DNA of 64,000 bases from Paracoccaceae bacterium (lineage in GTDB: Bacteria; Pseudomonadota; Alphaproteobacteria; Rhodobacterales; Rhodobacteraceae): the NCBI GenBank assembly GCA_026417295.1, contig JAOADN010000003.1, forward strand, positions 1 through 64,000, written 5' to 3'. Below, piece by piece: positions 1-64,000 of this stretch (positions are counted from its first letter, which is position 1; the number at the start of each line of letters is the position of its first letter). The notes below the pieces were generated by a model. It had not been told where the DNA came from. It was given only the letters and a program-made list of their open reading frames with translations, and ran no database searches. Made by a program: the position numbers and the translations under genes.

Positions 1-19
1 AGATGTGTATAAGAGACAG
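1..19. other. Nextera transposon-end adapter (artefact)
   Basis: The window opens with AGATGTGTATAAGAGACAG, exactly the 19-bp Tn5 mosaic end used in Nextera library preparation. It is a library remnant left on the contig and not chromosomal sequence. In two frames it translates to MCIRDR and MYKRQ, peptides that often turn up as false protein starts. Confidence 0.97.
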
Positions 20-713
20 GCGGTCGATTCCGGCGCTGATCGACTGGGTGAAGGCGCATCCGGGGCGGTTCACCTATCCCGCCCCGCCCGACTTCAACGG
101 AGCGGCCTTCGTGCGGCTGGTCTTCTACCATGCGGCGGGGGGTGTGGAGGGGCTGCTCGGCCCCTTCGACCAGGCGACCTTCGACCGGGTGGCGCCGCGG
201 GCCTGGGCGATCCTGAATGAGATGGAGCCCGACCTGTGGCGCGGGGGCGAGACCTATCCGACCTCGATCGCGCAGCTCCAGCAGCTTTTCGCCAACGGCG
301 AGGTCGACCTGTCGTTCGAGTACAACCCCTCGCAGTTCGGTGTCGGGGTCGAGAACGGCACCTTTCCGGCGAGCGTGCGCAGCTATGGTCTGAGCGACGG
401 GACGCTGGCCAACATGAGCTTCACGGCCATTCCCTTCAACGCGCGCAACAAGGCGGCCGCGATGGTGCTGCAGAACCTGCTCCTGTCGGGCGAGGCGCAG
501 CTGCAGAAGGCCCGGCCCGAAGTCTGGGGCGCTGCGCCGGGGATCGACATGGACCGCGCCGATCCGGCGGTGCGGGCGGCCTTTGCGGCGCTGCCGCAGC
601 ACCCGTCGGTCGTTCCCGCGGCAGAGCTTGCGCGGGCGGCGCTGCCCGAGTTGCAGCCCGAGTGGATCGCCGCGATCGAGAAGGGCTGGATCGAGAACGT
701 CGGCCGCAGGTGA
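20..713 (+). CDS. YnjB-like ABC transporter substrate-binding protein (5' truncated)
   Basis: This is the C-terminal part (about 230 residues) of a periplasmic solute-binding protein. The native start lies off the contig; the apparent ATG at base 3 belongs to the adapter. The segment WVKAHPGRFTYPAPPDFNG and the run around 'FSFEYNPS'-type residues (LSFEYNPSQFG here) are characteristic of the YnjB family (COG4134), and two permease genes and an ATPase gene follow on the same strand, as in ynjBCD. The substrate of YnjBCD systems is not firmly known, although the ATPase resembles thiamine, iron and polyamine importers. It is most likely the first gene of the importer operon; 83 bp separate it from the permease. 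Confidence 0.85.
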
Positions 714-796
714 CGGGCGGCGCGCCATGGCGCAAGGGTGGCGGCCCGGCCGGCAGCGCGGCATAGTCGGCCTGCGTCCAGTCACGGAGGTCCCGT

Positions 797-1681
797 TTGC
801 GCCGAAACCTGCCGCCCCTCCGGTCTGTCCGGCCGCCCGGGCGGATCCTGCCGCTGCTGCCCGCGCTGGCGCTGCTGGGCTGGCTTTTCTATGGCGCGCT
901 CGGCCTGTCGGTGCTGCGGAGTTCAGGCGCGGTTCCGGGAGGGGACGGGCAGGGCCAGATGCTTGCGGCCTGGCGTGCCGTGGCCGGCGACCCGCAGGTC
1001 TGGCGCTCGGCCCTGGTGTCGCTGTGGATCGCGGGGGCATCGACGCTGGCCGCAGCCGTGCTGGCCCTGGGGATCGTGCTGCACCTGCGCCGTGCCCCGG
1101 CGGGCCGCGGGGTGCTGGTGGCGCTGATGCGGCTGAACCTGACGGTGCCGCATCTCGTCGGGGCAGCGGGCATGCTGATGCTGTGGGCGCAGTCGGGCCT
1201 GGCGGCGCGGCTGGCCCATGCCATGGGGCTGGTCGGGGCGCCCGCGTCCTTTCCGGCCCTGGTCTGGGATCCCTGGGCGATCGGGATCATCCTTGTCTAT
1301 GTCTGGAAGGAGGCGCCGTTCATCGCGCTTGTCCTTCTGGCCCAGTCCGCGCCTGCGGACCTTGACCGCGAGGACGCCGCGCGGATGCTGGGCGCCTCGC
1401 CCCTGCAGGTGCTGCGCCACGTCACGCTGCCCGCGCTGGCGCCGGGCCTGGCCGCGGCCGCGGCGATCGTCTTCGCCTTTGCCTTCGGGGCCTACGAGGT
1501 GCCGCTGATGCTGGGGGCGAGCGACCCGGTGGCCCTGCCGGTCCTGGCCTGGCAGCGCTTCACCGACCCCGATCTCGCGCTGCGGCCGCAGGCGATGGTG
1601 CTGGCCCTGATGGTGGCGGGCCTGTCGGCCGGCGCGATCGGCGTGCATCTCGGCGCCGTGCGCCGATTGAGGGAGTTCTGA
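797..1681 (+). CDS. ABC transporter permease (YnjC-like, first half)
   Basis: Inner-membrane permease of 294 residues with about six hydrophobic segments. It carries the cytoplasmic EAA-type loop around residues 188-215 (DAARMLGASPLQVLRHVTLP), which docks on the ATPase. The TTG start is chosen because a GGAGG ribosome-binding site lies six bases upstream and the hydrophobic N-terminus follows directly. In Escherichia coli YnjC both permease halves are one long protein; here they are two genes, as in ThiP/PotB-PotC-like systems split into separate subunits. The next permease starts five bases after the stop codon, so the two should be co-translated. Confidence 0.88.
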   Translation: MRRNLPPLRSVRPPGRILPLLPALALLGWLFYGALGLSVLRSSGAVPGGDGQGQMLAAWRAVAGDPQVWRSALVSLWIAGASTLAAAVLALGIVLHLRRAPAGRGVLVALMRLNLTVPHLVGAAGMLMLWAQSGLAARLAHAMGLVGAPASFPALVWDPWAIGIILVYVWKEAPFIALVLLAQSAPADLDREDAARMLGASPLQVLRHVTLPALAPGLAAAAAIVFAFAFGAYEVPLMLGASDPVALPVLAWQRFTDPDLALRPQAMVLALMVAGLSAGAIGVHLGAVRRLREF

Positions 1682-1685
1682 GCCG

Positions 1686-2468
1686 ATGCGCGCGGGTCGG
1701 GGCGTCGCTGTGATCCTGGCGGCCTGGCTGGTGCTGCCGCTGGTGCCGGTGGTGCTTTGGTCATTCGCCCGCGGCTGGCGCTTTCCCGATCTGCTGCCGG
1801 GCGACTGGAGCCTTGCGGCCTGGTCCGGCGTGCTGGCGCCTTCCTCGGACGTGCCGGAGGCGCTGCTGACGGGGGTCGCCCTCGGCCTTGCGGTGACGGC
1901 GGCGGCGCTGGTGCTGGGCGTGCCGGCCGGCCGGGCGCTGGGCCGCGGGCGGTTCCGCGGCAAGGCGGCGGTCGAGGTCGCGATCCTGGCGCCCTTGATC
2001 GTGCCGCCCGTCGCCTATGTCTTCGGGGTTCAGGCGCTGCTCATGCCGCTGGGGCTGGTGCCGACGGCGGCGGGGGTGGCGCTGGCCCATCTGGTGCCTG
2101 TCCTTCCCTATGTCATCCTCGTCATGGCGGCGGTCTTTGCCAATCAGGACGCGCGCTTCGAGGACCAGGCGCTGAGCCTTGGCGCGAGCCGGGCGCAGGT
2201 GTGGCGCCACGTCACCCTGCCGGCGATCCGGCCCGGCCTGACGGCGGCGGCCCTGTTCGCCTTCCTTGTCTCCTGGGGGCAGTACCTCCTGACGCTGGCG
2301 GTGGGCGGCGGGCGGGTCACGACGCCGCCCCTGGCGCTTTACGCCTATCTCGCCAGCGGCCGGAACGACATCGCGGCGGCCATCGCCGCCCTGTCGCTGC
2401 TGCCCGGGATCGCCGTCATCCTGCTTGCCCGGCGCGCCCTGCCGCGCGCGCCTGCGGTGGCGCCATGA
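1686..2468 (+). CDS. ABC transporter permease (YnjC-like, second half)
   Basis: Second inner-membrane permease, 260 residues, with about six transmembrane segments. Its EAA-type loop near residues 155-185 (LSLGASRAQVWRHVTLP) closely echoes the loop of the preceding permease. The stop codon overlaps the ATPase start in an ATGA, indicating translational coupling. With the adjacent permease and ATPase it forms the membrane core of the importer whose truncated binding protein lies at the contig edge. Substrate unknown. Confidence 0.9.
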   Translation: MRAGRGVAVILAAWLVLPLVPVVLWSFARGWRFPDLLPGDWSLAAWSGVLAPSSDVPEALLTGVALGLAVTAAALVLGVPAGRALGRGRFRGKAAVEVAILAPLIVPPVAYVFGVQALLMPLGLVPTAAGVALAHLVPVLPYVILVMAAVFANQDARFEDQALSLGASRAQVWRHVTLPAIRPGLTAAALFAFLVSWGQYLLTLAVGGGRVTTPPLALYAYLASGRNDIAAAIAALSLLPGIAVILLARRALPRAPAVAP

Positions 2469-3511
2469 GCCGGCTCGACCTTGTGGCCGTGACGCACCGC
2501 TATCCGGCGGCGGCTGCGCCGGCGGTGGACGGCGTGACGCTCGAGGTGCCGGAGGGGGCGCGGCTCGCCCTCGTCGGCCCGTCGGGTTCGGGAAAGACGA
2601 CGCTCCTGCGGCTGATCGCCGGCCTCGAGCGGCCCGATGCGGGCGATATCCGCATTGGCGGCGACTCGGTCCTGGCCGTCCCGGCCGGCCCTCGCCGGGG
2701 TGTCGTCCTGGCCTTTCAGGACCACCTTCTGTTCCCGCACATGACGGTGGCCGGGAACGCGGGCTTCGCGCTGGCGATGCGCGGCCTGCCGGCCGGCGAG
2801 GTCGCCCGCAGGACGGGAGAGATGCTGGCGCGGGTCCGCCTGGAGGGGCTGGCCGGACGGAAGCCGGGCGAGCTCTCGGGCGGTCAGCGGGCGCGCGTCG
2901 CGCTGGCGCGGGCGCTGCTCGCGGGGCCGCGGATCCTGCTGCTCGACGAGCCGCTTGCCAGCCTCGATGCGCATCTGCGCGGCGAGATGCGCGACCTCGT
3001 CGCCGAGCTTCAGCGCGAGACCGGCGTGACCATGATCCTCGCCACGCACGACCAGGAGGAGGCGGCGGCCCTGGGCGAGCGGATCGCGCTGATCGTCGCC
3101 GGGCGGCTGGTCCAGGCAGGCCCGGCGGCGGACTTCTACCGCCGTCCGGCCGATGCGGCCGTGGCACGGTTCTTCGGCGGGCGGAACTTCCTGCCGGGCC
3201 GGTCGGAGGGCGGGGTCTTCGACGGACCGCTCGGCCGGCTGGCGCTGCCCGCAGGGGCGCGGGCGGGGCGCGGGATCCTGACGATCCGCCCCGAGGACGT
3301 GATCCCGGGGGGCGAGGGCGAGAACGCGGTCGAGGCGACGGTCGCGGAAGTACAGTTCCTCGGGCCGCGGACGCTGGTCCGCCTGGAGGCAGGCGGGGTC
3401 TCGCTTGCGGCCAGCCTGCCGCCGCGTCTGGCCGAAGGGATGGTGCCCGGCAGGCGCATGCGGGTCACGCTGCCACGCGCGGCGCTGTGGGTCCTGCCCG
3501 CGGGGGACTGA
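2465..3511 (+). CDS. ABC transporter ATP-binding protein
   Basis: ATPase of 348 residues that energises the preceding permeases. The Walker A motif GPSGSGKTT is near residue 38, the signature LSGGQRARVALARA near residue 137, Walker B ILLLDEPLASLD near 158 and the switch histidine in ILATHD near 190. The roughly 110 residues after the nucleotide-binding domain resemble the TOBE-like regulatory domain of Pot/Fbp/Thi-type ATPases. It is therefore longer than E. coli YnjD (about 217 residues). It ends the operon; a palindrome cluster follows 26 bp downstream. Confidence 0.92.
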   Translation: MSRLDLVAVTHRYPAAAAPAVDGVTLEVPEGARLALVGPSGSGKTTLLRLIAGLERPDAGDIRIGGDSVLAVPAGPRRGVVLAFQDHLLFPHMTVAGNAGFALAMRGLPAGEVARRTGEMLARVRLEGLAGRKPGELSGGQRARVALARALLAGPRILLLDEPLASLDAHLRGEMRDLVAELQRETGVTMILATHDQEEAAALGERIALIVAGRLVQAGPAADFYRRPADAAVARFFGGRNFLPGRSEGGVFDGPLGRLALPAGARAGRGILTIRPEDVIPGGEGENAVEATVAEVQFLGPRTLVRLEAGGVSLAASLPPRLAEGMVPGRRMRVTLPRAALWVLPAGD

Positions 3512-3537
3512 GGGCCGGACCCTGCCGGCTGGCGCCG

Positions 3538-3609
3538 GACGCGGTTTCGAAACCGCGTCCCCCATGCCGCCGCGCGGCGGCATGGGACGGGCCTGCGCAG
3601 GCCCGTCCC
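3538..3609. terminator. Three abutting perfect palindromes, probable bidirectional terminator
   Basis: This sits between two convergent genes. Three perfect inverted repeats follow one another: 3538-3559 (arms GACGCGGTTTC / GAAACCGCGTC), 3561-3586 (arms CCCATGCCGCCGC / GCGGCGGCATGGG) and 3584-3609 (arms GGGACGGGCCTGC / GCAGGCCCGTCCC). Each can fold as a hairpin in either transcript. There is no U-tract, so a role in stopping both the transporter and the thiolase transcripts is inferred from position and symmetry. The third repeat shares three bases with the second, so the hairpins may be alternatives. Confidence 0.6.
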
Positions 3610-3616
3610 GCAGCTT

Positions 3617-4798
3617 CTAGACGGCGTGCAGGATGAGCGCCACGCCCTGGCCCACGCCGACGCAGAGCGTCGCCAGCGCCGTCCGCCCGCCGCCCTCGGC
3701 AAGCCGCCGCGCGGCGGCATGGGCGATGCGCGCGCCGCTCATCCCGAGCGGGTGGCCGAGCGCGATGGCCCCGCCGCGGGCATTCACCCGCGGATCGTCG
3801 TCGGCCAGGCCCCAGGCCCGGGTGCAGGCCAGCGCCTGGGCAGCGAAGGCCTCGTTGATCTCGATCACGTCGGCGTCCGCCGGCGCGATCCCGGTGCGTT
3901 CCGCAAGGCGTGCGCAGGCGGCGACCGGACCGATCCCCATGATCCGCGGCGGCACCCCCGCGCTGGCCGCCGCGCCGATCCGCGCGAGGGGCGCAAGGCC
4001 GTGCCGCGCCACCGCGTCCGCCGAGGCGAGGATCATCGCCGCCGCCCCGTCGTTGATCCCCGCGGCATTGCCCGCGGTGACCGTTCCGTCCCGGCGGAAG
4101 GGTGCGGGCAGCGCGGCAAGCCTTTCGGCCGAGGTCGCGCGGGGATGTTCGTCCCGGGCGACGGTCGCCGCCTCTTTCCTGCCGCCGCCCGGGACGGTCA
4201 CGGGCACGATGTCGGCAGCGTGCCAGTCGGCATCGTAGCGTTCCTGGGAGCGCAAGGCGAAGGCGTCCTGGTCGGCGCGCCCAACGGCGAACTCGCGGGC
4301 GACGTTCTCGGCCGTCTCGGGCATCGACTCGATGCCGTATTCCGCGGCGATCCTCTCATGGGCGAAGCGCCAGCCGATGGTCGTGTCGAAGACGCGCGCC
4401 TCGCGCGACCAGGCGGTCTCGGCCTTGGCCATCACGAAGGGTGCGCGGGTCATGCTCTCGACGCCGCCGGCGATGACGATCCCGGCCGCGCCGTCGCGGA
4501 TCATGCGTGCGCCATGGATCACCGCATCGAGCCCAGAGGCGCAGAGCCGGTTCACGGTGAGGGCGGGCACGCTTTCGGGCAGGCGCGACAGGAGCACCGC
4601 CATCCGGGCGACGTTGCGGTTGTCCTCGCCCGCCTGGTTGGCGCAGCCCATCACGACCTCGTCGACGGGAAGGTCGCGCCCGGCAAGGACGGCGTCGATG
4701 ACATGGGCGGCCATCTCGTCGGGGCGCAGGCCGGCCAGCGCCCCGCCGTGGCGCCCGATCGGCGTGCGCCGGCCGTCGCAGAGGAAGACCTCGGTCAT
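3617..4798 (-). CDS. Acetyl-CoA acyltransferase, 3-oxoadipyl-CoA thiolase type
   Basis: Thiolase of 393 residues, the family's normal length. The acyl-accepting Cys86 lies in NRLCASGLDAV, His349 in GHPLGMSGAR and the second catalytic Cys379 in LCVGVGQG. The segment GCANQAGEDNRNVARMA (51-67) is typical of the PcaF/PaaJ 3-oxoadipyl-CoA thiolases. It is the last gene of the leftward arm (hydratase, dehydrogenase, thiolase), 22 bp after the dehydrogenase. It probably performs the final C-C cleavage releasing acetyl-CoA from the ring-derived acyl-CoA. The pathway assignment rests on the neighbours. Confidence 0.9.
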   Translation of the reverse strand: MTEVFLCDGRRTPIGRHGGALAGLRPDEMAAHVIDAVLAGRDLPVDEVVMGCANQAGEDNRNVARMAVLLSRLPESVPALTVNRLCASGLDAVIHGARMIRDGAAGIVIAGGVESMTRAPFVMAKAETAWSREARVFDTTIGWRFAHERIAAEYGIESMPETAENVAREFAVGRADQDAFALRSQERYDADWHAADIVPVTVPGGGRKEAATVARDEHPRATSAERLAALPAPFRRDGTVTAGNAAGINDGAAAMILASADAVARHGLAPLARIGAAASAGVPPRIMGIGPVAACARLAERTGIAPADADVIEINEAFAAQALACTRAWGLADDDPRVNARGGAIALGHPLGMSGARIAHAAARRLAEGGGRTALATLCVGVGQGVALILHAV

Positions 4799-4820
4799 GA
4801 ATGCGCCTCCTGTCCGGGGA

Positions 4821-5951
4821 TCATTCGAGCGCCTCGAGTTCGGGTGTCACGGCATAGCGCGCCGCGAGGGCGGCGGGCGCGGCCCGGGCGAGGCGGCGCA
4901 GCGTCTCGCGCACCCTGTCGAGGCCGAGCGCGCGTGCCCCCTCGAGCGGGCCGCGCGGGAAGTTCATCCCCAGCCGCATCGCGGTGTCGATGCCTTCTTC
5001 GCCCGGTCCCGCGGGGCCGAGCAGCGTGGCCGCCTCGTTGGCCAGGGTCGCCTCGATCCTGAGCGCGATCCCGGCGGCGTCTTCCGGGGCGGGCCCCGGG
5101 GCCTGCGGCCAGAGGAAGCCGCGGCCGGTCTTGCGGCCAAGCCGCCCCTCGGCGACGGCCTGTTCGAGGACGGGAAAGACGGCGTGGCGCGGATGCCGGC
5201 CAAGCCCCTCGTAGACGCCGCGGGTCGCGGCGAGATGGATGTCGGCGCCGATCAGGTCGATCAGCGAGAGCGGCCCGATCCGGTAGCCTGCCGCCAGCAT
5301 GGCCGCATCGATGTCGCTGGCCGACCGCCCCTCGGCGAGCAGCGCCAGGGCCTCGCCGTAGAAGGGGCGGGCGACACGGTTGACGATGAAGCCCGGCGTG
5401 TCGGGCGCGGCCACGACGGTCTTGCCGGCGGCCTCGGCAAGGGTGCGCGCCCGGGCGAGCGCGGCCGGATCGCTGCGGGGATGCGACACGAGTTCGACCA
5501 GCCGCATCGCCGGCGCCGGATTGAAGAAGTGCAGGCCGAGCACGCGGCCGGGCCGCAGGGCGGCCGACGCGATTCCGGCAACCCGGAGCGAGGAGGTGTT
5601 GGTCGCGATCACCGCGTCAGGCGACAGGGCGTCTTCCAGTGCAGCGACAAGGGCCGTCTTGGCGGTCAGGTCCTCGGCGATGGCCTCGACGACCAGCCCG
5701 GCCCTCCCCATGTCGGCGGGGCCGTCGACGATGCTCAGCCGGGCCAGCGCCGCGTCGCGCGCCCCGGCCGCCATCCGGCCGGCCGCGACGCGCTCCTCGA
5801 GTGCCGCGGCGAGCCTTTCGCGGGCGCTGTCGCGGGCCGCCGCGGCGGCATCCGTCGCCAGCACGGCGAGCCCGGCCTGGAGGAAGACCTGGGCGATGCC
5901 GAGGCCCATCGTGCCGAGACCGACGACGCCTGTCACGCCGGGGCCGGTCAT
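4821..5951 (-). CDS. 3-hydroxyacyl-CoA dehydrogenase
   Basis: NAD-dependent oxidation of a 3-hydroxyacyl-CoA to the 3-ketoacyl-CoA. The N-terminal Rossmann motif GLGTMG is at residues 11-16, and the catalytic-histidine segment [10 protein letters not shown] and the PGFIVNR linker precede the C-terminal dimerisation domain. At 376 residues it is longer than the ~280-residue single-domain type and has a second partial C-terminal 3HCDH domain. Its start overlaps the upstream hydratase stop in an ATGA. With the flanking hydratase and thiolase it provides a full lower beta-oxidation set for the neighbouring aromatic acyl-CoA pathway. Confidence 0.9.
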
Positions 5952-6721
5952 TCGCCGCGGAACGCCGGCTGGCGCCGTTCGAGGAAGGCGCGGACGCCCT
6001 CGGCCTTGTCGGCGCTGTCGTGGAGCGCCTCGAAAAGGGCGCGCTCGAGGCGGAATCCCTCGGCCAGGCCGGCCTCGGCCGCAGCCCTCACGGCGGCCTT
6101 GGCGTCGCGCAGTGCAAGGGGCGCGCGACCGGCGAGCCGGTCGGCGAGGGCCGCCGCCTCGGGCAGGGCATCGCCCGCGGCGAGGATCGAGGCGATCCCC
6201 CAGGCACCGGCCGTCGCCTGGTCGACGATCTCGCCGAGGAGGATCATGCGGGCCGCCCGCGACCGCCCGACCAGCGCCGTCAGCCGCTGGGTGCCCCCCG
6301 CGCCGGGAATGAGGCCGAGGCTGGTCTCGGGCAGGCCGAGCCGCGCCGTGGCGCCGAGGACGACGATGTCGGCATTCAGCACGAGCTCGAACCCGCCACC
6401 CAGAGCAGGGCCGTCGACCGCCGCGATGAGGGGCTTGGGGAAGGCCGCGATGCGCGCCCAGTGCCCCTTGCGCGGATCGGCGGCCGATTCCGCGGCCGTC
6501 TTGTCGGCCATCTCGCCGATGTCGGCCCCCGCGGCGAAGCTGCCGCCGGCGCCGGTGACCACCACAGCCCGCACCGCCGGGTCGGCCGCCGCCGCCACGA
6601 GCGCGTCGGCCAGCCGGCCGAGCAGCGCCGTCGTCAGCGCGTTGCGCCGGGCGGGGCGGTTGAGCGTCAGCAGCACCCAGCCCGCGCGGGAATCGACCAG
6701 CAGTTCGTCCGTCTCGTCCAT
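5948..6721 (-). CDS. Enoyl-CoA hydratase
   Basis: Crotonase-fold hydratase of 257 residues. Both catalytic glutamates are present: Glu112 in GGGFELVL and Glu132 in [14 protein letters not shown], and the oxyanion-hole segment AAGADI is at 63-68. The start at 6721 is preferred over an in-frame ATG at 6751, because the latter lies inside the operator palindrome and would add ten unrelated residues. Neither start has a clear Shine-Dalgarno sequence. A candidate promoter places transcription start at about the ATG, so the message may be leaderless. First gene of the leftward arm. Confidence 0.88.
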
Positions 6722-6726
6722 GGCGG

Positions 6727-6755
6727 GATCATGCGGGTTCGGCCGGAACATTCAA
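6727..6755 (-). promoter_or_regulatory. Candidate sigma70 promoter, leftward arm
   Basis: On the minus strand, TTGAAT (6755-6750) and ATGATC (6732-6727) are separated by 17 bp. The -35 hexamer overlaps the left operator palindrome. The predicted start lies close to the hydratase ATG at 6721. This was found by eye and the -10 match is imperfect. Confidence 0.4.
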
Positions 6756-6777
6756 GCTCGAAATATTCAAGCTTGAA
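6751..6777. promoter_or_regulatory. Double 12-bp palindrome, probable MarR operator
   Basis: TTCAAGCTCGAA (6751-6762) and the perfect palindrome TTCAAGCTTGAA (6766-6777) are spaced by three bases, so their centres are 15 bp apart. They lie alone in the only AT-rich stretch between the divergent arms. Twin TTCAA/TTGAA half-sites fit the palindromic operators bound by MarR dimers, and a marR gene lies in the rightward operon. The regulator assignment is inferred. Confidence 0.65.
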
Positions 6778-6801
6778 AGAATTGCCGGCCGGTGCCACGA
6801 T
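6773..6801 (+). promoter_or_regulatory. Candidate sigma70 promoter, rightward arm
   Basis: TTGAAA (6773-6778), partly inside the right palindrome, is followed after 17 bp by CACGAT (6796-6801), a weak -10. Operator occupancy would block the -35. A strong GGGGAGG ribosome-binding site lies at 6818-6824 before the ATG at 6833. Confidence 0.35.
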
Positions 6802-6832
6802 TCGCCCCGACGGAATCGGGGAGGCGGCACGC

Positions 6833-9118
6833 ATGAAGGTCCTGTGTCTCGGCGGCGGTCCGGCAGGGCTTTACTTCGCGATCTCGATGAAGCTGCGCGA
6901 TGCCGCCCACGAGGTCACCGTGCTGGAGCGCAACCGCGCCAACGACACGTTCGGCTGGGGCGTGGTGCTGTCTGACGATGCGCTGTCGCGGATGGAGGGG
7001 AACGATCCGGTCTCGACGGCGGCGATCCGCGCCAGCTTTGCCTACTGGGACGACATCGCCGTGGTGCGCGGTGAGGAGCGCATGGTCTCGGGCGGGCACG
7101 GCTTTGCCGGGATCGGGCGCCGGCAGCTTCTGATCCTGCTTCAGGAGCGGGCACGCGAGCTGGGCGTGGACCTGCGCTTCGAGACCGAGTTCCGCTCGGC
7201 CGGGGACTACCGCAGGGACTACGACCTGGTCGTCGCCGCCGACGGGATCAACTCTGCCGTCCGCCGGGAATATGCCGAGATCTTCCGCCCCGACATCGAC
7301 ACCCGCCGCTGCAAGTTCGTCTGGCTGGGGACCCACCAGAAGTTCGACGACGCCTTCACCTTCATCTTCGAGAAGACGGAACACGGCTGGGTCTGGGCGC
7401 ATTGCTACCAGTTCGACGCCACGACCGCGACCTTCATCGTCGAGTGCACGAAGGAGACCTGGGACGCCTGGGGATTCGAGGCGATGTCGAAGGAGGAGAC
7501 GGTCGCCACCTGCGAACGCATCTTCGCGCGCCATCTGGGCGGGCACGCACTGATGTCCAACGCCGCCCACCTGCGCGGCTCGGCGGTCTGGATGCAGTTC
7601 CCGCGCGTGATCTGCGAGCGCTGGTACACCGGCAATGTCGTGCTGATGGGCGACGCGGCGGCGACGGGGCATTTCTCGATCGGCTCGGGCTCGCGCCTTG
7701 CCATGGACAGCGCCATCGCCCTGGCCGACTACCTGCATGCCGAACCGACGCTCGAGGCTGCCTTCGCCCGCTATCAGGACGAGCGGCGGCTTGAGGTGCT
7801 GCGCCTGCAGTCGGCGGCGCGCAACAGCCTGGAATGGTTCGAGGAGGCCGAGCGCTACCTCGACATGCCGATGATCCAGTTCACCTATTCGCTGCTGACC
7901 CGCAGCCAGCGGATCAGCCACGAGAACCTGCGCCTGCGCGATCCGGGCTGGCTGCGCCAGGCCGAGGACTGGTTCCAGGCACGCGCCGGCGGGCAGGCGG
8001 GGCGCGCGCCGATGTTCGCGCCCTTCGAGCTGCGCGGGATGCGCCTGCAGAACCGCATCGTCGTCTCGCCCATGGCGCAGTACCGGGCAGTGGACGGCTG
8101 CCCGACCGACTGGCACTTCGTCCACTACGCCGAGCGGGCGAAGGGCGGGGCGGGCCTCGTCTGCGTCGAGATGACCTGCGTCTCGCCCGAGGGGCGGATC
8201 ACGCCGGGTTGTCCGGGCCTGTACGCCCCGGCGCACGAGGCGGCCTGGAAGCGGCTGACCGACTTCGTCCATGCCGAGACCGGCGCGCGCATCTGCATGC
8301 AGATCGGCCATGCCGGACGCAAGGCCTCGGTCCAGGTGCCCTGGGAGGATGACGAGATGCCCCTGCGCGAGGGCGGCTGGGAGACGCTCGGCCCCTCGGC
8401 AGTCGCCTGGTCGCCCGATCATCCCGCCCCGCGCGAGATGACGCGGGCCGACATGGACGTGGTCGTGCGTCAGTTCGCCGAGGCCGCCGCGATGGCGGCG
8501 CGCGCGGGCTTCGACATGATCGAGCTGCACGCCGCGCATGGCTACCTGATCTCGTCCTTCATCTCGCCCCTGTCGAACCGGCGCAGCGATGCCTATGGCG
8601 GCCCGCTCGGGAACCGGATGCGCTTTCCGCTCGAGGTGCTGGCGGCGATGCGCGGGGCCTGGGGCTGGGAGAAGCCCCTGTCGGTGCGGATCTCGGCCAG
8701 CGACTGGGTGGGCGAGAGAGGGATCACGCCGCAGGATTCCGTCGAGATCGCGCGCCTCTTCCATGCGGCCGGTGCCGACATCATCGACGTGAGTGCGGGC
8801 CAGACCTCGACCGAGGCGCGACCGGTCTACGGACGGATGTTCCAGACCCCCTTCTCGGACCGGATCCGCAACGAGGCCGGCCTGGCGACGATGGCGGTCG
8901 GCAACATCACCGACCACGATCAGGCGAACGCGATCCTGCTGGCGGGACGTGCGGACCTTGTCTGCCTGGCGCGGCCGCACCTGGCCGATCCCTACTGGAC
9001 GCTGCATGCGGCGGTGGCACAGGGCGACATGGCGACCTCCTGGCCCTTGCCCTACCTGCGCGGGCGCGACCAGGCGCGGCGCCTGCGCGAGCGCCAGCAG
9101 GAGGCGATCCGGGCATGA
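6833..9118 (+). CDS. 2-aminobenzoyl-CoA monooxygenase/reductase-like fused flavoenzyme
   Basis: Two-domain protein of 761 residues. Residues 1 to about 385 form an FAD monooxygenase of the salicylate-hydroxylase type: GGGPAGL near 7-13, a DG segment near 139 ([13 protein letters not shown]) and the [17 protein letters not shown] motif near 273. From about residue 394 an old-yellow-enzyme domain follows ([21 protein letters not shown] region, then [17 protein letters not shown] and [10 protein letters not shown]). This fusion is the architecture of Azoarcus evansii 2-aminobenzoyl-CoA monooxygenase/reductase, which hydroxylates and then reduces the CoA-bound ring. Databases often label such fusions 'salicylyl-CoA 5-hydroxylase/oxidoreductase', so salicylyl-CoA is the main alternative. 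The neighbouring RidA and ligase favour 2-aminobenzoate. Start set by GGGGAGG eight bases upstream. Confidence 0.82.
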
Positions 9119-9861
9119 CAGGTCTGGCCGGCAGGCGCGTGCTGATCACCGGCGGCGGATCGGGCGCGGGCGCGGACCTTGCGCGGGGCTTCGCGGAGGC
9201 GGGCGCCGAGGTCGTCATCGCCGGCCGCCGCGCCGCCGCCCTGGAGGCGGTTGCGGCGCGGCTCGGCGGCGGGGTGCGGCCCGTCGTCGCCGATGTCACC
9301 GACGAGGCGAGCGTGCGTGCGATGTTCGCCGCCGCCGGCCCCTGCGACGTGATCATCGCCAATGCCGGGCAGGCGACGTCGGCGCCCTTCCGCCGCACCG
9401 CGACGGAGGACTGGAACCGCATGATCGCGGTCAACCTGACGGGGGTCTTCCTGACCTTCCGCGAAGCCCTCGACCGGATTCCCGGCTGGGGCAGGCTGAT
9501 CGCCATCGCCTCGACGGCGAGTCTGAGAGGCTACCCGAAGATCGCCCCCTATGCGGCTGCGAAACATGGTGTCCTGGGGCTTGTGCGCTCGCTTGCGCTG
9601 GAGGTCGCCTCCGGGCCCGTCACGGTGAACGCGATCTGCCCGGGCTACCTCGAGACGCCGATGACGGAAAGGACCGTCGCCGTCATCGCCGAGAAGACCG
9701 GGCGGACGCCGGCCGCGGCGCGGGCCGCGCTCGAGGCGCTGTCGCCGCAGAAGCGGCTCTACCGTCCGGCCGAGGTGACGGCGGTGGCGCTGTTCCTGTG
9801 CGGGCCGCAGTCGGACGGCATCAACGGCGCGGCGATCCCGATCTCGGGAGGCGAGGCATGA
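9115..9861 (+). CDS. SDR-family NAD(P)-dependent oxidoreductase
   Basis: Classical short-chain dehydrogenase of 248 residues. The cofactor motif TGGGSGAG is at 12-19, NAG at 83-85, and the triad is Ser133, Tyr146, Lys150 (YAAAK). Its start overlaps the flavoenzyme stop (ATGA) and its own stop overlaps the marR start. It probably acts on the oxo or hydroxy group of the alicyclic acyl-CoA made by the flavoenzyme, as a 3-hydroxyacyl-CoA dehydrogenase or a ketoreductase. The substrate is inferred from the operon only. Confidence 0.82.
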
Positions 9862-10310
9862 ACGAGGCCAAGGGGATCGACACCCTGTCGAAACGCCGGC
9901 TGAAGATGTGGCTGCGCCTGATCGGCGTTGTCCGGGCCGGCGAGAACGAGCTCAGGGAGTTCCTGCGCACCCGGCACGGCACGACGCTGCCGCGCTTCGA
10001 CGTGATGGCCGCCCTGTGGCGGCGGCCGGAGGGCGCGACGATGACGGAACTGTCGCGCATGCTCCTGGTCTCGAACGGCAATGCGACCGCGGTCGTGGAC
10101 CGGCTGGAGGCCGAGGGACTGGTCCGCCGCACCGCCTCGGAGAGCGATCGGCGCACGGTGATCGTCGGGCTGACCGAGGCGGGGCGGGCGCGCTTTGCGC
10201 GGCTGGCCGAGGATCACGAACGCGCCGTCTCGGCGCATTTCGCGCATGTCGGGGAGGCCGACATCGAACGGCTCACCGAAATCCTCAAGCGCATGGGGCA
10301 GAGGTCATGA
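9858..10310 (+). CDS. MarR-family transcriptional regulator
   Basis: Winged-helix regulator of 150 residues. The helix-turn-helix covers roughly residues 55-85 ([20 protein letters not shown]) and is followed by the wing [19 protein letters not shown], which has the conserved DxR of MarR proteins. It sits inside the catabolic operon, coupled by ATGA overlaps on both sides, so its own level rises when the operon is induced. It probably binds the twin palindrome at 6751-6777 and responds to an aromatic acyl-CoA, as several MarR repressors of CoA-dependent aromatic pathways do. The ligand and operator are inferred. Confidence 0.88.
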
Positions 10311-11119
10311 CGACGATGGCGGGCCTAAGGCCCGAGCACTTCCTGTGGTCGGTGGCCGACCGGGTGGCGACGATCCGGCTGAACCGGCCGGAGCGCAAGA
10401 ACCCGCTGACCTTCGAGAGCTATGCCGAGCTGCGCGACTGCTTCCGCGCACTGGCCGGGGCAAGCGACGTGGATGCGGTCATCCTGGCGCCGAACGGCGG
10501 CAACTTCTGTTCGGGCGGCGACGTGCACGACATCATCGGGCCGCTGGTCGGCATGGAGATGCGCGAGGTCCTGGCCTTCACGCGGCTGACGGGAGACCTC
10601 GTGCGGGCCATGATCCACTGCGGCCGGCCGGTCATCGCGGCCGTGGACGGGGTGGCCGTCGGCGCAGGCGCGATCCTCGCCATGGCGGCCGACCTGCGCA
10701 TCGCCACCCCGGCGGCGCGCTGCGCCTTCCTGTTCACCCGAGTCGGGCTGGCCGGCTGCGACATGGGGGCCTGTGCCATCCTGCCGCGCATCATCGGCCA
10801 GGGCCGGGCGGCCGAGCTTCTCTATACCGGGCGCGCGATGACCGCCGAGGAGGGCGAGCGCTGGGGTTTCTGGAACGCGGTCCATCCGCCGGAGGCCCTG
10901 GAGCGCGAGGCCGAAAACCTTGCGCGAGCAATCGTTTCCGGCCCGACATTCGCGCACATGATGACGAAGACTCAACTGGCGCTGGAATGGAGCATGGGGC
11001 TTGACCAGGCGCTGGAGGCCGAGGCGCAGGCGCAGGCCATCGCCATGCAGACGAGGGATTTCGAGCGGGCCTACCGCGCCTTCGCGGCGAAGGAACGGCC
11101 GGTGTTCCGAGGCGACTGA
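10307..11119 (+). CDS. Crotonase-family protein with atypical active site
   Basis: Enoyl-CoA hydratase/isomerase-fold protein of 270 residues, coupled to marR by an ATGA overlap; ATG 10316 is an alternative start. The oxyanion segment FCSGGDV (68-73) is present. At the two positions where hydratases have glutamates it reads VGAGAILAM (Ile123) and [13 protein letters not shown] (Arg145). Asp152 is the acidic residue nearest the second site. It is therefore unlikely to be a standard hydratase. An isomerase or ring-opening role on the alicyclic CoA ester is more likely, which would complement the conventional hydratase in the leftward arm. Confidence 0.8.
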
Positions 11120-11128
11120 GGGCGGACC

Positions 11129-11170
11129 GGGGGCCTGCCCCCGGACCCCCGGGATACTTGCGGGCAGAAG
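11129..11170. repeat. Dispersed hairpin-plus-tail repeat, copy 1
   Basis: A GGGGG-CCTG-CCCCC hairpin (11129-11142) is followed by the tail CCCCCGGGATACTTGCGGG and CAGAAG, running straight into the ATG of the acyl-CoA dehydrogenase gene. Related copies are at 36023-36076 and 62081-62112. The shared tail consensus is roughly CCGGGAGTATTTGG, CCA, ATGAAG. Here it splits an otherwise overlapping operon. Confidence 0.55.
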
Positions 11171-12316
11171 ATGAGCGACACGACCTATCTTGACTGGCCC
11201 TTCCTCGAGGATCGCCACCGCGAACATGCGGCGCGGCTGGAGGCATGGTGCGCCGCCAACCTGCCGGTGGCGCAGGCGGACGTGGATGCCGCCTGCCGTG
11301 GCCTGGTGGCGGCGCTGGGGCGCGACGGCTGGCTTCGGCCGACGGGTGCCGCGGCCGGCGAGCGGCTGGACGTGCGGACCCTTGCGCTGAGCCGCGAGAT
11401 CCTGGCACGGCACGATGCGCTGGCAGATTTCGCCTTCGCCATGCAGGGGCTGGGCATGGGGCCGGTGACGCTGCACGGCACGCCCGAGCAGCGGGCCTGG
11501 CTGGAGCGGACGCGCAGCGGCGCGGCGATCGCGGCCTTCGCGCTGACCGAACCGGCGGCGGGTTCGGACGTGGCGGCGACGGCGACGGTCGCGCGGCGCA
11601 GCGGCGATGGCTGGGTCCTGGACGGCGAGAAGACCTGGATCTCGAACGGAACGATCGCCGACATCCTGGTCGTCTTTGCGCGCAGCGGCGAGGCGCCGGG
11701 CGCGCGCGGGCTGTCGGCCTTCCTCGTGCCGGCGCAGACGCCGGGGCTGACGGTCGCCGCGCGGCTTGACGTCATCGCGCCCCATCCCCTGGCCAGGCTT
11801 TCCCTCAGGGACGTGCGGCTGCCGGCGGGGGCGCTGATCGGCGCGCCGGGCGAGGGCTTCCGCATCGCGATGGGCGTGCTCGACCATTTCCGCCCCACCG
11901 TCGGTGCGGCAGCGCTGGGCATGGCGCGCCGGGCGCTGGACGAGACGCTTGCCCGGGTGAAGGCACGGACCATCGCGGGGGCGCCGCTTGCCGGATTGCA
12001 GATGGTCCAGGGCCACATCGCCGAAATGGGAGTGAAGGTCGATGCGGCGGCCCTTCTGGTCTACCGGGCCGCCTGGGCCAAGGACCGCGGGGCGGCGCGG
12101 ATCAGTCGCGAGGCGGCGATGGCCAAGCTGCAGGCGACGGAGGCCGCGCAGGAGGTGATCGACATGGCGGTGCAGCTGCACGGGGCGGAGGGGGTGCGCG
12201 CGGGCTCGGTCGTCGAGCGGCTCTACCGCGAGATCAGGGCGCTGAGGATCTACGAGGGCGCGAGCGACGTGCAGCGCGTCGTCATCGCCCGTGCCATGCT
12301 GGAGGGCCGGCCATGA
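11171..12316 (+). CDS. Acyl-CoA dehydrogenase
   Basis: FAD-dependent dehydrogenase of 381 residues, the family's usual length. Landmarks are [14 protein letters not shown] (about 118-131), WISNGTIAD and the C-terminal catalytic base Glu362 in [10 protein letters not shown]. It introduces a double bond alpha-beta to the CoA thioester and passes electrons to electron-transfer flavoprotein. In this operon the likely substrate is the cyclic or ring-opened acyl-CoA from 2-aminobenzoyl-CoA. The stop codon overlaps the ridA start (ATGA). A repeat element, and no gene, lies between it and the crotonase gene. Confidence 0.92.
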
Positions 12317-12717
12317 GGACGCCGCACGAGATCCTGCATCCGCGGGGCTGGAAGCCTGCGCGCGGCTATGCCAACGGCGTGGCCGCACGGGGGCGGATGG
12401 TCTTCACCGGCGGGATGGTCGGCTGGAACGCGGCGCAGGAGTTCGAGACCGACGATTTCGCCGGGCAGGCGGAGCAGGCCCTGGCCAACGTGATCGCCGT
12501 CCTGCGCGAGGCGGGCGCGGGGCCCGAGCATCTGGTGCGGCTGACCTGGTACGTCACCGACAGGCAGGCCTATCTTGCCGCGCTGAAGGACCTGGGGAAG
12601 GCCTACAGGCGGCTGGTCGGAAACCACTTTCCGGCCATGGCGCTGGTCCAGGTGGCGGCCCTGGTCGAGGACCGCGCGCGGGTCGAGATCGAGGCGACGG
12701 CAGTGGTCCCGGAGTGA
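12313..12717 (+). CDS. RidA/YjgF-family protein (probable enamine/imine deaminase)
   Basis: Chorismate-mutase-like fold protein of 134 residues, RidA family. [20 protein letters not shown] near the N-terminus and the [19 protein letters not shown] tail match the family; the arginine in the RVEIEATAV strand corresponds to the substrate-binding Arg. RidA proteins hydrolyse reactive enamines and imines to ketones and ammonia. The aminobenzoyl-CoA pathway yields a 2-amino-enone acyl-CoA, so loss of the amino group is a logical job here. That role is inferred from context. Confidence 0.85.
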
Positions 12718-12729
12718 GGGGGGGCGGCG

Positions 12730-14358
12730 ATGGTGGAGCTGGGGCCGAGCGGGCATGTCGATACCTTCACGCGCGACCGGCTTCCGCCGGCCGGGGACTG
12801 GCCGGACCTGACGCTGGACGGGTTCGACTACCCCGAATGGATGAATGCCGGGGTCGAACTGACCGACCGGATGGTCGAGCGCGGCTTTGGCGATCAGGTG
12901 GCGCTGATCGGCAACGGGCGGCAGCGCACCTACAAGGAGCTTTGCGACTGGTCGAACAGGATCGCTCATGCGCTGGTCGAGGATTACGGGGTAAGGCCCG
13001 GAAACCGCGTGCTGATCCGTTCGGCGAACAACCCGGCGATGGTCGCCTGCTGGCTGGCGGCGACGAAGGCGGGGGCGGTGGTGGTGAACACGATGCCGAT
13101 GCTGCGCGCCGGCGAGCTTGGTGCGATCGTCGACAAGGCCGAGATCGCCCTGGCCCTGTGCGACACGCGGCTGATGGATGACCTCGCGGCCTGCGGGCGG
13201 GAGTCGCGGTTCCTGCGCCGGATCGTCGGATTCGACGGGTCTGCGAACCACGACGCCGAACTGGACCGGGCGGCGCTGTCGAAACCGGTGCGGTTCGAGG
13301 CGCCGCCTGTCGGGCGCGACGACGTGGCGCTGCTCGGCTTCACCAGCGGCACCACGGGCGAGCCCAAGGCGACGATGCATTTCCACCGCGATCTCATGAT
13401 CATCGCGGACGGCTATGCGCGCGAGGTGCTGGGGGTCCGGCCTGGGGACGTCTTCGTCGGCTCGCCACCGCTGGCCTTCACCTTCGGCCTGGGCGGGCTT
13501 GCGGTCTTTCCGCTGCGCTTCGGGGCGGCGGCGGCGCTGCTCGAGCAGGCGACGCCCCAGAACCTCGTCGAGCTCATCGCCCTGCACCGCGCCACGATCT
13601 GCTTCACCGCGCCGACCGCCTACAGGGTGATGCTGAAGGCGATGGCCGAGGGGGCGGACCTGTCCTCACTGCGCTGCGCGGTGAGCGCCGGCGAGACGCT
13701 GCCGGCCCCGGTCTACGAGGAATGGATCGCGCGGACCGGCAAGCCGCTTCTCGACGGTATCGGGGCGACGGAGATGCTGCACATCTTCATCACGAACCGC
13801 CTTGACGACCACCGCCCCGGCTGCACCGGACGGCCGGTCGCCGGCTACCGGGCAAGGATCGTCGGCGAGGACGGCACCGAACTGCCGCGCGGCGAGGTCG
13901 GGCGGCTGGCAGTGCGCGGGCCGACGGGCTGCCGCTACATGGCCGACGCGCGGCAGAGGGCCTATGTGCGCGACGGCTGGAACCTGACGGGCGACAGCTT
14001 CTGGCAGGACGACGAGGGCTATTTCCATTTCGCTGCGCGCTCGGACGACATGATCGTCAGCGCCGGCTACAACATCGCCGGGCCGGAGGTGGAGGCAGCC
14101 CTGCTGAAACATCCCGCGGTCATGGAATGCGCGGTCGTCGGCAGCCCGGATCCCGAGCGCGGGATGGTCGTGCATGCCCATGTCGTTCTGGCGCCGGGCG
14201 AGACTGGCGATGCCGAGATGGCCAGGCGCCTTCAGGATCACGTGAAGGCGGTGATCGCGCCCTACAAGTACCCCCGCAGGATCACCTTCGCGGCGGCCCT
14301 GCCCAAGACCCAGACGGGCAAGATCCAGCGTTTCCGCCTGCGGCAGGCAGAGGGCTAG
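12730..14358 (+). CDS. Aryl-CoA ligase, 2-aminobenzoate-CoA ligase type
   Basis: AMP-forming ligase of 542 residues. The P-loop GFTSGTTGEPK is at 203-213, the adenylate motif DGIGATEM around 340 and the C-terminal catalytic Lys531 in PKTQTGKIQRF. The overall pattern (PLAFTFGLGG, ITNRLDDHRPGCTG) is that of benzoate/2-aminobenzoate-CoA ligases. It would activate the aromatic acid with ATP and CoA in the cytoplasm as the first pathway step. It is the last gene of the rightward operon, 12 bp after ridA, and its stop codon overlaps that of the convergent small gene at the shared palindrome CTAG. Confidence 0.88.
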   Translation: MVELGPSGHVDTFTRDRLPPAGDWPDLTLDGFDYPEWMNAGVELTDRMVERGFGDQVALIGNGRQRTYKELCDWSNRIAHALVEDYGVRPGNRVLIRSANNPAMVACWLAATKAGAVVVNTMPMLRAGELGAIVDKAEIALALCDTRLMDDLAACGRESRFLRRIVGFDGSANHDAELDRAALSKPVRFEAPPVGRDDVALLGFTSGTTGEPKATMHFHRDLMIIADGYAREVLGVRPGDVFVGSPPLAFTFGLGGLAVFPLRFGAAAALLEQATPQNLVELIALHRATICFTAPTAYRVMLKAMAEGADLSSLRCAVSAGETLPAPVYEEWIARTGKPLLDGIGATEMLHIFITNRLDDHRPGCTGRPVAGYRARIVGEDGTELPRGEVGRLAVRGPTGCRYMADARQRAYVRDGWNLTGDSFWQDDEGYFHFAARSDDMIVSAGYNIAGPEVEAALLKHPAVMECAVVGSPDPERGMVVHAHVVLAPGETGDAEMARRLQDHVKAVIAPYKYPRRITFAAALPKTQTGKIQRFRLRQAEG

Positions 14359-14684
14359 CCGGAGCCCGCGGCCTCGGGCTGGGGCGCACAGAGGGCCTCG
14401 GCCGTCTCGCCGAAGAGGGCATAGCGCTGCCAGAAGGCCTGGGCTGCTGCGGAATCGGCGCGGCGCGCCTTCTCGGCGGCATCGGGGTTGCGGATGAAAC
14501 GCACGACCTGACGCTGGTCGCCGCCGGAAAGCGTCATGTCGGCGGCCTGCTGGATGCAGGCGCAGAGGCCGCGGTCGCCGTTGAAGCGGTCGGAGCGCAG
14601 GCAGGCCTTCTCGATCCCTCCGGCCGCGAGCGGGCCCGCCATGGCGCCAAGGACGACCCCCGAAAGGACCATGATCCGCATCAT
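14355..14684 (-). CDS. Small secreted protein of unknown function
   Basis: Predicted export product of 109 residues. The N-terminus (MMRIMVLSGVVLGAMAGPLAAG) is a Sec-type signal peptide with cleavage near residue 21. The mature part has four cysteines, in KAC, LCAC and ALC, that could form disulfides in the periplasm, and is mainly helical and charged. Homologues are common hypothetical proteins in Rhodobacterales; I do not recognise a function. It is convergent with the CoA-ligase gene, sharing the stop region, and appears to be monocistronic. Confidence 0.7.
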   Translation of the reverse strand: MMRIMVLSGVVLGAMAGPLAAGGIEKACLRSDRFNGDRGLCACIQQAADMTLSGGDQRQVVRFIRNPDAAEKARRADSAAAQAFWQRYALFGETAEALCAPQPEAAGSG

Positions 14685-14819
14685 CCCGCTCCTTCACACG
14701 TCTGGCGGTCCCCCGGCATGCCGCGGAGGTTGCGCCCTTCGCCCCTGTGGACAAGTCTGCCGGAGGAAGGCCCGGTTTTCAATTCCCGACGACAGGATCC
14801 CCATGCCGGTCCGGCAGGA

Positions 14820-15017
14820 TCAGCCGGTGACGGTGGCGGGATAACCCTCGGCGCGCAGGGCGTTCAGGATCGCCTCGGCCGGTGCCGTGGTGACCACCCT
14901 GGCGGTGCGCCTTTCGAGATCCACCTCGACATCCGCGGCGCTGTCGATGTCGATGATCGTCCGTTCAACCGTGGCCTTGCAATGACCGCAGGTCATGCCG
15001 GGGATCTCGAGCTTCAT
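14820..15017 (-). CDS. Heavy-metal-associated (HMA) domain protein, CopZ-like
   Basis: Complete single HMA domain of 65 residues. The metal-binding motif MTCGHC is at residues 8-13 (Cys10, Cys13), followed by the usual beta-alpha-beta-beta-alpha-beta order (VERTIIDIDSAADVEVDLE). Such proteins carry Cu(I), sometimes other soft metals, to P-type ATPases. No copper ATPase or regulator lies beside it in this window. It stands alone between the small secreted protein and the PiuC-type dioxygenase. Confidence 0.9.
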   Translation of the reverse strand: MKLEIPGMTCGHCKATVERTIIDIDSAADVEVDLERRTARVVTTAPAEAILNALRAEGYPATVTG

Positions 15018-15066
15018 CGTCGCCTCCGCGGTGATGGAGCGAAGATCGGATGCCTGCGGGCGGAAT

Positions 15067-15723
15067 TCAAGCCGCCCACATGCGCAAGAGGTTCGAGCGT
15101 GACCGCTGCAGGCGCAGCACCTGCGCGGGGTCCGCCCCGCGGGTCATTTCGGCGGCGATGGCGGCATCCAGATCGAAGAGGATCTCGCGGCGTGCAGGGT
15201 CGGCGACCCAGCTGGTGATCCAGCCGACGACGGCGAGGCGCGTTCCCCGGGTTACCGGCTCGACCCGGTGCAGCGTGTCGGAGGGGTAGAGGATGGCCTG
15301 GCCTGCAGGAAGCTTGAAGGCCCGTTCCTCGATGCGGTCGGCGATGACCAGTTCGCCGCCCGCATAGCTTGCCGGGTCGCTGAGGAACAGCGTGAAGGAC
15401 AGGTCGCAGCGCGCGCCCGCCATCAGCGCGTCGTCGACATGGGTCCCGTAGGTCTGGCCGCCCGCGTAGCGCGAGACGGAAAGCCGGGCGAAGCCCCTGG
15501 GCCGGGCGGCGGACTGCACCACGGGATGGGCGCGCAGGGCCGCCTCGACCTTCGCGAGGATCGCGTCGCGTTCGGGCGAGGGGGCCGCCTGGGCATTGTC
15601 CTTCACCTGCCGCGCCAGCGCGCCGGCGGTCCTGCGGCCGTCCTCGTAGGGCAGGGCTTCGGCCGCCTCGGTCAGGGCCGCGAGAACCGGCGCCTCGAAG
15701 AGGCCCTCGATGAGGTGGAACAT
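15067..15723 (-). CDS. Fe(II)/2-oxoglutarate PKHD-type hydroxylase, PiuC-like
   Basis: Double-stranded beta-helix dioxygenase of 218 residues, PiuC/YbiX family. Iron ligands His95 and Asp97 (THVDDA) and His152 (LHRVEP) and the 2-oxoglutarate arginine Arg162 (TRGTRLAVVGW) are all visible. Family members are associated with iron uptake, often beside TonB-dependent siderophore receptors, but their substrate is not established. It lies 7 bp downstream of an exported Gly/Glu-repeat protein on the same strand, so the two probably form an operon. Confidence 0.9.
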   Translation of the reverse strand: MFHLIEGLFEAPVLAALTEAAEALPYEDGRRTAGALARQVKDNAQAAPSPERDAILAKVEAALRAHPVVQSAARPRGFARLSVSRYAGGQTYGTHVDDALMAGARCDLSFTLFLSDPASYAGGELVIADRIEERAFKLPAGQAILYPSDTLHRVEPVTRGTRLAVVGWITSWVADPARREILFDLDAAIAAEMTRGADPAQVLRLQRSRSNLLRMWAA

Positions 15724-15730
15724 CGCCGGA

Positions 15731-16549
15731 CTACGACCGCGGAAGGCCCGAGGCGGCCAGCTCGATCCGCGCCGCCGCCCCGAGGAAGTCGGCCGCGTCG
15801 CCCTCTGCCCTGGCCGAGGTCAGCGACGGGAAGAGCGCATCGAGCGGTGCGATGGCGGCCAGCGCCTTCTGCCCGGCGGCGGCGACCTTCGCGTCGGCCG
15901 ACGCGGCGAGCTGTCCGGCGAGGCCCTTCGCCGCCGCGGTGAAGCCCCAGGCGTCGCGGTATTCCTGCGGCGCGGTCACCTCGCCATCTGTCACGCCGCC
16001 CGTGTAGTCCTCGGATGCGATCCGCAGGAGCGCCTGCACGGCGCCGGCGATATCGGCCGGCGAGAGGCCTTCCGAGGCGCGGGCGGCGCCGGCATGGACG
16101 GCCTCGGCCGCGGCAGCGACGGCTGCGGGATCCTCGCCGGCGACGGCCGCCGCGAAGCCCTTGGCCTCGGCCTCGAAGGCGGGGACGCCGTGTTCCGCAA
16201 GTCCGTGCTCGAGGTCCTCGTAGGCGGCATGATGGGAATATTCGAGGTGTTCCCGCGCGGTGGCGGCCTCGCCGGCGGCGTAGAGCGCCGCTGCGATCAG
16301 GACCTGCGCCTCGTAGAGGCCGACCTCGGTCAGGAACTCGACCGCGGGGTCTGCGCCTTCGAGTGCCGCAGCGCCTTCACCGCCTTCGCCGCCTTCGCCA
16401 CCTTCACCGCTTTCGGCATAGACGGGCCGGGCTGCAGCGGCGCCGAGCGTCACGATCGTGCCGGCAATGACGAAGCGCCGCGGCAGGGCGGGCCCGGCAG
16501 GCGGGATTGTCGGGACGACGAGGCGGGGTTTGCGGGGCAGATCAGGCAT
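15731..16549 (-). CDS. Exported protein with Gly-Glu-Gly repeats, function unknown
   Basis: Protein of 272 residues. The N-terminus holds a twin-arginine-like stretch PRRFVIAGTIVTLGAAAARP (about 23-42), suggesting Tat export, then the spacer GEGGEGGEGGEG (about 48-59). The rest is Ala-rich and helical, with a histidine/acidic patch EHLEYSHHAAYEDLEHG near residue 100. Such a patch might bind metal, and linkage to a PiuC-type dioxygenase is consistent with an iron role, but no known family was recognised. A consensus-like sigma70 promoter lies upstream (16578-16606). Confidence 0.75.
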   Translation of the reverse strand: MPDLPRKPRLVVPTIPPAGPALPRRFVIAGTIVTLGAAAARPVYAESGEGGEGGEGGEGAAALEGADPAVEFLTEVGLYEAQVLIAAALYAAGEAATAREHLEYSHHAAYEDLEHGLAEHGVPAFEAEAKGFAAAVAGEDPAAVAAAAEAVHAGAARASEGLSPADIAGAVQALLRIASEDYTGGVTDGEVTAPQEYRDAWGFTAAAKGLAGQLAASADAKVAAAGQKALAAIAPLDALFPSLTSARAEGDAADFLGAAARIELAASGLPRS

Positions 16550-16577
16550 CGCGGTTCCTCTTGTGTTGCTGCTCGTC

Positions 16578-16606
16578 CCTTACCTGCGTTCCGGCGCCAT
16601 TGTCAA
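16578..16606 (-). promoter_or_regulatory. Candidate sigma70 promoter for the exported-protein/piuC operon
   Basis: On the minus strand a perfect -35 TTGACA (16606-16601) and GTAAGG (16583-16578) are separated by 17 bp, in a local AT-rich stretch. The predicted start is about 25 bp upstream of the ATG at 16549. Whether a metalloregulator acts here cannot be told by eye. Confidence 0.5.
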
Positions 16607-16708
16607 AGTATTTTTGTCGGGAATTGAATCGCGCTTGCGCCAGGGGGTTTCGCAAGTCCCTTCCCAGGTCTAGAACATATGCGGAACTTCGCGGGAGCAG
16701 TGCAGGCC

Positions 16709-17962
16709 ATGACCGACACCACGATCTCCTGTCCGCATTGCGGCGGACCGATCCGGCTGGACGAGACGCTGGCCGGCCCGATGGTCGAGAGGATGCGGGC
16801 GGCCTTCGAGAAGCGGCTCGCCGATGGCGAGCAGGCGCTTCAGGCCCGCGAGCAGGCGCTGGCGCGCGAGAAGATCGCGCTGGCCGCGGCGCAGGCCGAG
16901 CTTGACGAGCAGCTGCGTGCACGTCTGGCTGCGGAGCGCGAGGCGATCACCCGGGCGGAGGCCGAGAAGGCGCGCGCCGCCACGGCCGACGAGCTGGCAT
17001 CGCTGAACGCGCGGATGGCAGAGCTGACGGGCAAGCTTGCCGAGGCACAGGCCGCGCAGGCCGAGGCGCTGCGGCGCGAGCGCGCGCTCGAGGACCGCGA
17101 GCGGGAACTTGCGCTGACGGTCGAGAAGCAGGTGGCCGAACGCGCCGAGACGATCCGCCAGAAGGCGCAGGCCGAGGCGGCAGAGGCCGAGCGGCTGAAG
17201 GTGGCCGAGCGCGAGAAGGTCATCGGCGACCTGAAGCGGCAGCTGGAGGAGATGAAGCGCAAGGCCGAACAGGGCAGCCAGCAGTTGCAGGGGGAGGTCC
17301 TCGAACTGAGCCTGGAAGCGGCGCTTCAGGCGCGATTCCCCCATGACCGGATCGAGCCGGTGGGCAAGGGCGTGTCGGGGGCGGACCTGATGCAGACGGT
17401 ACTGACCCCGGCAGGGGCGGCCTGCGGCACGATCCTGTGGGAGGTCAAGCGCACCAAGGTCTGGCAGGCGGCCTGGCTGCCCAAGCTGCGCGAGGACCAG
17501 CGCGCGGCAGGGGCTGCGGTGGCGGTGATCCTGTCCGACACGCTGCCGTCAGGCGTGACGACCTTCGACCTGATCGACGGGATCTGGGTGGCCCATCCCC
17601 GGCTGGCCGAGCCGCTGGCCCTGATCCTGAGGCAGTCGCTGGTGGAGGTGCAGGCCACGCGCATCGCCCAGGAGGGGCAGGCGACCAAGACCGAGATGGT
17701 CTATGCCTATCTGACCGGCCCGCGTTTCCGGCAGAGGATCGAGGCGGTGATCGAGCGCTACAGCGAGATGAAGGCCGATCTCGACCGGGAACGGACCGCC
17801 ATGCGGCGCCTGTGGGACCGGCGCGAGACGCAGATCGGGATCGTCACGCAGACCCTCGCGGGGCTTTACGGCGACCTGCAGGGCATCGCCGGGGCCGCGG
17901 TGCCGGACCTGCCGTCGCTTGAACTGCCGGGGCCGGCGCCGGATGATGGCGCATCCGGCTGA
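16709..17962 (+). CDS. DUF2130 domain protein
   Basis: Protein of 417 residues (from ATG 16709; an in-frame ATG at 16679 would add ten). A short zinc-ribbon-like SCPHCGG is at the N-terminus. A long charged coiled coil rich in Glu, Arg, Ala and Lys (about residues 20-195) precedes the globular DUF2130 domain (IEPVGKGVSGADL, VIWEVKRTK-type segment read here as ILWEVKRTKVW). The domain is widespread but its biochemical role is unknown; the shape of the fold suggests a nuclease-like core in some analyses. The P1-peptidase gene follows 12 bp downstream, so the two may be co-transcribed. Confidence 0.85.
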   Translation: MTDTTISCPHCGGPIRLDETLAGPMVERMRAAFEKRLADGEQALQAREQALAREKIALAAAQAELDEQLRARLAAEREAITRAEAEKARAATADELASLNARMAELTGKLAEAQAAQAEALRRERALEDRERELALTVEKQVAERAETIRQKAQAEAAEAERLKVAEREKVIGDLKRQLEEMKRKAEQGSQQLQGEVLELSLEAALQARFPHDRIEPVGKGVSGADLMQTVLTPAGAACGTILWEVKRTKVWQAAWLPKLREDQRAAGAAVAVILSDTLPSGVTTFDLIDGIWVAHPRLAEPLALILRQSLVEVQATRIAQEGQATKTEMVYAYLTGPRFRQRIEAVIERYSEMKADLDRERTAMRRLWDRRETQIGIVTQTLAGLYGDLQGIAGAAVPDLPSLELPGPAPDDGASG

Positions 17963-17974
17963 AGGGTCCGCGCC

Positions 17975-19075
17975 ATGTCCTACATCCCGCCCGCAACCCC
18001 TAGGCCGCGCGCCCGCGCCCTCGGCCTGCCGTTCCCCGGAACGCCGGGACCGCTGAACGCGATCACCGACGTGGCGGGCGTGCAGGTCGGTTTCACGACG
18101 CTGACCGATCCGGCCCGCGCCATGCGAACGGGCGTCACCGCGATCCGCCCGCGTCCCGACGCGGGTCATCCCCAGCCCGTGCTGGCGGGGCATTTCAGCC
18201 TGAACGGCAACGGCGAGATGACGGGGACGCACTGGATCGACGATGCCGGCTACTTCTGCGGGCCGGTCTGCATCACCAACACCCATTCCGTCGGCGCCGT
18301 GCATCACGGCGTCACGCAGTGGATGATCCGTCATTACGAAGCATTCTTCCGCGACAATCACGGCTGGGCGATGCCTGTGGTGGCAGAGACCTACGACGGC
18401 ACGCTGAACGACATCAACGCCCTGCATGTCACCCCCGATCACGCCGTCGCCGCGATCGAGGCCGCGCGCGGCGGGCCGGTGGCCGAGGGGTCTTCGGGTG
18501 GCGGCAACGGGATGATCTGCTACGAGTTCAAGGGCGGCACCGGCACCGCCTCGCGCCGCGTCGAGGTCGACGGCCGCAGCTACATGCTGGGTGTCCTCCT
18601 TCAGGCCAATTTCGGGCGCCGCGCGCGCCTGCGCATTCTCGGGCGGCCGGTCGGCGAGCTGATGCCGGAGGGAACCTTCGACCGTCGCCTTCCCCCCGGT
18701 CAGGAGGCCGGATCGGTCATCGTCGTCATCGCCACCGATGCGCCGCTCTCGCGAACGGCCCTGCGTGCGCTGGCAAAGCGCGGCGCGCTGGGCATCGCCC
18801 GGACGGGCACCGAGGGCGGCAACGGCTCGGGCGACATCTTCCTGGCCTTCTCGACGGCGGCGCCCGGCCCGATGCCGGAACTCGCCCCTGCGCATCTGAG
18901 CAGGACCGAGATCAATTCCGAGCACCTGAACCCGCTCTATCTTGCGGCCGTCGAGGCCACCGAGGAGGCCGTGGTCAACGCCCTGGTCGCGGGCGAGGAC
19001 GTGCCGAGCTTCCGCCCCGCGGGCGAGGTCGTGCCGGCCATCGACACGGCCCGGCTGGCGGCGCTTTTCGCCTAG
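17975..19075 (+). CDS. P1-family (DmpA/BapA-type) aminopeptidase
   Basis: N-terminal-nucleophile hydrolase of 366 residues, family S58. These proenzymes cut themselves before a serine to create the active beta-chain. The expected site is Gly-Ser285 in GGNGSGDIFLAFST. The N-terminal LGLPFPGTPGPLNAITDVAG and the GGGNGMICYEFKGGTGTASR segment are typical of the family, which includes D-aminopeptidase DmpA and beta-peptidyl aminopeptidase BapA. It likely releases N-terminal D-, L- or beta-amino acids from small peptides or amides. Confidence 0.9.
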   Translation: MSYIPPATPRPRARALGLPFPGTPGPLNAITDVAGVQVGFTTLTDPARAMRTGVTAIRPRPDAGHPQPVLAGHFSLNGNGEMTGTHWIDDAGYFCGPVCITNTHSVGAVHHGVTQWMIRHYEAFFRDNHGWAMPVVAETYDGTLNDINALHVTPDHAVAAIEAARGGPVAEGSSGGGNGMICYEFKGGTGTASRRVEVDGRSYMLGVLLQANFGRRARLRILGRPVGELMPEGTFDRRLPPGQEAGSVIVVIATDAPLSRTALRALAKRGALGIARTGTEGGNGSGDIFLAFSTAAPGPMPELAPAHLSRTEINSEHLNPLYLAAVEATEEAVVNALVAGEDVPSFRPAGEVVPAIDTARLAALFA

Positions 19076-19123
19076 CCTGTCGGGCCTTTCCGGCCGGTCG
19101 CTCTGCGGCTATATCCCGCGCCC

Positions 19124-20923
19124 ATGACCGAGCTCTCGCAGATCCGCAACTTCTCGATCGTGGCGCATATCGACCACGGCAAGTCCACGCTGGCCGACCG
19201 GCTGATCCAGATGACCGGCACCGTGGCCGAGCGCGACATGAAGGCGCAGCTGCTGGACAGCATGGACATCGAGCGCGAACGGGGCATCACCATCAAGGCC
19301 AATACCGTCCGCATCGACTACACGGCGCGGGACGGGAAGGCCTATGTCCTGAACCTGATCGACACGCCGGGCCATGTCGATTTCGGCTACGAGGTCAGCC
19401 GCAGCATGCGCGCGGTCGAAGGATCGCTTCTGGTCGTCGATGCAACCCAGGGCGTCGAGGCGCAGACGCTGGCCAATGTCTATCAGGCGATCGATGCCGG
19501 CCACGAGATCGTGCCCGTTCTGAACAAGATCGACCTGCCGGCCGCCGACGTCGAGGCGGTCAAGCACGAGATCGAGGATGTCATCGGCATCGACGCATCG
19601 GACGCGATCCCGATTTCGGCCAAGACCGGTTTCGGCATCCCCGAGGTGCTCGAGGCGATCGTCACGCGGCTTCCCGCGCCGCGGGGTGACAGGACGGCGC
19701 CCCTGAAGGCGATGCTGGTGGACAGCTGGTACGACGCCTATCTCGGCGTCGTCGTGATGATCCGCGTCATCGACGGGGTGATCCGCAAGGGCGACCGCGT
19801 GCGGATGATGCAGACGGGCGCCGTCTACGGCGTCGACAGGCTGGCCGTGCTGCGCCCGCAGATGGTGGACTGGCCCGAACTCGGCCCGGGCGAGATCGGG
19901 GTGCTCACCGCCAGCATCAAGCAGGTACGCGACACCCGCGTCGGCGACACGATCACCAGCGAGCGGGGCGGAGCGGTCGAGCCGCTGCCGGGGTTCAAGC
20001 CCTCGGTCCCGGTCGTGTTCTGCGGGCTCTTTCCGGTGGACGCCGCCGACTTCGAGGCGCTTCGGGATGCCATCGAGAAGCTGGCGCTGAACGACGCGAG
20101 CTTCACCCACGAGATGGAGACGAGCGCGGCCCTGGGATTCGGCTTCCGCTGCGGGTTCCTCGGGCTTCTCCACCTCGAGGTCGTGCGCGAGCGGCTGGAG
20201 CGCGAGTTCGGGCTTGACCTGATCACCACCGCGCCCTCGGTGGTGTTCCACCTGCACATGCGAAACGGCGAGGTGCGCGAGCTGCACAACCCCGCCGACC
20301 TGCCCGACCTGACCCATGTCGACCATATCGAGGAGCCGCGGATCAAGGCGACGATCCTGGTGCCGGACGACTATCTGGGCGACGTGCTGAAGCTCTGCCA
20401 GGACCGCCGCGGAATCCAGCTGGACCTGACCTATGCGGGAAGCCGCGCGATGGTCGTCTACGACCTGCCGCTTGCCGAGGTGGTCTTCGACTTCTACGAC
20501 CGGCTGAAGTCGGTCACGAAGGGCTATGCCTCGTTCGACTATCAGATGCTGGGCTACCGCGAGGACAACCTCGTCAAGATGTCGATCCTGGTGAACGACG
20601 AACCCGTCGATGCGCTGTCGATCATGGTCCATCGCGACCGCGCCGAGGGGCGGGGCCGCGCGATGGTGGAGAAGCTCAAGGACCTGATCCCGCGACACAT
20701 GTTCAAGATCCCGATCCAGGCCGCGATCGGCGGGCGGGTGATTGCGCGCGAGACGCTTTCGGCGCTGAGGAAGGACGTGACCGCCAAGTGCTACGGCGGC
20801 GACATCACGCGCAAGAAGAAGCTTCTGGAGAAGCAGAAGGCCGGCAAGAAGAAGATGCGCCAGTTCGGGAAGGTGGAGATCCCGCAGGAAGCCTTCATCC
20901 AGGCGCTGAAGATCGATTCCTGA
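19124..20923 (+). CDS. lepA: Elongation factor 4 (LepA)
   Basis: Ribosome-associated GTPase of 599 residues, the standard length. The G1 motif is AHIDHGKST (14-22), G3 DTPGHVDF (about 82-89) and G4 NKIDLP (about 132-137). The LepA-specific C-terminal domain ends in [19 protein letters not shown] followed by a conserved tail. EF4 acts on stalled or mistranslocated ribosomes. It is transcribed alone, with the M20 amidohydrolase gene converging on it 47 bp downstream. The gap holds only a weak hairpin (GGTTGC/GCAACC arms). Confidence 0.98.
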
Positions 20924-20970
20924 ACGGGTTCCTGCCGGTTGCGGGGCGTGCCTGCAACCTCGCCCGCTGC

Positions 20971-22137
20971 TCAGGCCACCGGCATCCGTGCCTCGGCCAT
21001 GCCGGCATACCAGCTGGCGCCGAAGGGGATGACGGCATCGTCGAAGTTGTAGGCCGGGTGGTGGACCATGGCGGTATCGCCGTTGCCGGTGAAGATGTAG
21101 GCGCCGGGCCGCTCGTTCAGCATGAAGCTGAAATCCTCGGCCCCCATCAGGGGTGCGGTGTCCTCGTCGACATGGGGGCTGATGGCGCGCGCCACAGCGG
21201 CGGCGTAGGCAGTGTTCTCGGGCGTGTTCATCGTCACCGGATAGCCGCGCCGGTAATCGACATCGGCCGTCGCCCCGAAGACGAGCGCGGTATGTTCGCA
21301 GACCGACCTGATGCGGGCCTCGAGCAGGTCCTGCACCTTCGGGTCCATCGCGCGGACCGTTCCCTTCAGGCGGACGGTCTGCGGGATGACGTTGTAGGCG
21401 TCGCTGCCGGTCAGGAACGAGCAGACCGAGACGACCGCCTGCTTCAGGGGATCGACGTTGCGCGAGGCGATGGACTGCAGGGCGACGACGATGTGGCTGG
21501 CCACGAGGGTCGTGTCCACCGCGTCATGCGGCCGGGCCGCATGGCCGCCCTTGCCGGTCACCACGACGTCGAACTGGTCGGCCGAGGCCATCATCGCGCC
21601 GGGGCGGATGGCGAAGTGGCCGACGGGGATGCCCGGCATGTTGTGCATCCCGTAGACCTCCTGCACGGCCCAGCGGTCGAGCACCCCGTCGGCCACCATC
21701 TCGCGCCCGCCGCCGCCGCCCTCTTCGGCCGGCTGGAAGATCAGCACGACCGTGCCGTCGAAGGCGCGCGTCTCGCAGAGGTATTTCGCCGCGCCGAGGA
21801 GCATGGCGGTGTGGCCGTCATGGCCGCAGGCATGCATCCGGCCGGGCGTACGCGAGGCATAGGGCAGGCCCGTCGCCTCGAGGATGGGCAGCGCATCCAT
21901 GTCGGCCCTGAGGCCGATGACGCGCCGGCGCGTGTCGGTCCGGCCGCGGATCACGCCGACGACGCCGGTCCGCCCGATCCCCTCGACCACCTCGTCGCAG
22001 CCGAAGTCGCGCAGGAGCCCGGCCACCCGGCCGGCGGTGCGGTGCACGTCGAACAGCAGTTCGGGATGTTCGTGGAAGTCCCGCCGCCAGGCAGTGATCT
22101 CGGGCAGGAGTTCGGCGAAGCGGTTCTTGACGGGCAT
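20971..22137 (-). CDS. M20-family amidohydrolase
   Basis: Metal-dependent amidohydrolase of 388 residues (HipO/AmaB-like). Metal-site motifs are HACGHDGHTAM, the Glu pair in QPAEEGGGG and the late histidine HHPAYNFDD. The central lid domain holds TGKGGHAARPHDAVD. Family members hydrolyse N-acetyl or N-acyl amino acids, hippurate or indole conjugates. Start at 22137 is supported by AAGGA upstream. It lies downstream of a DAO-type oxidoreductase on the same strand, near a divergent peptide/opine-type importer, so an amino-acid-conjugate substrate is plausible. Confidence 0.92.
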   Translation of the reverse strand: MPVKNRFAELLPEITAWRRDFHEHPELLFDVHRTAGRVAGLLRDFGCDEVVEGIGRTGVVGVIRGRTDTRRRVIGLRADMDALPILEATGLPYASRTPGRMHACGHDGHTAMLLGAAKYLCETRAFDGTVVLIFQPAEEGGGGGREMVADGVLDRWAVQEVYGMHNMPGIPVGHFAIRPGAMMASADQFDVVVTGKGGHAARPHDAVDTTLVASHIVVALQSIASRNVDPLKQAVVSVCSFLTGSDAYNVIPQTVRLKGTVRAMDPKVQDLLEARIRSVCEHTALVFGATADVDYRRGYPVTMNTPENTAYAAAVARAISPHVDEDTAPLMGAEDFSFMLNERPGAYIFTGNGDTAMVHHPAYNFDDAVIPFGASWYAGMAEARMPVA

Positions 22138-22269
22138 GGGAAATGGTCCTTCGGAGGGCGCGCCGATCGTCTGCCAATCGCCGGCCGGGCGCAAGGGCGC
22201 CGGCGCGGAAGAGGGCCGGAGGAGGACGGGCGGCGGAGCGCGGGACGGGGCCGGAAAAGGACGGGAGGG

Positions 22270-22294
22270 GGGGTGTCCCACAATGGGACACCCC
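22270..22294. repeat. Perfect 11-bp inverted repeat
   Basis: Arms GGGGTGTCCCA and TGGGACACCCC enclose CAA, inside the 243-bp gap between the DAO oxidoreductase and M20 genes, both on the minus strand. It could be a terminator of the upstream gene or an operator of the M20 gene. The core TGTCCCA-N3-TGGGACA resembles palindromes bound by Fis-type enhancer-binding proteins. There is no U-run on the minus strand. The surrounding sequence has an AT-rich patch (about 22300-22350). Confidence 0.5.
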
Positions 22295-22380
22295 TTTCGG
22301 GCAAGCAATTTCAATGGCTTGAGATTCGAATTAACGATCGATTCAGGAATGACCCGCGTCCAAGGCCCCGGGGCAGGGCC

Positions 22381-23718
22381 CTAGAGCGAGGGCCCGATCA
22401 CGATGCGCGAACCGTCCGAGAAGCGGCCCCAGCGGAAGCGCGCGAGGTCGTGCCCGGCCGCGCGGCCCGTGACGAGATCGGCCATCACGCGGCCGACGCC
22501 GGGCCCGATTCCGAAGCCGTGCCCCGAGAGCCCGGTCAGCACCCACAGGCCCGGCAGGGGCGCGGCGTCGATGACCGGCACGACATCGGGCATCGTGTCG
22601 ATCATCCCGGCCCAGGCGGCGGCGACGGCCGGGCGGCCGACCTGCGGAAAGGCCGCGGCGAAGCGGTCCTGCAGGCGGGCGATCTCGGCCAGGTTCGGGG
22701 CCGGGTCGAGGATGCGCAGCCGCTCGAACGGGCTTGTCCCGTCGCCCGTCCAGCGGCGCGGCGTGGCCCAGGCATCGGGGTAGCCCGCGGGCGCGGCAAG
22801 ACGGAAATGCGTGGCCCGCCAGTCCTTGCGCAGGGCCGGCAGGAAGGCCGCGAAATGGCGGAAGGCATCGGGCCCGAGGAAGAATTCGTGGAAGCCGCCC
22901 GGCGCGAGCGTATAGCCCCCGTCCTGCCGCCGGCGGATGGCGAAGCGGTTGTCGGCCATCGCGCCGTCGAAGAAGCCGGGCAGGGGAGCGGTCGCCGCCA
23001 CGCTTGCCCGGACCGAGAGCTGCGGCAGGCGCAGGCCGTGACAGGCCAGAAAGAGCGAGGACCAGGCGCCGCCCGCCAGGACCACGCGGTCCGCGGCGAT
23101 CCGGCCGGCCTCGGTCACGACCCCGGCGACGCGGCCGGCGGCGAGGTCGAGCACGCGCACGGCGCAGTCCTCGACGATGGTTGCGCCCCGTGCCGCCAGC
23201 GCCGCCGCGAGGGCCGGGACCGCGACCCAGGGCTCGGCCCGGCAGTCCGAGGCCGTCCAGAGCCCGCCCGCCCAGCCGGCGGCGTTGGGCAGCATCGCCT
23301 GCACCTCGGCCGCCGAGAGGAGCCGGGTATCGAGCCCGTGCGCACGGGCATGGACGAGCCAGGCCTCGAATCCGGCCATGTCGTCGGGCCCGTCGGCGAG
23401 ATACATCACGCCGGTCCGGCGGAAGCCGAGATCGGCCCCGGCCTCGGCCTCGAGGCCGCTCCAGATGCGGTTGGCCTCGATCATCAGCGGCAGCTCGGCC
23501 GGATCGCGCCCCTGCTGGCGGATCCAGCCCCAGTTGCGCGAGGACTGTTCGGCGGCGATGCGCCCCTTCTCGCACAGGACGACCTTCTGTCCGGCGCGGG
23601 CCAGGAACCAGGCCGTCATCACCCCGGCGATGCCGCCGCCGATGACGACGACATCGGCCGCCGGCGGCGGCGGACCGGGGAAGCGGATGGGCGTGGCCGC
23701 GGAGAAGGGGAAGCGCAT
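22381..23718 (-). CDS. FAD-dependent amine/amino-acid oxidoreductase (DAO family)
   Basis: DAO-fold flavoprotein of 445 residues. The dinucleotide-binding motif VVVIGGGIAGVMTAWFLARA is at about 23-42 and the second FAD element GLSGHGFGIGPGVGR is near the C-terminus. SRNWGWIRQQGRDPAELP is a pattern seen in D-amino-acid dehydrogenase/glycine-oxidase-like proteins of alphaproteobacteria. It probably oxidises an amino acid, an opine or an N-methylated amine. The start at 23718 follows from the family N-terminus; upstream reading adds no recognisable sequence. Divergent from the dpp-like operon across a 270-bp intergenic region with no clear motif. Confidence 0.85.
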   Translation of the reverse strand: MRFPFSAATPIRFPGPPPPAADVVVIGGGIAGVMTAWFLARAGQKVVLCEKGRIAAEQSSRNWGWIRQQGRDPAELPLMIEANRIWSGLEAEAGADLGFRRTGVMYLADGPDDMAGFEAWLVHARAHGLDTRLLSAAEVQAMLPNAAGWAGGLWTASDCRAEPWVAVPALAAALAARGATIVEDCAVRVLDLAAGRVAGVVTEAGRIAADRVVLAGGAWSSLFLACHGLRLPQLSVRASVAATAPLPGFFDGAMADNRFAIRRRQDGGYTLAPGGFHEFFLGPDAFRHFAAFLPALRKDWRATHFRLAAPAGYPDAWATPRRWTGDGTSPFERLRILDPAPNLAEIARLQDRFAAAFPQVGRPAVAAAWAGMIDTMPDVVPVIDAAPLPGLWVLTGLSGHGFGIGPGVGRVMADLVTGRAAGHDLARFRWGRFSDGSRIVIGPSL

Positions 23719-23988
23719 GGCGCAAGGTGATCGGCGAGGCAGCGCCGGAAAGCAAGGGCCCGGCACGGAGCGCGCAGGCTGGCGCAGGGACAGGCGGGTG
23801 CGCCAGACGGCGGTGCATATCGTCGCCGCCGGCTGCGCAGAATGCTTCGTGACGCCGCGGAACATGCGCCAGAATGGCAGTTGCGGGCCATGGAAAAATA
23901 GCGAAAACTCGCCCCAAGGTTTTCGGCCGCGGGACGGGACCGCGGACAACGGGAACAATAACACGACGACCGACAGGGGAGTGACCGA

Positions 23989-24993
23989 ATGCCCGATGGG
24001 GCGGTGCCCGTCCTTGACGTGCGGGACCTGAAGACCGTGTTCAGGACCCGCGGGGGCGAGGTCCATGCGGTCAATTCGGTCAGTTTCGACATCCGCCCCG
24101 GCGAGCTTCTGGGCGTGGTGGGCGAGAGCGGATCGGGCAAGTCGGTCACCATGATGTCGCTGATCGGGCTTCTGCCCTCGCCCCCGGCCGAGGTGCGCGG
24201 CGGCCGCGTCCTGTTCGCCGGGACGGACCTTCTGCGCTGCCCGCCCGAACACCTGCGTTCGGTGCGCGGCCACGACATCGGCTTCATCTTCCAGGATCCG
24301 ATGACCTCGCTCAATCCGGTCTTCACCGTGGGCTTCCAGATCATGGAGCCGCTGCGCAGGCACAAGGGGATGACGCGGGCCGCGGCGCGGGAGCGAGCGC
24401 GCGAGCTGCTGGAGATGGTGGGGATACCCGATGCCGGCCGGCGGCTGAGGGACTATCCGCACCAGTTCTCGGGCGGGATGCGCCAGCGCGTGATGATCGC
24501 CATCGCGCTGGCCTGCGACCCCAAGGTGCTGATCGCCGACGAGCCGACGACGGCGCTGGACGTGACGATCCAGGCGCAGATCCTGGAACTGGTCAGGGAC
24601 CTGCGCCAGAAGCTGGGCATGGCGATCGTCTGGATCACCCACGACCTGGGCGTGATCGCCGGGATCGCCGACCGGGTGATCGTGATGTACGGGGGCCAGA
24701 TCGTCGAGCAGGCGCCGGTGCGGGCGCTGTTCGGCAACCCCCAGCATCCCTATACGCGGGCGCTTCTGAAGACGATCCCGCATGTCCCGGGCGCGCGGCG
24801 CGAGAAGCTGAGCGTCATCCAGGGGCAGCCGCCGATCCTGCGGGCGGCGCCGGATTCCTGCGCCTTCAGGGCGCGCTGTGCCCATGCCTTCGACCGCTGC
24901 GCCCGGGAGAACCCGGTGCGGATCGACCTGGGCGGGGGGCATGACGTGGCCTGCTTCTGGGACCCCGCCACGGGAGGGCCGCGCCATGGCTGA
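23989..24993 (+). CDS. Peptide/opine ABC transporter ATP-binding protein, DppD type
   Basis: ATPase of 334 residues. Walker A GESGSGKS is near 44-51, the signature [12 protein letters not shown] near 161, Walker [13 protein letters not shown] and the switch ITHD near 217. The C-terminal oligopeptide-transporter extension has the paired cysteines of the family ([15 protein letters not shown], then ACFWD), which bind an iron-sulfur cluster in some homologues. First gene of a five-gene operon ordered ATPase, ATPase, binding protein, permease, permease. AGGGGAG precedes the start. Overlaps the next ATPase by 8 bp. Confidence 0.93.
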
Positions 24994-26050
24994 GGCGGCG
25001 GCCGCCCGGCGCAAGCTGGTCGAGGTGCAGGGGCTGAAGATGTATTTCCCCATCACCGCAGGGCTGCTGCGGCGGAAGGTGGGGGACGTGAAGGCCGTCG
25101 ATGACGTGAGCTTCGAGCTTTACGAGGGCGAGACGCTGGGCCTTGTGGGCGAGAGCGGTTGCGGCAAGTCGACGGCGGGGCGGGCGATCATCCGCCTTTA
25201 CGACCCGACGGCGGGCAGGGTGCGCATCGACGGGCACGACATCGGCAGCGCACCGCAGAGCGAGCTGCGCCGCTTTCGCCCGCTGATGCAGATGGTCTTC
25301 CAGGACCCGCAGGCCAGCCTGAACCCGCGCATGACGGTGGCGGCGATCATCGGCGAGCCGCTCGGCGAGCATACGGAGCTGCGCGGGGACGCGCTGCTGC
25401 GGCGCGTCTACGAGCTGATGGATGCGGTCGGGCTGAACCGCAGCTTCGCCAACCGCTACCCCCACGAGTTCTCGGGCGGGCAGCGACAGCGGATCGGCAT
25501 CGCGCGGGCGCTGGCGCTGAATCCGAAGTTCATCGTCTGCGACGAGCCGATCGCGGCGCTCGATGTCTCGATCCAGGCGCAGGTGGTGAACCTTCTTGAG
25601 GAACTCCAGGACCGGCTGGGGCTGACCTACCTGTTCATCAGCCACGACCTGAGCATGGTGCGCCACATCGCCGACCGTGTGGCGGTGATGTATCTGGGCC
25701 GGATAGCCGAGATCGGGCCGCGCGACGGGCTCTACGAGCGGCCGCTGCATCCCTATACCGAGGCGCTGCTGTCGGCCGTGCCCGAGCCCGACCCCAATGT
25801 CGAGAGCCGCCGGCGCCGGATCATCCTGAAGGGCGACGTGCCATCGCCGGCCAATCCGCCGCCGGGCTGCAACTTCTCGACCCGCTGCCCGAAGGTGATG
25901 GACATCTGCCGCCGCATCGAGCCGGTCGTGGCCGAGGTCGAGCCCGGGCGGCGCGTCGCCTGCCACCTCTACGACAAGACGATCGAGACCGCCGGCGGAA
26001 CGGCGGCAGCAACCGAGGCCAGAGCACCCAACAAGGAGACCAGGACATGA
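24986..26050 (+). CDS. Peptide/opine ABC transporter ATP-binding protein, DppF type
   Basis: Second ATPase of the importer, 354 residues. Walker [10 protein letters not shown] is near 55, the signature [14 protein letters not shown] near 165, Walker [13 protein letters not shown] and the switch ISHD. The C-terminal domain again has a Cys-rich [21 protein letters not shown] segment. It forms a heterodimer with the DppD-type subunit. Its start lies 8 bp inside the upstream gene and its stop overlaps the binding-protein start (ATGA), so the three genes are tightly coupled. Confidence 0.93.
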
Positions 26051-27750
26051 AACTGAGATCAGCGCTTCTCGGCGCGGCCGCGTGCTTCGCCTTCGCCCCA
26101 GCGGCGATGGCCGAGCGCGGGGCCGACGGCGAGGTCAAGATCATCTACTACCAGGCGGTGTCTGGGCTGAACGCCTACATCTCGTCGGGGACGAAGGACA
26201 TCGAGGCGGGCTCGCTGGTGCTTGAGCCGCTGGCCGGGTTCGACGAGAAGGGCGATCTCTTCCCGCGGCTGGCCGCCGAGATCCCGACGCTGGACAATGG
26301 CGGCATCTCGGCCGACCTGACGACGATCACCTGGAAGCTGAAGCCCGGCCTCGTGTGGTCGGACGGCACGCCGGTGACCTCGGCCGATGTCAAGTTCACC
26401 TGGGAATACTGCACCCATCCCGAGGGCGGCTGCGCCCAGAGCGCCAAGTACGAGGGCATCAAGTCGATCGACACGCCCGACGACCTGACGGTGGTGATCA
26501 CCTTCAACGGGCCGAAGCCCTATCCCTACCAGCCCTTCACGGGCGCCACCTCGCCGATCCTGCAGAAGGCGCAGTTCGAGCCCTGCCTCGGCGCCGCGGC
26601 GGCCGGCTGCAGCGAGCAGAACAGCAAGCCCATCGGCACCGGGCCCTTCGTCGTCACCGACTTCAAGGTCAATGACGTGGTGACCTACGCGGCCAACCCG
26701 AACTACCGCGACCCGGCGAAGCCCGCCTTCGCCAAGGTGACGCTGAAGGGCGGCGGCGACGCGCTGGCCGCGGCCTCGGCGGTGATGGAGACGGGCGAGT
26801 TCGACTATGCCTGGAACACCCAGATCAACCCCGAGCAGCAGGCCGCCATGGCCGATGCCGGCAAGGGCGTCTTCGTCAACGGCTTCGGCACCCTGGTCGA
26901 GAGGATCGAGGTCAACCTGACCGATCCCTCGCCGTCGCTGCCCGAGGGCGAGCGGTCCACGATCAAGCATCCCCATCCGTTCCTGTCGGACGTCAACGTG
27001 CGCAAGGCGTTGTCGATGGCGATCGACCGGCAGGCGCTGGTGGACGTGGGCTACGGCAATGCCGGCCGGCCGACCTGCAACGTGGTCCCGGCGCCCGAGG
27101 CCTATGCCTCGGACAACACCGAGTGCCTGAAGCAGGACATCGAGGGCGCCAAGGCGCTGCTCGAGGCGGCGGGCTGGACCGACAGCGACGGCGACGGCAT
27201 CCGCGACAAGGACGGGCGCAAGCTGTCGATCCTGTACCAGACCACGGTCAACCCGGTGCGCCAGGACTTCCAGGCGCTGATCAAGGGCTGGTGGAACGAG
27301 ATCGGCGTCGAGGTCGAGCTGAAGTCGATCGACCCCGGCGTGTTCTTCGGCGGCGACGCCGGATCGCCCGACACGTTCCAGAAGTTCTATGCCGATGTCG
27401 AGATGTTCGCCAACAACTTCGACGGCACCGACCCCGAGCCCTACATGGCGCAGTACCTGTGCTCGAAGATCCCGGGGCCGGACAACCAGTGGCAGGGCGA
27501 GAACATCAACCGCTTCTGCGACCCGGCCTATGACGCCAAGCAGCAGGAGCTGTCGCGCACGGCCGACCCGGCGACCCGTGCCCAGATGGTCAAGGACCTG
27601 AACGACATGATCACGAAGAACGGGCATGTCTCGATCCCGCTGGTCGACCGCGGCCGCCTGTCGGCGCATTCCAACTCGCTGGCCGGCGTCGTCCTGAACA
27701 CCTGGGACACCGAGCTGTGGAACATCCAGGACTGGTCGCGCGCGAAGTGA
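26047..27750 (+). CDS. Family 5 solute-binding protein
   Basis: Periplasmic binding protein of 567 residues (SBP_bac_5). A Sec signal peptide ([22 protein letters not shown], cleavage near 22) precedes the mature domain. Internal landmarks are [20 protein letters not shown] (about 98-117) and [19 protein letters not shown] (about 317-335), typical of peptide, nickel and opine binders. It sets the specificity of the importer. No lipobox, so it is expected to be soluble. A strong stem-loop follows the gene, which often raises binding-protein mRNA above that of the permeases. Confidence 0.92.
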
Positions 27751-27770
27751 TGCGATGACGTGAAGACATG

Positions 27771-27804
27771 CCGCCGCCCCGGCCCGTGACGGCCGGGGCG
27801 GCGG
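27771..27804 (+). terminator. Strong intra-operon stem-loop
   Basis: Arms CCGCCGCCCCGGCC and GGCCGGGGCGGCGG form a perfect 14-bp stem with the loop CGTGAC, in the 87-bp gap between the binding-protein and permease genes. There is no U-run. It most likely protects the 3' end of the binding-protein message or causes partial termination, as REP-type hairpins do after malE-like genes. Confidence 0.7.
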
Positions 27805-27837
27805 TGCCACCTGCAGGGGCCAGCCGGCGGGACAGGG

Positions 27838-28908
27838 ATGTTCAACTACTTCATCAGACGTCTGCTTGCGGCGGTGCCGACGCTGCTGCTGATCAGCTTC
27901 GTGATCTTTCTGGTCGTCGATCTGGCCCCCGGCAGCCCGATGTCCGAGATCCCGCTGACGGTGCCGCCCGACGTGCGGCAGAAGATGATCGAGGCCATGG
28001 GCGCGGACAAGCCGATGCTGGTGCGCTATGTCATCTGGCTTCTGCAGTTCTTCGTGGTCGAGACGGGCTGGGCGATCCAGAACCTGACCGGCTGGGGCGT
28101 GATCGACGCGATCACCCCGGCCATGCAGAAGGTGATGCGCCTTCTGCTGAACTCGGAGACCTACGAATTCACCGGCCAGCGCATCATCTCGTGGCAGTCG
28201 AAGGTGCCGGTGTTCCAGATCATCGGCGAACGCCTGCCCCAGACGCTGACGGTGGTGGGCACGGCCTATCTGATCGGCGTGCTGATCGCGCTGCCCATCG
28301 GCATCTATTCGGCCTATCGGCAGTATTCCTGGTTCGATCAGGGAGGCACCTTCTTCTCGATGGTCGGCTATTCGGTACCGACCTTCTTCACCGGCAACGT
28401 GCTGATCCTGATCTTCGCGATCCGCCTTGGCTGGTTCCCGACGATCTACGACACCAATCTCAGCGTCACAGACTGGGCGAGCTTCAAGGCCTTTGTCCGG
28501 CAGATGGCGCTGCCGGTGACGGTCCTGGCGCTGTTCAATGCGGCAGAGATCAGCCGCTACACGCGTTCGTCCGTGCTGGAGAACCTTGGTCAGGATTACG
28601 TGCGCACGGCGCGGGCCAAGGGCATGGGAGAGGGCAAGGTCGTCCTGGCCCATGTCCTGCGCAACTCGCTGATTCCGGTCGTCACCATCGTCGCCCTCGG
28701 CGTTCCGACGATCTTCGGGGGTGCGATCGTCACCGAGCAGATCTTCAAGATCAACGGCATCGGGGCGGCGCTGATCGGGGCGATCAACGTCAGCGACCTG
28801 CCGACGGTGCAGACCGTGACCTTCATCTTCGCGGTGCTGATCGTGCTGTTCAACCTGATCGCCGATATCCTTTACGGCATCCTCGACCCGCGGATCCGCT
28901 ATGACTGA
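27838..28908 (+). CDS. ABC transporter permease, DppB type
   Basis: Inner-membrane permease of 356 residues with the usual first helix (FNYFIRRLLAAVPTLLLISF), a large periplasmic loop and the EAA-type loop RTARAKGMGEGKVVLAHVLRN (about 258-278) contacting the ATPase. The C-terminus ends in ADILYGILDPRIRYD, the DppB/OppB signature. Its stop region overlaps the next permease start by eight bases. It is separated from the binding-protein gene by the stem-loop at 27771-27804. Confidence 0.93.
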   Translation: MFNYFIRRLLAAVPTLLLISFVIFLVVDLAPGSPMSEIPLTVPPDVRQKMIEAMGADKPMLVRYVIWLLQFFVVETGWAIQNLTGWGVIDAITPAMQKVMRLLLNSETYEFTGQRIISWQSKVPVFQIIGERLPQTLTVVGTAYLIGVLIALPIGIYSAYRQYSWFDQGGTFFSMVGYSVPTFFTGNVLILIFAIRLGWFPTIYDTNLSVTDWASFKAFVRQMALPVTVLALFNAAEISRYTRSSVLENLGQDYVRTARAKGMGEGKVVLAHVLRNSLIPVVTIVALGVPTIFGGAIVTEQIFKINGIGAALIGAINVSDLPTVQTVTFIFAVLIVLFNLIADILYGILDPRIRYD

Positions 28909-29863
28909 CGCCCCCGCACCCGCACCGGGCACGCCGGCCGCATCGCCCGCGCCAGAGAAGCTGGACCGTCCGCGCAGCCCATGGGGCGATGTCTGGTTCC
29001 AGTTCCGCAAGCACAGGGGCGCCATGGTCGCGGCCTGCGTCCTGGGCTTCCTGATCGTCTTCGTGCTGGTCGGCCCCCTGATCTGGCGGATCGACCCGAA
29101 CTTCATCGAGCCGGACACGGCCAAGATGTTCAAGCTGCGGAACAAGCCGCCGAGCCTTGCCCATCCGATGGGCACAGACCAGCTTGGCCGCGACATGCTG
29201 GCGCGCATGATGTTCGGCGGGCGTGTGTCGCTGGCGGTGGGGCTGGTCGCGATGTTCGTGGCGATCTTCATCGGCACGGCGGTCGGCGTGATGGCGGGGT
29301 TCTTCCGCCGTCTCGACGGAATCCTGATGCGGTTGACCGACCTGTTCCTGGCGCTGCCGCTCCTGCCGCTGCTTCTGGTCCTGATGATGCTGTTCCGCGA
29401 CCCGGTGGCGCGCACGCTGGGCCCGCGGTTCGGGACCTTCCTGCTGATCGTCCTGGCGATCGGCGTGACCTCGTGGATGTCGGCCTCGCGCGTGGTCCGC
29501 GGCGAGGTGCTGGCGCTGAAGGAACGCGAATACGTCCTGGCGGCGCGGTCGATCGGGCTGCCCAACCGGCGCATCATCCTGCGCCACATCCTGCCCAATG
29601 TCCTGTCGCCGGTGCTGGTGGCGGCGACGCTTGGCATCGCCGGCGCGATCATCACCGAGAGCGTGCTGTCCTTTCTGGGCCTCGGGTTTCCGCCGGACTT
29701 CCCGACCTGGGGGCGGCTTCTCTATGACGGGATCGCCGAGATCCGGTCCTATCCCGAGCGGGTGATCTGGCCGGGGCTGGCGATCTCGCTTACGGTGCTG
29801 TCGGTGAACTACATCGGCGACGGGCTGCGCGACGCGCTGGATCCGCGGATACGCGGCCGCTAG
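28901..29863 (+). CDS. ABC transporter permease, DppC type
   Basis: Second permease of the importer, 320 residues. A proline-rich cytoplasmic N-terminus (about 28 residues) precedes the first membrane helix. The family motif HPMGTDQLGRDMLARMMFGGR is at about 87-107, the EAA-type loop (AARSIGLPNRRIILRHILPN) at about 216-235, and the protein ends GDGLRDALDPRIRGR. Last gene of the five-gene operon. The DUF3422 gene converges on it with a gap of only five bases and no evident terminator. Confidence 0.93.
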   Translation: MTDAPAPAPGTPAASPAPEKLDRPRSPWGDVWFQFRKHRGAMVAACVLGFLIVFVLVGPLIWRIDPNFIEPDTAKMFKLRNKPPSLAHPMGTDQLGRDMLARMMFGGRVSLAVGLVAMFVAIFIGTAVGVMAGFFRRLDGILMRLTDLFLALPLLPLLLVLMMLFRDPVARTLGPRFGTFLLIVLAIGVTSWMSASRVVRGEVLALKEREYVLAARSIGLPNRRIILRHILPNVLSPVLVAATLGIAGAIITESVLSFLGLGFPPDFPTWGRLLYDGIAEIRSYPERVIWPGLAISLTVLSVNYIGDGLRDALDPRIRGR

Positions 29864-29868
29864 CGGGG

Positions 29869-31152
29869 CTATTCGTAGCTGCGGCGCAGGCGGCGGACGG
29901 TCAGCCAGACGGCCAGCACGACGGCCGGCACGAGGGCCGCCATCACCGCGGCCTTCGGCCAGTGCCGCGCCTCGGCGAGGGGGGCGAGGACGTAGCCCGC
30001 GAGGCTGACCGCGTAGTAGCTGATCGCGGCGACCGAGAAGCCCTCGACCGTCTTCTGGAGGCGGAGCTGGAGATCGGCGCGGCGGTCCATGCTTTCCAGA
30101 AGCTTCTGGTTCTGGCGCGAGCGTTCGACATCGACCCGCGTGCGCAGCAGTTCGCCCGCGCGTTCGGCCCGCAGGGAAAGCTGCTCGAGCCGCCTCTCGG
30201 CCGACTTGACGGTGCGCATGGCCGGATCGTAGCGGCGCATCATGAATTCGCCGAAGGTCTGGCGCCCCTCGAAGCGGGTCTCGCGCAGGACGGCGATGCG
30301 CTGGTTGACGATGGCCTCGTAGGCGCCGGTCGCGCCGAAGCGGAAGGCGTGACCGACGGCGAGGGCCTCGAGCTCGGCCGAGATGGCGAGGAGTTCGTGG
30401 AGCGTGGCCTCGGCGTCGCGGCTTTCGTCCGACATCGCCGCGACGAGGGCGGAGAGCTTGGGATCGAGCGCGTTGAGCCTTGCGCCGAGCTCGCGCACGC
30501 GCGGCAGGCCCAGCATCGACATGGCGCGGTAGGTCTCGATCTCGCACAGGCGCTGGACGATGCGGCCGACGCGGCGCCGGCCGGTGCCGGGGCGGACGAA
30601 GACGGCCATGCGCATGTAGCCCGCAGGGTCGATCTGGAAGTCGCAGGCGACGACGGCGGTGCCGTCGACGACGGTCGAGCAGGCGAGGCTTTCGCCGACG
30701 AACCAGTCCTCGAGCCGGGCGGTGACCTCGGCGGGGTCGTCGGGCAGCGCCTCGATGCGGATGAGGATCGCGGCGATGCGCCTGCCCGGCGCGGCGGCCA
30801 GCCATTCGGGGGGGAAGACGTCGGCCGCGTGGGGATCGAAGGGGCGGGCCGAGACGCCGCGGGAGAAGGCCGAGTAGGTCACGAACTCGGTATGGCTCTC
30901 CCATTTCAGGTCGTGCTTGCCGATCGTCGCCGCGTGATGGGTGGCGCCCGGCGGGGGATGGGCGGCCCCGTGCCGGTCGAGCAGGGCCGCGAGATGCGCG
31001 GCATCCCGCCCGCGGTCGCGGTTGGCGGCATCGAGCGGCTCCTTGATCGCGAGGTAGACGCATTGCGACGGCGCCTCGAGCGCCGGGAAGGGGCGCGCGT
31101 GCAGCTCGTTCACGAGCGCGAAGCGCAGGGGATGGTCGTCGATCGGGGTCAT
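29869..31152 (-). CDS. DUF3422 family membrane-anchored protein
   Basis: Protein of 427 residues, full length for DUF3422. The N-terminal part is soluble (HPLRFALVNELHARPFPAL; GKHDLKWESHTEFVTYS), then a helical region with a likely coiled coil (about 310-370), and two transmembrane helices close the C-terminus (about 373-392 and 400-420) before a basic tail. Common in alphaproteobacteria, with no assigned function. The start at 31152 fits the conserved N-terminus. It may be the distal member of a pntA-pntB-MFS transcript, with a 64-bp gap to the MFS gene. Confidence 0.85.
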   Translation of the reverse strand: MTPIDDHPLRFALVNELHARPFPALEAPSQCVYLAIKEPLDAANRDRGRDAAHLAALLDRHGAAHPPPGATHHAATIGKHDLKWESHTEFVTYSAFSRGVSARPFDPHAADVFPPEWLAAAPGRRIAAILIRIEALPDDPAEVTARLEDWFVGESLACSTVVDGTAVVACDFQIDPAGYMRMAVFVRPGTGRRRVGRIVQRLCEIETYRAMSMLGLPRVRELGARLNALDPKLSALVAAMSDESRDAEATLHELLAISAELEALAVGHAFRFGATGAYEAIVNQRIAVLRETRFEGRQTFGEFMMRRYDPAMRTVKSAERRLEQLSLRAERAGELLRTRVDVERSRQNQKLLESMDRRADLQLRLQKTVEGFSVAAISYYAVSLAGYVLAPLAEARHWPKAAVMAALVPAVVLAVWLTVRRLRRSYE

Positions 31153-31216
31153 GGGCCTGACGGTTTCGTCCGAGCCTAGCGCGCGCGGCCGGGAAGGCAA
31201 CACGGAGCGGGCGGGA

Positions 31217-32467
31217 TCAGGCGCCGGTCCGGGGGCCGGACCGGGGGGCGGGGCCGGGCGGCGGCGGGGCCGCGAGGCCGTAGACGGCCAGAAGCCCGCC
31301 CAGCGCGGCCAGCGCGCCGAGCCAGAAGGTTGCGGTGCCGCCGAGCACGGCCCAGACGAGGCCGGCGGCAAGGTTGCCCGCCAGCATCATCGCGCCCGAG
31401 GCGAGGTTGAAGACGCCGAAGGCCGTGCCGCGCAGGGGAAGCGGCGCGGCCCGGGCGACCTCGGCCGAAAGCAGGCCCTGCGTGAGCCCCAGATGGAGCC
31501 CCCAGAGGGCGATCCCGGCGAAGGCGCCGCCGAGCCCCGGCAGACCCGCCAGCGCCGCCTGGGCGAGGACCAGCGCCGCGAGCCCGAGCGCGAGAAGCCC
31601 GCGCTTGCCGATCCGGTCGGAGAGCACCCCCACGGGCCAGGCCGTTGCCGCATAGACGAGGTTGAGCAGGACGAGCACGAGAGGCGCCCAGGCCAGCGCA
31701 AGGCCGGCCCCGGTGGCGCGCAGCACCAGGAACGCCTCGGAGAACCGCGCGAAGGCGAGGATCGCCCCGAGCGCCGTGACCCGCCAGACGCCCGGCCCGA
31801 GGCGCGAAAGCGTTGCCCGGTCGAGGCGGACGGCAGGGGCCGGCGCCCCGGACGGTCCGGGCTGCCGGGGACGCGGTGGCGGTTCGCTGACGAAGCGCCA
31901 CAGGATGAACACCGACAGGGCGGCGGGAATGACGGCGAGGGCGAAGACGAGGCGGATGTCGCCCCCCGACAGGGTCATGACGAGGATGGCGAGGAGCGGA
32001 CCCGTGAAGGCGCCGACCGTATCCATCGACTGGCGCAGGCCGAAGGCGGCCCCCTGACGGTCCGCGGGCGCGAGATCGGCGACGAGCGCGTCGCGCGGCG
32101 CCCCCCTGATGCCCTTGCCGAGGCGGTCGGCAAGCCGCGCCGCCAGCACGACGCCGGCCGAGCCGGCGATGGCGAAGACGGGCTTGGTCAGCGCGGCCAG
32201 GAGGTAGCCCGCCACGGCGAGCGGCTTGCGCCGGCGCATCCTGTCCGACCAGGTGCCCGAGAACACCTTGACGATCTGCGCCGTGGCCTCGCCCAGCCCC
32301 TCGATCAGGCCGAGGACCGCCGGCGAGGCGCCGAGCGTCACGGTGACGAAGACGGGCAGGAGCGCATGGACCATCTCGGAGGAGACGTCCATGAAGAGGC
32401 TGACGAAGCCGAGTGCGACGATGCCGCCGGGCAGCCGCCCGCCGCCGCCGGCCCCGGGCGCCGCCAC
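31217..32467 (-). CDS. Major facilitator superfamily transporter
   Basis: Twelve-helix carrier of 416 residues. The family loop SDRMRRRKPLAVAGYL lies between helices 2 and 3, and a related SDRIGKRGLLALG in the second half. LGKGIRGAPRDALVADL resembles a group of uncharacterised MFS efflux carriers in proteobacteria. It begins with GTG four bases after the pntB stop, so it is probably translated from the pntAB message. Substrate unknown. Confidence 0.85.
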   Translation of the reverse strand: MAAPGAGGGGRLPGGIVALGFVSLFMDVSSEMVHALLPVFVTVTLGASPAVLGLIEGLGEATAQIVKVFSGTWSDRMRRRKPLAVAGYLLAALTKPVFAIAGSAGVVLAARLADRLGKGIRGAPRDALVADLAPADRQGAAFGLRQSMDTVGAFTGPLLAILVMTLSGGDIRLVFALAVIPAALSVFILWRFVSEPPPRPRQPGPSGAPAPAVRLDRATLSRLGPGVWRVTALGAILAFARFSEAFLVLRATGAGLALAWAPLVLVLLNLVYAATAWPVGVLSDRIGKRGLLALGLAALVLAQAALAGLPGLGGAFAGIALWGLHLGLTQGLLSAEVARAAPLPLRGTAFGVFNLASGAMMLAGNLAAGLVWAVLGGTATFWLGALAALGGLLAVYGLAAPPPPGPAPRSGPRTGA

Positions 32468-32471
32468 GGCC

Positions 32472-33851
32472 TCAGCCGATCATCGGCAGGAGACTGTCGA
32501 GGCTCTTCTTCGCATCGCCGAAGAACATGCGCGTGTTCTCCTTGTAGAAGAGCGGATTCTCGATGCCGGAATAGCCCGTGCCCTGGCCGCGCTTGGAGAC
32601 GATGACCTGCTTGGCCTTCCAGACCTCGAGCACGGGCATCCCGGCGATGGGGCTGTTCGGGTCCTCCTGCGCGGCGGGGTTCACGATGTCGTTCGACCCG
32701 ATGACGATGACGACATCCGTCGAGGGGAAGTCGGCGTTGATCTCGTCCATCTCGAGCACGATGTCGTAGGGCACCTTGGCCTCGGCCAGGAGAACGTTCA
32801 TGTGGCCGGGCAGGCGCCCCGCGACCGGGTGGATGGCGAAGCGGACGGTCTTGCCCCTGGCGCGCAGCTTGCGCGTCAGCTCGCTGACGGCCTGCTGCGC
32901 CTGGGCCACCGCCATGCCGTAGCCCGGCACGATGATGACGGATTCGGCATCGTTCAGCGCGGCGGCAACGCCCTCGGCATCGATGGCGACCTGCTCGCCC
33001 GCGATCTCCATCGCCGGGCCGGTCGTGTTGCCGAACCCGCCGAGGATGACGCTGATGAAGGAGCGGTTCATCGCCCTGCACATGATGTAGCTGAGGATGG
33101 CGCCCGAGGCCCCGACCAGCGCGCCGACGACGATGAGAAGGTCGTTGCCGAGCATGAAGCCCGTGGCCGCCGCCGCCCAGCCCGAATAGCTGTTCAGCAT
33201 CGACACCACGACCGGCATGTCGGCCCCGCCGATCGCCATGACGAGATGGGCGCCGAGCGCGAAGGCGATGACCGTCACGAGGAGCACGAGCCAGAGCTGC
33301 CCGGTGATGACGTAGACGACGAGCAGAACGCCCGAGGCGACCAGCATCGCGAGGTTGATCATGTGGCGGCTGGGCAGGAGGAGCGCCTTGCCGTCGATGC
33401 GGCCGGCGAGCTTGCCGAAGGCGACGATCGAGCCGGTGAAGGTGACCGCGCCGATGAAGGCGCCCAGCATGATCTCGACCTTGTGGATGGCGAGCTGGGC
33501 CCCGGTATAGTGGGGCAGTGCCTCGATATGGGTGCCGATCGCGATGAAGACGGCGACGAGGCCGACGAGCGAGTGCATGGCCGCGACGAGCTGCGGCATC
33601 TCGGTCATCTGGACGCGGCTGGCGACATAGAGGCCGAAGACGCCACCCACGGCGAGGAGCGGCAGGAAGAGGAGCGCGTTGACCGAACCCGGCCCGTAGA
33701 GCGTGGCGAGGATGGCGATGGCCATGCCGGCCACCCCGTACCAGACCGACCGCTTGGCGCTTTCCTGGTTGGACAGGCCGCCGAGGGCGAGGATGAACAG
33801 GATCGAGGCGATGACGTAGGCGGCGGCGGTGAAGCCCTGCGAGAATTCCAT
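32472..33851 (-). CDS. pntB: NAD(P) transhydrogenase subunit beta
   Basis: Membrane subunit of 459 residues. The N-terminal half has about eight hydrophobic helices forming the proton channel; the C-terminal domain III binds NADP ([40 protein letters not shown]). With PntA it uses the proton gradient to move hydride from NADH to NADP+, supplying NADPH. It follows pntA after four bases, and an MFS gene follows it almost immediately. Confidence 0.97.
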
Positions 33852-33855
33852 GGCC

Positions 33856-35415
33856 TCAGCTCCGCTTGAACATCATGAGCATGCGGCGCGTGACCGCGAA
33901 GCCGCCGAAGATGTTGATCCCGGTCATCACCACGCAGAGCGCGGCGAGCAGTGTGACGAACCAGCTGAGCGAGCCGGTCTGCAGGATCGCCCCGACGACG
34001 ACGATCGAGGAGATGGCGTTGGTGATCGCCATGAGCGGCGTATGCAGCGAGTGGCTGACGTTCCAGATGACCTGGAAGCCGACGAAGACGGCGAGCGAGA
34101 AGACGATCATGTGCTGCATGAACTCGCCCGGCGCGTAGAGGCCGAGAAGCCCGAGCAGCACCGCGCCGACGACGATCATGGCGATCTGGCGGCGGCCCCT
34201 GGCCCGTTCGACGGCGACCGGATCGGGGGGCGGGGCGGCCTCGGCCTTTGGCCTGGGCTTCGCCGCTGCGATCGCCTGGACCTTCGGCGGCGGCGGCGGG
34301 AAGGTGACGGCGCCGGCATGGGTGACGGTGGCGCCGCGGATCACGTCGTCCTCCATGTCGTGGACGATGGTGCCGTCCTTCTTCGGCGTCAGGTCGGCGA
34401 GGAAGTGGCGGATGTTGGTGGCATAGAGCGCGGAGGCCTGGGTCGCCATGCGGCTGGGGAAGTCGGTGTAGCCGATGATGGTGACGCCGCCGGCGGTGAC
34501 GATCTTCTGGTCGGGCACGGTGAGGTCGCAGTTGCCGCCGCGTTCGGCGGCGAGGTCGACGATGACCGAGCCCGGCTTCATCATCGCCACCATGTCCTCG
34601 GTCCAAAGCTTGGGCGCCGGGCGGCCGGGGATCAGCGCGGTGGTGATGACGATGTCCATGCCGGGGGCGAGCTCGCGGAACCTGGCCAGCTGCTTCTCGC
34701 GGAACTCGGGGCTGGAGGGGGCGGCGTAGCCGCCGGTGGCCGCGCCGTCCTGCGTCGGCTCGAATTCCAGGAAGACGAAGGAGGCGCCCATCGATTCGAT
34801 CTGCTCGGCGACCTCGGGGCGGACGTCGAAGGCGTGGACGACGGCACCGAGCGAGACGGCGGTGCCGATCGCGGCAAGGCCCGCGACCCCGGCGCCGACG
34901 ACGAGGACCTGCGCCGGCGGCACCTTGCCCGCCGCGGTCACCTGGCCGGTGAGGAAGCGGCCGAAATTGCCCGCCGCCTCGATCACCGCGCGGTAGCCGG
35001 CGATGTTGGCCATCGAGGAGAGCGCGTCCATCTTCTGCGCCCGGCTGATCCGGGGGACCATGTCCATGGCGATGGTGGTCGCCCCCATGCGCCGGCAGGT
35101 CTCGAGCAGGGCCTCGTTCTGGGCCGGCCAGAAGAAGGAGATGAGCGTCTGGCCCTCGCGCAGGCGCTTGGCCTCGGCCTCGGTGGGCGGGCGCACCTTG
35201 GCGACGACGTCGGCCTCCTTCCAGAGCGCGGCGGCGGTGCGCAGGACGCGGACGCCGGCGGCCTCGTAGGCGGCATCGTCGAAGCCCGCGGCCAGGCCCG
35301 CGCCCGTCTCGATCAGGCATTCGTGGCCGAGTTTCCGGATCTGGATGGCGCTGTCGGGCGTCATCGCGACGCGCGCTTCGCCCTCGGCCGTCTCCTTCGG
35401 CGTTCCGATCTTCAC
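33856..35415 (-). CDS. pntA: NAD(P) transhydrogenase subunit alpha
   Basis: Subunit of 519 residues. The alanine-dehydrogenase-like NAD-binding domain I begins [19 protein letters not shown] and carries the NAD motif [15 protein letters not shown]. It is joined to three to four C-terminal membrane helices (about 425-519), the one-chain alpha arrangement of E. coli (510 residues), whereas many alphaproteobacteria split alpha into PntAA/PntAB. The GTG start at 35415 is chosen over an upstream ATG because GGAGGGG lies about seven bases before it and the family N-terminus starts there. Confidence 0.96.
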
Positions 35416-35472
35416 CGCTGTCCCCTCCGGCGAGCCCAGCGCCCCGGCGGGGGCGCGACGTTGACCTTGTTC

Positions 35473-35502
35473 CACATAGCATCGCGCAAGAATGTTTCAC
35501 AA
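35473..35502 (-). promoter_or_regulatory. Candidate pntAB promoter
   Basis: On the minus strand TTGTGA (35502-35497) and TATGTG (35478-35473) are separated by 18 bp, in the least GC-rich part of the gap upstream of pntA. A small GCGCCCC/GGGGCGC hairpin (35439-35456) would lie in the leader, upstream of the GGAGGGG site. Assigned by eye only. Confidence 0.35.
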
Positions 35503-35543
35503 CGCCATTGTGCCGGGCGGCGGGCGGGGCCGCGGCGGCGGCC

Positions 35544-35993
35544 TCAGAGCCAGCGCCGGGTGCGGCCTGCCCAGGCGTCGAAGGCCGGGCCGAAGGCGGC
35601 CCGCAGGCGCGCCTCCTCGGCACGGATGAAGCGGCGGTCGATGAAGGCCATGAAGGCGGGCACGAGGAGGAGCGCGAGGGGCGCCTGCCAGAGCAGCGCG
35701 AGGCCCGCGAGGATCAGCGCGTCGCCGAGGTAGATCGGATTCCGCGTCAGGCGGAAGACGCCCGTGGTGACGAGCGCGGAAGGCTCGCGCCGCGGCACGA
35801 CGGTGGTGCGCGCGCGGGCGAATTCGCGGAGCGCGGCGAGGAAGAGGGCGATGCCGGCGCCGAGCAGGATCGTGCCGAGCGCCGGCGCGAAGGGCAGCGG
35901 CATGGGCCAGCCGTGGCCGAGCCACCAGGCGATGGCGAGGCAGAGCGCCAGCCAGACGGGCGGGATGTCGACGAGGTCGAGGGGCGGCTTCAT
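35544..35993 (-). CDS. Isoprenylcysteine methyltransferase-family membrane protein
   Basis: Integral membrane protein of 149 residues with about four hydrophobic stretches. The C-terminal SAM-binding signature is present: GVFRLTRNPIYLGD (about 86-99) followed by the RRFIRAEEARLRAAFGPAFD region. Related bacterial proteins methylate unknown phospholipids or isoprenoid-linked substrates. The start at 35993 gives the expected N-terminus. Single gene, downstream of glmS on the same strand but separated from it by a dispersed repeat. Confidence 0.82.
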   Translation of the reverse strand: MKPPLDLVDIPPVWLALCLAIAWWLGHGWPMPLPFAPALGTILLGAGIALFLAALREFARARTTVVPRREPSALVTTGVFRLTRNPIYLGDALILAGLALLWQAPLALLLVPAFMAFIDRRFIRAEEARLRAAFGPAFDAWAGRTRRWL

Positions 35994-36022
35994 GCCCGGC
36001 ACCGCGCGACCGGCGGGGCGGG

Positions 36023-36076
36023 CCGAGGGGGCGCTGCCCCCTCGGTCTCCCCCGGAGTATTTCGGCCAGGATGAAG
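36023..36076. repeat. Dispersed hairpin-plus-tail repeat, copy 2
   Basis: The stem CCGAGGGGG / CCCCCTCGG (36023-36045, loop CGCTG) is followed by TCTCCCCCGGAGTATTTCGG, CCAGG and ATGAAG. It lies in the gap between glmS and the isoprenylcysteine-methyltransferase-like gene, antisense to both. The layout, hairpin then a GGAGTATTT tail, matches copies 1 and 3. Confidence 0.6.
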
Positions 36077-36126
36077 GGAGGGGCCGGGGGCGCCGCGGCG
36101 GGCGCGGCAGGGGGGAGGCGCGCCCG

Positions 36127-37941
<1,815 letters not shown>

Positions 37942-39336
37942 CTACGCCTCGTCCTTCCGCAAACCCACCTGTCCGGCCGTGTCCTGGCCGGCCGCATCCT
38001 TCACCCGGCGCGCCTTCTGCTCGCGGAGCCGGTCCATCAGCCTGACCGCCAGCCCCGGCCGGTTCACCTGCGCGGCCCGGGCGATCGCCAGCGCGCCGTC
38101 GGGCACGTCGCCGGTGATGACCGCGCCGGATGCCGTCATCGCGCGGTCGCCGATGCGGACAGGGGCGACGAGCATCGTGTCGGAGCCGATGAAGGCCGCG
38201 CGGCCGATCACCGTGCGGTGCTTCATGACGCCGTCGTAGTTGCAGGTGATGGTGCCCGCACCGATGTTGGTGCCCGCGCCCACCTCGGCGTCGCCGAGAT
38301 AGGTGAGGTGGTTGGCCTTCACCCCGTCGCCGAGGACGGCGTTCTTGACCTCGACGAAGTTGCCGACATGGGCGCCCTCGCCGAGTTCGGTGCCCGGGCG
38401 CAGCCGCGCGAAGGGGCCGACGCGGGCCCCCGCGCCGACATGGCAGCCCTCGAGATGCGAGAAGGCGAGGATCTCGGCGCCGGATTCCACCGTGACGCCG
38501 GGGCCGAAGACGACATGGGGGCCGATCGTGCTGTCGCGGCCGATCACCGTGTCGAAGGCGAGGAAGACCGTCTCGGGGGCCACCAGCGTGACCCCGTCGT
38601 CGAGCAGGGCGGCGCGGGCGCGGGCCTGGAAGGCGGCCTCGGCGCGGGCGAGCTCGGCGCGCGAGTTGACGCCGAGCGTCTCGTCCTCGGGGCAGGTCAC
38701 GACCCCGGCGGCAAGGCCGCGGGCGCGGGCGGCCGCGACGATGTCGGTCAGGTAGTATTCGAGAGCGGCGTTGTCGTTGGTCAGGCCGGACACGAGATCG
38801 GCCAGCAGGTCCGCGTCGCAGGCAAGGACGCCCGAATTGCACAGGTCGATCGCGCGTTCCTCCTCGGTCGCGTCCTTCCATTCGACGATCCGCTCGAGGG
38901 CGGCGCCCCGCGTGACCAGCCGCCCGTAACGTCCGGGATCGCGGGGGCGGAAGCCCAGGACGGTGACGTCGGCCTTGTGCGCCACCAGGGCGGCCAGCGT
39001 CTCGGGGCGGATGAAGGGCGTGTCGCCGTAGAGGACGACGACCCTGCCGCGGAAGCCGGCAAGGGCGGGCAGGGCCTGCGCCACGGCATGGCCGGTGCCG
39101 AGCTGGCGGTCCTGGATGACCACCTCGACGCCCTCGTCGAAGGCGCGGGCGGCGGCGGCCACTTCCGCGGCGCCGGTGCCGGCGACGACGATCCTGCGCT
39201 CGGGCGCGAGGCTGGCGCCGGCGGCCAGCGCATGGACGATGAGCGGCGCCCCGGCGACCCGGTGCAGGACCTTGGGCAGGTCCGAGTTCATCCGCGTGCC
39301 CTGGCCGGCGGCAAGCAAGATCAGCGCGATACCCAT
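37942..39336 (-). CDS. glmU: Bifunctional GlcNAc-1-P uridylyltransferase / GlcN-1-P acetyltransferase
   Basis: Protein of 464 residues. The N-terminal uridylyltransferase has LLAAGQGTRMNSDLPKVLH (7-25), QLGTGHAV and YGDTPF. The C-terminal left-handed beta-helix carries hexapeptide repeats (GPFARLRPGTELGEGAHVGN, GAGTNIGAGTITCNYDG). The two domains acetylate glucosamine-1-phosphate and uridylylate it to UDP-GlcNAc for peptidoglycan and lipopolysaccharide. ATG 39336 fits the family start. Its stop abuts the glmS start codon; gph lies divergently upstream. Confidence 0.97.
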   Translation of the reverse strand: MGIALILLAAGQGTRMNSDLPKVLHRVAGAPLIVHALAAGASLAPERRIVVAGTGAAEVAAAARAFDEGVEVVIQDRQLGTGHAVAQALPALAGFRGRVVVLYGDTPFIRPETLAALVAHKADVTVLGFRPRDPGRYGRLVTRGAALERIVEWKDATEEERAIDLCNSGVLACDADLLADLVSGLTNDNAALEYYLTDIVAAARARGLAAGVVTCPEDETLGVNSRAELARAEAAFQARARAALLDDGVTLVAPETVFLAFDTVIGRDSTIGPHVVFGPGVTVESGAEILAFSHLEGCHVGAGARVGPFARLRPGTELGEGAHVGNFVEVKNAVLGDGVKANHLTYLGDAEVGAGTNIGAGTITCNYDGVMKHRTVIGRAAFIGSDTMLVAPVRIGDRAMTASGAVITGDVPDGALAIARAAQVNRPGLAVRLMDRLREQKARRVKDAAGQDTAGQVGLRKDEA

Positions 39337-39458
39337 CGTCGGCCCTTTCCCTGGCGCGGCGCAGGTTCTACCGAAGGGCGAGGGCGTCGCAAGAGCGGGG
39401 CGGATCAAAAGACCTTTCGCCAGGTTACAATCGGGAGGATCGGCGGAAATTGGGGCAG

Positions 39459-40148
39459 ATGGCGGGACCGGGCGGGACGCGAACGGTGGTCTTCGACCTT
39501 GACGGCACGCTGGCGGACACGGCGGCCGACCTGGTGGCCGCGGCCAATGCATGCTTCCGGGCGATGGGGGCGGGGGAGCCGCTCGACCCCGCGGCGGACG
39601 CGGTGACGGCGGGCCGCGGCGGGCGGGCCCTCCTGCGGCTGGGATTCGGGCGGAGCGGGCGGGCCTGGGACGAGGCCGACATCGAGCGCTGGTATCCGCC
39701 CTTCCTGGCCGAGTACGAGGCGGCGATCGACCGCGAGACACAGCTTCATGCGGGGGCGGCCGAGGCGCTGGCCGGGCTGCGCGGGCTGGGCTTCGCGATG
39801 GCGGTCTGCACCAACAAGCCCGAGCGGCTGGCCACGCTCCTTCTCGCGCGGCTGGGCGTGGGCGGGCTGTTCGGGGCGGTCGTCGGGGCGGATACGCTGC
39901 CGGTCCGCAAGCCGGATCCCCGGCCCTACCGCGCCGCGGTCGAGCGGGCGGGGGGCACGGTCGGGCGGTCCTTCCTGGTGGGCGACACCGAGACCGACCG
40001 GGCGACGGCGCTGGCCGCGGGCGTGCCCGCGGTGCTTGTCACCTTCGGGCCGCAGGGGGCGGGCGTGGGGCGGCTTCTGCCGGATGCGCTGCTTCACCGT
40101 TTCGCCGACCTGCCGGACCTGGCCGGGCGCCTTCTGCCGCCGGTTTGA
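39459..40148 (+). CDS. gph: Phosphoglycolate phosphatase (HAD family)
   Basis: HAD hydrolase of 229 residues. The nucleophile motif is VVFDLDGTLADT (about 11-22), motif II CTNKP, and motifs III/IV are KPDPRPY with GDTETDRATA. It removes phosphate from 2-phosphoglycolate formed by DNA repair or by RuBisCO oxygenation. A TTG at 39450 is an alternative start with the better-spaced GGGAGG; ATG 39459 is listed. It is divergent from glmUS with a 122-bp gap. An MFS gene follows after 50 bp. Confidence 0.85.
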   Translation: MAGPGGTRTVVFDLDGTLADTAADLVAAANACFRAMGAGEPLDPAADAVTAGRGGRALLRLGFGRSGRAWDEADIERWYPPFLAEYEAAIDRETQLHAGAAEALAGLRGLGFAMAVCTNKPERLATLLLARLGVGGLFGAVVGADTLPVRKPDPRPYRAAVERAGGTVGRSFLVGDTETDRATALAAGVPAVLVTFGPQGAGVGRLLPDALLHRFADLPDLAGRLLPPV

Positions 40149-40198
40149 CGCCGTGCCCGCCGCGGCCTAGGCTGCCGGCCCGCTGTGGATTCTCCGCC

Positions 40199-41434
40199 AT
40201 GACCGCCAGCCCCCCGTCCCGCCTTGCGGTGACCTTCGTCCTGATCACCGTGTTCCTGGACATGGTGGGCTTCGGCCTGATCATGCCGGTCCTGCCGCGC
40301 CTGATCGAGGAGGTCGGGCACCTGTCGCTGGCCGAGGCCTCGATCGTCGGCGGCTGGATGTTCGCCGTCTTCTCGATCGGGCAGTTCGCCTTCTCGCCGC
40401 TCGTGGGCAACCTGTCGGACCGCTTCGGCCGGCGGCCCCTGCTGCTGCTGGCGGTGTTCGGGCTGTTCGTGGACTACATGTTCTCGGCGCTTGCGCCCTC
40501 GCTTCTGTGGCTGTTCGTCGGGCGCGCGGTGGCGGGGATCTGCGGGTCCTCCTATGTCATCGCCAATGCCTACATCGCCGACGTCACCCCGCCCGAGGGG
40601 CGCGCGCGCGCCTACGGGCTGATGGGGGCGGCCTTCGGCCTGGGATTCGTGCTGGGCCCGGCGATCGGCGGCCTGCTGGGCGAGTTCGGCCCGCGCGTGC
40701 CCTTCTACGCGGCGGCGGGCATCTCGTTTCTCAACTTCGTCTACGGCTGGTTCGTGCTGCCCGAGACCCTGCGCGAGGCCAGCCGCCGGCCCTTCGAATG
40801 GCGGCGGGCCAATCCCTTCGGCACCTTCGCGGTGTTCCGCACCTATCCGACGGTGCTGCCCATGTGCTTCGTGCTGTTCGTCTTCTTCTTCGCGACCTCG
40901 GTCTATCCGGCGGTCTGGGCCTTCTGGGGGATCGCGAACTTCGGCTGGTCGGAGGCGGTGATCAGCCTGACGCTGGCTGCCTTCGGGATCGTCACAGCGA
41001 TCTTCCAGGGCTTCCTGACCGGCCCGGCCACGGCCTATTTCGGCGAACACCGGCTGGTGCTGATCGGGCTTTTCACATCGCTCGTCGCGGTCCTGGGCTA
41101 CGGGCTGGTGGGCAGCCTCGGCGCCGTCCTCGTCCTGCTGCTCGTCCACGGACCGGAAGGCTTCGTCCATCCGGTGCTGACGGCGCTGATGTCGAAGGAG
41201 GTGCCGGAGGACGCGCAGGGCGAGCTGCAGGGGGGGCTGTCTTCGGCCACCAACGTGGCGATGCTGTTCGGCACCGTCTTCTACGCGCAGATCTTCGGCT
41301 ACTTCATGCGCCCCGACGCGCCGGTCCGGACGCCGGACATGGCCTTCTTCGTGGCCGGCGGTTTCGTCCTGCTGTCGCTGGTCCTCTATGCGGTGCTGGT
41401 CGGCGGCCACCGGCGGGAGGCCGCGCCCGGGTGA
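40199..41434 (+). CDS. MFS transporter, TetA/DHA1-like
   Basis: Drug:H+ antiporter-type carrier of 411 residues with about twelve helices. Landmarks are FLDMVGFGLIMPVLPRL in helix 1, the loop GNLSDRFGRRPLLLLAVFG and AYIADVTPPEGRARAYGLMG. These match the TetA-like DHA1 subfamily, which expels drugs or metabolites, though most family members have no known substrate. Its stop overlaps the GTG start of the DegT-type aminotransferase (GTGA), which links an exporter to an amino-sugar-type enzyme. Confidence 0.88.
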   Translation: MTASPPSRLAVTFVLITVFLDMVGFGLIMPVLPRLIEEVGHLSLAEASIVGGWMFAVFSIGQFAFSPLVGNLSDRFGRRPLLLLAVFGLFVDYMFSALAPSLLWLFVGRAVAGICGSSYVIANAYIADVTPPEGRARAYGLMGAAFGLGFVLGPAIGGLLGEFGPRVPFYAAAGISFLNFVYGWFVLPETLREASRRPFEWRRANPFGTFAVFRTYPTVLPMCFVLFVFFFATSVYPAVWAFWGIANFGWSEAVISLTLAAFGIVTAIFQGFLTGPATAYFGEHRLVLIGLFTSLVAVLGYGLVGSLGAVLVLLLVHGPEGFVHPVLTALMSKEVPEDAQGELQGGLSSATNVAMLFGTVFYAQIFGYFMRPDAPVRTPDMAFFVAGGFVLLSLVLYAVLVGGHRREAAPG

Positions 41435-42645
41435 GCGAGCGCTTCGCCAAGAGCTTCACCCAGCAGGAGCCGATTCCCGAGGAGGGGATCGCGGCCGCGG
41501 TGGAGGTGATGCGCCACGGGCGGCTGCACCGCTACAACCTGGCCGGCGGGGAGGCGGGCGAGACGGCGCTTCTGGAAGAGGAATTCGCCGCCTTCGTCGG
41601 GGCGCGCCACTGCCTGGCGGTGGCCTCGGGGGGCTATGCGCTGGGCTGTGCGCTGCGGGCGGCCGGGATCGGCCCGGGCGAGCCGGTGCTGACCAACGCC
41701 TTCACGCTGGCGCCGGTGCCGGGAGCGATCGTCGCGGCCGGGGGGCGGCCCGTCTTCGTCGAGGTGACCGAGGATCTGGTCCTCGACATCGACGATTTCG
41801 CCCGCAAGGCCGCGGCCAGCGGGGCGCGGCTCTTGCTGCTGAGCCACATGCGCGGCCATCTGTGCGACATGGAAAGGCTGGCGGCCACGGCGGCCGACGC
41901 AGGGGTGCAGGTGATCGAGGACTGCGCCCACACGATGGGCGCGGCCTGGAACGGCGTTCCCTCGGGGCGCTGGGGACTGGCGGGCTGCTATTCGACGCAG
42001 ACCTACAAGCACATGAATTCGGGCGAGGGCGGGCTGATCGTCTCGGATGACCCGGATTTCATGGCGCGGGCGATCCTCTTGTCGGGTTCCTACATGCTAT
42101 ACGGTCGCCATCTGGCAGGTCCGCCGGCAGAAATGTTCGAAAGATACAAGTTCGACATGCCCAATGTCTCGGGCCGGATGGACAACCTGCGGGCGGCGAT
42201 CCTGCGGCCCCAGCTGCGCGACCTGGCGGCACGGCGCGAGCGGTGGAACGCGTTGTACCGGACCGTGGAGTCGGGCCTGAGGGATGCGCCGGGGATCCGC
42301 CTGATCGCGCGCCCGCAGGCGGAGACCTTCGTGGGCTCGTCCTTCCAGTTCCGCCTGCCCGACCTGCCGCCGGCGGCGATCGCGGGGTTCATCGCGGCGA
42401 CGGCGGCGCGGGGGGTGGAGCTGAAATGGTTCGGCGCCGCCGAACCGGCCGCCTTCACCTCGCGTCACGTCCACTGGCGCTATGTCGCGCCGCAGGACCT
42501 GCCGGCGACCGACCGGATCCTGGCGGGGCTGATCGACATGCGCCTGCCGCTGACCTTCACCCCCGGGGATGCCGCCCTGATCGCGCGGATCATCCGCGAG
42601 GAGGCGGGGTGCATTGACGGCCGGAGGGCCGGTGCGGCAGTCTAG
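41431..42645 (+). CDS. DegT/DnrJ/EryC1/StrS-family aminotransferase
   Basis: PLP enzyme of 404 residues. The Schiff-base lysine is Lys193 in STQTYKHMNSGEGG, the PLP ring aspartate Asp164 in VIEDCAHTMG, and the phosphate-binding AVASGGYALG lies near 63-72. The family usually transaminates a nucleotide-linked keto-sugar or scyllo-inosose-type ketone. GTG start overlaps the upstream MFS stop. No other nucleotide-sugar genes are next to it, although glmU-glmS are 2 kb away, so the substrate is open. Confidence 0.88.
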   Translation: MSERFAKSFTQQEPIPEEGIAAAVEVMRHGRLHRYNLAGGEAGETALLEEEFAAFVGARHCLAVASGGYALGCALRAAGIGPGEPVLTNAFTLAPVPGAIVAAGGRPVFVEVTEDLVLDIDDFARKAAASGARLLLLSHMRGHLCDMERLAATAADAGVQVIEDCAHTMGAAWNGVPSGRWGLAGCYSTQTYKHMNSGEGGLIVSDDPDFMARAILLSGSYMLYGRHLAGPPAEMFERYKFDMPNVSGRMDNLRAAILRPQLRDLAARRERWNALYRTVESGLRDAPGIRLIARPQAETFVGSSFQFRLPDLPPAAIAGFIAATAARGVELKWFGAAEPAAFTSRHVHWRYVAPQDLPATDRILAGLIDMRLPLTFTPGDAALIARIIREEAGCIDGRRAGAAV

Positions 42646-42652
42646 CGCCATC

Positions 42653-43057
42653 ATGGCCGACGCACCGCTCATCCCTGCCTTCGACAGCCTGCTGCACGAG
42701 GCCTTTCCCGGCCTCGTCTCTGCCTTCGACGTGATCGCGGCGGTGGTGAGCGTGCTGTCGCTGGCGGTCATGCTGATCGGTGTGGCGCGCTTTGCCCTGC
42801 GCTTCGGGGCGGCGGAACTGGCCGGCGAGGGACGGGGCGCGCGGATCGACGCGGCGCGGGTCGAGCTTGGCCGCTACATCCTGGCCGGACTGGAACTGCT
42901 GATCGTGGCCGACATCATCCACACGACGCTGAGCCTGACCCTGTGGAACCTGCTGTTCCTGGCGCTTCTGGTGATGATACGGTCGGTCATCAGCTACTTC
43001 CTGCTGCACGAGCTTGACGCGCTGGAGCGCGCCGGGACCGGCCACAAGGCAGGATGA
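42653..43057 (+). CDS. DUF1622 small membrane protein
   Basis: Integral membrane protein of 134 residues with three hydrophobic stretches (about 21-44, 77-99 and 101-120). The arrangement DVIAAVVSVLSLAVMLIGV, then GRYILAGLELLIVADIIHT and a membrane exit at HELDALE is the DUF1622 pattern. Function unknown. The start at 42653 is the first in-frame ATG after the upstream stop. It probably belongs to the MFS-DegT transcript, with a seven-base gap. Confidence 0.78.
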   Translation: MADAPLIPAFDSLLHEAFPGLVSAFDVIAAVVSVLSLAVMLIGVARFALRFGAAELAGEGRGARIDAARVELGRYILAGLELLIVADIIHTTLSLTLWNLLFLALLVMIRSVISYFLLHELDALERAGTGHKAG

Positions 43058-43169
43058 GGCCCGGCACGGCCCCGGCGGGCCGGGGGGGCGGGGGGACGGG
43101 CCGGGCGCCCTTGAAGCGGACCTCGCCCTCGGCTAGCTTCGGGGCAACTTCAGATCGGAGGGCGTGACG

Positions 43170-44282
43170 ATGGCGCCCAGGCGTCCCGGGGTCGCGGGCG
43201 CGTTCCCGACGCCGGTTGAGCCGCCAGCCGACCCCAAGCCCGACCCGGCGCAGCTTTATGCCGCGCTGGATCTCGGCACGAATTCGTGCCGGATGCTGAT
43301 TGCCCAGCCGCGGGGCAGCCAGTTCCATGTCGTGGACAGCTTCTCGAAATCGGTGCAGCTCGGCCAGGGGCTGGAGGCCTCGGGCCGGCTGAGCCGGGCC
43401 TCGATGGGCCGCACGATCCAGGCCCTGCAGATCTGCCGCCGCAAGATCGAGGACCTCGAGGTCAGGCGGATGCGCCTTGTCGCCACCGAGGCCTGCCGCC
43501 GCGCCCGCAATGCCGGCGAGTTCATCCGGCAGGTGCGCCGCGAGACGGGCCTGCCGCTGGAGATCATCGAACCCGAGGAGGAGGCGCGGCTTGCCGTCAT
43601 CTCCTGCGCGCCGCTGGTCTCGACGCGGACCGAGCAGCTTCTGGTCGTGGACATCGGCGGCGGATCGACCGAGCTTGTCTGGATCGACCTGTCGAAGGTG
43701 CCCCGCCACGACCGGCCGCGGTCGATCATGCGCCTGCATGCCGGCTTTCGCCCGCCCGAGGGCCCGTTCCCGGCGGCCAAGGTGGTGGACTGGATCAGCG
43801 TGCCGCTGGGTGTTGCGACGCTGAAGGACCAGTTCCAGGACGTCGAGGACGACGCGGCACGTTTCGCGCTGATGAGCTGGTACTTCGAGGAGAAGCTTGC
43901 CGCCTTCTCGCCCTACAATGCCGACACCCCGCGCGAGGGGTTCCAGATCATCGGCACCTCGGGCACGGTGACGACGGTGGCGGCGAGCCATCTGGGGCTG
44001 CGCCGCTATGACCGCACGAAGGTGGACGGGTTGCAGATGACCTCGGCGCAGATCGACCGGGTGATCCGCGACTACCTGAGCCTCGGGCCCGAGGGGCGCA
44101 GGCGCGATCCGCGGATCGGGCGGGACCGCCACACGCTGATCATGTCGGGCGCGGCGATCCTGCAGGCGCTGATGCGGGTCTGGCCGACGGACCGGCTTTC
44201 GGTGGCCGACCGCGGCCTGCGCGAGGGGCTGCTCTATGCGCAGATGTCGGCGGACGGCGTGCTGGACGAGGGAGCGCTCTGA
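43170..44282 (+). CDS. Ppx/GppA-family phosphatase
   Basis: ASKHA-fold exopolyphosphatase/guanosine pentaphosphate phosphatase of 370 residues. Phosphate-1 motif [14 protein letters not shown] is at about 32-45, [12 protein letters not shown] near 156 and [11 protein letters not shown] near 266. It has only the two catalytic domains and lacks the helical C-terminal extension of E. coli Ppx. It may act on polyphosphate or pppGpp. ATG 43170 is preferred to GTG 43164 because GGAGGG then has the right spacing. rlmE follows after five bases, a pairing often seen in Rhodobacterales. Confidence 0.92.
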
Positions 44283-44287
44283 CGGCC

Positions 44288-45016
44288 ATGGGCAAGCCAC
44301 CGGTCAAGGCATCGCGACGGGGCGGGCGCGACCTGAAGGTGCGCGTGCGGACGGCGCGCAAGCGGTCCCTGTCCTCGACCCTCTGGCTGGAGCGGCAGCT
44401 CAACGACCCCTATGTCGCGCGCGCCCGCCGCGAGGGCTATCGCAGCCGCGCCGCCTTCAAGATCGCCGAGCTGGACGACCGCTTCGGCTTTCTGGTGCCG
44501 GGGGCGCGGGTCCTGGACCTGGGCTGCGCGCCCGGCGGCTGGTGCCAGGTGGCGGTCGCGCGGGTGAACGCCCTGGGCGAGCGCAAGGGCCGCCGGCAGG
44601 GCCGGGTGATCGGGATCGACCTGCAGGAGGTGGCGCCGGTGCCGGGCGCCGAGATCCACCGGCTGGACTTCCTCGAGCCGGGCGCGGAGGCGCAGGTGCG
44701 GGCCTGGCTGGGCGGGCCGGCCGATGTGGTGATGTCGGACATGGCGCCCGCGGCCTCGGGCCACCGGCAGACCGACCACCTGCGCATCGTGGCCCTCTGC
44801 GAGGCGGCGGCGGACCTTGCGATGGACGTTCTGGAACCGGGCGGGACCTTCGTGGCCAAGGTGCTGGCCGGCGGCGCCGAGGACAGCCTTCAGGTCGTGC
44901 TGAAACGGGCCTTCGCGAAGGTGGCCAACGTCAAGCCGCCGGCGAGCCGCGCCGATTCGAGCGAGAAGTTCGTCGTCGCGACCGGGTTCAGGGGCCGGCC
45001 GGAGCCGGCGGGCTGA
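44288..45016 (+). CDS. rlmE: 23S rRNA 2'-O-ribose U2552 methyltransferase
   Basis: SAM-dependent methyltransferase of 242 residues (FtsJ/RrmJ). The SAM loop [15 protein letters not shown] is near 75-89, and the K-D-K-E tetrad is visible in [26 protein letters not shown] and SSEKFVVA. It methylates U2552 in the ribosomal A-site loop, late in 50S assembly. The N-terminus has about 28 extra basic residues compared with E. coli (209 residues). The last codon abuts the stop of the convergent YqhA gene, and the two stops form TGATCA. Confidence 0.96.
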
Positions 45017-45529
45017 TCACGACTTGCCCTTGGCCGCCTTGGTGGACGTGGCCAGCAGGTCCATCAGCGCCAGCAGCACGCCCGAGACGACGAAGACCAC
45101 GTGGATCACGATGAAGTAGTTGATCTGCGTGGGCGAATATTTCTCGACATCCATGAAGACCTTGAGCAGGTGGATCCCCGATATGGCGACGATCGAGGCC
45201 ACGAGCTTGAGCTTCAGCGTGGCGAAATCGACCGTTCCCTGCCATTCGGGCCGGTCATCGCCGGCGTCGATGTCGAACTTCGAGACGAAGTTCTCGTAGC
45301 CCGAGAAGATGACGATCAGGACGAGGTTCGCGAGCAGGACGAGATCGACGAGGCTGAGGATGCCGAGGATCGTGTCCTCGATCGACAGCGACGAGGCCCG
45401 CAGGATGAAGCCGAGGGATTCGCGCGCGAAGACGACGAGCAGCACGGCGAGCGCGATGACGAGGCCGACATACATCGGCGCAAGCAGCCAGCGGCTGGCG
45501 AAGAGACCCCGCTCGATCAGACGTTCCAT
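45017..45529 (-). CDS. YqhA/UPF0114-family membrane protein
   Basis: Inner-membrane protein of 170 residues. It begins MERLIERGLFASRWLLAPMY, the conserved family start, and has three to four transmembrane helices; SLVDLVLLANLVLIVIFSGYENFVSK is a diagnostic stretch (about 60-85). Function unknown. It appears to be monocistronic and is preceded by a GC-rich hairpin that may end the Hint-gene transcript. Confidence 0.9.
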   Translation of the reverse strand: MERLIERGLFASRWLLAPMYVGLVIALAVLLVVFARESLGFILRASSLSIEDTILGILSLVDLVLLANLVLIVIFSGYENFVSKFDIDAGDDRPEWQGTVDFATLKLKLVASIVAISGIHLLKVFMDVEKYSPTQINYFIVIHVVFVVSGVLLALMDLLATSTKAAKGKS

Positions 45530-45542
45530 CCCGGTTGCACCC

Positions 45543-45560
45543 TGCCGCCGCGTGGCGGCA
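45543..45560. terminator. Short GC hairpin between Hint and yqhA genes
   Basis: TGCCGCC and GGCGGCA flank GCGT, giving a 7-bp stem directly downstream of the Hint-gene stop and just upstream of the yqhA-like start on the minus strand. It has no U-tract. It resembles the middle palindrome at 3561-3586. Confidence 0.4.
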
Positions 45561-45595
45561 GAGCTAGCGCAAGGCGCGATGCCGATAAAGGGGGA

Positions 45596-46165
45596 TCAGG
45601 GTTCGACGCGGACCCAGACGCCCTCGACCATGACGGTCGCGGGCTTGCCGCAGTGGAAGAGGTAGTAGGTCACGACGGTCCCGGGCCGCCGCATGATCCC
45701 GGGGCGGCCCGTCAGGTCGCGGGCGGAGCGGAACTCCTGGCGGAACTGCAGGTCGTTGGTGGCGACCACCTGATGCGGCGAGACCACGAGCTCGTTCTTC
45801 GGCCGCTCCTGGCCCAGCGCCCCGGCGGCGATGCAGACCGGATGGGCATCGGGCCTGCCGTGCAGGAAGCCCTCGTCGAGGTTGAGCCGGTCGATCCACT
45901 GGACGGTCACATAGCTGCCGTCGGGCGTGCGCAGCGGGTCGCGCAGCCGCAGCGCCTTGATCGGCAGCTCGCCGAAGGAGGTCATGACGCGGGCATCGCC
46001 GGAGAAGCCCGCGAAGGTCCAGGGTTCGGCGCCGTCGCGATCGGCCGGGCGCCGCATCGGCGCGGCCGCGGGCGCCGCCGGCGCCACCGTGGCGGGCGCC
46101 GCGGCGCCGGCCTGGAGTTCGCGGCTGATCGCCGCGCCGAGCGAAAGCAACTGCTCGAGATTCAT
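45596..46165 (-). CDS. Hint-domain protein, nucleophile missing
   Basis: Protein of 189 residues. After an Ala/Pro-rich linker (about 20-45) a hedgehog/intein-type Hint domain begins: GDARVMTSFGELPIKALRLRDPLRTPDGS, VQWIDR, HPVCIAAGAL and VSPHQVV are its usual segments. Family members in Rhodobacterales normally start the domain with a CFxxGT-like motif. Here the residues are GFSGDAR, so the self-splicing cysteine is absent. It is unlikely to autoprocess and may be a structural or binding relic. Single gene with a long AT-richer upstream region. Confidence 0.8.
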   Translation of the reverse strand: MNLEQLLSLGAAISRELQAGAAAPATVAPAAPAAAPMRRPADRDGAEPWTFAGFSGDARVMTSFGELPIKALRLRDPLRTPDGSYVTVQWIDRLNLDEGFLHGRPDAHPVCIAAGALGQERPKNELVVSPHQVVATNDLQFRQEFRSARDLTGRPGIMRRPGTVVTYYLFHCGKPATVMVEGVWVRVEP

Positions 46166-46615
46166 TCGCACCACCCGTTCCACGGAGCGGTCCGTGCGCG
46201 GGGCGACATGCCGGGGCCCAGCTGCAAACTGCCCCGGCATGCCTTCACCCACACCGAACACCACCGGCCTGTGCCGGCAACTCCATCACCTTCTACACCA
46301 ACACAACTCGTTACCCTCGCCCCCGGAACCACCAGCATTCCGGTTGCGATGAACCCGATAGGCATTCCGATTGCGGCAGCTTTAAGTCGGCCCTTGCCAC
46401 AATTCCGCCACAGTCGCCCCAGGGCCATTTTCGCCCGAAAACGGCGAAAAGCCCGAATTCTTAACGATTTTTTTGAGCCGGAAACAAACTGCCCGAAAGG
46501 ACTTGTCCAAAAGTTAGTTTTCGGACCGTTCAACAAGGAACTGTTCTCGATCGGCGGAAGACCATTAAGGACCCGGAGGGGAAGGCCCCGTCCGGCCGGG
46601 CCGGCGCGAGGATCG
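46166..46615. other. 450-bp AT-richer intergenic region
   Basis: No convincing gene. The segment from about 46380 to 46570 is clearly less GC-rich than the rest of the window. It holds an 8-bp inverted repeat (TTTTCGCC at 46428-46435, GGCGAAAA at 46443-46450), a run of seven T (46468-46474), and scattered TTAA words including TTAACGAT at 46461-46468 that loosely resemble CtrA half-sites. It probably carries the Hint-gene promoter and the 3' end of the hydrogenase transcript. Confidence 0.5.
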
Positions 46616-47161
46616 TCAGCGCTCCGGAAACAGACTGTTTTGATGCGAATTTTCGGAAAAGACGCCCTGTTCCGGCCGCCGCGGGCCGGCATCGGGCGGG
46701 GCTGTGGCCCCGGCGAGCCAGGGGACGGCGAAGTCCAGCGCGGCCGCGAGGTTGCGCCGGGCGGCGGGGCTGAGCCCCTCGTCCAGCCTGTCGAAGGCGG
46801 TCCCCGCGATGGCGAGGATCCAGGCCTCGGGCCGGCGGCCGAACAGGAGCCCCGCGAGGGCGAGCACGGCGCCCGGCGTCAGGCGGTGGCTGTCCAGCCC
46901 GGCCCCGTCATCCGCGGCCACGGGCATGAGGCGGAAGGGAACCTCAAGTCCGGTCATCGCGTCGGCGAAGAGGACGCGGCCGAAGGGGACGAGGAGCGCG
47001 GCATGTTCGACGGTGAGCTGGTAGTCGATCTCGACCGCGACCCCGGGCAACCCGAGCGCGGCGATGCCCCCGGCCAGGGCGGGGCCGAGCCCGTCGTCGC
47101 CGCGGCCGGGATTGCCGTAGCCGATGACGAGGGTTCCGGCGGGCGGCGGGGCGCCGGTCAC
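46616..47161 (-). CDS. hoxW: Hydrogenase maturation endopeptidase (HoxW-like)
   Basis: Nickel-dependent maturation protease of 181 residues. The family motif GYGNPGRGDDGLG (about 14-26), a DAMTG segment near 69 and SHRLTPGAVL near 92 supply the acidic and histidine nickel ligands. It should cut the C-terminal extension from HoxH after nickel insertion. GTG start overlaps the hoxH stop (GTGA). The C-terminal tail beyond about residue 155 is lower in GC and poorly conserved-looking. Last gene of the hox operon here; no hyp assembly genes are in the window. Confidence 0.88.
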   Translation of the reverse strand: MTGAPPPAGTLVIGYGNPGRGDDGLGPALAGGIAALGLPGVAVEIDYQLTVEHAALLVPFGRVLFADAMTGLEVPFRLMPVAADDGAGLDSHRLTPGAVLALAGLLFGRRPEAWILAIAGTAFDRLDEGLSPAARRNLAAALDFAVPWLAGATAPPDAGPRRPEQGVFSENSHQNSLFPER

Positions 47162-48600
47162 GGCCCCTTCTCGGCGCTGGCGAGGAGCCGCGACTGGCTG
47201 TCCCGGACCTCGATGCGCAGCGGCATCTGCCCGAGCGCGTGGGTGGCGCAGGACAGGCAGGGGTCGTAGGCGCGGATCGCCACCTCGACATGGTTCAGCA
47301 TGCCCTCGGTGATCGTCGGGCGGCCGGAGAGGTGGGTCGTCGCGACATCGCGCACGGAACGGTTCATCGCCTCGTTGTTGTGGGTCGTCGAGACGATGAG
47401 GTTGCAGAAGGTGACCTGGTCGTTCTCGTCCACCCGGTAGTGGTGGATGAGGTTGCCGCGCGGCGCCTCGATCACGCCGATCCCCTCGGGCCGGCGGTCG
47501 CCCCTGGCCACGAGGTCCGTGCCCTGGAGATCGGGGTCGTGCAGGAGCTCGCGGATCCGCTCGACGCAATGGACGACCTCGATCATGCGCGCCCAGTGGC
47601 TGGTGAGCGGGCTCTGGCCGAGGCCACCCCCGGAGGCAGCGCGCAGGGCGGCATGGGCGGCGCCGGCAAGCGGGGTGTCGATGCGGCTGGCGCAGTTCAT
47701 CCGGGACAGCGGCCCGACGCGATACCAGCCCGACTCGGGCCCGAGGTCGCGCAGGAAGGGAAACTTCATGTAGGACCAGCTGCGCACGTCCTCGACCAGG
47801 ACCTTGTGGTAGTCCTCGACCGCGAGCATGTCGAGGATCGGCGCCCCGCCGGCGTCGATCACGCGCAGGCGGCCGTCGTAGAGGTCGAGCGCCCCGTCGC
47901 CCTGGCGCACCAGCGCGAGGTGGTTGGACGGGAAGCTGCCGAAGCGCAGGACATGGGCGGCATTGTCCTCGACATAGGCGCGGGCCAGGGCGAGTGCGTC
48001 CGCGGCCCAGTCGAGCATCCGGTCGACCTGCACGAGCAGCCGGTCGCGCGTGGCGATGTCGAGGTTGCGGTTGATGCCGCCGGGGATGGCGCCGGTGCCG
48101 TGGATCTTCTTGCCGGCCGTGGCCTCGATGATCTCCTGCCCGAACTTGCGCATCATGACGGCGCGGAGGCCCATCTCGGGCCTTTCGCGGATGACCTCGA
48201 AGATGTTGCGCCGTCCGGCCGGGGCGTCGAAGCCGAAGAGCAGGTCGGGGGCGCAGAGGTGGAAGAAGTGCAGCACATGGCTCTGCATCACCTGGCCGTA
48301 ATGCATGAGGCGGCGCATCTTCTCGGCGGTGGGGGGCAGGATGTCGACGCCGACGATCCGGTCCATCGCCTTGGCGGCGGCGAGGTGGTGGCTGACCGGG
48401 CAGATGCCGCAGAGCCTCTGGACGATGACGGGCACCTCCCACAGCAGCCGGCCGCGGATGAAGCGTTCGAAGCCGCGGAACTCGACGATGTGCAGGCGCG
48501 CCTCCTCGACCTCGCCGCGGGCGTCGAGATGGATCGTCACCTTGCCGTGGCCCTCGACGCGGGTGACGGGCGAGATCTCGATCAGCCGGGGGTCCGCCAT
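47158..48600 (-). CDS. hoxH: NAD-reducing [NiFe] hydrogenase large subunit
   Basis: Catalytic subunit of 480 residues of the soluble hydrogenase. The N-terminal nickel motif is RLCGICPVSHH (62-72, Cys64 and Cys67) and the C-terminal motif DPCLSCATH (446-454, Cys448 and Cys451). After His454 a 26-residue extension starting ALGQMPL remains, the part removed on maturation. HoxH is cytoplasmic and pairs with HoxY. It lies 12 bp after hoxY and overlaps the protease gene. Confidence 0.97.
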   Translation of the reverse strand: MADPRLIEISPVTRVEGHGKVTIHLDARGEVEEARLHIVEFRGFERFIRGRLLWEVPVIVQRLCGICPVSHHLAAAKAMDRIVGVDILPPTAEKMRRLMHYGQVMQSHVLHFFHLCAPDLLFGFDAPAGRRNIFEVIRERPEMGLRAVMMRKFGQEIIEATAGKKIHGTGAIPGGINRNLDIATRDRLLVQVDRMLDWAADALALARAYVEDNAAHVLRFGSFPSNHLALVRQGDGALDLYDGRLRVIDAGGAPILDMLAVEDYHKVLVEDVRSWSYMKFPFLRDLGPESGWYRVGPLSRMNCASRIDTPLAGAAHAALRAASGGGLGQSPLTSHWARMIEVVHCVERIRELLHDPDLQGTDLVARGDRRPEGIGVIEAPRGNLIHHYRVDENDQVTFCNLIVSTTHNNEAMNRSVRDVATTHLSGRPTITEGMLNHVEVAIRAYDPCLSCATHALGQMPLRIEVRDSQSRLLASAEKGP

Positions 48601-48612
48601 GCCGTCCTTCCG

Positions 48613-49182
48613 TCAGTCGAAGCGCAGCGCCTCGCGCCGGAACCCGCTGAAGGTGCCGTCGAGAAGGGCCGTGAGGGTTGAGAAGATGATGTCGCCCGAG
48701 GGCGCGCAGCCGGGGATCTGGACGTCGATGTCGACGATCTCGGAACAGGGATAGACGCGGTCGAGCAGCAGCGGCAGGACCGGGTCGTTGGGGATGTGGC
48801 GCGTCATGTTGCGCAGGTAGGGGCCGGTGAGGTAGGCCTCCTCGAGGCAGTCGCGCAGCGGCGCCGCCGAATGCATGATCGCGTTGCGCATCGCCGGCAG
48901 CCCGCCCATGATGGCGCACTGGCCGAGGGCGACGAGGATGTCGCAGTTCCTGCGGAACTCGATCAGGACCTCGACATTCTCCTCGTTGCAGCAGCCGCCC
49001 TCGATGATGCCGATGTCGCAGCGCCGCGTGAAGGTCTTGATGTCGGTCAGGGGCGAGCGGTCGAACTCGACCCGCTCCATCAGCGCGATCAGCCGTTCGT
49101 CGATGTCGAGGATCGCCATGTGGCAGCCGAAGCAGCCGGCGAGCGAGACGGTGGCGACGCGGGCCCTGCGCGCTTCGTTCAT
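48613..49182 (-). CDS. hoxY: NAD-reducing [NiFe] hydrogenase small subunit
   Basis: Short small subunit of 189 residues, carrying only the proximal [4Fe-4S] cluster. Likely ligands are Cys17 and Cys20 (GCFGC), Cys89 (GQCA) and Cys159 (PGCAPSGD). There is no Tat signal, consistent with a cytoplasmic enzyme. It moves electrons from the HoxH active site to HoxU. Its start overlaps the hoxU stop by four bases (ATGA). Group 3d hydrogenase by gene order and length. Confidence 0.97.
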   Translation of the reverse strand: MNEARRARVATVSLAGCFGCHMAILDIDERLIALMERVEFDRSPLTDIKTFTRRCDIGIIEGGCCNEENVEVLIEFRRNCDILVALGQCAIMGGLPAMRNAIMHSAAPLRDCLEEAYLTGPYLRNMTRHIPNDPVLPLLLDRVYPCSEIVDIDVQIPGCAPSGDIIFSTLTALLDGTFSGFRREALRFD

Positions 49183-49895
49183 CGCTTCTTGCCCTCGATC
49201 TCGCTGCCGATCAGCCCGTGGTCGAAGCGCCGCGACCCGATCGGCACGGCGAAGCCCTCGCGCTTGCGGATGATGCAGCCGACGGGGCAGACCTCGGGGG
49301 ACATGGCGTGGTCGGTGATGGCGGCGTCGGTCGCGGCAAGGTTGGCGCCGTTGACGGCGACGCGGCGGTGGATGCCGCGCCCGACATAGCCGAACACGCC
49401 CTTGCCGTCGACGTCCTGGGAGGCGCGGATGCAGCGCCCGCAGGAGATGCAGCGGTTGGTGTCGAGCGCGATGTCGGGGTGCGAGGCATCGAGCGGGCGG
49501 CAGGGCTCGAGCCAGGGGAAGCGCGTGGGTGCGGTCATGTCCAGCCGGTAGGCCATGGCCTGAAGCTCGCAGTTGCCGCTCTTCTCGCAGATCGGGCAGA
49601 GGTGGTTGCCTTCGTGGAACAGCATCTCGACGAGGTCGCGGCGCACCTTGTTGCGCGCCTCGGTGTCGTTCTCGACCTCGAGCCCCGGCTCGGCCGGCTG
49701 GGTGCAGGCCGCCACGCTGCGGCCGCCGGTCCTGACGGTGCAGACCCGGCAGCCGCCCTGGTGGCGCAGGCCCTCGTGGTCGCAGAGCCGCGGGATGTAG
49801 ATGCCGGCGGCATCCGCGGCCTCCATGATCGTCTGGCCGGGCCGCGCGTCGACCTCGACGCCGTCGATGCGGAACACGAAGGCGGCGTCGGTCAT
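49179..49895 (-). CDS. hoxU: NAD-reducing hydrogenase diaphorase subunit, Fe-S relay
   Basis: Ferredoxin-like subunit of 238 residues, similar to the N-terminus of NuoG. [2Fe-2S] ligands are Cys38, Cys49, Cys52 and Cys64; the His98-Cys100-Cys103-Cys109 group (HLCPICEKSGNC) is a His/Cys [4Fe-4S] site; a further cluster uses Cys149, Cys152, Cys155 and Cys203 or Cys207. It wires HoxY to the HoxF flavin. Overlaps hoxF and hoxY through ATGA junctions. Confidence 0.97.
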   Translation of the reverse strand: MTDAAFVFRIDGVEVDARPGQTIMEAADAAGIYIPRLCDHEGLRHQGGCRVCTVRTGGRSVAACTQPAEPGLEVENDTEARNKVRRDLVEMLFHEGNHLCPICEKSGNCELQAMAYRLDMTAPTRFPWLEPCRPLDASHPDIALDTNRCISCGRCIRASQDVDGKGVFGYVGRGIHRRVAVNGANLAATDAAITDHAMSPEVCPVGCIIRKREGFAVPIGSRRFDHGLIGSEIEGKKR

Positions 49896-51712
49896 TCGCT
49901 GAAATCCCTGTCGAAGATGTAGGACCTGCGCCCGGCGATCCGGCGCGCGCCCTCGATGGCCGCCTGGATCGAGAAGGTCGCCTTCAGGCCGTCCCGGCGG
50001 GGCCTTGCAAGCGCCGAATAGACGAGGGGGAAGTGCTGCAGGCTGGAGAGGACCGGATTGGGCGAGGTCATGCCGAGGCCGCAGCGGCTGGTCTCGGCGA
50101 TCGTCGCGGAGAGGTCGCGGAGGTAGGCGATGTCGCCCTCGTCGGCGAGGCCCGCGCGGAATTTCGCGATGGCCTTCCGGAGGAACACGTTGCCGACCCG
50201 GCAGGGGGTGCAGTAGCCGCAGCTCTCGTGCACGAAGAAGGAGAGGTAGTATTCGACGATCTCGAGGATGTTGCGCCGGGCGCCGAAGGCGATCACCGCG
50301 CCGCCGGTCGACAGGTCGTCGAAGGCGAGGCGGCGGCCGAAGTCCTCGCGGCCGACAAGGGTGCCGCTCGGTCCGCCGACCTGGACCGCCGCGGCCCCGG
50401 CCGCGCCGGCCCGTTCGAGCAGGTCGGCGAGCGGCAGGCCGGCCGGCAGTTCGTAGACCCCGGGCAGGTCGCAGTCGCCGGAGACGGAGTAGAGCTTCGT
50501 GCCCGGGCTGCCGCCGGTGCCCGCCGCGCGGAAGCGGTCGGCGCCGATGTCGAGGATGCGCGCCGCGTGGGCGAAGGTCTCGACGTTGTTGACCACCGTC
50601 GGCTGCCCGAGATAGCCGCGCGTCACGGGGAAGGGGGGGCGGGTCCTTGGTTCACCCGGCAGACCCTCGCAGGAACTGATGAGCGCGCCCTCCTCGCCGC
50701 AGACATAGGCGCCGGCGCCCATCTGGATGCGGATGTCGAAGTCGCCGCCCAGCGTGCCGGCGGCACGGCGCCCCGCGAGGACGGCCTCGAGATGCTCGCG
50801 CAGGAAGGCGTATTCGCCGCGCAGGTAGAGGATGCCTTCGCGCGCGCCGATGGCCCGGGCCGCGATCGTCATCCCCTCGACGACGAGGTCGGGGCGTTCG
50901 GTCAGCAGCACCCGGTCCTTGAAGGTGCCGGGTTCGCCCTCGTCCGCGTTGCAGATGACGAAGCGGCGTTCGGCGGGGGTGCCGGCCGCAATGCGCCACT
51001 TGCGCCCGGTGGCGAAGCCCGCGCCGCCGCAGCCGCGCAGGCCGCTGGCCTCGATCACGTCGATGATGGCAGCGGGGGCGAGGGCAAGGGCGGCGCGCAG
51101 CCCCGCATCCCGGGGCACCGGGCCGAGCAGGATGTCGCCGGCCACGCGGATGTTGCTGTCGGCCTGGCGGCGGACGCGGTCGGCCGGGGCGAGGCCGTCG
51201 AAACCGGGCACCACCGCCTCGCCTGGCGGCACGCCCCGGAGCAGGGCCTGCGCGATGGCGGTGGCGCGCGCGGGCGTCAGGCGGGTGGCCACGACATCGT
51301 TGATCATTGCTGCGGGGGCCTGGTCGCACAGGCCGATGCAGGGCGTGAAGTCCAGCGAGAAGGCGCCGTCCGCGGAGGTCTGGCCGACCGCCACGCCGAG
51401 CGTCCCGGCGAAGGCGGCGGCGACCTTCTCGAGGCCGGCGAAGCGGTCGACGATGTCGTCGCAGAGCCGGATCGTCACGCGCCCCTTCGGCACGAGCGAC
51501 AGGAAGCTGTAGAAACTGGCCACGCCCTCGACGGCGATTCGCGTCATCCCGAGGGCGGCGGCCACGGCCTCCATCGCGGCGGGAGATATCCAGCGGCGGT
51601 CCTGCTGGATCGCGAGAAGGATGTCGAGCAGGCGGTGCCTGTCGTTGCCGAAGCCCGCGCAGATGGCCGCGATGCCGCTGTCGGCCTTGTCCGGGGAGCT
51701 TGGTGTCGTCAT
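49892..51712 (-). CDS. hoxF: NAD-reducing hydrogenase diaphorase subunit, HoxE-HoxF type
   Basis: Protein of 606 residues joining a NuoE/HoxE-like domain (about 1-160) to a NuoF-like domain, as in Cupriavidus HoxF. The NADH/FMN loop GLRGCGGAGFATGRKW is at 224-239, NADEGEPGTFKDR near 255-267, and the [4Fe-4S] ligands are Cys498, Cys501, Cys504 and Cys544. In the HoxE part only Cys84, Cys125 and Cys129 remain of the usual four, so that cluster is probably absent. It reduces NAD+ with H2-derived electrons, or the reverse. ATG 51712 is chosen because the family sequence begins there. First gene of hoxFUYHW. Confidence 0.96.
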   Translation of the reverse strand: MTTPSSPDKADSGIAAICAGFGNDRHRLLDILLAIQQDRRWISPAAMEAVAAALGMTRIAVEGVASFYSFLSLVPKGRVTIRLCDDIVDRFAGLEKVAAAFAGTLGVAVGQTSADGAFSLDFTPCIGLCDQAPAAMINDVVATRLTPARATAIAQALLRGVPPGEAVVPGFDGLAPADRVRRQADSNIRVAGDILLGPVPRDAGLRAALALAPAAIIDVIEASGLRGCGGAGFATGRKWRIAAGTPAERRFVICNADEGEPGTFKDRVLLTERPDLVVEGMTIAARAIGAREGILYLRGEYAFLREHLEAVLAGRRAAGTLGGDFDIRIQMGAGAYVCGEEGALISSCEGLPGEPRTRPPFPVTRGYLGQPTVVNNVETFAHAARILDIGADRFRAAGTGGSPGTKLYSVSGDCDLPGVYELPAGLPLADLLERAGAAGAAAVQVGGPSGTLVGREDFGRRLAFDDLSTGGAVIAFGARRNILEIVEYYLSFFVHESCGYCTPCRVGNVFLRKAIAKFRAGLADEGDIAYLRDLSATIAETSRCGLGMTSPNPVLSSLQHFPLVYSALARPRRDGLKATFSIQAAIEGARRIAGRRSYIFDRDFSE

Positions 51713-51882
51713 CCCTGCCAGCCCTCGCTGCGGTCCGGGGCGCGCGCGCCTGCACGCCCTTGCGGCAGAGCGCGACTCGGTCGACCGCAGACTGCCGGAC
51801 GCGCCCGGGAACAGCTTTGACCTGACCCCGCCCGCAGGCAAGCCGTTTGATCGCGTCGCGACGCCGCCGGATGCTGCGCGAG

Positions 51883-52680
51883 CTAGCCGAGCGCCTTGCG
51901 GAAGGCCGCGAGTTCCTTTGCGTCGATCGACAGGATTTCGCTTTCGGCCGGGAAGGCCCCGGAGGCGACGTCGGCCACATATTCGCGGAAGGCGGCGATG
52001 CGTTCCTTCTGCATGCGGTCCTCCATCTTCGCGAGGTTGCGGTAGACGCGGGCGTGGCGCGGGATGTGCCCGCGATTGGTGCCGAGGACATCGGTGGCGA
52101 AGAGATACTGGCAGTCGCAGCCCGCACCCGCACCCATCGACACCATGAAGAGGTGCGTCCGCCGCGAGATCTCGGCGGCGACCTCGGCGGGGACGACCTC
52201 GATCTCGGCCCCGAAGGCGCCGGCGGACTCGTAGGCCTTGACCGCGTTCCAGACCGAGAGCGCGCTCTCGGCCGTCTTGCCGACGGCCCTGAAGCCGCCG
52301 GTCCAGGTGGCGCGCGAGGGGATCAGCCCGACATGACCGATGACGGGCACGTTCTCGCGCGCCAGCGCCTCGACGGTGGCGTAGGAGGCCGAGCAGTAGA
52401 CGGCATCGGCCCCGGCCCTGAGCATGGCGAAGGCCCAGCGCACGAAGTCGTCGGCGGTGCCGAGTTCGAAGAAATTCACGCCGGGCACGGCGAAGACGCC
52501 GGGCGCCACGTCGCGGAAGCGCGGATCGGTCATCATCGCGGGCGGGACCGAGACGCTGTCGATGCCCGCGGCCTCGGCGGCGGCGAGTTCCTGCCAGGTC
52601 TCGACCCGCATCATCGTGAGCTGCCGCACGCCCTTGAGCGCGCGGATGTCCGCGACCGTCAGCCTTCTGCGTGTCGCCAT
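51883..52680 (-). CDS. PanB-fold protein lacking PanB metal ligands
   Basis: Protein of 265 residues aligning over its length with 3-methyl-2-oxobutanoate hydroxymethyltransferase. GHVGLIPSRATWTGGFRAVGK (115-135), EIEVVPAEVAAEI (159-171) and GTNRGHIPRHA (200-210) are shared. By hand alignment the E. coli metal ligands Asp45, Asp84 and Glu114 and Lys112 are not conserved (the GDSLG segment reads VPPAM, VKIEGG reads VYCSAS), while the catalytic Glu181 matches Glu161. A GCDC motif (187-190) is new. It is unlikely to make ketopantoate. It lies 29 bp downstream of the Rieske gene in a moc-like operon, with AGGGAGGGGG before the ATG. Confidence 0.8.
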   Translation of the reverse strand: MATRRRLTVADIRALKGVRQLTMMRVETWQELAAAEAAGIDSVSVPPAMMTDPRFRDVAPGVFAVPGVNFFELGTADDFVRWAFAMLRAGADAVYCSASYATVEALARENVPVIGHVGLIPSRATWTGGFRAVGKTAESALSVWNAVKAYESAGAFGAEIEVVPAEVAAEISRRTHLFMVSMGAGAGCDCQYLFATDVLGTNRGHIPRHARVYRNLAKMEDRMQKERIAAFREYVADVASGAFPAESEILSIDAKELAAFRKALG

Positions 52681-52709
52681 TCGTCCCCCCTCCCTGTCCT
52701 GACCCGGCC

Positions 52710-53024
52710 TCAGCCGAGGTCGATCATCACCGTGCCGTCCTCGACCTTCACGGGATAGGTCCTGAGGTTGACGCAGACGGGGGCGCGCATCGCCTCGCCC
52801 GTGCGGTAGTCGAACTGCCCGTTGTGCTTGGGGCATTCGATCACGTAGTCCATGACCAGCCCGCCGGCGAGGTGGACATGCTCGTGCGTGCACAGCCCGT
52901 CGGTGGCGAAGAATTCCCCGTCCGGCGAATGGTAGATGGCGAAGGTCCGGCCGCCGTGGTCCCAGCGCATCACGTCCTCTTCGTCAATCTCGGCGGTCGG
53001 GCAGACGGCTGTCCAGTTGGCCAC
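52710..53024 (-). CDS. Rieske-type [2Fe-2S] ferredoxin, MocE-like
   Basis: Small soluble Rieske protein of 104 residues. Cluster ligands are Cys45 and His47 (CTHEHVHLAGG) and Cys64 and His67 (CPKHNGQF). It resembles MocE and the ferredoxins of aromatic-ring oxygenases, and should feed electrons to the adjacent membrane oxygenase. The GTG start (53022-53024) has GGAGGAG upstream. No ferredoxin reductase gene (mocF type) is next to it, so electrons must come from elsewhere. 28 bp after the oxygenase gene. Confidence 0.93.
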   Translation of the reverse strand: MANWTAVCPTAEIDEEDVMRWDHGGRTFAIYHSPDGEFFATDGLCTHEHVHLAGGLVMDYVIECPKHNGQFDYRTGEAMRAPVCVNLRTYPVKVEDGTVMIDLG

Positions 53025-53052
53025 GTGGGGTCTCCTCCGGTGCGTGCCGGCG

Positions 53053-54162
53053 CTACTGCGCCGGCGTCAGTTCGACATGGGCGCCGTGTTCGGCATGCTT
53101 GCCCTTGGGCGCGGGGGTCCATTCCGTGCCCGGTGGCAGTTCTGGCACGAGGCACCAGCGCGGTTCGCGGGCCTGGCGCAGCAGGGCGGGGATGATCTCG
53201 GCATAGGCCGCGAACATGTTCGCCTTGGGCTTGGGGAAGTAGGGCTTGCACTCCTCGTGCAGGGCGGGAAGCGCGTGGTATGGAACCATCGGGAACATGT
53301 GGTGTTCGACGTGGTAGTTCATGTTCCAGTAGATGAAGCGCAGGACCGGGTTCATGTAGACGGTGCGGCTGTTCAGCCGGTGGTCGAGCGCGTCCTCGGC
53401 CAGCCCGCCATGCTGGGTGACCCCGGTCAGGACGTGGACCCAGGCGCCGTACATCGTGGGCAGGGGGCCGAACAGCAGCACGGGAAGCCAGGACTGCGCG
53501 AGGACCGCCCAGAGGATGATCGCGGCATGGATGACCAGCCAGATGCGCGCGGTGCGGATGACGCCGGGGCGCTCGTTCTCGGGGATGTAGGTCTTCTGTT
53601 CCTCGGGGATCGTGCCGCCGGCATAGGTGAACATCAGCCGGATGGCCCCCCAGGTCTGCGGGATGCCGAGGAACAGGGCGATCGTGCGGATGATCCAGGT
53701 CGGGCGCATGATCGCGATCTCGGGATCGCGGCCGACGATGATCGTGTCGGTGTGGTGGCGCGCATGGCTCCAGCGCCAGGCGTTGGGGTTGCGCATGATC
53801 ATGAAGCAGGCGATCTGGTAGACCACGTCGTTCATCCAGCGCGTCTTGAAGGCCGTGCCGTGGCCGCATTCGTGCCAGCGCGAATCGCTCGAAGAGCCGT
53901 AGAGCACGCCGTAGGCCATGAAGAACGGGACCGACCACCAGGAGGGATAGAGCCAGGCCGCGAGGCCCCCGGTGACGACGAAGGCCGCGAGCCAGATGAG
54001 CGTGTCGCGGATCGCCGGCTGGTCGGACCTCTGCATCAGCTCCTTCATGCGCTTGCGCGGGATCGGCGCCTGGTACCATTCGGCATTGGCAAGGCCGAGT
54101 TCGACGGCGCGCACGGCCTCGGGGCCGGTCAGGCTGTAGTCGCGGTGGTAGAGATGGGTCAT
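53053..54162 (-). CDS. Membrane di-iron oxygenase/desaturase, MocD-like
   Basis: Integral membrane protein of 369 residues in the fatty-acid desaturase/alkane hydroxylase superfamily. Histidine boxes are HECGH (97-101), HARHH (133-137) and HVEHH (284-288), with a further His251 in TQHGG. Several hydrophobic segments lie at about 55-90 and 205-245. Pairing with a MocE-like Rieske protein recalls mocDE of rhizobial rhizopine catabolism, where an O-demethylation is proposed. Substrate unknown. ATG 54162 is chosen because a GGGAGGGGG site precedes it and the longer reading adds unrelated sequence. Confidence 0.9.
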   Translation of the reverse strand: MTHLYHRDYSLTGPEAVRAVELGLANAEWYQAPIPRKRMKELMQRSDQPAIRDTLIWLAAFVVTGGLAAWLYPSWWSVPFFMAYGVLYGSSSDSRWHECGHGTAFKTRWMNDVVYQIACFMIMRNPNAWRWSHARHHTDTIIVGRDPEIAIMRPTWIIRTIALFLGIPQTWGAIRLMFTYAGGTIPEEQKTYIPENERPGVIRTARIWLVIHAAIILWAVLAQSWLPVLLFGPLPTMYGAWVHVLTGVTQHGGLAEDALDHRLNSRTVYMNPVLRFIYWNMNYHVEHHMFPMVPYHALPALHEECKPYFPKPKANMFAAYAEIIPALLRQAREPRWCLVPELPPGTEWTPAPKGKHAEHGAHVELTPAQ

Positions 54163-54190
54163 GGGGCAACCCCCTCCCGGGGTCGGCTTC

Positions 54191-54219
54191 GTGTTACCGA
54201 ACGAAAATTCCAAAGTCAA
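54191..54219 (-). promoter_or_regulatory. Candidate sigma70 promoter for the moc-like operon
   Basis: On the minus strand TTGACT (54219-54214) and TAACAC (54196-54191) are exactly 17 bp apart, in an AT-rich island (54195-54240) between the divergent genes. The transcript would begin about 20 bp upstream of the start codon at 54162. Confidence 0.55.
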
Positions 54220-54280
54220 GAAAACAGAATTTGCATTCCACTCGCCCGGCACCTGGGCTGAGCATAGGGGAGGCGGCAGG

Positions 54281-55363
54281 ATGGACTCAACCATGCTGGC
54301 GGCGGAGGGAATAGAGGTCGCCTTCGAGGCGGCCTGCGGCTTCGTTGCGGCGATGACGGTCACCGACGGGGACCGCAGGATCGGGATGCTGCACCGCGCG
54401 CCCTGGGCCGGCACGGACGAGGCCATGCCGCCGGACGCCGCGGCACATCTGCGGGGCCTGAAGGGCGACTTCTTCTGCGCGCCCTTCGCGGCCCGGTCCG
54501 CGGACGGGTCGGACTTTCACGGCTGGCCGGCCAACGGGCACTGGACCTCTGTGCCGGGCGGTTCGGCGGGCTGCCGCCGCTGGGTGCTTGACCATGCGGT
54601 CGAGGGCGCGACCCTGGTCAAGGAACTGTCGGTCGCGGACGGGCAGCCCTTCCTCTACCAGCGCCACGTCTTCCTCGGGGGGCGGGGGGACCTGCCGGTA
54701 GCCAATCACGCGATGATCACGCTGCCGGAGGGCGGGCACCTGCGGTTCTCGCCCAAGCGCTGGTTCGAGACGCCGGCCACACCGCTGGAGACGGACCCCG
54801 CGCGCGGGCGTTCCCGCCTGCGCCCGGCGACGCGCGCGACGGACCCGCAGGCCTTTCCGGCGGCCGGCGGCGGCACGCTGGACCTGACGCGTTATCCCTG
54901 GGCCGGGCGCGACGAGGATTTCGTTGCCGCGATCGAGGCCGAAGGTTCGCCGCTGGGCTGGACGGCGGTCAGCCGCACGGGACGGGGCGACCTGTTCCTG
55001 TCCCTGCGCGACCCCCGCGCCCTGCCGATGACCATGCTGTGGCATTCCAACGGCGGGCGCGACTATCCACCGTGGAACGGCCGGCACATCGCCTGTCTCG
55101 GGGTCGAGGAGGGGGCGGCGCTGCACGTGCTGGGCCAGTCAGCGCGCGAGACCCCCGACCCGCTGACGGCAGGCGGAATGGCGGCCTGCCTGACGCTGGA
55201 TCCGGAGGGGACGGCGGAGCTGCGCCATGTCCTGGGCATGATCGCATGGCCGAGCGGGGAACCGGTGGCTTCGGTCGTGCTGTCGGGGGACGTGCTGGCG
55301 GTGACGGGCGAGGGCGGCGCAAGGCGCGACCTGCCGATCCGCGGACGGTTCCTGTTTCCCTGA
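54281..55363 (+). CDS. Mutarotase-like protein of unknown function
   Basis: Predicted soluble beta-rich protein of 360 residues without a signal peptide. Several patches recall galactose-mutarotase-superfamily proteins (GDFFCAPFAA, HGWPANGHW, a late LWHSNGGRDYPPWNGRHIACLGVE segment), where His and Glu/Asp residues bind a carbohydrate ring. I do not recognise an exact family. GGGGAGG eight bases upstream fixes the start at 54281. It is divergent from the MocDE-like operon with a shared 118-bp promoter region, so joint regulation and a sugar- or cyclitol-like substrate are possible. Confidence 0.7.
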   Translation: MDSTMLAAEGIEVAFEAACGFVAAMTVTDGDRRIGMLHRAPWAGTDEAMPPDAAAHLRGLKGDFFCAPFAARSADGSDFHGWPANGHWTSVPGGSAGCRRWVLDHAVEGATLVKELSVADGQPFLYQRHVFLGGRGDLPVANHAMITLPEGGHLRFSPKRWFETPATPLETDPARGRSRLRPATRATDPQAFPAAGGGTLDLTRYPWAGRDEDFVAAIEAEGSPLGWTAVSRTGRGDLFLSLRDPRALPMTMLWHSNGGRDYPPWNGRHIACLGVEEGAALHVLGQSARETPDPLTAGGMAACLTLDPEGTAELRHVLGMIAWPSGEPVASVVLSGDVLAVTGEGGARRDLPIRGRFLFP

Positions 55364-55376
55364 CGGGCGGCTGCGG

Positions 55377-55450
55377 TAGGCCCGGAGGGACTCGAACCCC
55401 CAACCAAGGCGTTATGAGCGCCCTGCTCTGACCAGTTGAGCTACAGGCCC
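55377..55450 (-). tRNA. tRNA with CAU anticodon (tRNA-Ile2 or elongator tRNA-Met)
   Basis: Minus-strand cloverleaf of 74 nt. The 5' end is GGGCCTGTAGCTC, the anticodon loop CTCATAA, the T arm GGGGGTTCGAGTCCCTC and the 3' acceptor CGGGCCT followed by A73. The acceptor has a G1:U72 pair and one more G:U. CCA is not encoded, as the next bases are CCG. The anticodon CAU leaves two readings: isoleucine-AUA tRNA (C34 converted to lysidine) or elongator methionine. The body looks closer to alphaproteobacterial tRNA-Ile2 sequences I recall. Confidence 0.9.
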
Positions 55451-55585
55451 GGCCGCGAGCCTAGGTAGAAGGCGCGGCCGCAGGGGTCAAGCGCGCCGCT
55501 CCCTGACCGGGATCCGTCATTGTCAGCGCCTGCCCCTTGGACTATGGGGCGGGGCAATGGCGGGCAGGCGGACGGGGGCTGTGCG

Positions 55586-56632
55586 ATGGGGCAGGGGGCG
55601 GACGGGCTGACCTATGCGGCCGCGGGTGTCGACATCGATGCCGGCAATGCGCTGGTCGAGCGGATCAAGCCGGCGGCAAGGGCCACGGCGCGGCCCGGGA
55701 CGATGGGCGGGCTTGGCGGCTTCGGCGCGCTGTTCGACCTGAAGGCGGCGGGATTCCGCGACCCGATCCTCGTCGCCGCCACGGACGGCGTGGGCACCAA
55801 GCTGAAGATCGCGATCGAGACCGGCCGCGTGGACACGATCGGCCAGGACCTGGTGGCGATGTGCGTGAACGACCTGGTCTGCCAGGGGGCCGAACCGCTG
55901 TTCTTCCTTGACTATTTCGCGACCGGCCGGCTGGACGTGGCACAGGCCGCACGGATCGTCGAGGGCATCGCGGCGGCCTGTGCGGCGACGGGCTGCGCCC
56001 TGGTCGGCGGCGAGACGGCCGAGATGCCGGGCCTTTATCACGGCGGCGACTTCGACCTTGCCGGCTTTGCCGTCGGTGCGATGGAACGCGGCGCCGACCT
56101 GCCGCAGGGCGTGACCGGCGGGGACGTGCTTCTGGGACTGGCCTCGTCGGGTGTCCATTCCAACGGCTTCTCGCTGGTGCGGGCCGTGGCCGCGCGGGCC
56201 GGCCTTGGCTGGGCCGACCCGGCGCCCTTTGCCGAGGGAACGCTCGGGGCGGCGCTGCTGACGCCGACGCGGCTTTATGTCCGGCCGGCGCTGGCGGCGA
56301 TCCGGGCGGGCGGCGTTCATGCGCTGGCCCACATCACCGGCGGCGGCCTGACCGAGACCCTGCCCCGCGTCCTGCCCAAAGGCCTGGGCGCGCGGATCGA
56401 CCTCGATGCCTGGACTCTGCCGCCGGTCTTTTCCTGGCTGAGGGAAGGCGCGGCCCTGGGCGAGGCGGAGATGCTCAAGACCTTCAACTGCGGCATCGGG
56501 ATGATCGCGGTCGTTGCGGCGGACCGTGCCGAGGCCCTGGCGCAGACCCTTGCCGACCTGGGGGAAATGCCGCTGCGGATCGGCACGGTGGTGCCGGGCG
56601 CGGGCGTCACCTATGCGGGCCGCCTGGGGTGA
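55586..56632 (+). CDS. purM: Phosphoribosylformylglycinamidine cyclo-ligase
   Basis: AIR synthetase of 348 residues, fifth step of de novo purine synthesis. [21 protein letters not shown] is near the start, [14 protein letters not shown] (about 66-79) and [14 protein letters not shown] (about 136-149) bind ATP and FGAM. ATG 55586 gives the family's usual N-terminus; an in-frame ATG at 55520 would add 22 unrelated residues. Its stop overlaps the purN GTG start in GTGA, coupling the two purine genes. Confidence 0.96.
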
Positions 56633-57285
56633 AGCGCGTCGCCATCCTGATCTCGGGCGGGGGGTCGAACATGGTCCGCCTGGTCGAGAGCATGACGGGC
56701 GACCATCCGGCGCGGGCGGTCCTTGTCCTGTCGAGCGACCCGGCTGCCCCCGGCCTTGACCGGGCGAAGGCGCTGGGCGTGCCGGTCGCCGCCGTCGATC
56801 ACCGCGCCTTCGGGCGGGACCGCGCAGGGTTCGAGGCGGCCCTGCTGGAACGTCTGGACGAGGCGCGGCCGGACATCGTGTGCCTTGCCGGATTCATGCG
56901 CATCCTGGGCCCCGAAACCGTCGGGCGCTTTGCCGGACGGATGCTGAACATCCACCCTTCGCTTCTGCCGAAATATCCGGGCCTTGACACCCATGCGCGG
57001 GCGCTGGCGGCGGGCGACACGGAGGCGGGCTGCACCGTTCATCTGGTGACGCCCGAGCTTGACGCCGGCCCGATCCTCGGCCAGGCGCGCGTGCCCGTCC
57101 TGCCGGGGGACACGCCGGAAACCCTGGCCGCCCGGGTCCTTGCCGCCGAGCACCGGCTTTATCCGGAGGTGCTGCGCCGCTTTGCCGAAGGGGCCATCAC
57201 GCCGCCGGCAGGGGGGGTCAGCGGCCCAGCGCCTGCACGACCAGATCGGCCGCCGCCCCGCCCGAGAACTGCTGCTGGCCGGTGA
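56629..57285 (+). CDS. purN: Phosphoribosylglycinamide formyltransferase
   Basis: GAR transformylase of 218 residues. The N-terminal [10 protein letters not shown] and the folate-site [14 protein letters not shown] (about 104-117) with Asp in PELDAGPIL are the catalytic signatures (Asn, His, Asp). It formylates GAR with 10-formyl-THF. The GTG start overlaps purM. The last ~20 residues (Pro/Arg-rich) run 68 bp into the convergent DJ-1-family gene, so this tail is unusual and unlikely to be functional. Confidence 0.95.
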
Positions 57286-57955
57286 TGAGGTTGCCGTCGC
57301 GCAGCGCGAAGGGCTTGAACATCGCGTTGACCACGAAGTTCGTGCCTTCGATCTTCTTCGCCTCCTCCTCGATCCAGAAGGGCTGGATCCTCCGGCCGAC
57401 CCAGGCGTCGGCATAGGCCTCCTCGCTGTTGGCAAAGCCGGTCCAGGTCCTGCCCCTGACCAGAAGATCGCCGTTCGAGAGCTGAGTCTTCAGAAGGATG
57501 CAGGTGCCGTGGCAGACGATGGCGACGATCCTGCCGGCCTCCCAGGCCCTTGCCACGAAGGCATGCAGGGCGGTGTCGTCGATCATCGTCACCATGGGCG
57601 ACTGCCCGCCTGCGAGGAAGATCGCGTCATAGGCGGCGGGGTCCACCGCGGCGATCGGCTTCGTGCCCTGCAGGAGCGCGGCGTGGCTGGCGGATTTCTT
57701 GAAGCCGAGCGAGATCAGGTCATGCGCCGAATAGCCCGAGGCGTCCTCGGGGTCGGAAAAGCCGTCGGCCACGAGGTCGCCGCCCCGGGGGCTGACGATT
57801 TCCACCTCGTAGCCGGCTTCGGTGAAGGTCCACCAGGGATGGGTCAGCTCTGCCCACCAGAAGCCCACCGGCCAGCCCGTGACGGGCGAGATGCCGGGGT
57901 TGGCGGCGATCATCAGGATCTTCTTCTTGCGATGCACGTCGATGGTGGCAGACAT
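57218..57955 (-). CDS. DJ-1/PfpI-family protein
   Basis: Class I glutamine-amidotransferase-like protein of 245 residues. The nucleophile-elbow cysteine is in VAIVCHGTCILL (about residue 146). Its length and motifs ([28 protein letters not shown]) place it near the HchA/Hsp31 group of glyoxalase/deglycase proteins, enzymes acting on methylglyoxal or glycated molecules. It is the last of four co-directional genes (oxidoreductase, GFA, ABM, DJ-1), 12 bp after the ABM gene. Its 3' end overlaps purN. Confidence 0.88.
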   Translation of the reverse strand: MSATIDVHRKKKILMIAANPGISPVTGWPVGFWWAELTHPWWTFTEAGYEVEIVSPRGGDLVADGFSDPEDASGYSAHDLISLGFKKSASHAALLQGTKPIAAVDPAAYDAIFLAGGQSPMVTMIDDTALHAFVARAWEAGRIVAIVCHGTCILLKTQLSNGDLLVRGRTWTGFANSEEAYADAWVGRRIQPFWIEEEAKKIEGTNFVVNAMFKPFALRDGNLITGQQQFSGGAAADLVVQALGR

Positions 57956-57967
57956 TCGTCAATCCTT

Positions 57968-58522
57968 TCAGAGGGTTTCTGTTTTCGGGTAGATGAAGCG
58001 CGCGAGCATGGGCGTGAGGCGCGGCATGATGACGTAGGTCATGAGCCCGACCTGGATCGTGACGGTCAGAAGCACGCGGAGCGCGAGCGGCCAGCCCGCC
58101 ATCAGCGGGCCGAGGGTGAGGTTCAGCACCAGCACCAGCACGAAGACGACCGCGATCAGCACCAGCGCCATGCGGTGCGGGCTGGGTTGCGGGACGCGCG
58201 TCCCCGGCGGCGGGTCGAACCAGAATTCGAGGCCCGTCATCCGCTCCCAGACGGCATCGCCCAGAAGGAAGGGCGCGGCCTCAGCCAGCATCCGATGCCG
58301 GAAGTCGGACCGTTCGAAGGCGTCGAGGTGGTCGAGGCTGTCGAAGCGGAAGACCGAGCGATATTCGCCCCCCGGCACGGCGGGGCGATGGAACTCGGCG
58401 CCGAGATAGCCCGCGAACTGCCCTGCCGCGCCGCGCGTCAGGCGACCGAGCCAGGCCTCGTAGTCCTTCTCGCGCCCGGGTCGGACCCGGCGGCGCACGA
58501 CGACGGTCACGGGTTCGCTCAT
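57968..58522 (-). CDS. ABM-domain protein with two C-terminal membrane helices
   Basis: Protein of 184 residues. The N-terminal half (about 1-100) is an antibiotic-biosynthesis-monooxygenase (ABM) ferredoxin-like fold: VTVVVRRRVRPGREKDYEAW and FRFDSLDHLDAFERSDFR. The C-terminal part has two hydrophobic helices (about 120-142 and 148-168) anchoring it in the inner membrane. This ABM-plus-membrane form occurs in many proteobacteria with no known substrate. Its start overlaps the GFA stop (ATGA). Confidence 0.85.
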   Translation of the reverse strand: MSEPVTVVVRRRVRPGREKDYEAWLGRLTRGAAGQFAGYLGAEFHRPAVPGGEYRSVFRFDSLDHLDAFERSDFRHRMLAEAAPFLLGDAVWERMTGLEFWFDPPPGTRVPQPSPHRMALVLIAVVFVLVLVLNLTLGPLMAGWPLALRVLLTVTIQVGLMTYVIMPRLTPMLARFIYPKTETL

Positions 58523-58896
58523 GGCGCGCCTTCCGGCAGGGCATACCAGTCGGGCTTCGACTGCGCCCAGAGGTTCTTGAGGATGTGGCGACCGGTCGGC
58601 CCGTCGATCAGCCCGGCCGAGACCAGCCAGCGCCCCGCTCCGGTCAGTTCCTTGACCACCCGCGCCCCGCAGGTGCCGCAGAAGGCGCGGCGGCTGTCGG
58701 GCGAGGACTGATACCAGACCAGCGCCTCTTCCCCCTCGACCGTGATCGCCGCCCGGGGCGCGGCGAGGAAGGCGTTGAAATTGCCGTGCAGCTTCTGGCA
58801 GTCGCCGCAGTGGCAGGCCAGCACCCCGGCGGCGTCGGCGGGCAGCGTCAGCCGGACGGCGCCGCAGTGGCACGAGGCCGAAATTGGCGCGGTCAT
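58519..58896 (-). CDS. GFA/CENP-V-family zinc protein
   Basis: Protein of 125 residues with the Zn-binding cysteine patterns of the glutathione-dependent formaldehyde-activating (GFA) fold: SCHCGAVRL, ACHCGDCQK and FCGTCGARV. The prototype Gfa of Paracoccus denitrificans was linked to S-hydroxymethylglutathione formation, although that activity has been questioned for the family. Overlaps both neighbours by ATGA, so it is made with the oxidoreductase and the ABM protein. Confidence 0.9.
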   Translation of the reverse strand: MTAPISASCHCGAVRLTLPADAAGVLACHCGDCQKLHGNFNAFLAAPRAAITVEGEEALVWYQSSPDSRRAFCGTCGARVVKELTGAGRWLVSAGLIDGPTGRHILKNLWAQSKPDWYALPEGAP

Positions 58897-59531
58897 TTCC
58901 CGGCCTCCACCGCCGCGAAGGCCCAGGCGCGGCCCTTGCCGCGCATCAGGGCCTGGTTGATCCAGAGCATCCCGAAGGGTTCGAGCAGGCGGGCCTTGGT
59001 GATGTCGCCCGCGTCGAGCGGCTCGAACCCCAGGGCTGCCAGCACCTCGGCGACACGCGCCTTGGCCCCGGCATCGTCGCCGGCCATGAACATCACCGGC
59101 CGGTGCGGGAGGCGGGCATTGGCCTCCATCATCTCGGCGCCGACCTGGTTCAGCGTCTTGACGACGCGGGCGCCGGGCAGCCAGCCCTGCACGATCTCGC
59201 CCCCGCTGGTCGTGTGGCCCACGGCCAGCCCGACGCCGATTTCCCTGCGGGCGATCGGGTTCATGCAGTCGATGACGACCTTGCCCGAAAGGTCGCCCAG
59301 CGCCCTCACGGCGGCCTCGGCAGCGGCCCAGGGCAGGGCGAGGATCACGAGCTCCGCCCCCGCCGCCGCGACGGCGGGCAGGGCCGCCGCCGCCCCGGCC
59401 CCGGCCGCCAGCGCCGCCACCTCCGGCGCCTGCGGGTCGCGCGCGCCCAGGGTCACCCGGTGCCCCTTGCCCTTCAGCCCGCGCGCGATCGCGCCGCCCA
59501 CGTTGCCGGTGCCGATGATCGCGATGTCCAT
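58893..59531 (-). CDS. NADPH-dependent F420-reductase-like oxidoreductase
   Basis: Rossmann-fold protein of 212 residues. IIGTGNVGGAIARGLKGKGH (about 5-24) binds the dinucleotide; the set MNPIARREIGVGLAVGH, then VKTLNQVGAEMM, is typical of the Fno/ProC-like 'NADP oxidoreductase, coenzyme F420-dependent' family. Alphaproteobacteria rarely use F420, so it more likely uses NADPH with another acceptor. First gene of the four-gene operon, divergent from a LysR regulator across 74 bp. Confidence 0.88.
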   Translation of the reverse strand: MDIAIIGTGNVGGAIARGLKGKGHRVTLGARDPQAPEVAALAAGAGAAAALPAVAAAGAELVILALPWAAAEAAVRALGDLSGKVVIDCMNPIARREIGVGLAVGHTTSGGEIVQGWLPGARVVKTLNQVGAEMMEANARLPHRPVMFMAGDDAGAKARVAEVLAALGFEPLDAGDITKARLLEPFGMLWINQALMRGKGRAWAFAAVEAGK

Positions 59532-59605
59532 GCCGCCGCCTTTCTGCCTGTGCCGTGGAAATGCAGATAGGCAGCGCGAGAAAGAAACTGTAATGAAATC
59601 GCCTT

Positions 59606-60535
59606 ATGACTGATTTCAGGCTTATCGAACTCAGACAGCTCGACCTGACCGTGCTCCTGGTCTTCCTGGGGCTTGTCCGCACGCGCAAGGCGACGCAGGT
59701 CGCGGCCGAGCTAGGCCTCACGCAGTCGGCGGTCAGCCATGCGCTCGGCCGGCTGCGCGCGGTCTTCGGCGACCCGCTCTTCCTGCGCCGCCCGCACGGG
59801 ATGGAGCCCACCGCCGTTGCGCTGTCGCTCGAGCCGCAGGTGCGGCTTGCCGTCGATGCGCTGCGCGAGGCGCTGGGCGGGCCGCGGCCCTTCGACCCGG
59901 AAAGCGCAACCGGCGAGGTGCGCATCGCGGCCTGGGATTCGCTCCAGTCGCTGCTTGCGCCGGGCCTGATCGCGCGGATCAGCACCGCGGCACCGGGGCT
60001 GCGGCTGTCCTTCCGCATGCTCGAGCGCGCGGCCGTGCCCGAGGCGCTGGCCGATGGCAGGGTCGATCTCGCGCTCGGCCATTTCCCGCGGCTTCCGGGC
60101 GACACGCTGGCCGAGCTTCTCTACGAGGACGGCTATGCCGTGGCCGGCCGGCCCGAGGTCATCGGCCGCGGCCTGACGCTGGCGGCCTATCTCGCGCTGC
60201 CGCATGTGCTGGTCTCGCCGGGGGGCGACTTCACCGGGATCGTCGACACGACGCTGGCCGGGCAGGGCCTCGCGCGGCGCGTCGTGGCGGTGCTGCCGCA
60301 GTTCTTTCCGGCGCTGGCCACGCTGGTCCGAACCGGGGCCGTGGCGACTCTGCCGGCGCGGCTGGCCTCGGCCTTCGCGCCGGCGCTCGGCCTTGCGGTC
60401 TGCGCGCCGCCGCTCGACCTGCGCCCCGTCACCGTCTCGGCGCTCAGGCACGCGCGCAATGCCCGCGACCCGCGCGCGCTCTGGCTTCTGGACGAGCTGC
60501 GCGCGGTCGCCGGGCAGGCCGCGCCGCCCGGCTGA
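59606..60535 (+). CDS. LysR-family transcriptional regulator
   Basis: LysR regulator of 309 residues. The N-terminal helix-turn-helix covers about 27-50 (TQVAAELGLTQSAVSHALGR), and the effector domain begins near residue 100 (GEVRIAAWDSLQSLL). The LARGFLRRPHG-type segment read here as FLRRPHGMEPT is common in NahR/NodD-like LysR proteins. Divergent from the four-gene operon across 74 bp, so that operon is its probable target. It is convergent with the choline-sulfatase gene, for which a LysR-type regulator is also known in other species. Confidence 0.9.
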   Translation: MTDFRLIELRQLDLTVLLVFLGLVRTRKATQVAAELGLTQSAVSHALGRLRAVFGDPLFLRRPHGMEPTAVALSLEPQVRLAVDALREALGGPRPFDPESATGEVRIAAWDSLQSLLAPGLIARISTAAPGLRLSFRMLERAAVPEALADGRVDLALGHFPRLPGDTLAELLYEDGYAVAGRPEVIGRGLTLAAYLALPHVLVSPGGDFTGIVDTTLAGQGLARRVVAVLPQFFPALATLVRTGAVATLPARLASAFAPALGLAVCAPPLDLRPVTVSALRHARNARDPRALWLLDELRAVAGQAAPPG

Positions 60536-60542
60536 GGCGGGC

Positions 60543-62048
60543 CTACTCGCCGCGGGGGAAGCGCTTGCTCTCTTCCAGCACGTTCAGGTCCATGTGGTTG
60601 CGCATGTAGCGCTCGGACGCCTTCTGCAGGGGCTGGTAGTCCCAGGGGAAGTAGGCGCCGTTCCTGAGCGCCTCATACACCACCCAGCGGCGCGCCTGGC
60701 TGGCGCGCACCTCGGCGTCATAGGCGGCCAGGTCCCAGCGCCGGGCGGCCTCGGCGCGGAACTCGGCGAGCGCCGCCTCGGCGCCCGCGCCCGGAACGGC
60801 AAGGTTCACCCGTTCCCGCGGGTCGGCCTGAAGGTCGAAGAGCATCTCGGGGTCGGCGGGGCAGGCGATGTACTTCCACCGCCCCTTCCGCAGGCCGGCC
60901 ATCGGCGTGACGGTGCCTTCGGCGGCATATTCCATCGGCACGAAGCCGCGCCCGGCGCCCGCGGCCACCGGCAGGAGCGACTGCCCGTCGGTCCAGGGCG
61001 CGACCTCGTCGAGCGAGATGCCCGCCAGCGCCGCCAGCGTCGGCGTCACGTCGAGCGTCGAGACGGGCGTGTCGATCCGCCCCGGTGCGAGGCCCGGCGC
61101 CGCGATCATCAGCGGCACCCGCGCCGAGCCCTCGAAGAAGTTCATCTTGAACCACAGGCCCCGCTCGCCCAGCATGTCGCCGTGGTCGGAGACGAAGACG
61201 ACGACCGCCTCCTGCCGCGTCGCCTGAAGGACGCCCAGGATCTCGCCCAGCCTGTCGTCGATGTAGCTGATGTTGGCGAAGTAGCCCTGCCGGGCGCGGC
61301 GGACGTGGTCTGGCGTGATGTCGAAGGCGCGCCAGTCGCAGGCATCCATCAGGCGGCGCGAATGGGGGTCCATGTCGTCATAGGGGATGGCCTCGGGCGG
61401 GGCGAGTTCGGGGGCGCCCTCGTAGAGGTCCCAGTACCGCCGCCGCGCGACGTAAGGGTCGTGCGGGTGGGTGAAGCTGACCGTCAGGCACCAGGGCCGG
61501 CCGTCCGCGCCCCGCGCCCGGTCGTAGAGCCACTGGACGGCGTGGAAGGCCACCTCGTCGTCGTATTCGTACTGGTTTGTGATCTCGGCCACGCCCGCGC
61601 CCGTCACCGAGCCGAGGTTGTGATACCACCAGTCGATCCGCTCGCCGGGCTTGCGGTAGTCGGGCGTCCAGCCGAAATCGGCGGGGTAGATGTCGGTCGT
61701 GAGCCGCGCCTCGAAACCATGCAGCTGGTCGGGGCCGACGAAGTGCATCTTGCCCGAGAGGCAGGTCGCATAGCCCGCGCGGCGCAGGTGATGGGCATAG
61801 GTGGGGATGTCGGAGGCGAACTCGGCCGCGTTGTCGTAGACGCGGGTGCGGCGGGGCAGCTGGCCCGACATGAACGAGGCGCGGGCGGGCGCGCAGAGCG
61901 GGCTGGCGGTATAGGCATTGGCGAAGCGCGCCGAGCGCGCGGCCAGGGCGCGCAGGTTCGGGGCGTGGAGAAACGCGGCCGGGCCGTCGGGGAACAAGGT
62001 CCCGTTCAGCTGATCGACCATGACGATGAGGATGTTGGGTCTTGTCAT
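60543..62048 (-). CDS. betC: Choline-sulfatase
   Basis: Sulfatase of 501 residues. The formylglycine site is Cys52 in LCAPARASFM, with Arg56 following. MVDQLNGTLFPDGPAAF, DIYPADFGWTPDYRKPGERI and SDHGDMLGERGLWFKMNFFE match choline-sulfatase BetC closely. It hydrolyses choline-O-sulfate to choline and sulfate, supplying a glycine-betaine precursor and sulfur. The C-terminus RYMRNHMDLNVLEESKRFPRG is also BetC-like. No betBA or choline transporter is nearby. ATG 62048 starts the family sequence (TRPNILIVMVDQ). Confidence 0.95.
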   Translation of the reverse strand: MTRPNILIVMVDQLNGTLFPDGPAAFLHAPNLRALAARSARFANAYTASPLCAPARASFMSGQLPRRTRVYDNAAEFASDIPTYAHHLRRAGYATCLSGKMHFVGPDQLHGFEARLTTDIYPADFGWTPDYRKPGERIDWWYHNLGSVTGAGVAEITNQYEYDDEVAFHAVQWLYDRARGADGRPWCLTVSFTHPHDPYVARRRYWDLYEGAPELAPPEAIPYDDMDPHSRRLMDACDWRAFDITPDHVRRARQGYFANISYIDDRLGEILGVLQATRQEAVVVFVSDHGDMLGERGLWFKMNFFEGSARVPLMIAAPGLAPGRIDTPVSTLDVTPTLAALAGISLDEVAPWTDGQSLLPVAAGAGRGFVPMEYAAEGTVTPMAGLRKGRWKYIACPADPEMLFDLQADPRERVNLAVPGAGAEAALAEFRAEAARRWDLAAYDAEVRASQARRWVVYEALRNGAYFPWDYQPLQKASERYMRNHMDLNVLEESKRFPRGE

Positions 62049-62080
62049 TCTGCGACCTGCGAGGGGCGGAAACGTCGGAG

Positions 62081-62112
62081 CCTCCGGCGGGAGTATTTGG
62101 GGCATGATGAAA
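62081..62112. repeat. Dispersed repeat, tail only (copy 3)
   Basis: CCTCCGGCGGGAGTATTTGG followed by GGCATGATGAAAG. It shares the tail of copies at 11129 and 36023 but lacks the long hairpin, and ends about 30 bp upstream of the ATG of the hydrolase gene. Located between divergent betC and the CocE-type gene. Confidence 0.5.
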
Positions 62113-62140
62113 GCGCAAGCACCCGAGCGAGGCCGGCCCC

Positions 62141-64000
62141 ATGCGCATCGTCACCGAGTTTCCCCGCGCCGTCACGGACGAACCCGACATGGGGATCGTG
62201 CTCTCCGACGGATGCCGGCTTTCGGCGCGGGTCTGGATGCCCGGGGACGCGATGCTGAACCCGGTGCCGGCGGTCCTCGAGTTCATCCCCTACCGCAAGC
62301 GCGACGGCACGCTGCCGCGCGACGAGCTGATGCATCCCTTCGTGGCCGGCCACGGCTTTGCCTGCCTGCGCGTCGACATGCGCGGCAACGGCGACAGCGA
62401 GGGGCTGATGGACGACGAATATACCGCGCAGGAGTTGCAGGACGCCTGCGAGGTGATCGCCTGGGCCGCGGCGCAGCCCTGGTGCACGGGGCGGGTGGGG
62501 ATGATGGGCAAGAGCTGGGGCGGGTTCAACACCCTCCAGACCGCCTTCCTGCGCCCGCCCGCGCTGAAGGCCGCGATCTCGGTCATGTCGACGACCGACC
62601 GCTTCGCCGACGACATCCATTTCAAGGGCGGCTGCCTTCTGGGCGAGAACCTCGGCTGGGGGGCGGTGATGCTGAGCTATTCCTCGCGCCCGCCGGACCC
62701 GGCGCTGCGCCCCGGCTGGCGCGAGGAATGGCTGAGGCGGCTTCATCACGAGCCCTTCCTCGCCCCGCGCTGGGCCGGCCACCAGGCGCGCGACGGCTAC
62801 TGGAAGCACGGCTCGGTCTGCGAGGACTGGGAGGCGATCCAGGTGCCCGTCCTGTCGGTGGGCGGCTGGGCGGACGGCTACATGAACACCGTCCCGGCGC
62901 TGGTCGCGAACCTGAAGGTCCCGGTCAAGGGCATCGTCGGGCCCTGGGTGCACCAGTATCCGCACACCGCGCATCCCGGCCCCCGGATCGGCTTCCTGCA
63001 GGAGGCGATCCGCTGGTGGGACCGCTGGCTGAAGGACATCCCCAACGGCGCCGAGGCCGACCCGGCCTACCGCGTCTGGATGCAGGAGAGCGCGCCCCCG
63101 GACGCCTGCGCCACGCACCGGCCCGGCCACTGGGTGGCCGAGCCCCGCTGGCCGGACAGCCCGCGGATCACGCGCCTGGTGCTGGCGCTGTCGCCCGGCG
63201 GCGTCCTGGGCGGGCAGGGGGGGCGCATCGGCGCCGCGATCCGCACGCCGCAGCATCTGGGCATGCAGGCGGGCGAGTTCTTCCCGATGGGGCATGACGC
63301 CGAGATGCCGGGCGACCAGCGCGAGGACGACGCGCTGTCGGTCTGCTTCGACGGCGCGCCTCTCGAGGCGCAGCTCGACCTGATGGGCGCGGCGGTGCTG
63401 ACCGCGACCGTCAGCGCCGACAGGCCGCTCGCCTTCCTCGTCGCGCGGCTTTGCGACGTGGCCCCCGACGGCGCCTCGACGCGGCTTGCGCACGGGATGC
63501 TCAACCTCTGTCACCGCGAAGACCGCGAGAGGCCCTCGCCGATGGTGCCGGGCGAGGCGGCCCGCATCACCCTCGCGCTCGACCACATGGCCTGCCGGCT
63601 GGCGCCGGGGCACCGCCTGCGGCTGGCGCTTTCGACCACCTACTGGCCCTTCCTCTGGCCCTCGCCCGAGGCGGCGACGGGGACGCTTCTCGAGGGCGCG
63701 CTCGACCTGCCGGTTCATGCGGGAAGCGGGAACGAATGGAGCCCGCCCGAGCCCGCGACCGCCGCCCCCTGGAGGCACCGGGTCCTGCGCGAGGCTTCGG
63801 GCAGCCGCCGGATCGAGCGCGACCTGATCCGCGGCACCCATGCGCTGGTGATCGAGTCCGATACCGGCGAGGCCGAGAACCTGGACCACGGCCTCGTCAC
63901 CGGCGAGCGCATGGCCGAGCGCTGGGAGATCCGGCCCGACGATCCGCTTTCGGCCAGCGCCGACATCCGCTGGGAACAGCGGCTCATGCGCGGGGACTGG
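62141..64000 (+). CDS. CocE/NonD-family hydrolase (3' truncated by window edge)
   Basis: 620 codons are visible with no stop before base 64000. The serine-hydrolase domain has its nucleophile Ser125 in GKSWGGF, and VLSVGGWADGYMNT with HQYPHTAHPG match the X-Pro dipeptidyl-peptidase (S15) family. The C-terminal jelly-roll region (from about 390) corresponds to the PepX_C domain. Such proteins cleave acyl or aminoacyl esters and amides, for example cocaine esterase or glutaryl-7-ACA acylase, and the natural substrate is usually unknown. The start follows a repeat tail and lies divergent to betC. Confidence 0.88.
   Translation, partial: MRIVTEFPRAVTDEPDMGIVLSDGCRLSARVWMPGDAMLNPVPAVLEFIPYRKRDGTLPRDELMHPFVAGHGFACLRVDMRGNGDSEGLMDDEYTAQELQDACEVIAWAAAQPWCTGRVGMMGKSWGGFNTLQTAFLRPPALKAAISVMSTTDRFADDIHFKGGCLLGENLGWGAVMLSYSSRPPDPALRPGWREEWLRRLHHEPFLAPRWAGHQARDGYWKHGSVCEDWEAIQVPVLSVGGWADGYMNTVPALVANLKVPVKGIVGPWVHQYPHTAHPGPRIGFLQEAIRWWDRWLKDIPNGAEADPAYRVWMQESAPPDACATHRPGHWVAEPRWPDSPRITRLVLALSPGGVLGGQGGRIGAAIRTPQHLGMQAGEFFPMGHDAEMPGDQREDDALSVCFDGAPLEAQLDLMGAAVLTATVSADRPLAFLVARLCDVAPDGASTRLAHGMLNLCHREDRERPSPMVPGEAARITLALDHMACRLAPGHRLRLALSTTYWPFLWPSPEAATGTLLEGALDLPVHAGSGNEWSPPEPATAAPWRHRVLREASGSRRIERDLIRGTHALVIESDTGEAENLDHGLVTGERMAERWEIRPDDPLSASADIRWEQRLMRGDW

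Follow-up and report, generated by a model that had tools for sequence, protein, structure and literature searches.

A PanB-derived protein without the Mg-binding residues of ketopantoate hydroxymethyltransferase accompanies MocD-type oxygenases and is a candidate tetrahydrofolate-using formaldehyde-activating enzyme

The closest described counterparts of the gene set analyzed here are the rhizopine mocDEF genes of Rhizobium leguminosarum and Sinorhizobium meliloti, reported by Bahar et al. (1998) as cited in PMC10107442 and PMC5789663, where a MocD-type oxygenase and a MocE ferredoxin are likewise encoded in one operon. The rhizopine-inducible mocD promoter carries two 11-bp moc-boxes with 13 bp between them (PMC10107442), and in R. 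mesoamericanum root exudate induces a mocDEF-like gene set, pinitol, an O-methyl-inositol, being the exudate component of highest concentration (PMC5789663). The open-access descriptions of the operon consulted here end at mocF and include neither a PanB-like gene nor purU.

In tetrahydrofolate (THF)-dependent O-demethylation modules with folD and purU, for example those of aryl and dicamba demethylases, the methyl group passes to THF without O2. The condensation of formaldehyde with THF is usually drawn as a spontaneous reaction. He et al. 2020 (PMC7073904) found this spontaneous condensation to be very slow in vivo, considered PanB as its possible promiscuous catalyst, and left open the existence of a THF-using formaldehyde-activating enzyme; in their work, deletion of panB in Escherichia coli, where the gene is a true panB, had no effect on growth. 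PanB itself (EC 2.1.2.11) moves a one-carbon (C1) unit between 5,10-methylene-THF and a Mg-bound enolate (PMC7770189).

The stretch of DNA analyzed here, referred to as the window, comprises the first 64,000 nucleotides of contig JAOADN010000003.1 from a Paracoccaceae bacterium and contains three consecutive genes on its minus strand. The gene at 53053..54162 encodes a 369-amino-acid MocD-like membrane di-iron oxygenase of the FA_desaturase superfamily (PF00487, 6e-38), with the three His boxes HECGH97, HARHH133, and HVEHH284; it reached no equivalog threshold in the NCBIfam profile search. It is followed after 28 bp by a gene with a GTG start at 52710..53024, encoding a 104-amino-acid Rieske [2Fe-2S] ferredoxin which passes the curated cutoff of the MocE profile TIGR02377 (4e-52; 174.4 bits against 136.15) and contains the Rieske motif CTH45 ... 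CPKH64, and, after a further 29 bp, by the gene for a 265-amino-acid PanB-like protein (51883..52680), the open reading frame of which starts with ATG at 52680 and whose stop codon ends at 51883. Both the three-gene set and its MocDE-like oxygenase and ferredoxin, as read in a preliminary description of this DNA, are thus borne out. By analogy with the MocDEF literature, the oxygenase is predicted to be an O-demethylase.

The PanB-like protein shares with PanB the fold, membership of PF02548 (Pantoate_transf; 1e-36, above the gathering cutoff), the GHxGL segment, and the catalytic Glu and His, but it is without the Mg ligands, Lys112, the GDSLGM segment, and the GG loop, and its score against the panB equivalog TIGR00222 (91.5 bits) is less than half of the cutoff of 207.55. 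We aligned 67 members of the PanB-like family with 13 true PanBs, including that of E. coli, whose residues have Mg2+-binding, keto-acid-related, and catalytic roles which we take to be established by structural work on PanB. Of the Mg ligands (E. coli numbering), D45 is replaced by Pro in the window protein and is variable in the family (Asp in 9 of 67 members, lost in 58), D84 is Gly in the window protein and in 59 of the 67 relatives (Asp in 1, lost in 66), and E114 is Ser in the window protein and Ser or Ala in 54 of 67, with Glu in none. The active-site K112 is Tyr in the window protein and in 63 of 67 relatives, and Lys in none. Each of these losses holds in at least 85% of the 67 members; the G115-G116 loop after E114 is missing from 66 of them, and much of the PanB GDSLGM region is missing from the family. 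The equivalents of H136, G138, and E181, in contrast, are kept in 67/67, H116 and E161 of the window protein corresponding to E. coli H136 and E181, and the family shows an invariant set peculiar to it, which includes R56, D92, A140, E159, F194, and H209 (30 sequences, down to 34% identity). Judged from these sequences, the protein appears to be derived from PanB, without the Mg/keto-acid half of the active site and with the Glu/His half. The earlier reading of a PanB-fold protein that keeps the GHxGL and catalytic Glu segments while losing the Mg ligands and the lysine therefore extends to 67 relatives, and the metal ligands did not turn out to be conserved after all; the GCDC motif, which had also been singled out, was discarded as a catalytic motif since its second Cys is usually Ala among the relatives (GCDAQYLF).

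The AlphaFold2 model of the PanB-like protein (46 sequences, pLDDT 88) agrees with this assignment, as the structure comparison proposed with the preliminary description returned PanB chains only among its 28 best PDB matches, with large overall rmsd values; residues 120-131, part of the active site, are poorly modeled (pLDDT <50). Weaker fold matches were found to methylisocitrate lyase and dimethylmalate lyase.

Within the window's family, 48 of 199 genomes encode relatives of the PanB-like protein (E ≤1e-30); across the phylum, 19 of 398 do so, all 19 belonging to the same class. A scan of public genomes gave at least 574 stretches encoding such relatives; none was found in viral contigs. 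The trio recurs across many alphaproteobacterial genera, so that a strain-specific oddity, which the preliminary description had named as the outcome that would count against it, can be set aside. The genome of the window encodes two further PanB-like paralogues, on contigs C156 and C43, the latter situated behind a mocE at the contig end. On C156 (L080:7715-11625), genes for a LacI regulator, a PanB-like protein, a PF04116 oxygenase, and a sugar-binding protein are consecutive and give this genome a second kind of PanB-like/oxygenase pair.

According to our neighborhood analysis, PanB-like genes and membrane di-iron oxygenase genes are closely associated. Among the best 80 of the at least 574 loci, for which neighborhoods were examined, such an oxygenase is encoded on the same strand within 6 kb in 75 (mocD in 74, mocE in 72); since these are the closest relatives, the count over loci of the window's family, 47 of 60, is the fairer figure. 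In whole-genome coordinates, a PF00487-type mocD lies within 6 kb of 43 of 75 PanB-like genes, and 42 genomes contain both genes while 6 and 19 contain only one of them (Fisher P value of 7e-22, kinship among the genomes being ignored). Even divergent pairs, with about 31 to 36% identity to the window proteins, are still adjacent (genomes G045, G098, G176, and G194). At 44 of 86 MocD loci there is no PanB-like gene nearby, which implies that the PanB-like protein is not essential for demethylation; its absence from about half of these loci is compatible with an accessory trap for C1 units, comparable to Gfa for glutathione (PMC8879981), and with auxiliary roles of other kinds as well. Loci L231 to L250 are of this kind, and several of them share LacI, TIM-barrel, and ABC transporter neighbors, which makes them a natural comparison set for the contribution of the PanB-like protein. 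Recurrent neighbors of the PanB-like genes further include genes for sugar ABC transporters, LacI regulators, Gfo/Idh/MocA dehydrogenases, xylose isomerase-like TIM barrels, and DUF4432 proteins, whose relatives include a hypothetical aldose 1-epimerase of solved structure, as well as iol genes. This company points to O-methylated sugars or cyclitols as substrates, and the substrate of the window operon is probably an O-methyl sugar or a cyclitol.

The oxygenase partner is not always MocD. In 11 to 12 loci a PF04116 oxygenase takes its place, with MocE still present in most of them, and the MocD and PF04116 partner labels change five times on the tree of the PanB-like proteins, a quick search with many weak inner forks. 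A fully supported branch of the same tree separates the PanB-like proteins from true PanB. Since the PanB-like protein stays while the oxygenase family changes, it most likely serves what the oxygenases have in common, and for O-demethylases this shared product is probably formaldehyde.

The PanB-like gene is also found in rhizopine loci. The gene order mocD-mocE-mocF-PanB-like-purU occurs in Mesorhizobium huakuii, Agrobacterium, R. lentis, and Phyllobacterium, with folD annotated next after purU in M. huakuii and Agrobacterium and a folD-like open reading frame in Phyllobacterium. In the rhizopine loci of Sinorhizobium (S. meliloti), Rhizobium (R. lentis), and Phyllobacterium (L251:5034-11150, L037:7644-13739, and L039:7572-13733), where the PanB-like gene is present as it is in the window, it follows directly after mocDEF together with purU, and the sets adjoin genes for a MocR-like regulator and divergent genes for a binding protein and a Gfo/Idh/MocA protein. 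A pair of moc-boxes, 24 bp from start to start, lies just upstream of mocD in these three loci and, in two of them, also upstream of the binding-protein gene. It was absent from 3.16 Mb of other DNA scanned; as relatives of these very loci were the source of the motif, the pair marks them as moc loci and is not an independent validation of the motif. Their contiguity makes it probable that the PanB-like gene and purU are cotranscribed with the rhizopine-inducible mocDEF, and the moc operon would then be longer than the open papers describe. In the open-access literature we found no mention of a PanB homologue with mocDEF, and this operon member is apparently unreported. The preliminary description had known of no pathway with such a trio; the mocDEF context of O-methyl-inositol and sugar use is in fact known, and what seems to be unreported is its PanB-like member.

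The window itself is not deemed a rhizopine operon, as it contains no mocF, mocR, mocA, or mocB and no moc-box, whereas mocR, mocA, mocB, and the paired boxes are present in L037, L039, and L251; a different substrate is likely. Nor are purU and folD general companions of the family. They are absent from beside the PanB-like gene in most loci, PurU is not enriched in the PanB-like genomes of the window's family (11/48 versus 43/151; P = 0.58), and it was not found in the window genome, the assembly of which is 76.7% complete. The glutathione-dependent formaldehyde dehydrogenase TIGR02818 occurs in 184 of 199 family genomes and is uninformative as a discriminator; the lack of a match to it or to PurU in the window genome (G000) may only reflect the incomplete assembly.

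Divergently from mocD, on the plus strand, a conserved protein designated P0004 is encoded at 54281..55363, the start codon being assumed. It has no match in Pfam, NCBIfam, or the PDB and no profile match to DUF4432; its family alignment shows 50 to 58% identity, and its single-sequence AlphaFold2 model has a pLDDT of 34. In five loci (L086, L088, L089, L090, and L093), a relative of P0004 is encoded in one gene cluster with mocD and the PanB-like gene, which makes P0004 a probable pathway member; in L249 it accompanies mocD alone. It is possibly a sugar epimerase standing in for DUF4432. The 118 bp between the two divergent genes (54163..54280, unstranded) are assigned as their promoter region by position; they contain a 12-nucleotide imperfect inverted repeat at 54199-54210/54227-54238, and neither a moc-box pair nor a sigma-70 match was detected there. 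Downstream of the trio, also on the minus strand, lie genes of an NAD-linked [NiFe] hydrogenase (HoxF-, HoxU-, HoxY-, and HoxH-like, with a probable maturation protease; 46616-51841) and, just beyond them, a gene for a Hint_2 domain protein (45596-46225, minus strand). The hydrogenase genes do not recur as a neighbor cluster in the relatives, and their adjacency to the trio looks incidental.

We propose that the trio makes up the demethylating core of an operon through which an O-methylated sugar or cyclitol is catabolized. Following the accepted MocDEF model, MocD, receiving electrons via MocE and a reductase encoded elsewhere, would hydroxylate the methoxyl carbon, and collapse of the resulting hemiacetal would yield the alcohol and formaldehyde. 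The PanB-like protein would take up the released C1 unit, as formaldehyde or as the hydroxymethyl hemiacetal, and condense formaldehyde with THF to 5,10-methylene-THF without a metal; FolD and PurU, which several rhizobia encode in the adjacent genes, would then carry the C1 unit to formate. Both the release of formaldehyde and the choice of the PanB residues that would face the C1 unit are derived from the known biochemistry of MocDEF and PanB. With E181 and H136 kept on the C1 side, and D45, D84, E114, and K112, which serve Mg2+ binding and keto-acid enolization, lost, formation of 5,10-methylene-THF would be the simplest reaction remaining. We consider it fairly probable that the PanB-like protein handles the C1 unit in some way, as the preliminary description had suggested in terms of C1 capture or transfer and as the neighborhood supports (purU and folD, linkage to rhizopine moc genes, and oxygenase swapping). 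That it catalyzes the metal-free reaction of formaldehyde with THF is put forward as a tentative assignment, nearly as apt to hold as to fail. The proposed role would resemble those of Fae, which acts on tetrahydromethanopterin (H4MPT), and Gfa, which acts on glutathione (PMC8879981), in speeding the spontaneous condensation of formaldehyde with a carrier. The likeness is one of function only, as the fold is unrelated and the carrier differs, and neither a Fae nor a Gfa domain was found in the PanB-like protein, for which Pantoate_transf is the only Pfam match at E ≤1. With the THF-dependent O-demethylation modules the trio would share the transfer of the demethylation C1 unit to THF, with FolD and PurU downstream, but it would rely on a PanB-fold protein and on a di-iron oxygenase that needs O2.

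The C1 unit could also be handled without THF, which we regard as unlikely: a metal-free aldol reaction would add formaldehyde or the hydroxymethyl hemiacetal to another acceptor, such as a keto compound produced by the Gfo/Idh dehydrogenase of the pathway. PanB chemistry joins a hydroxymethyl group through a C-C bond, Gfo/Idh/MocA dehydrogenases are often encoded nearby, purU and folD are missing from most loci, and a THF-independent reaction with formaldehyde is cited for the PanB of Mycobacterium tuberculosis (Sugantino 2003, as cited in PMC7770189); the Mg site and the Lys for keto-substrate activation are gone, however, purU and folD point to THF where they are present, and across the loci no common acceptor pathway is evident. 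Somewhat less likely again is a lyase or rearranging enzyme of the PEP mutase/isocitrate lyase/PanB superfamily acting on the sugar or cyclitol skeleton independently of C1 units. The weaker fold matches to methylisocitrate and dimethylmalate lyases would suit it, as would the sugar enzymes encoded nearby, but those lyases are Mg enzymes while the PanB-like site is without metal ligands, and the protein is common to different oxygenase families and different sets of sugar genes, is encoded next to purU in several loci, and does not occur at about half of the MocD loci. Cleavage of a C-C bond in a new way, the other possibility raised in the preliminary description, found no support, and the lost metal ligands and the oxygenase swapping are some evidence against it.

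The conservation of the catalytic Glu and His in 67/67 members, together with the family's own invariant polar residues E159, R56, D92, and H209, suggests catalysis and so argues against a non-enzymatic role, as a binder of formaldehyde or folate or as an assembly or regulatory subunit of the oxygenase complex, which would also have to accommodate the pairing with two different oxygenase families. We give this role the same low probability as the lyase; in its favor are the loss of much of the PanB active site and the strict colocalization with the oxygenase in a protein that is dispensable in other loci. Ordinary ketopantoate hydroxymethyltransferase activity for pantothenate synthesis, the function given by automatic annotation in public records and in line with PF02548 membership, is highly improbable and was rejected on account of the equivalog score, the lost Mg ligands and Lys, and the separate, fully supported branch. 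Moreover, the window genome encodes a genuine PanB over the equivalog cutoff on contig C173, followed by an open reading frame that reads as panC, the operon partner of PanB, whereas the PanB-like gene is partnered with an oxygenase gene.

A PanB-derived family that has shed the keto-acid/Mg half of its active site, and whose genes accompany those of demethylases and, in rhizobia, also purU and folD, suggests itself as a candidate THF-using formaldehyde-activating enzyme for the metal-free condensation of formaldehyde with THF. It is conceivable, though we hold this more loosely than the assignment of the reaction itself, that the metal-free PanB paralogues are a dedicated THF-specific enzyme of this kind, serving different di-iron demethylases and overlooked as a part of the rhizopine mocDEF system. 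The PanB-derived protein is a widely conserved and apparently unreported component of MocD-type demethylation operons, and recognizing it as such would remove a probable misannotation, "3-methyl-2-oxobutanoate hydroxymethyltransferase", from hundreds of genomes. If the proposed function is true, an enzyme would exist for a reaction of formaldehyde with THF thought to be only spontaneous, the rhizopine pathway, itself used to engineer plant-microbe signaling, would have an extra step, and the toxic formaldehyde from demethylation would be caught and loaded onto folate.
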